Assembly (NCBI GenBank): GCA_035533075.1
Contig: DATLUO010000283.1
Location: forward strand, 1 to 35,502
Origin: Pirellulales bacterium
GTDB taxonomy: Bacteria > Planctomycetota > Planctomycetia > Pirellulales > JAICIG01
DNA length: 35,502 nucleotides
Reading direction: 5' to 3'
Shown: in pieces, positions 1 to 35,502 of the stretch
Layout of the letters: the number at the start of each line of letters is the position of its first letter
How positions within the stretch are numbered: the stretch's first letter is position 1
The notes under the pieces: model-generated
What the model was told of the DNA's origin: nothing
The model's database searches: none
Seen by the model: the letters and a program-made list of their open reading frames with translations, nothing else
Program-made: the position numbers and the translations under genes

Positions 1-375
1 GACCGACACCAGCGATTACACCACCGCGACCGGCAGCGTGATGCTCGCCGTCAATCAGGCCACACCGACCCTGAACTGGCCGACGCCGGCCGCCATCACC
101 TACGGTACGGCCCTGACCGGTACGCAACTCGATGCCACTGCCAACGTCGCCGGGAGTTTTAGCTACTCACCGGCCACCGGCACGGCACTCGGCGCGGGGC
201 AGCAACCGCTGAGCGTCACGTTCACGCCGACCGACACCAGCGATTACACCACCGCGACCGGCAGCGTGATGCTCGCCGTCAATCAGGTCACACCGACCCT
301 GAACTGGCCGACGCCGGCCGCCATCACCTACGGTACGGCCCTGAGCGGCACGCAACTCGACGCCACTGCCACCAT
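1..375. repeat. Tandem repeat with 228-bp period inside the surface protein gene
   Basis: Bases 1-142 recur at 229-370 with only about five mismatches. The period of 228 bp equals 76 codons, so the reading frame is kept and one Ig-like unit is duplicated. The array probably continues upstream of the window. Confidence 0.9.
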
Positions 376-2071
376 CGGCGGCTCGACGCTCGCCGGGACT
401 TTCACCTATACGTTGGCGGACGGCACGCCCGTGTCCTCCGGCAGCGTGCTGGACGCTGGGCAAAACCAGGTGCTCAATGTCGCCTTCACGCCCACCGATA
501 CGACGGATTATGCGACCGACACGGCCCAGGTCGAGGTCAACGTCGACCCGGCGCCGCTGACGATCACTGCCGACGATACGAGCAAGGTCTACGGAGCGGC
601 GCTGCCAACGCTCACCGTCAGCTATTCGGGTTTCGTGAACGGTGACACCGCGGCCAATCTGGCGACGACACCGACGCTCTCGACGACGGCGACGGTCAGC
701 AGCCATGTCTCCGGCAGCCCCTACGCAATCACGGCCGGCGGCGCCGTCGATACCGACTATACGATCAGCTACGTCGCCGGCGCGCTGAGGGTCACGCCTG
801 CCAGGTTGACGGTCGAGGCCAACGATGCGAGCAAGGCCCAGGGCGCGCCCAACCCGACCTTCACCGATACCATCAGCGGTTTCGTCAATGGCGACAAGAG
901 CAGCGTCGTCAGCGGCACCGCGAGCTTGAGCACCACGGCCACGACGACCAGCGGCGTGGGAAGCTACCCGATCATCGCGGCCCTGGGAACGCTCAACGCG
1001 GCCGACTATAAGTTTATCTTCGAGGACGGTACGCTCACGGTGACCTCCTCGACGTCGTTCGTTGCCAAAGACGCCGTTTATACGGTCGGCTCCGGCAGCG
1101 TCACCATCTCCGCCGCTGGCGGCCTGCTGGCGAACGACACGGGGCCGAGCCAGCTTACCGTGACGGCCGGCACCGTGGTGGGTGCCCAGGGCGGCACCTT
1201 CGTGTTCCACGCCGACGGCTCATTCACCTACACGCCGACGACGAATTTCCCTGGCTACGACAATGCGCCGTTCACCGTGACCGATACGTCGGGCGACATG
1301 GCCACGCGCACCGTCACCGTGTTATCGCAGCACGCCAGCGTGGTCTGGAAGTTTTACGAGTCGGTGCTGAACCGCGTGCCCGACCCGGCCGGCCTGCAGT
1401 ATTGGACCAACTATTTCAACAGCGACGGCGATACGGGGCAAATGGCCGTCGGATTCTTCGAGAGCACCGAACTGCTCGACAGAACCATCACCGATTATTA
1501 CCAGCAGTACCTGCTGCGCTCGCCCGACGCCGTCGGACTTCCGTATTGGGTAGGCATGTGGCAGGCCACGGGCGGGTCGGAGCAGATCGAGGCCGGTTTC
1601 GCCGACAGCCCGGAGTTCTACAACTCGGCCGGCGGCACACCCCAATCGTGGCTGAGCGGGCTTTATCAACGAATTCTGGACCGTGCTCCGGATCCGCAGG
1701 GCCAGCAGTTCTGGCTGAATGACTATCAGCAGCAGGCGGCGGCGGGCGTCGATCCCGGCACCATACGCCACGAGATCGCGATGGGCTTCTTCGACAGCCC
1801 GGAGGCGTTCGGCGACGACGCGACCGGCTGGTTCCGGGAGTACCTGTTCCGCGCGCCGACCGACGCCGAGAAGGCGCAGTACGTGAACCAAATGGAAGGC
1901 GGCTCCAGCGACCGCACGATCGAGCAGGAGATCACGGACCTGCCGGAGTACGCCAGCAATCCGGCGACGCCGGCCGACGGCAGTGCCTCGCCCTTGGCGG
2001 ACTACTACCAGAAGCCCGCCCAATCGCAGGCGGTGGTGTCGGCCAAGGACGCGCTGTTTTCGAGCTTGTAG
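2..2071 (+). CDS. Surface repeat protein with Ig-like/MBG repeats and C-terminal DUF4214 (5' end outside window)
   Basis: The reading frame is open from base 2 and the first codons already lie inside a repeat, so the true start is upstream of the window and about 689 residues are visible. From the first visible codon: two to three Ig-like units (about residues 1-182) with the recurring core LNWPTPAAITYGTAL; two MBG-type repeats (about 183-350) with SGFVNGD and VYGAALP signatures; a cadherin-like domain (about 355-440) with LLANDTG and DGSFTYTPTTNFPGYD; then DUF4214 copies (about 447-660) with the LNRVPDPAGLQYW and ILDRAPDPQGQQFW patterns. Such repeat architectures are typical of large secreted or cell-surface adhesin-like proteins, and DUF4214 often sits at the C-terminus of secreted proteins in this phylum. 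No enzyme motif is seen. The first two Ig-like units are almost identical in DNA. The exact role is unknown; the domain calls rest on pattern recognition. Confidence 0.85.
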   Translation, partial: TDTSDYTTATGSVMLAVNQATPTLNWPTPAAITYGTALTGTQLDATANVAGSFSYSPATGTALGAGQQPLSVTFTPTDTSDYTTATGSVMLAVNQVTPTLNWPTPAAITYGTALSGTQLDATATIGGSTLAGTFTYTLADGTPVSSGSVLDAGQNQVLNVAFTPTDTTDYATDTAQVEVNVDPAPLTITADDTSKVYGAALPTLTVSYSGFVNGDTAANLATTPTLSTTATVSSHVSGSPYAITAGGAVDTDYTISYVAGALRVTPARLTVEANDASKAQGAPNPTFTDTISGFVNGDKSSVVSGTASLSTTATTTSGVGSYPIIAALGTLNAADYKFIFEDGTLTVTSSTSFVAKDAVYTVGSGSVTISAAGGLLANDTGPSQLTVTAGTVVGAQGGTFVFHADGSFTYTPTTNFPGYDNAPFTVTDTSGDMATRTVTVLSQHASVVWKFYESVLNRVPDPAGLQYWTNYFNSDGDTGQMAVGFFESTELLDRTITDYYQQYLLRSPDAVGLPYWVGMWQATGGSEQIEAGFADSPEFYNSAGGTPQSWLSGLYQRILDRAPDPQGQQFWLNDYQQQAAAGVDPGTIRHEIAMGFFDSPEAFGDDATGWFREYLFRAPTDAEKAQYVNQMEGGSSDRTIEQEITDLPEYASNPATPADGSASPLADYYQKPAQSQAVVSAKDALFSSL

Positions 2072-2150
2072 GCATCCGACGGACGTCGTCGGCTTTATGG
2101 CATTGCCCTTCGGGGCGATGGCAGCTCCAAGTCGCGGCGGCAATCGAGCA

Positions 2151-2181
2151 GCCACCTGCCCGGCTGGGGCGGGCAGGTGGC
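2151..2181. terminator. Stem-loop between convergent genes, possible bidirectional terminator
   Basis: A perfect 12-bp GC-rich stem (arms 2151-2162 and 2170-2181) encloses a 7-nt loop. It sits 80 nt after the stop of the surface protein gene and 16 nt past the stop of the opposing minus-strand gene. Neither side has a clear T tract, so it would be a U-less terminator or a transcript-end stabiliser. The hairpin is seen directly; its role is inferred. Confidence 0.5.
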
Positions 2182-2196
2182 CGAGAGGCGGCGAGC

Positions 2197-2541
2197 TTAG
2201 GCGAGCGCGGCGGTCGAGGAGCGACTGTCGCAGACGAGCAGACGGCAGGCATCGACGTCGCCGCGGATGCGCTCGAGCTCGCCCAGCACATAGGGACCGT
2301 AATCGAGCCACTGGCCCGACTCGATCGCCCGCCAAAGGGCCGCCAGCAGCTCGTCGAACAAGGCCAGCGTCGTCGCCAGTGGACCGCCGATTGCCGACGG
2401 CGGCGGCGAGTTGTCGCTGATTTCAAGCACCGCCGCGCCCTCATCTTCTCGAGCGGCGCTGGGAGCCGACTCGCCGCGCTCGAGCGCCGCCGCACGTTGC
2501 CGGTCCAGACGCTTCAGCGCGGTGGCGAACAACAGAGCCAA
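2197..2541 (-). CDS. Small hypothetical protein downstream of the ketosynthase
   Basis: This 114-aa reading frame begins 15 nt after the stop of the ketosynthase gene on the same strand, which suggests co-transcription. I do not recognise the family. The N-terminal third is charged and alanine/arginine-rich; the middle (about residues 50-100) looks helical, with an amphipathic ALFDELLAALWRAIES stretch and a YVLGELERIR segment. No signal peptide, membrane segment or metal-binding pattern is seen. Some proteins encoded next to orphan ketosynthases are carriers, but the DSL phosphopantetheine motif is absent, so an acyl carrier role is not supported. It is kept because of strand, spacing and the lack of a better frame. 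Confidence 0.55.
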   Translation of the reverse strand: MALLFATALKRLDRQRAAALERGESAPSAAREDEGAAVLEISDNSPPPSAIGGPLATTLALFDELLAALWRAIESGQWLDYGPYVLGELERIRGDVDACRLLVCDSRSSTAALA

Positions 2542-2556
2542 CTCTTTTGGGTAGTT

Positions 2557-3828
2557 CTACGCAGCCCGTTGCTCGGCCAGGCTGCCCGAGGCCGCCTCGG
2601 GCCAGCGGCGCAGCACGACGGCCGCCATGTGCCCGCCGAACGCCACGGAAAGTTTCAAGGCGTGCTCGAACTGCGTCTTGCGGCCGACCAGCGGAATGCA
2701 ATCGAGATCGCACTCCGGGTCGGGGTCGGTCAAGTTCGCCGTGGGCGGGGCAAAGCCGTCGCGCATGGCCAGCGTCGTAATCGCCAGTTCGACGCTGCCG
2801 GCCGCGTTCACCAGGTGGCCAAGCATCGATTTGGTCGAACTGAGGCAGATGCGGTCGGCGGCGCGCCCCAGTGCCCGGCGGATGCCCCGCGTCTCGACAA
2901 TGTCGTTTTGCTGCGTGCCGGTGCCATGCGCGTTGATGTACCCCAGGTCAGCGGGGCCAATGCCGGCCCGCTGCAATGTGGCACCGATCAGATAAGCCAG
3001 CGTTTCGCTCTCGGCGTCCATGCCGGTAATGTGGTGCGCCTCGGCCTGCATCTTGCCGCCGGCGATCTCGGCGTAGATCCGGGCGTCTCGGCGCAGGGCG
3101 TGGCTGAGACGTTCCAGCACGAAAATGGCGGCGCCCTCTCCCATCACAAAACCGCTGCGGCGGCTGTCGAAAGGCCGAGACGCCTGCTGCGGGTCGTCGT
3201 GATGGGCCAGCACGCGCATGGCGCGAAATCCGGCGGCGAATAGTGGATCGAACGCCTCCGCGCTGCCCGCCAAGGCGATGTCGCACTGTCCGTCCTGAAT
3301 GCTTCGGGCGGCCGAAAGCACCTCGACCAGTCCGCTGGCGCAGGCCGTGGAATGGCACAGCCGGGGACCCAGCAGTCCGTGCCGGTTGGCGACCGTCGCG
3401 CAGGCGGTGTTCGGAAACCATTGGTGCCACCAGGGAACGGCGCGCCGCTCGGACAACGGCGGCGCGCCGCGCCGCTCGTCGAACCAGCCGGCGTCGCCCA
3501 TGTGCCCGCTGATGGCGCAGCCGAAGCGGTCCAGATCGACGCGCCGCAAGTCGACCTCCGCGTCGCCCAGTGCTTCCTCCGCCGCCCGGAGATTGAGCGT
3601 GATCCACTTGAGTTGCCCGGCAAACTCACGCTCGATCGTGACGGGGGCGCCGATCGAGATGCTTTGGGGCACGTCGGGCAAGCCGGCCAAGGAGCGAATG
3701 CCGCTCTGCCCCTGGCGCACGCCTCGCCACACCGTCTCTCGGTCGTCTCCGAGGGAGGCGATCATGCCGATGCCAGTGATGACGATCGGCTCGGGACGGC
3801 AGGAGCGAGCGCGTGCCGTCAAAACCAT
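2557..3828 (-). CDS. Beta-ketoacyl-ACP synthase (KAS I/II-type, FabF-like)
   Basis: A 423-aa thiolase-fold ketosynthase that would catalyse decarboxylative Claisen condensation of an acyl thioester with malonyl-ACP in the cytoplasm. The full Cys-His-His triad is visible: Cys163 in STACASG, His301 in NAHGTGT and His338 in STKSMLGH, with the conserved lysine just before. The N-terminus reads PIVITGIGMIASLG as in the family, and the length is close to FabF (about 410 aa). The ATG at 3828 was chosen because GAGG lies 5 nt upstream of it and a longer in-frame start adds 21 non-homologous residues. No acyl carrier protein, reductase or malonyl transferase gene is next to it, so it may serve a secondary or lipid-modifying pathway rather than core fatty acid synthesis; that is inference. 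Confidence 0.9.
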   Translation of the reverse strand: MVLTARARSCRPEPIVITGIGMIASLGDDRETVWRGVRQGQSGIRSLAGLPDVPQSISIGAPVTIEREFAGQLKWITLNLRAAEEALGDAEVDLRRVDLDRFGCAISGHMGDAGWFDERRGAPPLSERRAVPWWHQWFPNTACATVANRHGLLGPRLCHSTACASGLVEVLSAARSIQDGQCDIALAGSAEAFDPLFAAGFRAMRVLAHHDDPQQASRPFDSRRSGFVMGEGAAIFVLERLSHALRRDARIYAEIAGGKMQAEAHHITGMDAESETLAYLIGATLQRAGIGPADLGYINAHGTGTQQNDIVETRGIRRALGRAADRICLSSTKSMLGHLVNAAGSVELAITTLAMRDGFAPPTANLTDPDPECDLDCIPLVGRKTQFEHALKLSVAFGGHMAAVVLRRWPEAASGSLAEQRAA

Positions 3829-4257
3829 CACTTCCTCGCGTTTAATCTCTGTGGATTTGGTCGGGCTTCGGCAGCAGGAATCAGGCGGCAACGCCTAAGC
3901 TGGCAGGCGACAGGTTCCCTCGCTCGGCGGGAAAGTACCTAAAAGCGACCCGTTCGCCTAGCCGAGTTCCGCCCGGCGTATGCCCGCCGGGCGCAGAAAC
4001 GCGTTTGCATGATGGTTGGCGAAATGTCTGTAGGGAACGGACTCCGTGCCGTTCCGCGCGGATCGAATGATCGTCCCTCGGCATTCGGCGGAACGGCACG
4101 GAGTCCGTTCCCTACAGAGTCTTGGCCGCGCGCGAGGCGCAAAACCCGTTCCTGGACGCATTCCCCACAGGTGCCGCAGTTTCACGCGAATTCTCGCCCA
4201 ATCGCGGTCCCGCCCGTAGCGGCCCGCGAGGCGTTAAAAATTTTTTTGCCCAGCCTG
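3829..4257. other. Intergenic gap between divergent ketosynthase and mraZ genes
   Basis: No credible gene is seen. The stretch holds a short perfect hairpin (9-bp stem, 3970-3993, loop TATGCC), the large inverted repeat listed separately, and an AT-rich patch (about 4235-4248) just before the candidate mraZ promoter. Small frames on both strands here are by-products of the inverted repeat. Confidence 0.7.
4027..4118. repeat. Perfect 31-bp inverted repeat (REP/MITE-like palindromic element)
   Basis: Arms 4027-4057 and 4088-4118 are exact reverse complements over 31 bp and flank a 30-nt spacer. Each arm starts with TCTGTAGGGAACGGACTCCG. No transposase or T tract is linked to it. From memory, similar GGGAACGGACTCCGTGCCG palindromes recur between genes of Pirellulales genomes, so it is probably a dispersed repeat rather than a terminator for one gene. 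Recurrence elsewhere in this genome cannot be tested from the window. Confidence 0.85.
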
Positions 4258-4285
4258 TTGCATTCGCGTCCAAAGCTGCTAAACT
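4258..4285 (+). promoter_or_regulatory. Candidate mraZ promoter
   Basis: TTGCAT (4258-4263) and TAAACT (4280-4285) are separated by 16 nt. The -10 matches the sigma70 consensus at 4 to 5 positions, the -35 at only 3. The predicted transcript would start near 4292 and have a leader of about 114 nt that carries the TGGG boxes described next. Confidence 0.4.
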
Positions 4286-4293
4286 CTGCCTTT

Positions 4294-4366
4294 GTGGGAA
4301 TCAAGCCCATAAGCTGGCCTGGGCTGGCGAGTATTGGGGAAATCAGCCCATTACAGAAAATGTGGG
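4294..4366 (+). promoter_or_regulatory. TGGG/CCCA boxes in the mraZ leader, possible MraZ autoregulatory sites
   Basis: TGGG occurs at 4295, 4320, 4335 and 4363, and CCCA at 4306 and 4347. A dyad-like element (GGGAATCAAGCCCAT and GGGAAATCAGCCCAT) is present twice about 41 bp apart. MraZ is known in other bacteria to bind TGGGN direct repeats upstream of its own gene, usually spaced 10 bp apart. The spacing here is not canonical, so binding is only inferred. Confidence 0.35.
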
Positions 4367-4405
4367 CAACGGAGATGCCTGGCGAAAGCGGTTTTGCGGT
4401 CTCCT

Positions 4406-4891
4406 ATGCCCGACGTAAACGAGTTCATTCTGGGGGAATTTCAGCGGACGTTCGACGAACGTTACCGGCTGGCGATTCCCACCGAGTTACTCGCCGCGAT
4501 GGGCGGTGAGCAGGAAGAGTTGATTTTGGCCAAGGAACGGCCGGGTTGCTTGAGCCTTTGGAGTGCTCGACAGTGGCAAAGCAAGTTGACGGCCGGCGTG
4601 GACCTTGTGCAGGCGAAGATGCGCGCCGGAAAGCTGGAAGGCAAGCTGGGGCAAGTGCAGCTTTTAGGTCGTTTGCTCTCGTCGCGTCATCGCACGGTGC
4701 AGCTTGCCGCCCGCGGCCGGCTGATTGTGCCCGAAGGCTTTCGCGAGTTTTTGCACGCGGAGCCGGGCAGCGACGTCATGATTGTGGGGGCGGCGGTGTG
4801 CGTGGAGATCTGGAACCCCAAAGCCTGGATGACCTATCTCGAAGGCCGCATGCCCCGTTTCCGGCGTCTGTTCGATCGCCTCTCAAGTTAG
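4406..4891 (+). CDS. mraZ: MraZ-type transcriptional regulator
   Basis: A 161-aa protein with two AbrB/SpoVT-like DNA-binding repeats, the hallmark of MraZ: the first contains DERYRLAIP (residues 17-25) and the second ARGRLIVPEGFREF (102-115), the typical D/AxxGR-hhhP pattern. MraZ proteins form ring-shaped oligomers and usually repress the division and cell wall cluster that begins with their own gene. Here no rsmH, ftsL or mur gene follows; the next gene is convergent and unrelated. Planctomycetes lack the classical division cluster, so this is an orphan copy whose targets are unclear. The ATG at 4406 is favoured because the family begins a few residues before FxGEF; a TTG at 4334 would add an unrelated 24-residue extension. 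There is no strong Shine-Dalgarno sequence. Confidence 0.85.
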   Translation: MPDVNEFILGEFQRTFDERYRLAIPTELLAAMGGEQEELILAKERPGCLSLWSARQWQSKLTAGVDLVQAKMRAGKLEGKLGQVQLLGRLLSSRHRTVQLAARGRLIVPEGFREFLHAEPGSDVMIVGAAVCVEIWNPKAWMTYLEGRMPRFRRLFDRLSS

Positions 4892-5063
4892 TGAAACAAG
4901 TTCGCGGAGAAAACGTCCAGCGCTCACGCCCGGTATGAAAGGGAGTCTTGTCTTCGTCCCGTCCGATGTCACCCGGGCTGGAAAAGCAAACATCCAAGGA
5001 TTGGAGCTATTGGCATGGAGGCCATTTTTCTTCCTTTCTGCCGGGCGTGTTCTTTTAGTCGCT

Positions 5064-5495
5064 TCATTTCTCCGGAAGGTGGGCTTTGACTTCCACGTAG
5101 GCCATCCGCAGCTCGTGCAGCAGGTTGTCGAACAGCCGCGTCTCTTCGTCCGTGCGGTTGCCGGTCGTCTTCTGCTCCAACATCTCCAGCGTGTCGATGA
5201 AGTGCTTGGCCTCTTCGAGATGCACTTCGGGCTTGCCGGAAACGGGATGCGGAATCTGTCCCAGCGAAACCAAGGCTTGCGTGGCCATCGTGGTCAGCAA
5301 TACGGCCAGCGTCGCCGGCGGAAACAGAGCCGCAGTTTCGGCCTGGACCTGGGGCGGCGCTTGATGAAGTTGCCGATCCAGCGCCTCTTTTTCGGCTTGG
5401 GCCTGGCTCTTCCAGTCTTCATCGACGATCAGCTTGGACTTGGGTTGTGGATCTCCAGAGGGTTGCGAGCTCACGGTAATCTCCGGGTCGTTCAC
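5064..5495 (-). CDS. DUF1844 domain protein
   Basis: A 143-aa protein with a DUF1844 domain at about residues 58-135: FPPATLAVLLTTMATQALVSLG, then IPHPVSGKPEVHLEEAKHFIDTL and LLHELRMAYVEV, which fit the family closely. The function of DUF1844 is unknown; it is a small helical domain found widely in Planctomycetes, Acidobacteria and others. The N-terminal 55 residues are polar and probably disordered. The GTG at 5495 was chosen because it overlaps the TGA of the upstream gene as GTGA, a classical sign of translational coupling; a longer frame to 5585 would overlap that gene by 94 nt. It is the last gene of the probable pyrG operon. Confidence 0.8.
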   Translation of the reverse strand: MNDPEITVSSQPSGDPQPKSKLIVDEDWKSQAQAEKEALDRQLHQAPPQVQAETAALFPPATLAVLLTTMATQALVSLGQIPHPVSGKPEVHLEEAKHFIDTLEMLEQKTTGNRTDEETRLFDNLLHELRMAYVEVKAHLPEK

Positions 5496-6160
5496 GGACC
5501 AACTGATTTCGTCTGCGCCTTCTCGGCAGCTCGGCGCTTTGCTGCCTTTGTCGGGGATGGATTCTTCTCTTCGTCCTGAACCCACAAGGGACTCATCTGG
5601 AAAGTTGGCTCCGGCTGTGCCAACGAATGAGCCACCACCTGCTTCACAAGCCCGTAGGCCTTGACGATGAGATTCAATCCGGCTCCGTCCCCCAAAGCCA
5701 AGGAACAGCCGTTCGCATCCATCCAGTGGCCCAGTTCGTCACGGGTTTCCTGGTTGATGCGGTTTGGCCCCACAATGGACGCTGACTGCGGCTTCGGTTC
5801 GATTTCGGCCGTTGGAAAGAACCATATCTCATCGAAGCCGAAAAACAGGCGCGAACGAAGGCTTGCCTTGTGCAGCAGCCTGGATGGAAGGATCAGGCCT
5901 TTCTTGAGCGTCGCGGCCCCGTTCAATTCGGCACGCAGTTCAGCGTTGCCCTCCAAGAGCGATGCAGGGTTCGTATTACTGTCGAGGCACGTGATCAGCG
6001 CGTACGCCGCGCTTTCCGATGAGCGAGGAAGAGCGCCCAGGAAATCTCCGATCGAGCTATCTAACCAGCCAGCCACATAGCCGTTGTGATGCACCATACG
6101 ATCATACTCCGTGAGCGAGGTGTTGGGGATCCACTTGTGCGGGAGGCCAGATCGGGCCAT
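5492..6160 (-). CDS. Hypothetical protein between pyrG and the DUF1844 gene
   Basis: A 222-aa protein of a family I do not recognise. It starts with ATG at 6160, preceded by GGAGG (6165-6169) at good spacing. There is no signal peptide or membrane segment. The centre (about residues 45-160) looks like a mixed alpha/beta globular domain with LPSRLLHKASLRSRLFFGFDEIWFF, and the last 30 residues are lysine/alanine-rich and probably disordered. The gene begins 37 nt after pyrG and its stop overlaps the DUF1844 start by 4 nt, so the three genes are probably transcribed together. The MVHHNGYVAGWLDSSIGDF segment hints at nothing I can name. Reality of the gene is well supported by ribosome binding site and coupling. 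Confidence 0.75.
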   Translation of the reverse strand: MARSGLPHKWIPNTSLTEYDRMVHHNGYVAGWLDSSIGDFLGALPRSSESAAYALITCLDSNTNPASLLEGNAELRAELNGAATLKKGLILPSRLLHKASLRSRLFFGFDEIWFFPTAEIEPKPQSASIVGPNRINQETRDELGHWMDANGCSLALGDGAGLNLIVKAYGLVKQVVAHSLAQPEPTFQMSPLWVQDEEKNPSPTKAAKRRAAEKAQTKSVGP

Positions 6161-6197
6161 GCGTCCTCCATGCCGTCACAGGCTGACGGTCAAGCCG

Positions 6198-7835
6198 TCA
6201 CGGCATTTCCAGTTCCCTCGTCCGTTCACTGCGAGCGGCATGTCGCTCCAAAGCCGCCGCCACAAAGCACGCGAACAGCGGATGCGCGGCCGTCGGCTTG
6301 CTCTTGAATTCCGGGTGAAACTGCACGGCCACAAACCAGGGATGGCCCGGCAACTCGATGATCTCCACCAGCGAACCGTCGTGATTCGTGGCCGCAAACA
6401 GCATCCCGTTGGCCGCGAACTGCTGCCGGTAGACATTATTGAACTCATAGCGATGGCGGTGCCGTTCGTGAATCATGGTGGTGCCGTAAGCGGCCGCCGC
6501 CCGGCTGGTCGGATCGAGCAACGCCTCCTGGGCGCCCAGCCGCATCGTGCCCCCCTTGTCGATGATCGTCCGCTGCTCGTCGAGCAGACAGATCACCGGG
6601 TGGGGCGTGTCTTTGTTGAACTCCGTCGAATGCGCTCCCGACAGGCCCACTTCGTTCCGAGCAAACTCGATCACCGCGCATTGCATGCCCAGGCAGATGC
6701 CCAAAAACGGCATCTCCCGCTCGCGGGCAAAACGGATCGCCTCGACCTTGCCTTCGATGCCGCGCTCGCCAAAACCGCCGGGCACGAGCATGCCGTCGTA
6801 GCCCGACAGCAGCCGCTCGGGCCCCTCGCGCTCCACGTCCTCGCTCTGAATCCGCTGCACGCGGACCTGGGCCAGGTTGGCCACGCCGGCGTGGTCGAGC
6901 GCTTCGTAGATCGACTTGTAGGCGTCGCGGTGCTCGGCGTATTTACCGACCACGGCGATGCTGATTTCGTGCTCCGGGTTTCGCAGCTTGTGCAACAGGT
7001 CGCGCCAATCGTCCAGGTCGATCGGCCCGGCCGACAGACCGAGCCGCTTCACGATCAGCTCATCGAGTCCGTTGTCGACCAGGCTCAACGGCACCTCGTA
7101 AATCGAGAAATCCTTGTCCTTCTCTTCGATGACCGCCTCGCGCGGCACGTTGCAAAACAGGCCGATCTTTTCGCGGTCTTCGCGGCTGAGCGAGCGTTCG
7201 GTGCGGCAAACCAGGACATCGGGCTGAATGCCGATCTGTCGCAGCTCCCGAACGGAATGCTGCGTGGGCTTGGTCTTCAGTTCGCCGGCCGCTTTCAAAT
7301 AAGGCACCAGCGTGAGGTGAATATAGAGGCAGTGTTCCTTGCCCACGTCGAGCGAGAACTGGCGGATGGCCTCCATAAACGGCTGGCTCTCGATATCGCC
7401 CACCGTGCCGCCGATCTCGGTGATGACCACATCGACGGCCTCGCCCGCCAGCTTGTGGATGCACGACTTGATCTCATTGGTGACGTGCGGAATGACCTGC
7501 ACGGTCTTGCCCAGAAACTCGCCCCGCCGCTCTTTGTTGATCACGGAAAGGTAGATTTGCCCGGTGGTGTAATTCGAGTCGCGGGTGAGCGGGCTATGGG
7601 TGAACCGTTCGTAGTGGCCCAGGTCGAGGTCGGTCTCGCTGCCGTCGTCGAGCACGTAGACTTCGCCGTGCTGGTAGGGGCTCATCGTGCCTGGATCGAC
7701 GTTGATGTAGGGGTCGAACTTCTGCATTCGCACCCGCAGGCCGCGCTGCTCCAGCAGCATGCCGATCGAGGCGCTGGTCAGCCCTTTGCCGAGCGAGCTG
7801 ACGACGCCGCCGGTCACGAAAATAAATTTGGTCAT
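6198..7835 (-). CDS. pyrG: CTP synthase (glutamine-hydrolysing)
   Basis: A 545-aa enzyme, the same length as E. coli PyrG, that makes CTP from UTP, ATP and glutamine in the cytoplasm. The N-terminal synthetase domain begins [15 protein letters not shown] with the ATP-binding loop, followed by [15 protein letters not shown] and the [13 protein letters not shown] motif. The C-terminal class I glutamine amidotransferase domain has the nucleophile Cys381 in GICLGMQ and the His507/Glu509 pair in QFHPEF; the oxyanion loop PGGFGERG is present. The ATG at 7835 has GGAG 6 nt upstream and gives the family N-terminus exactly; an upstream frame extension is not homologous. It leads an operon with an unknown protein and a DUF1844 protein. 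Confidence 0.98.
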
Positions 7836-7891
7836 GAAGGTCTCCGTATGCCGAAACGAGCGGCGTCCGGCCGCTTTGTTGTACGAATTCG

Positions 7892-7920
7892 ATGGTAGCG
7901 TTGCGGCTGGCGTTTGACAA
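7892..7920 (-). promoter_or_regulatory. Candidate pyrG promoter
   Basis: On the minus strand TTGTCA (7920-7915, 5 of 6 consensus positions) and TACCAT (7897-7892, 4 of 6) are separated by exactly 17 nt. The predicted start lies near 7885, giving an untranslated leader of about 50 nt before the pyrG ATG. Confidence 0.45.
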
Positions 7921-8667
7921 ACGCCTCGGCTCGCCGGAAAACAACCCGCACCCGGCCGGCCCGGCGAAGATGCGCAAACGCGCGCACGAAGACGTGCAAC
8001 TCGGCGGTCAGGGCGTGGGCGGTCTCCCACCTATGCCACCGCCGCTGCCGCGGAAAGGCAAAACGCCGTGCGTCAGCGAAGACGCGCAACTGGCAACCCC
8101 CAAAAAAGCCGCGTTTCTTCGAAGGTGCGCAGCTCGGCGGCAAGCCGTGGCCGCTCTGCCGGCCGAGCCAGCGCCGGTGCCGCGGAACGCCGAAAACGCC
8201 GCGCGCCAGCGAAGACGCGCAACTGCCGCCGCGCAAAACCCCCGCTTTTTTCGAAGACGCGCAACTCGCCAGTCAACGTTGCCTCGTGCGCGCTGCGATC
8301 TGCCTCGGCGTCCGGCTCAATCATTCCTCTCGTTCTACCGCGCGGCTGGCTTGGCACGGATCCGTGGCGGGCGTTCGCCGTCCATCGTTCCCGCGGTTCT
8401 ACCGCGCCGCTGGCTTGCGACCGGCCTTTTTTTGGGTTTGTCACTCCAGATCGACGAATGCCGGCGGGCGGCTTCGCCGCAGGACAAAAGAATTGCTCAA
8501 AGAAGGCGACCACTATGCACATCATTTCGGCAGCCGCCCAAAACCCCCTCTGTCAGGTTAATCGATGGGCAAAAACCCCGTGTTCGCTCGGCTGACGCAA
8601 ATTTGCAGCAGCCGTGCGCAAGCCGTGGCCGCTCGGCCATCGCTCAGCCTCCCTGCTCAATTCTTAG
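7921..8667. other. Gene-free stretch with decayed tandem repeats
   Basis: Several long frames cross this stretch on both strands, but all are arginine/proline-rich, match no family and lack a ribosome binding site, so none is called. The part 7988-8267 is a two-level repeat (listed separately). A further pair of related segments occurs at about 8330-8352 and 8395-8417 (TTCTACCGCGCGGCTGGCTT-like), 65 bp apart, and a CAAGCCGTGGCCGCTC segment occurs at about 8141 and again at about 8619. This is best read as decayed repetitive DNA. Confidence 0.6.
7988..8267. repeat. Two-level tandem repeat, about 132-bp period with GAAGACGCGCAACT boxes
   Basis: Boxes related to GAAGACGCGCAACT begin at 7988, 8078, 8121, 8211 and 8253, so the spacings alternate 90, 43, 90, 42 bp. 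A long unit (90 bp) and a short unit (42-43 bp) therefore repeat as a pair about twice. If the 43 were 42 all boxes would share one frame and read (S/F)EDAQL, which suggests a decayed repeat-protein gene with a 1-nt frameshift. The repeat is seen directly; the coding origin is inference. Confidence 0.65.
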
Positions 8668-8820
8668 GCACGCGTCGAAACGCTCAGCCGGCTCGAACAC
8701 GCCAAGCAGTTCGCCAGCGCGGCCACCGTCGCCAAGCTGCAATGGGCGTTGGATGCCGGCGAAAGCCAAACGGGCGGCGCCAAACGCCGCGCCCCTGGCA
8801 AACGGAAGGAACGCAAGTAA
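8668..8820 (+). pseudogene. C-terminal fragment of a helix-turn-helix regulator
   Basis: After a TAG at 8665 the frame reads 50 codons to TAA at 8820 with no ATG near its beginning. The peptide contains ETLSRLEHAKQFASAATVAK followed by LQWALD and a lysine/arginine-rich tail. This resembles the recognition-helix end of Xre/Cro-type proteins, where a SRLExG motif is followed by a TLxKLxxAL helix. The N-terminal half of the domain is missing, so it looks like a remnant. The assignment rests on a short motif only. Confidence 0.4.
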
Positions 8821-9021
8821 ACGCGCGCCAATCGACCTGATGGCCCGCAAGCTGATCCACCGCCCTGCGCCGATCGCCGGCATCCGCCGAAGGGTGCGTT
8901 TTGCGATGACGCGCCAGTCTTCCGCGCCGGACAGGGCTGCCAACACGCGCCGTCGTGAAACGGTTGCGGCAATCATAGGGCAAACCCCAGCTCACGCGGC
9001 AAATGCACGAGTGCGCTGGCC
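8821..9021. other. Intergenic DNA before the antitoxin promoter
   Basis: No gene, hairpin or repeat is supported here. Small frames on the minus strand (for example one starting at 8976) lack ribosome binding sites and family matches. Confidence 0.5.
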
Positions 9022-9057
9022 TTGACCGCCGGCAAGCTGGATTGTATTATAATACAA
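9022..9057 (+). promoter_or_regulatory. Promoter with palindromic operator of the toxin-antitoxin remnant
   Basis: TTGACC (9022-9027) and TATTAT (9045-9050) are spaced by 17 nt, each matching the sigma70 consensus at 5 of 6 positions. The -10 lies inside a perfect 16-bp palindrome, TTGTATTATAATACAA (9042-9057), which is strikingly AT-rich for this genome. It ends 18 nt before the ATG of the collapsed toxin gene. A palindrome on the -10 is the usual layout of an operator for autorepression by an antitoxin; here the HTH protein encoded downstream is the obvious candidate repressor. Confidence 0.65.
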
Positions 9058-9075
9058 ACACGCCACGAGAGGTTT

Positions 9076-9208
9076 ATGGGCCGGGTCGTTTTTATCTGGG
9101 ATCTCGAAGACGACCCGGAGGGGAACTACTGGCACATCTGCGTTGAGGGACATCACGGCTTACGAAGTCCCGCCGCCCGGTCCGCGAAAGAAGAGAGAGA
9201 AACGATGA
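9076..9208 (+). pseudogene. Collapsed small toxin-like gene (internally deleted and frameshifted)
   Basis: From the ATG at 9076 (GAGAGG just upstream) the frame reads MGRVVFIWDLEDDPEGNYWH, then loses sense near 9150. The next frame then reads RDITAYEVPPPGPRKKREKR and stops at TGA 9206-9208, overlapping the antitoxin ATG as ATGA. From memory, small planctomycete proteins of roughly 90-100 residues, BrnT-like in style, start with a WDLEDDPDGN motif and end with TAYEVPPPxPRKK, and are followed by an HTH gene. Here the central half appears deleted and the two ends lie in different frames. The two ends are seen directly; family identity is recollection. Confidence 0.6.
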
Positions 9209-9651
9209 AGAACGATCGGAATCATAAGAACAAGGACGCCAAGGCTCGGGCGCGGGTCGAGTGGACTGTCGAAGACCGTGCGCGGCACCGGGCTATCCGA
9301 GAGATGTTCCGCGACTGGCATCCGTCGCCCGAAGAGTTGATCGCCAGCGGCGAGGGGGCAAATTTCGATTTGCAGGGCGAATATCGCGACTTGCGGCCGT
9401 TTGTCGATGAGATCAAGCGGGCCCGGGAAGCGGCGGGACTCACGCTGGCTGAGGTGTCGCGGCGCTGTGGTATCGACCAACCGGCCCTCTCGCGCCTGGA
9501 AAACGGCCACAACAAAAACCCGACGCTCGACACACTCTGGCGTTACGCGGCCGCCGTCGGGCGGCGGCTCATCCTCTCCACCGCAGCGGTCCCCGACACG
9601 CGCCCGCAGCACAGCAAAGCCAGGCGAGTCGCCGCCGCGCGAAAAAAGTGA
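9205..9651 (+). CDS. XRE-family helix-turn-helix protein, probable antitoxin
   Basis: A 148-aa protein. The ATG at 9205 overlaps the TGA of the toxin remnant as ATGA and follows a GAGAGAG purine run, which decides the start over the longer frame. Residues about 69-124 form an Xre/Cro-type HTH: EIKRAREAAGLTLAEVSRRC, then IDQPALSRLENGHNKNPTLD and a TLWRYAAAVGRRL helix. The first 65 residues are charged and contain a DWHPSPEELIASGE segment typical of HTH antitoxins of small two-gene modules. It should bind the palindrome at 9042-9057 and repress its own transcription. Since its partner gene is collapsed, it is probably an orphan antitoxin that survives as a repressor or as protection against related toxins; this is inference. 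Confidence 0.75.
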   Translation: MKNDRNHKNKDAKARARVEWTVEDRARHRAIREMFRDWHPSPEELIASGEGANFDLQGEYRDLRPFVDEIKRAREAAGLTLAEVSRRCGIDQPALSRLENGHNKNPTLDTLWRYAAAVGRRLILSTAAVPDTRPQHSKARRVAAARKK

Positions 9652-9944
9652 AAGTCTGGGTGTCTTGCTTCGCCCCCCTCATATTTTCCGAGTTCGGCCG
9701 CCGCCTGCGCGAGAACGGCCAGCGAGGGACCGATCACGGAGCGGCGGCGCCGGTGCTGCTGGCCGGCCAGCCCGTCAAGGGCGGCTTTCTGGGCGGCCCA
9801 CCCGATCTGACGAAGCTCGACGCGGGCGACGTGGCCTACCAGGTCGACTATCGCGATCTTTACGCGTCCCTGCTGCGACAATGGCTCGATATCGATCCCA
9901 CGCCGATTCTTGGCGCGCGGGTCACGTCGCTGGAAGTCATTTGA
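9648..9944 (+). pseudogene. C-terminal stub of a DUF1501 protein
   Basis: A 98-codon frame whose residues from about 13 onward (9684-9944) match the C-terminal quarter of DUF1501 proteins: FSEFGRRLRENG, then GTDHGAAAPVLLAG, VKGGFLG and a DYRDLYASLLRQWLDIDP end. The intact DUF1501 protein at 30039-31241 has the same order (FSEFGRR, GTDHGTAAPMLLAG, VDFRQVYAAVLRDWLKIDP). The signal peptide and the first three quarters of the domain are missing. The GTG at 9648 overlaps the antitoxin stop as GTGA, so a short fusion peptide could still be translated, but this looks like chance joining during a deletion or recombination. Confidence 0.85.
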
Positions 9945-10249
9945 CGGAAATCGAGCCGGTGTAGAACCACCGCTTCAAGCATTTATCGATCGGGCCGCGC
10001 GGTCGGCAGAGCGATCGCTTGGCGACCTCGAAGACCCCGCCGCGCGCCATCACGGCCCTTTTCTTTTCTTGCTTGACCGCTGTTCGTAAATATGTGAACA
10101 TTGCGGCGGCGCTTGACCGCCGTTTGGAAATCCGCTTTATGTCGGTCCGCCGAAAGTCATCCGAAGACCACGCGGTGGCTGCACCGTGTTGCCCATGCGC
10201 TGCCCGTGCCGTCAACGTGAGGCGATGTTGGCTTGTTGGAAACGTTTGA
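9945..10249. other. Intergenic DNA with two CTTGACCGC boxes
   Basis: No gene is supported. Two related segments, CTTGACCGCTGTTCG (about 10072) and CTTGACCGCCGTTTG (about 10109), lie about 37 bp apart. The second could act as a weak -35 with TTTATG 17 nt further on, which would place a promoter for the nucleotidyltransferase module here, but the -10 fit is poor. Confidence 0.4.
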
Positions 10250-10735
10250 ATGGCCGATGAACTTCCAACGCTGAACGAGCATGGTGTGCTGCCGCCAGGC
10301 GTACATTCCCTTTCGCTGGAGGTCATCGAGCGGTTATTTGCTCCGCTCGGATCACCGTAGCGGCGGAGACTGTTTCAGAGACTGAAGGACTATCTGCGAG
10401 AACTATGGGCGGCGGAGCCGGAGGCAGAGGTCATCGTGGATGGAAGCTTTGTGATGCCGCGCGTTGACGGAGAGCTGGGGCCAAGCGACATCGACCTGCT
10501 CGTGGTGATGCCGTCGACGTGGTCGAATGAGGCACCGGTAGCTCCCAGCGAGTATAATTTGCTAGCGCATGGGAAAGTACGCCAGAGGTATCACTTTGAT
10601 GTCTTCGTCGTGGAGGCTGGCTCGATCGAGAAGAAGGGCTGGATCGAGTTCTTCGGGCAAGTGCGTAGTAAATGGTATGAGCCGTTGAATCTGCCTGTTG
10701 GGTGCGAAAAGGGAATCGTGAAGGTGTTGCCATGA
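10250..10735 (+). pseudogene. Nucleotidyltransferase-like protein (DUF6932-like) interrupted by an in-frame TAG
   Basis: From ATG 10250 the frame gives MADELPTLNEHGVLPPGVHS and reads to a TAG at 10358-10360 (codon 37), then continues without another stop to TGA 10735, about 160 sense codons in all. Downstream of the TAG come a LKDYLRELW helix, the DGSFVMPR motif and PSDIDLLVVMP. A GSFV followed by S/NDIDLxV is the core of the polymerase-beta-like nucleotidyltransferase fold, and the LPPGxH start followed by DGSFV is typical of DUF6932-like proteins. A shorter restart at 10436 would lack the N-terminal part of the domain. The stop overlaps the next gene as ATGA. The single amber codon in an otherwise conserved frame suggests recent inactivation, or a sequencing error. 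Confidence 0.7.
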
Positions 10736-11487
10736 TCAGGAACGACGAAGAGCTTGAGGTCGTTCGCCAGCAGTTGGGTCGCGCTGAGGCCGCTTTTTTG
10801 TCGCTCGAAAAGAGCATGCTGCCGAAGAACCGCGCGAAATTCAATTTGATGTCCGAGGGTTATTTGCAGATGATCGTTCGGCTGCGATCGGAAGTGGATG
10901 CCTATCTGGGGCTCGAATCGGCCTACGCCGTGCGGCCCTACCTTGTGATAGCGCTGGAGGGCAATGGAATCACGTTTGGCGAAGCGCCTCTGAGCGTGGT
11001 GGCCGGCACACTTGCGCGACTGCGTCTCGCTTTCGACCTGCTGTGGGAATCGACAGCAGAGAACAACGATTTTGACGCGCCGTCTCGCGCCGCCAATGGT
11101 CGCGTTTGCGACCCGCCGCTCTTGGGAATCGCGCCCAGCGGCTTGCGCATCCTGTTGGGTGAACCTTGCCTCGAGGATCAGGAAGCGACTGCCTTCCGCC
11201 GAACGACCGAGCTCCTCATCCAGGGAGTGGAGATGGCCGGCGGTTCGACCGAGCCCAGCCGCAATGGCGGTTCGTGCGCCGACAAACGCCGTGCAATCTA
11301 TGAGGCTCTGCTCTACGTTTCACCTACCCTGGAAGGCGAGATCGAAACTGTCCGCATCGGCGGCCGCGCCGTCGGTGATCGTCAGTTGCCGCCCCTGACG
11401 AAAGCGTCGACGTGCTGGCTGAAGGAAGAGGTTCATCGCCTCGACCAGGGTGCCGCCGAACAGTCACCCGCCCCGCAAGCGCACTGA
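10732..11487 (+). CDS. Partner protein of the nucleotidyltransferase module, function unknown
   Basis: A 251-aa protein whose ATG (10732) overlaps the preceding stop as ATGA, so the two genes are translationally coupled. Residues 1-65 form a helical, probably coiled-coil segment (NDEELEVVRQQLGRAEAAFL and EVDAYLGL) like the start of several antitoxin-type proteins. The rest contains a YLVIALEGNGITFGEAP segment and a LARLRLAFDLLWE helix and looks like a mixed alpha/beta domain that I do not recognise. There is no signal peptide or membrane segment. Two-gene modules of a nucleotidyltransferase and a helical partner include toxin-antitoxin types such as MNT/HEPN and AbiE; membership in any of these is not shown. 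The last 50 residues are of low complexity. Confidence 0.7.
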   Translation: MIRNDEELEVVRQQLGRAEAAFLSLEKSMLPKNRAKFNLMSEGYLQMIVRLRSEVDAYLGLESAYAVRPYLVIALEGNGITFGEAPLSVVAGTLARLRLAFDLLWESTAENNDFDAPSRAANGRVCDPPLLGIAPSGLRILLGEPCLEDQEATAFRRTTELLIQGVEMAGGSTEPSRNGGSCADKRRAIYEALLYVSPTLEGEIETVRIGGRAVGDRQLPPLTKASTCWLKEEVHRLDQGAAEQSPAPQAH

Positions 11488-11699
11488 TAAGCCGCACCAG
11501 GGGTTGCGCTGGGCTGTCGAATCACGGCCCTTCGGGCCCTTCGGGCCCTTCGGAGCTGCAAGCGTGCCGGTCGTGTCGGCTGTGCGGGCCACCAAAACGC
11601 AGCCGCGATTTTCCGGGGCGCGACCCAGTGCCCTTTTCGACGCTTCCAGCCTAAAATGGGTGAGTCAAGTCAAACCCCTTCTACGCCGGAAATCTCGAC
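11488..11699. other. secA upstream region with a 9-bp triple repeat
   Basis: The unit GGCCCTTCG occurs three times in a row (11526-11552). No hairpin followed by T residues and no convincing promoter is seen. A weak GGAAA about 8 nt before the GTG at 11700 may serve as the secA ribosome binding site. Confidence 0.5.
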
Positions 11700-13637
11700 G
11701 TGAGCTTTGCCCTTCAACTCAACCCCTTGGCCGGCACCCTGGCACAGCGGCGGCTGGCCGGTTGGCAGGGGCTGTTGCCCCAAATCACCGCCGCCGAAGC
11801 CGCCCTGCAACGGCTCAGCGATCACGACCTGCGCAAGCAGAGCCTGTCGCTGCGGTACCGCGCCAAGAGCCAGGAGCCACTCGACCGGCTCCTGCCCGAA
11901 GCATACGCGATCGTCCGAGAGGCCGGCCGACGCACCATCAACATGCGTCACTTCGACGTGCAGATCCTGGGCGGCATCGCCATGCACCACCATTCGATCG
12001 TGGAGATGCAGACGGGCGAAGGCAAGACGCTTACCGCCACGCTGCCGGTCTATCTGCACGCCTTGGCGGGCCGGGGCGTGCAGCTTGCCACGGTGAACGA
12101 CTACCTGGCCCGCCGCGACGCGGAGTGGATGGGGCCGATCTACGACCTGCTGGGCATGACCGTGGGCGTCATCGAGACGCAGATGCCGCAGCCCGCCCGG
12201 CGCAAGGCCTATGCCTGCGACGTGACCTATGGGACGGCGAAAGAGTTCGGTTTCGATTTCTTGCGAGACCGCCTGCTGTTGCGGCGGATCAGCGAAGGCC
12301 TGACGGATTTCTTGGGCGGCATGCTGGGACATCAGGGAAGTTCGGCGGAAGAGCCGGTGCAGCGGGCCGCCAACTTCGTGGTGGTCGACGAAGCCGACAG
12401 CATCTTGATCGACGAAGCCCGCACGCCGTTGATCATCAGCGCCTTGCCGACCGACGAAGAACGCATCGCCGTCGAGTGCTATCGTTGGAGCGCCAAGGTC
12501 GCCGACGAGTTTGAGGATGAAGAAGATTATACCTACGACCACGAGAAACAATCGGTGGAGCTCACGCCCGAAGGCCGGCAGTTGGTCCGCTCGTTGCCCA
12601 AGCCGCCGGTCATGGACGCGGTGGGCATGTTCACGATCTACGAGTACATCGAGCGGGCGATCAAGGTCAACCGGGCCTTCGTTCTCGACCGCCAATATGT
12701 GGTCCGCGACGGCGAGATCGTGATCGTCGATGAGTACACCGGGCGTCTCTCCGAAGGCCGCAAATGGCGCGACGGCATTCACCAGGCCATCGAAGCCAAG
12801 GAAGGCGTGGAGGTGACGGTGGCGGCCGGCCAGGCCGCGCGGGTCACGGTGCAAGACTTTTTTCTGCGTTACGAGCAGCTCACGGGCATGACCGGCACGG
12901 CCGTCAGCTCGGCCGGCGAGCTGCGCAAGATCTACGAAGTCAACGTGGTGGCGATCCCCACCAACCGCCCGGCCATTCGCACGCGCTATCCCGACCGGGT
13001 CTTCGGCACGGCCGAGCAAAAATGGCTGGCCATCGTGGAAGAAGTGCGGGAGCTGCATGCCCAGGGCCGGCCGATCCTGATCGGCACGCGCTCGATCGAC
13101 AAATCGGTGCTGCTCTCGGAATTGCTCAAGAAGGCCGGCATCGAGCACCGGGTGCTGAACGCCAACCAGATCGCGGAGGAGGCCGACATCGTGGCCCGCG
13201 CCGGCCTGCGCGGCAAAGTCACCGTCTCGACCAACATGGCCGGACGCGGCACCGACATCAAGCTGGGCGAAGACGTCGCCGGTCTGGGCGGCTTGCACGT
13301 CATGCTGACCGAAATGCACGACTCGGCCCGCATCGACCGGCAGTTGATCGGCCGCTGCGGACGCCAAGGCGATCCGGGCACGTACCGTCAGTACCTGTCG
13401 CTGGAAGACGACATCTTGCTGGCCGGCCTCGGCCCCGACAAGGCCGAGAAGCTGGAGGAGCTGGGCCAGAGCTCACCCGGTCCGTTCGACCACCTGGGCC
13501 GGCTGTTCCGCAAGGCGCAACGGATTATCGAGCGCCGCCATTTCCGCGACCGCCGCGTGCTGATGTACTACGAAAAAGAGCGGCAGAAACTGCAAAAGCA
13601 GATGGGACAGGACACGTATCTGGACACGGCAGGGTAG
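11700..13637 (+). CDS. secA: Short SecA-type preprotein translocase ATPase
   Basis: A 645-aa SecA motor protein. Walker A is QTGEGKT (residues 104-110), Walker B/DEAD is VVVDEADSILIDEARTP (227-243), the preprotein cross-linking domain follows, and the second RecA-like domain has TNMAGRGTDIKLG (511-523) and the arginine finger region LIGRCGRQGDPG (549-560). SecA drives proteins through SecYEG at the inner membrane. Typical SecA is 830-950 aa; this one ends shortly after the first part of the helical scaffold (AQRIIERRHFRDRRVLMYYE) and lacks the two-helix finger, the wing domain and the C-terminal zinc-binding linker. It may be a second, specialised SecA (SecA2-like). Start is GTG 11700, since N-terminal helix residues match the family. 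The proB gene follows 8 nt later. Confidence 0.88.
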   Translation: MSFALQLNPLAGTLAQRRLAGWQGLLPQITAAEAALQRLSDHDLRKQSLSLRYRAKSQEPLDRLLPEAYAIVREAGRRTINMRHFDVQILGGIAMHHHSIVEMQTGEGKTLTATLPVYLHALAGRGVQLATVNDYLARRDAEWMGPIYDLLGMTVGVIETQMPQPARRKAYACDVTYGTAKEFGFDFLRDRLLLRRISEGLTDFLGGMLGHQGSSAEEPVQRAANFVVVDEADSILIDEARTPLIISALPTDEERIAVECYRWSAKVADEFEDEEDYTYDHEKQSVELTPEGRQLVRSLPKPPVMDAVGMFTIYEYIERAIKVNRAFVLDRQYVVRDGEIVIVDEYTGRLSEGRKWRDGIHQAIEAKEGVEVTVAAGQAARVTVQDFFLRYEQLTGMTGTAVSSAGELRKIYEVNVVAIPTNRPAIRTRYPDRVFGTAEQKWLAIVEEVRELHAQGRPILIGTRSIDKSVLLSELLKKAGIEHRVLNANQIAEEADIVARAGLRGKVTVSTNMAGRGTDIKLGEDVAGLGGLHVMLTEMHDSARIDRQLIGRCGRQGDPGTYRQYLSLEDDILLAGLGPDKAEKLEELGQSSPGPFDHLGRLFRKAQRIIERRHFRDRRVLMYYEKERQKLQKQMGQDTYLDTAG

Positions 13638-13645
13638 GAACCGCC

Positions 13646-14785
13646 ATGCCCGATCCACTTCGCCAGGCGGTGGCCGCCGCGGCCCATCTGATCGTGCTCA
13701 AAGTCGGCACGCGCATCCTCACCCGCGCCGACGGCCGGCTCAATGAAGAACGAATCGCCGCGTTGGCCGACGAGATTCACCAGGCCCTCAACCTGGGACG
13801 CAAGGTGGTGCTGGTCAGCTCCGGCGCGGTGGGGGCCGGCATGGGCGCCTTGGGACTCACCCAGCGGCCCCGCGACCTGGCCCACCTGCAAGCCGTGGCC
13901 GCGGTCGGCCAGTGCCAGCTCGTCCAGACCTACGACCGCTCTCTGCGGGCCTTCGGCCGCCACGCCGCGCAGGTGCTGTTGATCGCCGACGATCTCGACG
14001 ACCGCACGCGCTATCTGAACGTCCGCAATACGCTGCTTACGTTGCTGGAGTACGGCGCCGTGCCGATCATCAACGAGAACGACACCGTGAGCGTGGAGGA
14101 GCTGCAAACCACCTTCGGCGACAACGACCGGCTGGCCGCGATGGTCACCAACTTGCTGCGGGCGCCGCTGCTGGTGCTGTTGTCGGACGTCGACGGGCTT
14201 TACGACGGCGACCCGCAGGTTGCGGAGTCGAAACTGATTTCCACCGTGACCAGGCTCGACGAGTCGGTGTTTGGCTTGGTGCGCGACCGCCGCACGGGGC
14301 TGAGCAAAGGGGGCATGGCCAGCAAGTTGGCGGCCGCCAAGACCGCGGCCCTGGCCGGCGAAAACGTGATCATCGCCAACGGCCGCGAGCCGGGCGCCTT
14401 GGCCCGCATTCTGTCGGGCGAGATGGTCGGCACGCTGGTCGCCGCGCAGGGCCAGACGATTACTTCCTGGAAACGCTGGATCGGCTTTACCGCCCAACCG
14501 CGCGGCCAGCTTGTGCTCGACGACGGTGCCCGGCGGGCGATCGAAAAGCAGGGCCGCAGCCTGTTGGCCATCGGCATCGTCGATTGCGTGGGCGACTTCA
14601 ACAAAGGTGACGTAGTGGCCCTGCGGGACCAAAGCGGAAGCGCGTTTGCCCGCGGATTGACCAACTACGCGGCGGCCGACGTGTTGCGCATCAAGGGCCT
14701 GAAGACCGACGCCATCGCCGCGGCCCTGGGGCATTGTCCCTATCAAGAAGTGATCCACCGCGACAACATGGCGCTGACCGGGTAG
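13646..14785 (+). CDS. proB: Glutamate 5-kinase
   Basis: A 379-aa enzyme that phosphorylates glutamate with ATP, the first step of proline synthesis, in the cytoplasm. The amino acid kinase domain shows LKVGTRILT (18-26), VSSGAVGAGMGALG (57-70), INENDTVSVEEL with FGDNDRLAA (142-165), LLSDVDGLYDGDP (178-190) and GGMASKLAAAKTAALAGENV (222-241). A C-terminal PUA domain (about 285-360) completes the long form of the enzyme, as in E. coli ProB (367 aa). The ATG at 13646 has an AGGAA Shine-Dalgarno 5 nt upstream and starts 8 nt after the secA stop, so the two are probably co-transcribed. No proA lies in the window. The pairing with secA has no obvious metabolic logic. Confidence 0.96.
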   Translation: MPDPLRQAVAAAAHLIVLKVGTRILTRADGRLNEERIAALADEIHQALNLGRKVVLVSSGAVGAGMGALGLTQRPRDLAHLQAVAAVGQCQLVQTYDRSLRAFGRHAAQVLLIADDLDDRTRYLNVRNTLLTLLEYGAVPIINENDTVSVEELQTTFGDNDRLAAMVTNLLRAPLLVLLSDVDGLYDGDPQVAESKLISTVTRLDESVFGLVRDRRTGLSKGGMASKLAAAKTAALAGENVIIANGREPGALARILSGEMVGTLVAAQGQTITSWKRWIGFTAQPRGQLVLDDGARRAIEKQGRSLLAIGIVDCVGDFNKGDVVALRDQSGSAFARGLTNYAAADVLRIKGLKTDAIAAALGHCPYQEVIHRDNMALTG

Positions 14786-14816
14786 TCCGCCTTCGCTTTA
14801 GGAGTGGGCCGGGCCG

Positions 14817-16088
14817 TCACGCCGCCAAGGAGTAACGCCGCTCAGCCAACCCGAGCTGCCGTAAAGCCAGTTCCGACTTTTGCTGCCACTCCAAGCCATG
14901 TGGCGCGCGGGTCGCCCTAAGACAGGCCTCAAAGGCGGCCTGATTTCGCTTGGCCAGATCATTTGTCGGATCGAAGCGGATGGCCGCCTCAAATGCAGCA
15001 CCGACCAAATCGGGCGAAAAACCGAGTTCGGCCTGAGCGATCGCTCGCCACTCTTCGAGTTGACTCTTTACCGTGTCCGACGCCTGCATCTTGAGCCCCG
15101 TTTCGCACATCGCGCGGCACTCGTCGAATCGCTCGGTGCTAAGGTAGTGGTGAGCTAGAAAAAGGTAAGGCCAGACTACCGGTGTGCCGAGCCTGACTGC
15201 TTGCTCGAAGTCCGTAACCGCACGCCTGCTACAGCCGTACTGCAGAATCCCGCGTCCTACGAGTAGCCCGTCGTTGTTCGGGTCCGCCTGCAAGCCACGC
15301 GAGTAATAATCCACGGCGACTCCCGCGTTTCCCAACAATTCGTGGCAGAAGCCCAACAGGCCGACCGTCATCGCGTAAGCCGATCTACGGCCCGCCTCGT
15401 TTTCATCCGCTTCAAGCTTCGCCACGTTCCTGTCGAGGACCGGAATCAAATCGCGGTAGAGTTGGGCTGAATCAGCGTCCGAGGCCGTTCTGGTCTCGTT
15501 GAAGCGGACGGCCGCCGCTCGGGCCACCACCACGGGAGCTTGGTTTTCCGCGTCCAATAATACATCCTTCGCCAGCTTCCCGGTGGCGCTTGGGTCGGAC
15601 TCCGCCAGCGCGTGCAGATAGACCGCTCGGTAATGAGCATTTGCAGGATCGCTCTGCGACGCATGCCGGTAGAAGACCGCCGCCACTTCAGGATTGCCAG
15701 CCTCCAGCCAGATCGATCCTCTCAGATAGCCGAGCAAAGCCGGCGCGATATACTCTCTCCACCGTCGAAGCAGGGCAAGAGCTCGGTCCCATTCTCCGCT
15801 TTGCCGCGCCTCGAACGCCTCATTAAGCTGCTGCTGAGCCTGGGGATTCATCTCCTTGGGGTTGATCGCGGCAGGTGGCTCGCTCACAGAGTAGAGGTCC
15901 TCGGAGAGCCATTGCGCACGTGCCTTTTCCGTCGGGTTCAGGGCCTTTAATGGAGCGTCCAGAGCATCGCGGATGGCTTCGGCCTCCATCGAGTCGTCCT
16001 TTCCCTCTTTAATCAGCCGGTGAAGGTCAAGAAGTCCCTTCGCCACTAAATTGAAGCTCGGGCTGCCGAACACGGGTTGCGGAAGCAT
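14817..16088 (-). CDS. Tetratricopeptide-repeat protein, possible partner of the Tse2-like protein
   Basis: A 423-aa soluble protein with TPR-type helical hairpins from about residue 90: an AFEARQSGEWDRALALLRRW unit, AGNPEVAAVFYRHASQSDPA, LGNAGVAVDYYSRGLQADPN and LAHHYLSTERFDECRAMCE, each with the A/G and small-residue pattern of TPRs. There is no signal peptide or enzyme motif. TPR arrays bind proteins or peptides. It starts with ATG 2 nt after the stop of the upstream small gene, so the two form one transcription unit, and if that protein is a toxin this one could act as its antidote, chaperone or target adaptor; that is inference from position only. It converges on proB with 31 nt between the stops. 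Confidence 0.8.
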   Translation of the reverse strand: MLPQPVFGSPSFNLVAKGLLDLHRLIKEGKDDSMEAEAIRDALDAPLKALNPTEKARAQWLSEDLYSVSEPPAAINPKEMNPQAQQQLNEAFEARQSGEWDRALALLRRWREYIAPALLGYLRGSIWLEAGNPEVAAVFYRHASQSDPANAHYRAVYLHALAESDPSATGKLAKDVLLDAENQAPVVVARAAAVRFNETRTASDADSAQLYRDLIPVLDRNVAKLEADENEAGRRSAYAMTVGLLGFCHELLGNAGVAVDYYSRGLQADPNNDGLLVGRGILQYGCSRRAVTDFEQAVRLGTPVVWPYLFLAHHYLSTERFDECRAMCETGLKMQASDTVKSQLEEWRAIAQAELGFSPDLVGAAFEAAIRFDPTNDLAKRNQAAFEACLRATRAPHGLEWQQKSELALRQLGLAERRYSLAA

Positions 16089-16090
16089 GG

Positions 16091-16564
16091 TCAGGTCTCG
16101 TCAATTTGCCAAGCGGCGCGGGTGTTCGCGAGGTCTGTCTGATACTGGGCCAAAGGGACGACCTGAACCGGGGCGATGACGCCGTGAGTAATTGGCGGTT
16201 GGCCTGCATCGAGGATCAACTCGAGGCCGCTCGCGATCGGCCTGTCCTGGAATGGCCCAGTTCCCATCGTAAAGCAAGACGTGTTATTTGCTCCGCCTGC
16301 CCCCGGCACAATCGGGCGGAGCCGTTTTGGGATTCTCGTGAATTCGAGATTCCGCCAACCACGAACAACAGACATCCCGGTCGAGTCCAGAACCACATTG
16401 CTCGCCGCGTCGACCGTGATGTCGACACCCGGGCGCACGCCCAATTCGGAGGAGCTTGCCGAACCCACGGCAGACAGGTTATCCGCGGGATGGCGTTTCA
16501 TGGCTCGGTAGACTTTAGGCGGCTGGGCCGGTGCTCGGGTTGGGTTGCCGGTAGGTGAACTCAT
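16091..16564 (-). CDS. Tse2-like ADP-ribosyltransferase toxin candidate
   Basis: A 157-aa protein. Its motif order resembles short bacterial proteins related to Tse2, a toxic effector with an ADP-ribosyltransferase-like fold: a VYRAMKR segment near the N-terminus (residues 18-24), then GVRPGVDITVDAASNVV, STGMSVV (where relatives have TGGMSV), an RIPKRLRP stretch, and near the C-terminus ITHGVIAPVQVVPLAQYQTD with L-ANTRAAW, matching the H-x-IEPARPMSLxxYQxxLxxTRxxW pattern. Relatives usually have two glycines in TGGMS; here the first is serine. Start is ATG 16564, where TATAAT lies 6 nt upstream; the GTG at 16591 would include the promoter. It is coupled to a TPR gene 2 nt downstream. The similarity is from memory and not tested by search; an unrelated hypothetical protein is the alternative. 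Confidence 0.5.
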   Translation of the reverse strand: MSSPTGNPTRAPAQPPKVYRAMKRHPADNLSAVGSASSSELGVRPGVDITVDAASNVVLDSTGMSVVRGWRNLEFTRIPKRLRPIVPGAGGANNTSCFTMGTGPFQDRPIASGLELILDAGQPPITHGVIAPVQVVPLAQYQTDLANTRAAWQIDET

Positions 16565-16570
16565 TGCATC

Positions 16571-16576
16571 ATTATA
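16571..16576 (-). promoter_or_regulatory. -10 box next to a start codon, possible leaderless transcript
   Basis: A perfect TATAAT on the minus strand ends 6 nt before the ATG at 16564, so transcription would begin at or next to the first base of the start codon. No Shine-Dalgarno lies between. No good -35 is seen at 16-18 nt. Confidence 0.45.
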
Positions 16577-16660
16577 GCGAGCCGCGCGCACCGCTTGCGA
16601 GCCGATTGGCCGATCTTGGACGGCATCCTGCGGCTACTCGGCCGGATCGAAGACCAACGC

Positions 16661-18097
16661 TCAGCTTAATGGCGCCAGCGACGTGACGGCCTGTTGCAAG
16701 AGACCCGTCAAGAACGGCGGCAGGCTGATGCCGAACCAGAGGACGAACAGCATCAGCCCCACGATCGGCGCGCCGGTAGAAAAACCGTCGGGAAACGAGG
16801 CCTCCGTGCGGGGGCGCGAGGGTTCGCCCAACACCACGCTAAGCACCGTCGCCCCCATGCCCACAAAGACCACCAGCAACGCCGCCAGGAAGATCGCCGC
16901 TCCGGCGTAGTGGCCGCTCGAAAAGGCCGCGCTGACGATGGTGAACTCGCTGGCGAAGGGGCTGAAGGGCGGCGAGCCGCAGCTCGCCAGGAAGCCAAAA
17001 AAGAACAGCGGCCCGGAAAGCGGCAGGGCCCGCATCGCCCCCCGCACGTCGTCGGTCAGCTTGCTGCCGTAGGCCCGATGGATGTTGCCGGCCGAAAGGA
17101 ACAAGACGCCCTTGGTCATGGCGTTGTTGAACACGTGCAGCAGCGTGCCATATAAGGCGGCGCTGCCACCGATGCCGAGCCCGAACACCAGGATGCCCAT
17201 GTGCTCCACGCTGGAGTAGGCCAGCAAGCGTTTGAAGTCGCGCTGCCGCACCATGAACACGGCGGCGGTGACCATCGACAAGAGGCCCATGAAGATCATG
17301 GTTTGCGAGGCGAACGCCTTCTCGCCGCCCGCCACCACGATCTGATAGACGCGCAAGACGGCGAAAAAGACGCAGCTCGTCACGCCGCCGGCCATCAAGG
17401 CCCCGATCATGCCCGGCGCTTCGCCGTAGGCGTCGGGCTTCCAGGTGTGCATCGGCGAGAGGCCCATTTTGGTGCCGTAGCCGACCAAGAGCAGAACGAA
17501 GGCGGCGTGCAGCCAGGGACGCGAGAGGTCGGGCGCGTGCCGCAGCAGGTCGTCGAACGCCAGCGAGGGGTGCAAGCCGGCGTGGAACGCCGAGTAGGCC
17601 AGAAACAGCGTTCCCAACAGGGCCAGGGCAATCCCCACCGAGCAAATCAGCAGATACTTCCAGGTCGCTTCGAGCGAGCGGACGTTGTGATTGAAGTAGA
17701 GGCTGGGGGCGGTGACCAGCGTGGTCGCTTCGACCGCCACCCACATCAGCCCCAGGTGGTGAGAAAGGACGACCAGCGTCATCATCGACAGCGCCAACAG
17801 CATGCACGTGCAAAGCACGCGGTTCGGCCGCTCGGGCCGCAACGCCAAATAGCCCGGTGCATAGAGCATCGAGAGGAAGTGCAGCAGGCTGACGGCCAGC
17901 AAGACGATCTTCCCGGCCGCATCGAGCGCCAGCCAATCGCCGGGCTGCGACTCGACCGTCGCCCGCACGGCGTTGACGACCAGCGTCAGGTGCAACCCGG
18001 AGCCGAGCGGCAACACCCAGGGCCGCCAGCGGTCGGAAGGCGTCAAGGCCGCCAGCGCGGCCGCGGCGGCGGGAATGATGATCAGGTCACCGAGCAC
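16661..18097 (-). CDS. Proton-pumping antiporter-like subunit, HyfF/NuoN type
   Basis: A 478-aa integral membrane protein of the proton_antipo_M family (NuoL/M/N, HyfF, MrpA/D), with about 14 hydrophobic segments. Conserved parts are LMWVAVEATTLVTAPSLYF (with the key glutamate of transmembrane helix 5), GYGTKMGLSPMHTWKPDAY (with the conserved lysine), the FKRLLAYSSVEHMGIL segment and the MTKGVLFLSAG helix. In hydrogenase-4-type complexes HyfF is one of the ion-translocating subunits. The GTG at 18097 is chosen because AAGGAG lies 7 nt upstream; the GTG at 18103, which overlaps the previous stop as GTGA, has the same site only 1 nt away. It is the last gene of the operon; no hydrogenase large-subunit gene follows. 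Confidence 0.88.
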   Translation of the reverse strand: MLGDLIIIPAAAAALAALTPSDRWRPWVLPLGSGLHLTLVVNAVRATVESQPGDWLALDAAGKIVLLAVSLLHFLSMLYAPGYLALRPERPNRVLCTCMLLALSMMTLVVLSHHLGLMWVAVEATTLVTAPSLYFNHNVRSLEATWKYLLICSVGIALALLGTLFLAYSAFHAGLHPSLAFDDLLRHAPDLSRPWLHAAFVLLLVGYGTKMGLSPMHTWKPDAYGEAPGMIGALMAGGVTSCVFFAVLRVYQIVVAGGEKAFASQTMIFMGLLSMVTAAVFMVRQRDFKRLLAYSSVEHMGILVFGLGIGGSAALYGTLLHVFNNAMTKGVLFLSAGNIHRAYGSKLTDDVRGAMRALPLSGPLFFFGFLASCGSPPFSPFASEFTIVSAAFSSGHYAGAAIFLAALLVVFVGMGATVLSVVLGEPSRPRTEASFPDGFSTGAPIVGLMLFVLWFGISLPPFLTGLLQQAVTSLAPLS

Positions 18098-18099
18098 GC

Positions 18100-18732
18100 T
18101 CACTCCTTCAATGCCGATAGGTGCTGCACGCCCACCGGATCGAGCGCCCGGTTGATGTGCTGGATGATGATGCCCATCACAAACACCGCCACAAACAGGT
18201 CGAGCAGCACGCCGGCCTCGACCATCGCCGGCACGGCTTCGACCAAGAGCAGGCCGAACACGAACACGCCGTTTTCCAGCACCAGATAGGCCAGCGTCTG
18301 GCCGATGGTGCGGACGCGCGTCACGAGCATCAAAAAACCCGTGAAGAGCGTGGCCAGCGAGGCGGGCACCACAAGCTGGGTCGGACCGCTCTCGCGCAAG
18401 GGGAGCGTGTGCGAGATCCAGATGGCCAGTCCCGTGCCCGCGGCGCCGAGCAAGAGCGACGTGATGAACCCGCCCAGCGGACGGATTTCAGGTCCGATGG
18501 TCACGTCGCGCATGGCGTAAAACAGCAGTCTGGGAATGACGATTCCTTTGACGACCACGGTGATGCTGGCCAACAAGGCCGTCTGCAGCGTGTGCTCGAC
18601 CCAGAGCGGCGCCATCCCCAGCACCACCCCCTGCACCGCCACCAGATAGAGCACGGTGCGCACGCGGCCGGCGCCGAGAATGAAGAAGTTCAACAGCAGC
18701 ACGATTTCCAGCAGACTGGTCAACGATAACAT
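18100..18732 (-). CDS. Hydrogenase-4 component E-like membrane subunit (HyfE type)
   Basis: A 210-aa membrane protein with about six to seven hydrophobic helices: LLEIVLLLNFFILGAG, LYLVAVQGVVLGMAPLWV, ASITVVVKGIVIPRLLFYAM, PLGGFITSLLLGAAGTGLAI, VVPASLATLFTGFLMLV, LENGVFVFGLLLVEAVP and LLDLFVAVFVMGIII. The pattern QGVVLG, VVKGIVIPRLL, AYLVLENGVFVFGL and LDLFVAVFVMGIIIxHI is characteristic of HyfE, which corresponds to NuoK plus a linker segment in complex I. It has ATG 18732 as start, 3 nt after the HyfC-like stop, and overlaps the HyfF-like gene. No catalytic activity of its own is expected. Confidence 0.87.
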   Translation of the reverse strand: MLSLTSLLEIVLLLNFFILGAGRVRTVLYLVAVQGVVLGMAPLWVEHTLQTALLASITVVVKGIVIPRLLFYAMRDVTIGPEIRPLGGFITSLLLGAAGTGLAIWISHTLPLRESGPTQLVVPASLATLFTGFLMLVTRVRTIGQTLAYLVLENGVFVFGLLLVEAVPAMVEAGVLLDLFVAVFVMGIIIQHINRALDPVGVQHLSALKE

Positions 18733-18735
18733 AGA

Positions 18736-19650
18736 TCAACTCGGTACAAGCACGATGCCCAAACCCGACAGCACGCAGGCGGTAACCAGCAACCGAGGGA
18801 TCTCGGTCATGCGCAAACGGGCCATCGTCGATTCGATCACGCCGATCAGGCCGGCCGTCAACAACACCTCGGCGATGAACAACAGCCAGTCGAACGGGGG
18901 AATGCCCGTGTGAAACGGCAGCAAGATCTGCACGATCATGGCACAGAACAGGAACAGCTTGATCGACGCGCCGTAGAGGATCATGCCCAGCGCGGGGCCG
19001 CTGTGGTCGAGCACCATGACCTCATGGATCATGGTCAGCTCCAGGTGCGTGTTGGGATCGTCAAACGGGATGCGCGAGTTTTCGGCCAAGAGTACGATGA
19101 ACCAGCTCACCAGCACCAGCACCAGCGAGGCCCCGCCGTGCTGCCACTCGACGAGAATGGCGTCGCCGAGCATGTTCGACAGCCGCAGCGAATGCGACAG
19201 GCGGGCCGTCACCAACAGTCCGAAGAAGAGCGCCGGCTCGGCCAGGCAGGCGAAGGTGAGCTCGCGCGTGGTGCCCATGCCCTCGAACGACGAGCCGGTG
19301 TCGAGCGCGGCGAGCGAGAGGAAAAACCGGGAGAGCGCAAACAGATAGACAAATAGGATGGCGTCGCCCCGGAATGACACGGGCGAGTTTTCCGGTCCAA
19401 AGGGTATCAACAGCGCCGCCACCAGCGCCGCCGCCAGGCTCACCACGGGGCCGATGCGAAAGACCAGCGTGGTCGTGGTGCTGAAGACCGAGCCTTTTTG
19501 CACCAGCTTGATCAGATCGTAGTACGGTTGCAGCAGCGGCGGTCCCACGCGGCCTGCAAACCACGCCTTGGTCCTGATGATCACCCCGCGCAACAGCGGC
19601 GGCAACGCCAAGACCATGACGACGTGAACGAAGACCTCGATCGGACGCAC
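18736..19650 (-). CDS. Hydrogenase-4 component C / NuoH-like membrane subunit (HyfC type)
   Basis: A 304-aa membrane protein of the NuoH/HyfC/EchB family with about eight hydrophobic helices. Diagnostic parts are RTKAWFAGRVGPPLLQPYYD near residue 26-45, where the family has the KxxGRxGP loop, and IPFDDPNTHLELTMIHEVMV (about 205-224) with conserved acidic residues. This subunit anchors the soluble electron-transfer arm to the membrane in complex I and in energy-converting hydrogenases. The GTG at 19650 has GAGG 7 nt upstream, and the gene begins 9 nt after the HyfB-like stop. The soluble arm it should contact has no gene in the window. Confidence 0.9.
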   Translation of the reverse strand: MRPIEVFVHVVMVLALPPLLRGVIIRTKAWFAGRVGPPLLQPYYDLIKLVQKGSVFSTTTTLVFRIGPVVSLAAALVAALLIPFGPENSPVSFRGDAILFVYLFALSRFFLSLAALDTGSSFEGMGTTRELTFACLAEPALFFGLLVTARLSHSLRLSNMLGDAILVEWQHGGASLVLVLVSWFIVLLAENSRIPFDDPNTHLELTMIHEVMVLDHSGPALGMILYGASIKLFLFCAMIVQILLPFHTGIPPFDWLLFIAEVLLTAGLIGVIESTMARLRMTEIPRLLVTACVLSGLGIVLVPS

Positions 19651-19659
19651 TTGAAAACC

Positions 19660-21681
19660 TCAATAGGGCCAGACGAGCAGCAGCACCAGAATGGCCAGGA
19701 TGTAAAACAGATAGGCTTGCAGGCTCCCCTGCTGGAACACGCGAAAAAACAGCACGCGGCCGCCCATCCACCGCATGGCCGGCAGCACGATGCGCTGCAA
19801 TATGCTGTCGGGCGCCTCGCTGCGATACGCCGCCGCCTGGGGAAAAAGCTCGCGGATGGTGGGCGCGCTGACGTTGGGCCGCACAGCCCAACGAAACAAC
19901 GACACCAGCACTTCGCTGAACGAGGTCGACGTGTATTGCATCCGCGGCGTGGGGGCCAGGTATCCGCAGCCCCAGGTCACGGAAGTCGAGGTCAGCTCGG
20001 GGCGGAGCCGCGTCCAGAGGGCCACGCCGCCCACCAAGCACAGCCCGACGAGCAAAAAGCCGAGCATGCTCAACCAGAAGAACGCATCTCGCCCTTCCGC
20101 ACGCGTGAATTGGGCCAGCGACATCGGGCCGCTGGCCATGGCCACGCCATCCGCCGACGCCGAGGTCCACTCGACAATCGCCCGGTCGAGCGCCGGCACG
20201 ACCAGGCCGGGCAAAAGGCCGATCGTCACGCACGCCAGGCCCAGCAGGACCATTGGCCCAAGCATCACCGCGCCCGATTCGTGGGCCTCGCCGGCGTACA
20301 CGCTGCGCGGCGTCCCTAGAAACATGGCGCCAAACGCCATCGCATAGCAGGCCACCGCCATCGCTCCGATCAACGCCAGGCCCGGCGCCGCCAGCGACGC
20401 CCCCAGCAAGGTCTGCGTCTCGGAGACCTGCGATCCAATGCCCAGCATCGAGAACAGCCCGGTATAGATCAAAAACTCGCTCACAAAACCGTTCAGCGGC
20501 GGCAGTCCGCAAACCGCGACCGCCGCGATCAGAAAGCACGCGGCGGTCGCCGGCATACGCTTGGCCAGACCGCCCAACCGATTGATTTCGCGAGTGTGCG
20601 TGCCGTGCATCACGGAGCCCGCGCAGAAAAACAACAGCGACTTGAACAGCGAATGGTTCCACACGTGCCATAGCGCTCCGCCCAGACCGAGGGCCACCCA
20701 CTCGGCCCGGCCCATCGACCGGCCGAGCAAGGCCACGCCCAGGCCGATGAAGATGATGCCCATGTTCTCCACGCTGCTATAGGCCAACAGCCGCTTGAAG
20801 TCTTGTTGTGCGACGCCGATCGCCAGCGCTACCACCCCGGAGACGACCCCCAGCGCCAACAGCAATCCGCCCCACCAGATCGGCGGCTGCGGCAAAAACG
20901 AATAGACGCGGACCAGGCCGTAGACGCCCATCTTGATGAGCACGCCCGACATCAATGCCGACACATGACTGGGCGCATTGGCATGGGCCCCCGGCAGCCA
21001 GACGTGCAACGGCATGATGCCGGTCTTGAATCCGAAACCGACCAGCGCCAGCAGAAAGACCACGGTGGCCTGCGTCGCGGAACAATCGAGTTGTCGCGGC
21101 CAATCGAATGAACCGCTCAACGCCCGCAGCAGCCCGAACAAGCCAAACAGCATCAGCGTGCCGGTGTGCGTGGCCACCAGGTAGATCCACGCCGTCTCGC
21201 GCACGGCCGGCTTGTCGTCTTCGGTGGCCACCAGCACGAACGCGCTGAGCGCCATCACCTCCCAGCCCATCAGGAAAACGACGCTGTTCCGGGCAACGAC
21301 CAGCAGCGCCATGCCGGCCGCGCACAGTCCGTAGAACAGGCGAAGTCTGCGGCCGGTATCGGGATTTTCGCTCTGCCGCCAATAACCCTGGCCATAGATC
21401 GGCCCGAGCAGCGAAATCATGAAGACCGGCAACAGGAAAATGGCGGAGACGCCGTCGAGCCCGATATGGAAATCGGCGCCGGGCACCAACGGCCACGACC
21501 GCTGCCATTCTTGGCCGCTTCCGGCAGTGTACCATTTGCCCACGGCGGCGAAACCGGCGACGGCGCCGCCCGCCGCAATGGCCGTCGACAGCCACTGCCC
21601 CAATTCGCTCCGTCGGCCGAACAGCAAGCCAACGACGCCACTGAGCGCCAGCGCACCGATCGACCCGATCAACAACTCCAT
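19660..21681 (-). CDS. Hydrogenase-4 component B-like proton-pumping subunit (HyfB type)
   Basis: A 673-aa membrane protein of the NuoL/NuoM/HyfB family, of the usual HyfB length. Signatures are NSVVFLMGWEVMALSAFVLV with the conserved helix-5 glutamate, GFGFKTGIMPLHVWLPGAHA with the essential lysine, SALMSGVLIKMGVYGLVRV, FKRLLAYSSVENMGIIFIG and HSLFKSLLFFCAGSVMH. The C-terminal CGYLAPTPRMQYTSTSFSE segment is characteristic of HyfB rather than NuoL. It is the first gene of a four-gene operon (B, C, E, F order). The ATG at 21681 gives MELLIGS; a GTG at 21693 would add four residues, and neither has a strong ribosome binding site. Regulation is not evident; the gene upstream is divergent, 193 nt away. 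Confidence 0.9.
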   Translation of the reverse strand: MELLIGSIGALALSGVVGLLFGRRSELGQWLSTAIAAGGAVAGFAAVGKWYTAGSGQEWQRSWPLVPGADFHIGLDGVSAIFLLPVFMISLLGPIYGQGYWRQSENPDTGRRLRLFYGLCAAGMALLVVARNSVVFLMGWEVMALSAFVLVATEDDKPAVRETAWIYLVATHTGTLMLFGLFGLLRALSGSFDWPRQLDCSATQATVVFLLALVGFGFKTGIMPLHVWLPGAHANAPSHVSALMSGVLIKMGVYGLVRVYSFLPQPPIWWGGLLLALGVVSGVVALAIGVAQQDFKRLLAYSSVENMGIIFIGLGVALLGRSMGRAEWVALGLGGALWHVWNHSLFKSLLFFCAGSVMHGTHTREINRLGGLAKRMPATAACFLIAAVAVCGLPPLNGFVSEFLIYTGLFSMLGIGSQVSETQTLLGASLAAPGLALIGAMAVACYAMAFGAMFLGTPRSVYAGEAHESGAVMLGPMVLLGLACVTIGLLPGLVVPALDRAIVEWTSASADGVAMASGPMSLAQFTRAEGRDAFFWLSMLGFLLVGLCLVGGVALWTRLRPELTSTSVTWGCGYLAPTPRMQYTSTSFSEVLVSLFRWAVRPNVSAPTIRELFPQAAAYRSEAPDSILQRIVLPAMRWMGGRVLFFRVFQQGSLQAYLFYILAILVLLLVWPY

Positions 21682-21874
21682 ACCGAACACCACCCAGCGT
21701 CAACAGCAATGTCCCATAAGCTATCGTTCCGCCGTCCGGGTCACAACGGCTTTTTGGGCGGATCCGCAAAAAGTTGGTAGACAAAGTGTGCGGAAACGCC
21801 CTGCGCTTCGATTGTTTCCCGCCCGTCGTCATGTTAGCCTGATAGTCGTTCCAACACCCCGTGAGGCACTGTCT

Positions 21875-24055
21875 GTGAGCGTTTCGGCAACTTCCCTGTC
21901 GTGCCTGCTCGTCCTCTACCTGGGAGCCGCACCGCCGGAGCCGAAGGAGGAGCCGCCCGCGCTCTGGTCGCTCGAACCGCTGGTTCAGCCGGTAGTTCCC
22001 CTGAGTGCGGCCCAGGCGTCAAACCCGATTGACGCGTTTCTCGCCGTGCGTCATCAGTCCCAGGGACTGAAGCCGGCCGGTGCCGCCGACCGCGTCAGTC
22101 TGCTGCGCCGCGTGTATCTGGATTTGATCGGCTTGCCTCCCAGCCCGGCGGAACAGACGGCGTTCCTCGATGACCCATCGCCGGATGCCTATCTCAAGGT
22201 GGTCGATCGCTTGCTGGCCAGCGAGCAGCACGGCGTCCGCTATGGCCGTCACTGGCTGGACGTGCTCCGCTACGCCGACGTGGACGAGAATATGCGTGCC
22301 GCCCCCGGCATCCATCTCTGGCGCGACTGGGTGATTCGCGCCCTGAACAGCGACCTTGCTTACGATGAATTCGTGCGTACACAATTGACCGGTTATCGCA
22401 GCTCGAGCCGGACCGCAATGACGGCGACGGGCCAGCGATACCGGGTCGAGCCGCGGCCCGACGACCTGTTTGCGCTGGGCTTTCTGGCACGCGGGGCAGT
22501 GCTGCGCGACGGCGGCGACAGTCAGGAGCTGGCCCTGTCGGCCGTCGAGACCGTGTCTTCGGCGTTCCTCGGGCTGACGGTCGGCTGTGCCAAGTGCCAC
22601 GATCACTTCTACGACCCGATCACGCAGCGCGATTTCTTTGCCATGAAAGCCCTGTTTGATCCACTGGTCGTCCGCAAGGTGCTCTTGGCCACGCCCGCGG
22701 AACTCTTCGAGCAGGGCCAGGCGCTCGACGCGCTCGACGGCCAGCGTGCCGCGCTGGAGGCGCCGCTCGAGGCGCTCATCGCGCCCTACCACAAAAAGTT
22801 GTATGACGAGCGTGTGGCCATGCTGCCGCCCGACGTGCAGGCGATCATCCGCAAGCCGGAAAAGCAGCGCACCCTTCAGGAGCAGAAGATTGCCGACGAT
22901 TATTACCCCGTGCTGCGCATCGACGCCGGTAACCTGGTCGAGATCATGCCGCCGGCCGAGCGCACGCGCTACCAGGAGCTTGATCGCCAGCTTGGCGAGT
23001 TGCGCGGCAACCGTCGCGGGCGATCGCTGCCGGCCTTCTGGACCGTGGAAGTCGATCCGAAGAAGGCGGAGGAGCAAAGCTACATCCTGACCAGCGGCGA
23101 CTCGGAGCGGCCGGAAAAGGACAAGCCGGTGGAACCGGGCTGGCCATTCGCGCCGTCGCCGATCGACTTCCGTGACGGGAGAATCGAAGCCTTCGCCGAC
23201 TGGCTGACGGACCCGGCCAACCCACTGTTTGCGCGGGTGGCGGTCAATCGTCTGTGGCAGTGGCACTTTGGCGAGGGACTGCACGGCACGCCGAGCGATT
23301 TCGGCAACCTGGCCGGCCCGCCGGGGCAACGCGAGCTGCTCGACTGGCTGGCGGCCGAATTTGTGAAGTCCGGCTTCCGTATGAAGGCGGTCCATCGGCT
23401 GATCGTCACCTCGGAGGCCTACCAGCGGGCCTCGTCGCCGGACCCGGCCGTGGCGGCCGCCAACCAGAAGATTGACCCCGCCAACCGCTGCGTTTGGCAC
23501 TTTCCGCTGCGCCGGCTCGAAGCGGAGCCGCTGTGGGATTCGATTTTCGCGGCAGCCGCAAGGCTCGATTTGTCGGTAGGCGGCCCCTCGTTTGATCTTC
23601 GCCCCGCGCGGGGCCGGCGCGGAAACGGCGCACGTCCGCGGGTCACGCAAGCGACGCGGACCACACCGGGGACCAGCCGAAGAGCGGCTTACATGGTCCG
23701 CGGCTACTCGACGAGCCGGGACGTCGTGCCGCATTTTCTCCAGGCCTTCGACGTGGAGGACGGCCGCGCACCCTGCCCCATGCGAACACAAACGGTGACG
23801 GCGCCGCAGGCCCTGTTTCTGATGAACAGCGACGCCATCGACCAGGCCACGACGCCGCTCGCCGAGCGGCTCGAGCGGGAATCGGCGGGCGCGCTTCCCG
23901 ACGCCGTCGACCTGGCGTATCGCCTGACGCTGGCGCGCCGGCCGACATCGCTCGAGCGCGAGCGGGGCCTGGCCTACCTGGGCGACGACCCCAGCCGCCT
24001 CAAGGGCCTCGCCTGGCTGCTGTTCAACCTCGATGAGTTCTTGTACGTGCCATAG
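21875..24055 (+). CDS. Secreted DUF1549/DUF1553 (PSCyt2/PSD1) protein
   Basis: A 726-aa protein with an N-terminal signal peptide (TSLSCLLVLYLGAA). DUF1549 follows from about residue 50 (IDAFLAVRHQ, RVYLDLIGLPPSPAE, RHWLDVLRYAD) and includes GCAKCHDHFYDPITQRDFF with a CxxCH-like motif at residues 238-242. DUF1553 occupies the C-terminal part: RVAVNRLWQWHFGEGL, GTPSDFGNLA, FVKSGFRMKAVHRLIV, and MNSDAIDQA near the end. The pair is abundant in Planctomycetes and is usually encoded next to a DUF1501 protein; a role in polysaccharide use has been suggested but not shown. The separate PSCyt1 haem domain that often precedes DUF1549 is missing. GTG 21875 is preferred, with GAGG 8 nt upstream; a longer frame to 21419 runs into the divergent operon. 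Confidence 0.92.
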   Translation: MSVSATSLSCLLVLYLGAAPPEPKEEPPALWSLEPLVQPVVPLSAAQASNPIDAFLAVRHQSQGLKPAGAADRVSLLRRVYLDLIGLPPSPAEQTAFLDDPSPDAYLKVVDRLLASEQHGVRYGRHWLDVLRYADVDENMRAAPGIHLWRDWVIRALNSDLAYDEFVRTQLTGYRSSSRTAMTATGQRYRVEPRPDDLFALGFLARGAVLRDGGDSQELALSAVETVSSAFLGLTVGCAKCHDHFYDPITQRDFFAMKALFDPLVVRKVLLATPAELFEQGQALDALDGQRAALEAPLEALIAPYHKKLYDERVAMLPPDVQAIIRKPEKQRTLQEQKIADDYYPVLRIDAGNLVEIMPPAERTRYQELDRQLGELRGNRRGRSLPAFWTVEVDPKKAEEQSYILTSGDSERPEKDKPVEPGWPFAPSPIDFRDGRIEAFADWLTDPANPLFARVAVNRLWQWHFGEGLHGTPSDFGNLAGPPGQRELLDWLAAEFVKSGFRMKAVHRLIVTSEAYQRASSPDPAVAAANQKIDPANRCVWHFPLRRLEAEPLWDSIFAAAARLDLSVGGPSFDLRPARGRRGNGARPRVTQATRTTPGTSRRAAYMVRGYSTSRDVVPHFLQAFDVEDGRAPCPMRTQTVTAPQALFLMNSDAIDQATTPLAERLERESAGALPDAVDLAYRLTLARRPTSLERERGLAYLGDDPSRLKGLAWLLFNLDEFLYVP

Positions 24056-24063
24056 GAGCGAAG

Positions 24064-24447
24064 ATGGCGGGAACAATCGTAATCAACGATCATGCTGATT
24101 GGCTGCCGGCGGGTTGGGTGCATGACAATGTCCTTGAGGCGGTCGCCACCGAGCTTCGTCAGCATGACGCCGCGCTCGCCGATGACTGCTTGGCGGCACG
24201 GACCACGCAGTCGCATGGCTATTTTGACATGCGGGGTTTGGACGCCGAAACATATCGGCGGTTTCTTTCGGCTGCCGAGCAAGCGCTGGCAACGATTCAA
24301 TTGGCGGGGCCGGACGCCGTCACGCGGCGCGACTTTTATCCAGGCTACGTGGCGCAGTTCCAGCGCTTCTGCGAGTTGCTGCGTAGCGATCCGCGCGCCA
24401 CGGTTGACGGCGCGGTAAGTGCCGCACGGCATGCACACGGGGCGTGA
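24064..24447 (+). CDS. Small hypothetical protein inserted in the DUF1549-DUF1501 gene pair
   Basis: A 127-aa soluble protein that I do not recognise. The ATG at 24064 is preceded by AGGAGCGAAG, a good Shine-Dalgarno, 8 nt after the upstream stop. It has no signal peptide, unlike both neighbours. The sequence starts with VINDHADWLPAGWVHD and has a helical centre (ETYRRFLSAAEQALATIQ) and an FQRFCELLRSDPRA segment. The DUF1501 gene starts 18 nt after its stop, so all three genes are probably one operon. Such an insertion is unusual because the two large partners are generally adjacent. No function is proposed. Confidence 0.7.
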   Translation: MAGTIVINDHADWLPAGWVHDNVLEAVATELRQHDAALADDCLAARTTQSHGYFDMRGLDAETYRRFLSAAEQALATIQLAGPDAVTRRDFYPGYVAQFQRFCELLRSDPRATVDGAVSAARHAHGA

Positions 24448-24465
24448 CGACATCTTTCATTTATC

Positions 24466-25860
24466 ATGATGGACGCAACCAAACTTTATCCCTGTGGCCG
24501 GATTTCCCGGCGGTCGTTTCTCCACCAGGCCGGCGGCGGCTTTTTGGGAGTCGCGTTGGGAGGGCTCTGGGCGGAGGCCGGCGAGATTCCCGATGCCGGC
24601 CTCGGACCGCACTTTCCGCCCAGGGCCAAGTCGGTGATTTTCCTGTTCATGTGCGGCGGCGTCAGTCATCTCGACACCTTCGATCCGAAGGGCAACAAGT
24701 GGGCGGGCAAACTGATCGACGTGGTCGGCTTCGGCGACAACCGCGCCGAGATGAAACGGCCGGTGATCCATTGCCGGCGCACCTTCACGCGCTATGGGCA
24801 GTCCGGCATTCCGGTGTCGGACTGGTTTCCGCACGTCGGCGGCGCGATCGACGAGATCGCGGTGGTGCGTTCGATGTGGTGCCACGAAAGCAATCATTTT
24901 CCGGCGGTCATCGAGACGTGTACCGGCCACCGCGGCCGCCAATTCGATCATCCGACGTTCGGGAGCTGGATGGTCCACGCGCTGGGAAGCGCCAACCGGA
25001 ATTTGCCGACGTTCGTACACCTTGGCCGGCCGTCGTCGCCGGTGCAGTTGACGGGCGGCTACCTGGGCGCCAGCTTCGCGGCCACGCCGTTTCAGCCGGG
25101 CGACACGCCGGTGCCGAATCTCTATCCGCCGGCCGGCAACTCGGCCGCGGAGCGCGAGCGGCAAATGCAGGCGCTCCACGATCTGAACCAAGAATTCCGC
25201 CAACGCTACGCCATGAACTCTTACATCGCCGCCCGCGCCCAGGCTTACGAATTGGCCGCGCGGATGCAGCTCGCCGCGCCGGAGGCCGTCGATTTTTCCG
25301 GAGAGCCGGCGCACGTCCGCGCGCTCTACGGCATCGACGAGCCCTCGACCGACGATTTCGGCCGGCAGTTGCTCCTCGCGCGCCGGCTGGCGGAGCGCGG
25401 CGTGCGTTTCATCCAGGTGTGCCATGCCGGAGGCGGCAACGGCGCCTGGGACGCCCACGGCGACATCGAATCGCACGCGCCTCTCTGCCTGGCGACCGAC
25501 AAGCCGATCGCCGGTCTGATCCGCGACCTGAAGCAGCGGGGCATGTTCGACGAAACGCTGGTCGTCTGGTCGAGTGAGTTCGGCCGCAGCCCCTGGTCGC
25601 AGAACACAACCGGCCGCGATCACAATCCTCGCGGCTACACAGTCTGGCTGGCCGGCGGCGGCGTGCGGGGCGGCACGGTCCACGGGGCGACCGACGAGTT
25701 CGGCTATAAGGCCGTCGAGGACCGGCACTATTACAGCGATTTGCACGCCACGATCCTGCGGCAGCTCGGTCTCGATCACAAGAAGATGACCGTCAGCGTG
25801 CTCGGCCGGACCATGAGGCTGGTCGAGGAGGGAGGCCCGATCGATGCGATCTTGAGCTAA
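24466..25860 (+). CDS. DUF1501 protein with Tat signal
   Basis: A 464-aa protein exported by the twin-arginine route: ISRRSFLHQAGGGFLGVALG (residues 13-32) carries the RR pair at 15-16 followed by a hydrophobic core. DUF1501 belongs to the alkaline-phosphatase/sulfatase-like superfamily. Visible family motifs are FLFMCGGVSHLDTFDPKG, RSMWCHESNHFPA, GVRFIQVCHAGG, the WDAHGDIESHAP segment and VVWSSEFGRSPWSQ with GRDHNPRGYTVWLAGGGVRGG; the Asp, His and Glu residues in these could bind metal as in alkaline phosphatases, which is inference. It is the standard partner of the DUF1549/DUF1553 protein encoded just upstream. No transcription terminator is seen before the convergent gene 23 nt away. Confidence 0.92.
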   Translation: MMDATKLYPCGRISRRSFLHQAGGGFLGVALGGLWAEAGEIPDAGLGPHFPPRAKSVIFLFMCGGVSHLDTFDPKGNKWAGKLIDVVGFGDNRAEMKRPVIHCRRTFTRYGQSGIPVSDWFPHVGGAIDEIAVVRSMWCHESNHFPAVIETCTGHRGRQFDHPTFGSWMVHALGSANRNLPTFVHLGRPSSPVQLTGGYLGASFAATPFQPGDTPVPNLYPPAGNSAAERERQMQALHDLNQEFRQRYAMNSYIAARAQAYELAARMQLAAPEAVDFSGEPAHVRALYGIDEPSTDDFGRQLLLARRLAERGVRFIQVCHAGGGNGAWDAHGDIESHAPLCLATDKPIAGLIRDLKQRGMFDETLVVWSSEFGRSPWSQNTTGRDHNPRGYTVWLAGGGVRGGTVHGATDEFGYKAVEDRHYYSDLHATILRQLGLDHKKMTVSVLGRTMRLVEEGGPIDAILS

Positions 25861-25883
25861 GGCCCGCCGGACGTAACATGGCT

Positions 25884-26255
25884 TCACTGTTCGGAGGCGC
25901 GCAAACGCTTACGCACTTCCCTTAGACGGACGGCGATGAGCTTCTTCACGAGCGACTTGGGAAGCGGTCGATCGATGGCAAACCGCAGGGCACCTTGAGA
26001 CGTCACATAATTGGCCAACTCGTTGGGCAGCTTGTCCAGCACGGAGCCGCTGTGAGGCACGTAGGTCAGATGGTTCTTGAACGCCGCAAATCCCGCAATC
26101 ACCTTGCCGTGCAAGCGAAACGCCGGCATTCCGTAGGAGATGCACTCGTCTGCATCGGGGATAATGCTCAGAATCGTGCGCCGCAGCCGCTGCAACGTGG
26201 CCCGCTTTGGCTCATCGATCGTGGCGAGATAGTCGTCAATCTCTTGCCGTGACAT
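25884..26255 (-). CDS. DUF1801 family protein
   Basis: A 123-aa cytoplasmic protein with the DUF1801 pattern: IDDYLATIDEPKRATLQRLR at the N-terminus, then IIPDADECISYGMPAFRLHG and the VIAGFAAFKNHLTYVPHSG segment, ending in IAVRLREVRKRL. This small fold (YdhG/YdeI-like) is widespread, and its biochemical role is unsettled; a link to iron or stress has been suggested for some members. The ATG at 26255 was chosen because the family starts a few residues before the first helix; the longer frame to 26360 overlaps the gene upstream. It lies 38 nt after the HicA-like gene on the same strand. Confidence 0.85.
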   Translation of the reverse strand: MSRQEIDDYLATIDEPKRATLQRLRRTILSIIPDADECISYGMPAFRLHGKVIAGFAAFKNHLTYVPHSGSVLDKLPNELANYVTSQGALRFAIDRPLPKSLVKKLIAVRLREVRKRLRASEQ

Positions 26256-26293
26256 GGAAAGCGCCAACGATGGAGCGGATTGTGTGCATATCG

Positions 26294-26608
26294 CTATAGG
26301 ACATCGGGAGGGGCTTGAGGTTCTTCCTCCTCCGCTAATTCTCCAATCTCTCGGAGCCAATCATCCTTGTACTTTGAGCAGCTAGCGATGGACTTCGTAA
26401 AAAACTCGTTCACCCCTAGTTCGCCTGGAATGTGCGGGTGCGGGATATCTTTGGTTGGCGATCGCCTCATTCCAAGCGTGGCAAGCAGCTTGCCCTCGTG
26501 GTAGACAGCATATCTGTCATGGCAATCGGTTTTCGTAGTTACGTCAACCGCGCCGAGCTTTTTAATGATCTTTTTTAGCTGCTCTTTGGTGACGGCTCCG
26601 CGACCCAT
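26294..26608 (-). CDS. Small HicA-like protein, possible toxin
   Basis: A 104-aa protein starting with ATG immediately after the TGA of the HicB-like gene (TGAATG). It has a lysine-rich N-terminal helix (TKEQLKKIIKKLGA), a strand pattern CHDRYAVYHEGKLLATLGM, then RRSPTKDIPHPHIPGELGVN and a helical, acidic end. The order helix, strands with a histidine-bearing segment, helix is compatible with the dsRBD-like fold of HicA, an mRNA interferase, and the neighbour supports it, but the classic GSHHxF motif is not present, so the histidines in HDRYAVYHEG would have to substitute. It could also be an unrelated small partner. Confidence 0.55.
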   Translation of the reverse strand: MGRGAVTKEQLKKIIKKLGAVDVTTKTDCHDRYAVYHEGKLLATLGMRRSPTKDIPHPHIPGELGVNEFFTKSIASCSKYKDDWLREIGELAEEEEPQAPPDVL

Positions 26609-26920
26609 TCATTCGACCTTTGAGATGAACTGTCTAAGGATCGCCAATTGCTGTTGCGGTCGGCGACCCAACTTATCTCCATTTGCAAGAAAAAGTCGGA
26701 ACGTCGAGGTAACGGTGTCTCGCAGCATGTTGAACGCTTCAATTTCTGTTGGTCCCGATGCGACGATTCCAGCGTCGAAAAATGTGGCAATAAAATAGCC
26801 ATCCTCTGTTTTTTGAATACACGTAGGAATTGGCGACAGCAATCGAATGTCATCCGCATTGATTGCTGTAATTTCCGGGTAAAGCGCATCGTCGCGCTCA
26901 AGCAGGAGTGTCGGCTTCAT
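26609..26920 (-). CDS. HicB-like antitoxin
   Basis: A 103-aa protein with the HicB-type RNase H-like fold pattern: a first strand pair (DIRLLSPIPTCIQKTEDGYF), then YFIATFFDAGIVASGPTEIEA with the F-x-D-x-GI-ASGxTE signature, and a helix EAFNMLRDTVTSTFRLFL, ending with a LGRRPQQQLAILRQFI helix. No C-terminal DNA-binding domain follows, so autoregulation would need another factor. HicB proteins neutralise the HicA toxin by direct binding. ATG 26920 (MKPTLLLERD) is chosen because an upstream frame to 27043 would cross the terminator-like hairpin at 26984-27007; no clear ribosome binding site is seen. Antitoxin first, toxin second is one of the known orders. Confidence 0.65.
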   Translation of the reverse strand: MKPTLLLERDDALYPEITAINADDIRLLSPIPTCIQKTEDGYFIATFFDAGIVASGPTEIEAFNMLRDTVTSTFRLFLANGDKLGRRPQQQLAILRQFISKVE

Positions 26921-26983
26921 CAATATGTGGCAGAGCAAGAGGGATATCAAATCGTTGCGCAAATGCGAAGATGGCGGGCGCAT

Positions 26984-27007
26984 AAAAAACCGCGCACTTC
27001 GGCGCGG
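26984..27007 (-). terminator. Intrinsic-terminator-like hairpin upstream of the HicB-like gene
   Basis: On the minus strand a 6-bp GC stem (27007-27002 and 26995-26990) with a 6-nt loop is followed by six T residues (26989-26984). It ends 63 nt before the HicB-like ATG. No minus-strand gene is seen upstream, so it may insulate the pair or act as an attenuator. Confidence 0.5.
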
Positions 27008-27148
27008 CAGTTCGGCATTGACGGCTTCCGCCAGTCTAGCCAAGCACCGGCCGTCCCATTTCGGTCGGTCATTGGGCGTCCATCGGCATTCTAGCCATTC
27101 AACTGATCCTCGTCTAGGATAAAATCTTTACCGAGACCCTTTGGCCGC

Positions 27149-28246
27149 TTGCACTGCCTACTTTGTCGGGCAACCGCGTTGTTAGACCTTCTCCAACTTA
27201 CACAGAACCAGCTTCGCGACTGGATGGCCGCGCATGGCCTGCCGGCTTATCGCGCCGGGCAGGTGTGGCGGTGGCTGTTCGAGAAGCGGGCCGCCGACTT
27301 CGAAGACATGACCGATCTTCCCAAGTCGCTGCGCTCGCTGCTGGCCGATCATTTCCGGATCTGGACGACTTCGCTCGCGCACCATCAGTCGGCCGCCGAC
27401 GGCACCGAGAAGCTGTTGTTGCAGTTGGCCGACGGCCAGCAGATCGAGTGCGTGCTGATTCGCGAAGGGCATCGACGCACGATCTGCATTAGCACGCAGG
27501 TGGGCTGCGCGATGGGTTGCGTGTTTTGCGCCAGCGGCCTGGAAGGCGTCTCCCGAAACTTGACGAGCGGCGAAATCGTCGAGCAAATGTTGCGGCTGGC
27601 CCGGCTGTTGCCCGGCGAGGAGCGGCTGAGCAACATCGTGGTGATGGGCATGGGCGAGCCGCTGGCCAATCTCGACCGGCTTTTGCCGGCGCTCGAAGTC
27701 GCCAGCAGCCCGGAGGGACTTGGCATCAGCGCGCGGCGAATCACCGTCTCGACGGTCGGTCTTCCGCCGGCAATCGACCGGCTGGCCAATCTCGGCCTGC
27801 ACTACCATCTGGCCGTGTCGTTGCACGCCCCTAACGACAACCTTCGCAACGAGTTAGTTGCGGTGAACAAGAACATCGGCATCGACCCGATCCTGGCGGC
27901 GGCCGACCGCTACTTTGCCCAAACCGGCCGGCGGCTGACCTTTGAGTACGTCCTGCTGGGCGGCGTCAACGATCGGCCGGCCCACGCGCGAGAGCTGGCC
28001 CAGCGGCTGGCGGGCAAAACGGCCCTGCTGAACGTCATTCCCTACAACCCGGTGGCCGGTCTTGCGTACCGGACGCCTTCGGCGGCGGCCCAGCAGCGGT
28101 TCGTCGAAATCCTCACGCAGTCGGGAGTCAACGTGCAAATCCGGCAACGGAAGGGCGACCGGATCGACGCTGCCTGCGGGCAGTTGCGGCGTTCGCGGCA
28201 GGCCAGTTTAGTCGCCGGACAGATTGACACTCCCCAACCGGCCTAG
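27149..28246 (+). CDS. rlmN: 23S rRNA (adenine2503-C2)-methyltransferase / tRNA A37 methyltransferase
   Basis: A 365-aa radical SAM enzyme that adds a methyl group to C2 of A2503 in 23S rRNA and of A37 in some tRNAs. The 4Fe-4S cluster motif is CAMGCVFC (Cys120, 124, 127), the auxiliary Cys113 lies 7 residues before it as in E. coli, and the methyl-carrying Cys343 is in GDRIDAACGQL. Other conserved parts are VVMGMGEPLANLD, VSLHAPNDNLRNELV and YVLLGGVNDRPAHA. The N-terminal helical domain (LRDWMAAHGLPAYRAGQVWR) is complete. The start is uncertain: TTG 27149 is given, and TTG 27179 would remove 10 residues; neither has a strong Shine-Dalgarno. TAAAAT at 27120-27125 may be the -10 of its promoter. 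Confidence 0.95.
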   Translation: MHCLLCRATALLDLLQLTQNQLRDWMAAHGLPAYRAGQVWRWLFEKRAADFEDMTDLPKSLRSLLADHFRIWTTSLAHHQSAADGTEKLLLQLADGQQIECVLIREGHRRTICISTQVGCAMGCVFCASGLEGVSRNLTSGEIVEQMLRLARLLPGEERLSNIVVMGMGEPLANLDRLLPALEVASSPEGLGISARRITVSTVGLPPAIDRLANLGLHYHLAVSLHAPNDNLRNELVAVNKNIGIDPILAAADRYFAQTGRRLTFEYVLLGGVNDRPAHARELAQRLAGKTALLNVIPYNPVAGLAYRTPSAAAQQRFVEILTQSGVNVQIRQRKGDRIDAACGQLRRSRQASLVAGQIDTPQPA

Positions 28247-28286
28247 AGCGGATCTGACCGATATAGCGAGCTGAGCCGCCCCCGAC

Positions 28287-29027
28287 CTACGCCACCGACT
28301 TGGTGGCGCCCTCGGTCGCGTTGGATTCGATGTGCCCGCCCGGCTGGCCATTGGCTCCGGCATCGGGCGGCGGCGGCTCGCTGGCCGCCGCACTCGACCG
28401 CTTGCGCCGCAAGCGCCGCAGCCGAATGCGATCGATGCGGCGACGATGGCGGACGTAAAAGTAGAGCACGACAGCCAGCACGGCCGACACGATCACCACC
28501 GTGAGAGCGATTTCGGCCTTCTGGATCCGCTGCCAGAGGTTCAGGATCTGCTCGGCGAAGAGGTAGCTCAGGCCGAAAAACAGCGATACCACCAGCGAGG
28601 CCGAGATCAGGTCGCAGAGGATGAAATAGCGGAACGGCACCCGCAAAACGCCGGCCGCCACGTAGACCGGCGACCGCACGCCCACCAAAAAGCGCGTGAC
28701 CAACAGCGCCGTCAGCCCGTGCTGGCGGATTTTCTGCTCCATCTTTCGTTCGGCCCGCGGATTGAGAAAGCGGGCGAACCAGCGGTGCTCGCGCAGCAGG
28801 CCGTGGCCAAAGTGATAGCCGATGGCATACGACACGCAGTCGCCCATCATGGCCGCCACGATGCACGTCAGCAAGGCGGCCAGCGGCTCGAACGTGCCGT
28901 TATGGCTGGCAATGCCCGCCCCAATCACCAAAAACTCTTCCGGCACCGGCAACCCCATGCCCGTCAGTACGATAGGCAGGCCCAACAGCACGTAGGGCAG
29001 CACGTCGTTGAGCAAAGTATCAAGCAT
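28287..29027 (-). CDS. DedA-family membrane protein
   Basis: A 246-aa integral membrane protein with the DedA (SNARE-assoc) domain: MGLPVPEEFLVIGAGI (with the acidic reentrant motif), AAMMGDCVSYAIGYHFG, and ALLVTRFLVGVRSPVYVAAGVLRVPFRYF with the conserved arginines, then two further membrane helices. DedA proteins are linked to lipid scrambling or flipping and to membrane potential maintenance. The last 50 residues form an unusual arginine-rich stretch (RHRRRIDRIRLRRLRRKR) followed by a polar tail, probably cytoplasmic. ATG 29027 is preferred over a TTG at 29072 that would add 15 residues. It lies 115 nt after the aldolase gene on the same strand. Confidence 0.88.
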   Translation of the reverse strand: MLDTLLNDVLPYVLLGLPIVLTGMGLPVPEEFLVIGAGIASHNGTFEPLAALLTCIVAAMMGDCVSYAIGYHFGHGLLREHRWFARFLNPRAERKMEQKIRQHGLTALLVTRFLVGVRSPVYVAAGVLRVPFRYFILCDLISASLVVSLFFGLSYLFAEQILNLWQRIQKAEIALTVVIVSAVLAVVLYFYVRHRRRIDRIRLRRLRRKRSSAAASEPPPPDAGANGQPGGHIESNATEGATKSVA

Positions 29028-29101
29028 CGACAGGGTTGCCGGGAAAAGCCGGAACGATTCTTCTGGAAACAACGGAGGTGCCGCGCCTGCGGGCCCGAGG
29101 T

Positions 29102-29131
29102 ATTCTACCCCGCGGGAAGCAGTCGAGTAAA
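29102..29131 (-). promoter_or_regulatory. Candidate dedA-type gene promoter
   Basis: On the minus strand TTTACT (29131-29126) and TAGAAT (29107-29102) are spaced by 18 nt. The -10 matches 5 of 6 consensus positions, the -35 4 of 6. It would give a leader of about 70 nt before the ATG at 29027. Confidence 0.3.
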
Positions 29132-29142
29132 TTCAAACTAGG

Positions 29143-29925
29143 TTAGCGGCAGGAAAAAAGCCGTTTATTCATCTCTTTCGTCGCGTCGATGCCGCGGCGC
29201 ACAGACAGAATGTCGGTGCCGAGCGAAATCATGCGGCAACCCTTGTCGTAGGCCCGCTCGGCAAAGGCGGGATCGGCCGGCACCACCCCCCAGTGCTTGC
29301 CGTGGCGGCGGCAGGCGGCAGCCACGGCGTCGATCGCTTCCCAGACCTTGGCGTGCGTCGTCTGTCCCAGGATGCCCAGCGACTGCGAAAGATCGGCGGG
29401 GCCGACGAACAACAGATCGACCCCCTCGATGGCCGCGATCGAATCGGCCTCGGCCAACGCTCCCAGCGTCTCGATTTGAATCGCCACGAAATGTTCGCGG
29501 TTGGCGCGCTCGGCAAACTCGCCCTGCGTGCGGTGGGTATAGTCGGCATCTCGGCCGGAGGTGTTCATGCCGCGCATGCCGCGGGGGGCGAACTTCGTCC
29601 AGGTCACGAACTCTTCGGCCTGGGCGGCCGACCGGATTTGGGCCGCCATGACGCCGCCCGCACCGGCTTCCAGGTTTTGCGTCACCTGGGCGTAATTCGT
29701 GGGAGGCATTCTCACGAACTGGTCGAAGCCGTTGGCCCGCGCCGCCAGCGCGGCCCGCTCGATGTCGTGCCAGGTGAGCCCCACGTGTTCCTGGTCGAGC
29801 CAAAAGCCGTCGAAGCCGCCGCCCAGTCCGAACAGGTCGATCAGCACGGGACTGATCAGCCGGCCGGTGCAAAAGATGCGGCACAGTTCGTTCTTCGCCA
29901 GCAGGTCTTTGAATCTTCGCGTCAT
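29143..29925 (-). CDS. HpcH/HpaI-family aldolase
   Basis: A 260-aa class II, metal-dependent aldolase of the HpcH/HpaI family, which cleaves or forms 2-keto-hydroxy acids such as 2-keto-3-deoxysugar acids to pyruvate and an aldehyde. Active-site positions are in place: His47 in WLDQEHVGLT, Arg72 in FVRMPP, Glu152 in IQIET and Asp178 in GPADLSQSLG, the last two being the metal ligands, with RGMRGMN between them. HpaI usually has DxEHG; here the residue after His is Val. The substrate cannot be told. ATG 29925 gives the family N-terminus; a longer frame to 30021 adds unrelated residues. No sugar-acid operon surrounds it. Confidence 0.9.
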   Translation of the reverse strand: MTRRFKDLLAKNELCRIFCTGRLISPVLIDLFGLGGGFDGFWLDQEHVGLTWHDIERAALAARANGFDQFVRMPPTNYAQVTQNLEAGAGGVMAAQIRSAAQAEEFVTWTKFAPRGMRGMNTSGRDADYTHRTQGEFAERANREHFVAIQIETLGALAEADSIAAIEGVDLLFVGPADLSQSLGILGQTTHAKVWEAIDAVAAACRRHGKHWGVVPADPAFAERAYDKGCRMISLGTDILSVRRGIDATKEMNKRLFSCR

Positions 29926-30038
29926 GTCGGGCAGTTTGACAGCGGATTTTGGCCGCGTCAAGCGCGGCAGGCCCCCCAGACAGCTTATGACGCGCCTTAC
30001 ACGCACTTCCGACTCTCTCAAGCCGGCGACTGAGCAAC

Positions 30039-31241
30039 TCAGTTTGCGCCGCTCGTTGAGAAGAGCGGCAACGGCCCGAAATGTCCGGCCAACACCGAGG
30101 TAGGATCGATTTTGAGCCAGTCCCGCAGCACGGCCGCATAAACCTGACGGAAATCGACCGTCATCTTGAGGTCGCCCTCGTCGAGATCGAGCAGGCGAGG
30201 TGTTTGTCCAAACAGCCCGCCCTTCACGCCGCCGCCGGCCAGGAGCATAGGCGCGGCGGTGCCGTGATCGGTGCCGGCCGAGGCGTTCTCGGCCACGCGG
30301 CGGCCGAACTCGCTGAACGTCATCAACAACACGCGCTCGGCCAGCTTCGCCTCGGTCAGATCATCGACAAACGCCGCCACGGCGCCGCTCAGCTCGCCGA
30401 GCAGCCGGGCGTGCGTGTCCATCTGCACCGCGTGCGTGTCGTAGCCCGACTGCACCACGTAGTAGACCCGCGTCGGCAGATCGGCCTCGATCAGCCGGGC
30501 AACCATGCCGAGTTGCTGGGCGAGCGGATTCGCCGGATACGTCGCTTTGCCGCGCTCTCGCGCCGCGGCGGCGCTCACGGCATCGGCCGTCGTGTAGGCG
30601 TCGAGCGTGGCGCGGCGGACGAATGCATCCAAATCGTCGTTCGACGCATCGGCGGCCGCCGCGGCACGGGCAGAAGCATTCTGCACCGCCAGCTCGTCGA
30701 GCCGCGAAAAACTGCCCGCCACCGAGCGCCGGCCGATCACCGCCGCGGGCAAAGCGCCGTCGCCCACCAGCATCGCCGCCGGCGCGCCGGACTGTGGCGG
30801 CAACTGGTCCAGCGCACGCCCCAACCATCCATAACCCTTGTGTTCCGCGCGATCGAATCGGGCGGTGTGCCAGATGGCCATGCTCACGTCGTGCGAGCGA
30901 TTGGGGTTCGGGTATCCGACGCCCTGCACCACCGCCAGCCGCTGTTTTTCGAAGAGATCGGCCATGGCCCGCATGAAGGGGTGCAAGGCCACCTCGTCGC
31001 TCAGCTTGTGCAGCCGGTCCGCCGGCAGCCGCAGCTTGTCGCGATGCTTGGCGTAGCCTTCGTCGTTATAGGGCACGACGGTATTGATGCCGTCGTTGCC
31101 GCCGCCGAGCTGGACGACCACCAAAATGCGGTCGTCGCGTTTTGCTTCCACGGCCTGCGCCAGTTGGGCCAAGAAGCCCGGTACGGTGGGGGCCAGGGCA
31201 ATCAGGGAAGAACGTTTCAGCAATTGTCGTCGGGTGAACAT
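30039..31241 (-). CDS. DUF1501 protein with Tat-like signal
   Basis: A 400-aa secreted protein. FTRRQLLKRSSLIALAPTVP at residues 2-21 is a twin-arginine-type signal with a hydrophobic core. The mature part shows DUF1501 motifs: VVVQLGGGNDGINTVVPY, VGYPNPNRSHDVSMAIWHTA, VQSGYDTHAVQMDTHARLL and LLMTFSEFGRRVAENASAGT followed by DHGTAAPMLLAGGGVKGG. The ordering agrees with other Planctomycetes, where such a gene sits directly after a DUF1800 gene in the same direction, as here. The ATG at 31241 is the only start that begins the signal peptide; a longer frame to 31544 runs through the repeat-rich intergenic region. The C-terminal quarter is the part that also survives as a stub at 9648-9944. Confidence 0.92.
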   Translation of the reverse strand: MFTRRQLLKRSSLIALAPTVPGFLAQLAQAVEAKRDDRILVVVQLGGGNDGINTVVPYNDEGYAKHRDKLRLPADRLHKLSDEVALHPFMRAMADLFEKQRLAVVQGVGYPNPNRSHDVSMAIWHTARFDRAEHKGYGWLGRALDQLPPQSGAPAAMLVGDGALPAAVIGRRSVAGSFSRLDELAVQNASARAAAAADASNDDLDAFVRRATLDAYTTADAVSAAAARERGKATYPANPLAQQLGMVARLIEADLPTRVYYVVQSGYDTHAVQMDTHARLLGELSGAVAAFVDDLTEAKLAERVLLMTFSEFGRRVAENASAGTDHGTAAPMLLAGGGVKGGLFGQTPRLLDLDEGDLKMTVDFRQVYAAVLRDWLKIDPTSVLAGHFGPLPLFSTSGAN

Positions 31242-31261
31242 GATTTTGGCTTTCCGATTTT

Positions 31262-31287
31262 GGATTTTGGATTTTGGATTTTGGATT
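31262..31287. repeat. GGATTTT heptamer tandem repeat
   Basis: The unit GGATTTT occurs three times in tandem (31262-31282), followed by a partial copy GGATT. It lies 21 nt upstream of the DUF1501 start codon. The same kind of short repeat is, from memory, common before planctomycete genes; slippage during replication is the likely origin. Confidence 0.7.
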
Positions 31288-31314
31288 GGTTCATATGCTG
31301 TACGCGTTAATGGT

Positions 31315-31340
31315 GAGACCGGCAATGTGTTGCCGGTCAG
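31315..31340. repeat. Imperfect palindrome, copy 1
   Basis: Arms GACCGGCAA and TTGCCGGTC flank a 4-nt centre TGTG. It is a diverged copy of the perfect palindrome at 31467-31492, about 152 bp away. Confidence 0.7.
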
Positions 31341-31411
31341 CCCACCTGGTTCCGTGTAGGGTGGAAAAAGCGAGATTGCGAGCGCCGGCCCACTCTTGGC
31401 GACGGCGCTTT

Positions 31412-31435
31412 TGATCTCCAGCGCGCTGGAGATCA
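31412..31435. repeat. Perfect 24-bp palindrome
   Basis: TGATCTCCAGCG at 31412-31423 is followed directly by its reverse complement, with a CGCG centre. It could form a cruciform or bind a dimeric protein; no T tract follows on either strand. Confidence 0.75.
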
Positions 31436-31466
31436 TCCCCCACATGGTGCAACGGTCTGCTCGATC

Positions 31467-31492
31467 GAGACCGGCAACGCGTTGCCGGTCTC
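31467..31492. repeat. Perfect 26-bp palindrome, copy 2
   Basis: GAGACCGGCAACG (31467-31479) is followed directly by its reverse complement. The same arms, GACCGGCAA and TTGCCGGTC, form copy 1 at 31315-31340, so this is a small palindromic repeat family. Confidence 0.8.
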
Positions 31493-31584
31493 TTGCGGGG
31501 AGGCCCGTTCGAGTCTGCGTTGTGGGTCTCTTCCCTTGATCCATCCTCCGCTCGATCTGTAACCTGTCCCCTGTAACCTATTCC

Positions 31585-32967
31585 CTATCCCAACTGCGCC
31601 CACGGCGCGCCGAGCATCGCCGCCACCAGCCGCCGGGCGTTTTCGGGCGTGAGAGCGGTCTCTTCACCGAAAACGGTCGTTTTGACACGCTTAACTTCCT
31701 CGTGGCTTTGGCCCAGCCAAATCGTTTGTGCCAGAAAACCGGCGAAGTCGTCGGCGTTCTGTCCGCAGCCGCGCCGCTGGGCCAATGCCAGCCAATCGGC
31801 CGGCGCGGCGGCGCTTTGCAGCGATCCGTCGGCCAGCCGCTGGGCGAAATTGCCACGGGCAATCAGCGAGCGGCTGTTGATCCACGCGCGGCCGCCGGCC
31901 CAGCCAAACACGTTGGGCGGCTCGAACAGGTCCTGGCCCATTGCCGCCGCCCATTCGGCCAGCACGATCGTGCTGGGCGGCGGATCGAACAACTCCAACG
32001 CCCGCACCGCGCCGACGATATATTCGGCCGGCCCCAGCACGCGGTTGCCGATGTTCTCCTCGGCGAAAAAGGCCGCCGACCGCAGTACCGTCTCGACCGC
32101 CCAGCCCACGTTCAGCTCATGCTCGCGCAACCCAACAGCCAGCTCCGCGATCGCGGGCTCTTTCACCACTCCCTCGCCCATGAACAGCTCGCAGATGCGG
32201 CGGGCCAGCCGCAACGACGTGGCCGGGTGCTCCAGCAGCATGGACATCAAGTCGCCGCCGCGCCAGTTTCCGTGCCGGCCAAGAATCGTCTTTTCGCCCT
32301 CGTCGTGATAGGCCGCCACTTCGCGAAACTCGCGGTTCTTGACCGTCCAGCCCGTGAGCGCACGCGCGGCTTCCTTGACGTCGGCCTCGCTGTAGTTGCC
32401 GACGCCGAGCGTGAACAGCTCCATCAGTTCGCGGGCCAGATTCTCGTTGGGATGTTGGCGGCGGTTGCTGTCGGCGTCAAGCCAGACGAGCACCGCCGGG
32501 TCTTTCACCACGTGGACGAGCAGCTCGGCAAACGGCGCTCGGGCGAACTGCCGAAACAGATCGTTCTGCCGCCGCATCAGGGCCACGTCTTGCACCTTGC
32601 GGTAGCTCGTTGCAAAGTGGTTGTGCCAGAGGAGCGTCAAGCGTTCGCCGAGCGGGTCGGGCGAAAAGATCATGCGATAGAGCCACCACGCTTTGAGCCG
32701 GTGGATGTTGCCCGACGCCACCGCCGCGTCGGCCAACAGCCGCGACGTGGCCTCGAAATCTTCCGGCACGGCCGCCGTATACGCCTTGCCCGCCAGCAGC
32801 CGCTCGACCGCCGCCTGAGGACCGTCTTTCAGATCGCGGTCGATCTCTTCCCACGTGGCCGCGAAGCCCGCCCGGCGGTGCAAGTGAACCACCCGCCGCA
32901 GGTTCCAGGGCGCGGCATCGGTCGGCTTATACAGCGACCAAGCGGTTGCGGGCAAATAATTCATCAT
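31585..32967 (-). CDS. DUF1800 protein
   Basis: A 460-aa protein of the DUF1800 family, abundant in Planctomycetes and usually encoded just before a DUF1501 gene. Recognisable parts are VVHLHRRAGFAATWEEIDRD, RLTLLWHNHFATSYRKVQDV, a long helical centre with RQHPNENLARELMELFTLGVGNY (the most conserved stretch), ALTGWTV and EPPNVFGWAGGRAWINSRSL near the C-terminus. The function is unknown; association with DUF1501 suggests a shared secretion-related or surface role. No classical signal peptide is seen at the N-terminus. Two adjacent ATGs (32967 and 32964) fit; a GTG at 32976 adds three residues, and the ribosome binding site does not decide. Confidence 0.9.
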   Translation of the reverse strand: MMNYLPATAWSLYKPTDAAPWNLRRVVHLHRRAGFAATWEEIDRDLKDGPQAAVERLLAGKAYTAAVPEDFEATSRLLADAAVASGNIHRLKAWWLYRMIFSPDPLGERLTLLWHNHFATSYRKVQDVALMRRQNDLFRQFARAPFAELLVHVVKDPAVLVWLDADSNRRQHPNENLARELMELFTLGVGNYSEADVKEAARALTGWTVKNREFREVAAYHDEGEKTILGRHGNWRGGDLMSMLLEHPATSLRLARRICELFMGEGVVKEPAIAELAVGLREHELNVGWAVETVLRSAAFFAEENIGNRVLGPAEYIVGAVRALELFDPPPSTIVLAEWAAAMGQDLFEPPNVFGWAGGRAWINSRSLIARGNFAQRLADGSLQSAAAPADWLALAQRRGCGQNADDFAGFLAQTIWLGQSHEEVKRVKTTVFGEETALTPENARRLVAAMLGAPWAQLG

Positions 32968-33015
32968 GGCTGTCACATTCGAGGGTGTCGCTCTTGGCGG
33001 GCGAGACCCATTCTA

Positions 33016-35502
33016 CTATTCGCGTTCGACGACGATCTCGCCCAAATCGAGCGTTTGGTTCGGCTTGACCTGGAATTCTTTCACAATCTGCAGTTTGCCG
33101 GCCCGTTTCGCCGAGACTCGATAGCTTGCTCCAGGAATCAGCGCCGGTAAGGTGAGCTTGCTCTCCTCGTCGCCTTCCGACGGGAAGGGGTTGTTGGTGC
33201 GGTCGATATTGGAAATAAAATCAGAGTCGGCCATGAATTCTCCGCGCTGAGCCGCCTCGCCGTCGTATCGGTAGACGCCCGGAGTTACGACCATTTCGAC
33301 GTTGGCATAGTTACTGGAGACGGGTCCGCCCTTGCCGCCGGTCAACCGCAGTGTGGCCTTGCCGCAGGGCTTGAGGACGACGGTCCGCTCTCCGTCGCCC
33401 GCCTTGATGACTTCGGCAGCGCCGAGTCGCCGTTTGGCGTCTAAGAAGCAGACGGGGTATTCCACGTCCTTGGCGAGGCCCGCAAGTTCGAACCGCCCGC
33501 CGAGGGTGGGCGTAGTGTGGCCGCGCCAAGTGAGCGAATGGGGGGATATGTTGAGCCGCGAGACGACCAGGGCCTCGTCGACGGGGTTGCCGAGCTCGTC
33601 CACGATTCGTCCCGTCACGGTCGCCCCCGGCTCCAGCTCAACCTTCACTTCAATCGCATCTTGGCCCGCTTGCGGATCGAGCTTCGCGATCGCGTGCGTA
33701 TAGCTCCGCTGGCCTCCCGGTTGGCCTTGGCTAAGCTCCCGGTCGCCGATCCCTTGTAGCACGTAGTTTCCTTGCGGGCTGTTTACCAGCAACCGGCCGG
33801 GACCGGGCAGCACGGCGATTGAGAACAATCCGTCTTGGCCTGAAGGCTGGATAGCCTGCCAGCCGGTGAGGATGTCGTCCGACGCATTGCGGTTGTTCGA
33901 CGTTTCGGGCAGGTACTGCACCGCCGCGCCAACAACCGGCGTTTCGCTTCCCGCTTCGACAACCCTGCCACGCACCAGCACGCCGCGCGGCAACGTCATA
34001 TCGACTTGCTTGCTGCGCTCGATGGCTTTCCACTCGATGGCTTTGTCCAGCGGCGTTTCGCGAGCCAGGTAGGCGCTGCCGTCGGGCGGATAGGCCGTCA
34101 CGCCAAAGCGAATGCCCGCTCTGGGGCTGATGCGGTAATGCCCTCGTTCGTCGGCCCTTCCCGCCACGGATACCATCGAACCGAATTGCTCCTGGCTGGC
34201 CCAGATGGTGATGCGAGCATGAGGCACGCACTGGCCTGTGTCGGCGTACCGCACTGTGCCCTCGAAGGGTTGGGCCGGGGCGAGCACCAAGGCGGCCTCC
34301 TCTCCCGGCTTCACGTTCTTTATCAGCGGACGGTACGTTTTGTCGCGTGTACCCCGCTGTTCCTGCGCGCCGGTATTGAGGGCGATGTCTTGCTCCGCGA
34401 AGCGATCATCTCCCGCGACCTCGAGCGTCACCCCGTGGTTTGCGGCGAGCCCCTGAAGCACGAACCTTCCTTGGGCATCGGAAGTGACCGCGGCGAGCCA
34501 CGCCGCCGGCGCCTTGTCGCCGCCGTGATAGCCGACGCCCTGCGCCTCATGGATGTTTTCCGTGCGCACAACGACCGCGACAACGGAGATCCGCACGCCG
34601 GGCGCGGGCCGCCCTTCGACGTCGATCACCTTGCCGCGGACCGCCTCATGATCGGGAAGTTCCAGCGCAGCTTCGCTTTCCGCGGCGTCGAGGTTCAGTT
34701 GCCGCCAGGCGATCGCGGAGCCATCTTGTCGGGCAATCACGTTGGCGTAGGAATGCGTCTTTTGCGAGACGTCCGCGAGATTTAACCGGTACTCGCCGTT
34801 TTCGTTCGTCGTCGCCTCGGCCAGAACTTCACCAGTCCAGCCGAAATCGCCGCCGCGTTGTACGGACGTTCTTCGCGCGATCACCGCGACGTGCGCGCCG
34901 CTGGCCGCGCGGCCGTGGCGGGTCACGTGGCCGCGGACCGTCTTGGCCTTGGCCGACAATGTGGCCCTCGCTCCGTGGCTGGCATCGACGCTAATTGCGG
35001 CACCGCGCAGTTCGTGGCCCTCCTTTCTTTCTTTTCGCGAAACCGTCTGCACCGGCCCCTTGACCACCAAATCGCCAAGGTCGTGCGTTTTTCCCGAACC
35101 GACGGAGAAGTCTCGCTTATCACGGGAAAACTGCAAGATGCTCATGCTGCCCGGCATCGAGCGGATCAACACATAAGGCTGGCCGGGGATCAGATCGTCG
35201 GTGCGGAAGCGTCCGTTCGCGTCGGTGATGGAAAAGAGTTCGCTCGCAGAGGAATTCCCATCGCGCTGGAACCAGACGTGCATCCCTTCGATGGGCGCGC
35301 CGTCGGCGTCGAGTACGCGGCCAACGGCGGACCCACACGGTTCGAGCCGCACCGTCAGCGGCGCGGCCTCATCGGCGGTGATGGTGCGGAACGCGCCGAG
35401 CTTGTCGCGCTCATGGTGGAAGGCTATGTCGCGCTTCTCGTCAGGCCCCAGCGCCGTCACTGTAAAGTCGGCGCTGGATAGAAGCTGCCAAGCGATACCA
35501 GG
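33016..35502 (-). CDS. Carboxypeptidase-regulatory-like repeat protein (N-terminal part outside window)
   Basis: At least 828 residues are encoded, and the frame is still open at base 35502, so the N-terminus is missing. The visible protein is a chain of Ig-like carboxypeptidase D regulatory-type domains, each with a G-x-V-x(D/G)-x-x-G-x-P-x-x-x-A/G-x-V core: VGRVLDADGAPIEGMHVWF, VRGHVTRHGRAASGAHVAV, VRGKVIDVEGRPAPGVRISV, RGRVVEAGSETPVVGAAVQY and TGRIVDELGNPVDEALVVSR, plus a diverged EGTVRYADTGQCVPHARIT. Between them lie segments such as FVLQGLAANHGVTLEV and FELAGLAKDVEYPVCFL (result lines of the repeat). Such proteins are usually exported and, in Planctomycetes, often encoded near sigma factors or M56 peptidases, which would lie outside this window. 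The DUF1800 gene follows 48 nt downstream on the same strand. Confidence 0.88.
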   Translation of the reverse strand, partial: PGIAWQLLSSADFTVTALGPDEKRDIAFHHERDKLGAFRTITADEAAPLTVRLEPCGSAVGRVLDADGAPIEGMHVWFQRDGNSSASELFSITDANGRFRTDDLIPGQPYVLIRSMPGSMSILQFSRDKRDFSVGSGKTHDLGDLVVKGPVQTVSRKERKEGHELRGAAISVDASHGARATLSAKAKTVRGHVTRHGRAASGAHVAVIARRTSVQRGGDFGWTGEVLAEATTNENGEYRLNLADVSQKTHSYANVIARQDGSAIAWRQLNLDAAESEAALELPDHEAVRGKVIDVEGRPAPGVRISVVAVVVRTENIHEAQGVGYHGGDKAPAAWLAAVTSDAQGRFVLQGLAANHGVTLEVAGDDRFAEQDIALNTGAQEQRGTRDKTYRPLIKNVKPGEEAALVLAPAQPFEGTVRYADTGQCVPHARITIWASQEQFGSMVSVAGRADERGHYRISPRAGIRFGVTAYPPDGSAYLARETPLDKAIEWKAIERSKQVDMTLPRGVLVRGRVVEAGSETPVVGAAVQYLPETSNNRNASDDILTGWQAIQPSGQDGLFSIAVLPGPGRLLVNSPQGNYVLQGIGDRELSQGQPGGQRSYTHAIAKLDPQAGQDAIEVKVELEPGATVTGRIVDELGNPVDEALVVSRLNISPHSLTWRGHTTPTLGGRFELAGLAKDVEYPVCFLDAKRRLGAAEVIKAGDGERTVVLKPCGKATLRLTGGKGGPVSSNYANVEMVVTPGVYRYDGEAAQRGEFMADSDFISNIDRTNNPFPSEGDEESKLTLPALIPGASYRVSAKRAGKLQIVKEFQVKPNQTLDLGEIVVERE

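Follow-up and report, generated by a model that had tools for sequence, protein, structure and literature searches.

The window, that is the whole 35.5-kb contig C283 of a draft Pirellulales genome, carries four genes (hyfB, hyfC, hyfE and hyfF) which very probably encode the complete membrane arm of an Ehr complex (Ech-hydrogenase-related, or energy-converting hydrogenase-related), the catalytic arm having its genes at another locus, for which the regulator-HyfG-HyfI unit of contig C264 is the likeliest candidate. Direct support comes from gene content, co-occurrence, a conserved operon, losses and retentions of residues, and incongruent trees. What stands out is the rare arrangement of the genes, the complex itself being a known one; there is also side evidence for module exchange.

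The four genes form one tight operon on the minus strand (16661-21681; Table 1), with junctions of 9 nt between B and C and 3 nt between C and E, and a 4-nt overlap between E and F. Family scans and coordinates bear out the order and spacing described by an earlier, sequence-only reading, and all four genes are confirmed as genuine family members. HyfB and HyfF match the NCBIfam models of hydrogenase 4 subunits B (548 bits, 2.5e-164) and F (321 bits, 1.4e-95), and HyfC gives a profile match to subunit 4 of the formate hydrogenlyase FHL (7z0s_D, 8.3e-46). The HyfB reading frame extends upstream to a GTG at 21693; the ATG start was taken. The set of NuoL-, NuoH-, HyfE- and NuoN/M-like subunits that characterizes the Ehr membrane arm is present.

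Table 1. Location of the window genes and of other features mentioned in the text
Feature	Location	Strand	Description
HyfB	19660..21681	-	HyfB/EhrA-like, NuoL/Mrp-antiporter-like membrane subunit; 673 aa from ATG; PF00361 1.2e-54
HyfC	18736..19650	-	NuoH/HycD-like docking subunit; 304 aa; PF00146 1.7e-38
HyfE	18100..18732	-	HyfE/EhrC-like membrane subunit; 210 aa; NCBIfam hydrogenase 4 membrane subunit 2.2e-18, 67 bits
HyfF	16661..18103	-	NuoN/NuoM-like antiporter subunit; 480 aa; PF00361 4.6e-42
Palindromic repeat	window:31355-31393		GGTGGGCCGGCGCTCGCAAGCTCGCTGGTCCCACC
Palindromic repeat	L031:1-1136		sites between and beyond HyfG and HyfI of C264
Regulator	L031:2677-3381		helix-turn-helix and PTS-IIA domains
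Regulator	L032:10006-10710		helix-turn-helix and PTS-IIA domains
HyfI of G001	L086:7750-8508		complete operon, window's family
Extra NuoL-like gene	L107:6040-8040		beside the operon
HyfI-like sequence	G044:C301:7894-8557		in two frames

The flanks are, as had been noted, unrelated or divergent. Downstream lie a 166-aa ORF without family assignment and a TPR protein; upstream, divergent PSD1 and DUF1501 genes, typical of planctomycetes. No catalytic gene adjoins the operon, a point already made from the sequence that now holds for C283 as a whole, all matches to PF00346, PF01058, PF00374 and PF00329 in genome-wide searches falling on other contigs. Since more than 13 kb separate the operon from either contig end, an assembly break beside it does not explain the missing genes. 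A search for sigma-70-like promoters near the operon gave none, a result little informative in this genome, where 1.1 would be expected by chance.

The draft genome (296 contigs, 99% complete, 2.7% contamination) was searched as a whole with the profiles PF00346, PF01058, PF00374, PF00329, PF00146 and PF00361. It contains two membrane arms, the one of the window and a second BCEF set on C163, both unlinked to any catalytic gene; two HyfG-like subunits, on C264 and C175; and two HyfI-like subunits, on C264 and C13. Arms, HyfG and HyfI thus stand at 2:2:2, and the Ehr genes are spread over at least four contigs. The sequence-only reading had proposed such a search for catalytic proteins, and its suggestion that the catalytic arm may lie elsewhere is supported by the outcome. 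Both HyfI proteins carry PF01058 and a fused 2x[4Fe-4S] domain, as expected for the FeS-bearing small subunit of Ehr complexes. In C264 HyfI follows HyfG, its N-terminus is the ferredoxin-like domain, and all 12 cysteines are kept; the C13 gene overlaps a bioD-like gene.

Both HyfG genes lie directly behind a gene for a 234-aa protein with helix-turn-helix and PTS-IIA domains (Table 1). The regulator runs straight into HyfG in C264 and C175 alike, leaving no space for BCEF. In C264 the stop codon of the regulator overlaps the start of HyfG (ATGA), so that the layout without BCEF looks settled, rather than the product of a recent deletion. This PtsN-like regulator leads the operon in most relatives, and in split operons it stays with HyfG and not with BCEF. 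A SulP transporter gene stands ahead of it in C264, L149, L152 and L168. C264 ends 187 bp past HyfI, near a dispersed repeat. Within 200 kb of sequence from this genome there are 33 copies, often paired, of a palindromic repeat of 39-41 bp; copies reside around HyfG and HyfI of C264, at contig ends and in the window (Table 1). The repeat looks like a REP element, and could be the cause of the assembly breaks.

Other candidate partners were discarded. The NiFe hydrogenase of C4 has its nearest kin among soluble group 3b sulfhydrogenases. The small subunits encoded on C33 and C138, and the 49-kDa subunits on C138 and C273, match complex I and not the Ehr-type family. Complex I genes reside on C138 and on C273/C216, and each of the two copies has its own NuoH (C138, C273).

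The best match of HyfG among solved structures is FHL subunit 5. Residues Ala212, Thr215 and Ser502 of HyfG align to three of the Ni-binding cysteines of the latter, the fourth lying beyond the printed alignment, and the full set of four cysteine ligands to NiFe that marks hydrogenase-4 (group 4a NiFe) is not there. A CxxC motif in the L1 region is absent in all 83 aligned sequences, nearly all of which feature the loop GDT[TS] at this place; the C-terminus CNKSFNLSYCG[HF]DL is nearly invariant, CNKSFNLSYCGHDL being conserved C-terminally. Ile164 and Gly213 of HyfG align to His38 and Tyr87 of Thermus Nqo4, which belong to the quinone site. As HyfG lacks both the CxxC of the NiFe site and the two quinone-site residues of complex I, the complex is, judged by these positions, of the Ehr type and not a hydrogenase-4. 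The label Hyf-type given to the operon on first reading fits the membrane subunits, which match hydrogenase-4 families; it does not fit the large subunit.

Ehr complexes are kin of group 4 hydrogenases devoid of NiFe ligands (PMC6349859, PMC10284858), and the Ehr locus of Geobacter sulfurreducens is GSU0739-45 (PMC7894505). The set analyzed shares with the latter the four types of membrane subunits, a large subunit without NiFe ligands and a small subunit, and loci of the Geobacter group, about 60% identical in HyfC, are among the close matches; it differs in that the genes are split over several contigs. All Ehr subunits are usually found in one gene cluster, which is a matter of gene organisation and not a defining biochemical trait. 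Hydrogenase-4 and FHL (group 4a [NiFe]; Hyf, 7z0s) have the same membrane subunits in the same order, but feature the CxxC in the large subunit, and the ferredoxin subunit is here fused to HyfI. Complex I (NADH:quinone oxidoreductase) belongs to the same superfamily, HyfG matching its 49-kDa and 30-kDa families; the set analyzed, however, has no NADH module, and complex I genes are separately present in this genome. Nothing relevant was found in the literature on Ehr or Hyf genes in planctomycetes. Orphan "hydrogenase-4" genes of this kind should be read neither as hydrogenases nor as antiporters in genome annotation.

Seven of 57 relatives have HyfC, and these seven, spread over five families, are also the only ones with HyfG (E < 1e-190), which all of them have; treating the genomes as independent, which they are not, puts the chance of such a match at 1 in 2.6e8. 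Among 216 genomes of the phylum, 27 contain both HyfC and HyfG. Two genomes, both incomplete (59% and 85%), have HyfC without HyfG, and one has HyfG without HyfC. The canonical operon of the relatives is regulator-B-C-E-F-G-I. It is found in full in G001, which belongs to the family of the window, in G049 and in G029; in G033 only its start is missing, where the contig ends. Eighty named loci were compared, from Planctomycetota, Geobacter relatives, Verrucomicrobiota, Acidobacteriota and other groups; HyfG belongs to the operon in 75, and four of the remaining five are cut off by a contig end less than 250 bp from F. Of the 30 other arms sampled across the phylum, 26 share a contig with HyfG, which lies about 2–4 kb from HyfC; the four arms without HyfG on the same contig come from genomes at most 85% complete. 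Comparison of the operon boundary, which had been advised, places G and I directly after F in most relatives.

The only conserved neighbour found frequently in a survey of 88 loci for substrate-indicating genes was an extra NuoL-like gene (38 loci; the next cluster occurred in 10). In these 38 loci three antiporter-like subunits would be formed, versus two in the window arm, in which a single NuoL-like subunit precedes C. In L152, from an Omnitrophota genome, SulP, regulator, B and C are followed by unrelated genes, no E, F, G or I being found in the next 9 kb. The HyfI-like sequence of G044 is distributed over two frames, HyfC was not found there at E 1e-10, and the sequence is perhaps a remnant.

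The window arm is intact. Among alignment columns with 95% or more conservation across some 80 linked arms, HyfB keeps 83 of 88, HyfC 78 of 80, HyfE 32 of 35 and HyfF 79 of 82. Every conserved Lys, Arg, Asp, Glu, His, Tyr and Cys is kept, none being replaced. The HyfC interface, another point singled out for comparison, includes both cytoplasmic docking loops, which are kept and presumably face the catalytic arm as in FHL and complex I. The other unlinked arms compared are similarly intact. Nothing in these sequences suggests a release of the window arm from a redox partner.

Trees indicate which catalytic genes may belong to which arm. The BCEF set of the window is sister to that of G028 (support 100/99), a genome in which the operon reads G-I-B-C-E-F, and HyfI of C264 is sister to HyfI of G028 (97/94). 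The BCEF set of C163 is sister to that of the Rhodopirellula locus L095 (100/100); the C175 regulator pairs with the L095 regulator (99/97, L095 having a long branch in that tree) and the C175 HyfG with the L095 HyfG (81/95). The grouping of the HyfG proteins of C264 and G028 falls outside the best HyfG tree, yet is not rejected (p 0.26). The sister pairs suggest two sets, one made up by the window and C264, the other by C163, C175 and C13; the HyfG tree alone leaves the pairing undecided. What the sequence-only reading had named as counter-evidence to an arm without catalytic subunits is essentially there: of the hyfG and hyfI loci elsewhere in the genome one is tied to the window arm, by trees and not by biochemical proof, and most orthologous operons have G and I after F.

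The ancestral arrangement would be a regulator-B-C-E-F-G-I operon, split in the lineage of the window, with BCEF as one movable cassette. Two genomes of a single genus, G029 and G051, are informative on this point. They share a locus of the type PSD1-DUF1501-regulator-...-G-I-enolase-like gene, 67–80% identical at the DNA level in aligned pieces. The regulator is directly followed by G in G051 (L094, C237); BCEF is found between regulator and G in G029 (L088, C48). The BCEF genes of the G029 operon group with Phycisphaerae-type arms, as judged by branch support (99/97). Grouping with the Phycisphaerae type is, by contrast, rejected for HyfG (AU test, p 1.3e-4) and for the regulator (p 0.005), p values which are somewhat optimistic, the clades having been picked after the trees were seen. 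The different ancestries of BCEF and of G and regulator imply that BCEF moved as a block, at least once to a place beside a G of different descent. The split probably arose by such movement of BCEF as a cassette. The unlinked BCEF arms of G029 and G051 are mutual sisters (100/100). In G051 two BCEF arms (L092 and L093) are 96–98% identical in B, C and F, and reside on different contigs with different flanks, either because the arm was duplicated recently or because of faulty binning. That complex I and its kin are put together from redox and ion-pump modules is a standard evolutionary hypothesis; here the modules appear genetically separate in one lineage, and in another they have been joined to partners of foreign origin. 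A single chromosomal site, known with the insert and, from a relative, without it, provides a natural test of docking specificity between arms.

G029 and G051 have two or more membrane arms but one HyfG-HyfI pair each, so that at least one arm there must either use a catalytic arm in common with another or function without any, and the same could occur in the window's genome. Arms without partner would be Mrp-like multi-subunit ion/proton antiporters, a role consistent with the placing of B and F in the Mrp/NuoL family, with the unlinked position of the window arm, and with the one arm in excess of HyfG in the two genomes. For the window arm such a role is very improbable, given the perfect co-occurrence of HyfC and HyfG in the 57 relatives, near-perfect in the 216 genomes, the direct adjacency of the sister arm of G028 to G and I, and the retention of docking loops and conserved charged residues; moreover, Mrp Na+/H+ antiporters are not known to have a NuoH-like subunit, which is here present and intact. 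The plain ion transporter considered in the sequence-only reading is accordingly not supported. There is somewhat more, though still little, to be said for a pool in which membrane and catalytic arms (even the peripheral arm of complex I) mix without dedicated partners. Arms do look exchangeable over evolution, the G029 operon joining a Phycisphaerae-type BCEF to a HyfG of other ancestry and a native regulator, and arm and HyfG numbers are unequal in G029 and G051; in the window's genome, however, numbers are equal, trees pair the sets consistently, and each complex I copy is provided with its own NuoH.

It is hardly credible that the isolation of the window arm results from mis-binning, contamination or misassembly. 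The genome is a draft in 296 contigs with 2.7% contamination, and C264 does end beside a dispersed repeat, but the window arm is embedded far from contig ends between unrelated genes, no room for BCEF is left between regulator and HyfG in C264 and C175, and the same split is independently found in G051. A bolder proposal, doubtful though less so than the preceding ones, is that several BCEF cassettes and regulator-HyfG-HyfI units, at separate loci and swapped between planctomycete lineages, assemble in multiple combinations per cell.

In the preferred reading, an Ehr complex of the window arm and the C264 unit, the two arms would assemble from unlinked loci and would pump ions. By homology, electrons would first reach the pair of [4Fe-4S] clusters in the ferredoxin-like domain of HyfI, and pass through its terminal N2-type [4Fe-4S] cluster to HyfG, the redox site of which would be neither a NiFe centre nor the quinone head-group site of complex I. 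The redox change would be relayed via HyfC to B and F, the subunits that would translocate H+ or Na+. The four cysteines of the terminal cluster are kept in 71 of 73 HyfI sequences. The exceptions, in the complete operons of L086 and of L110 (a Planctomycetales MAG), are sisters (98/97), and feature Ser/Ser/Glu/Trp and Asn/Glu/Glu/Trp at these positions. Both retain the eight cysteines of the ferredoxin domain, and may represent an Ehr variant without N2-type cluster.
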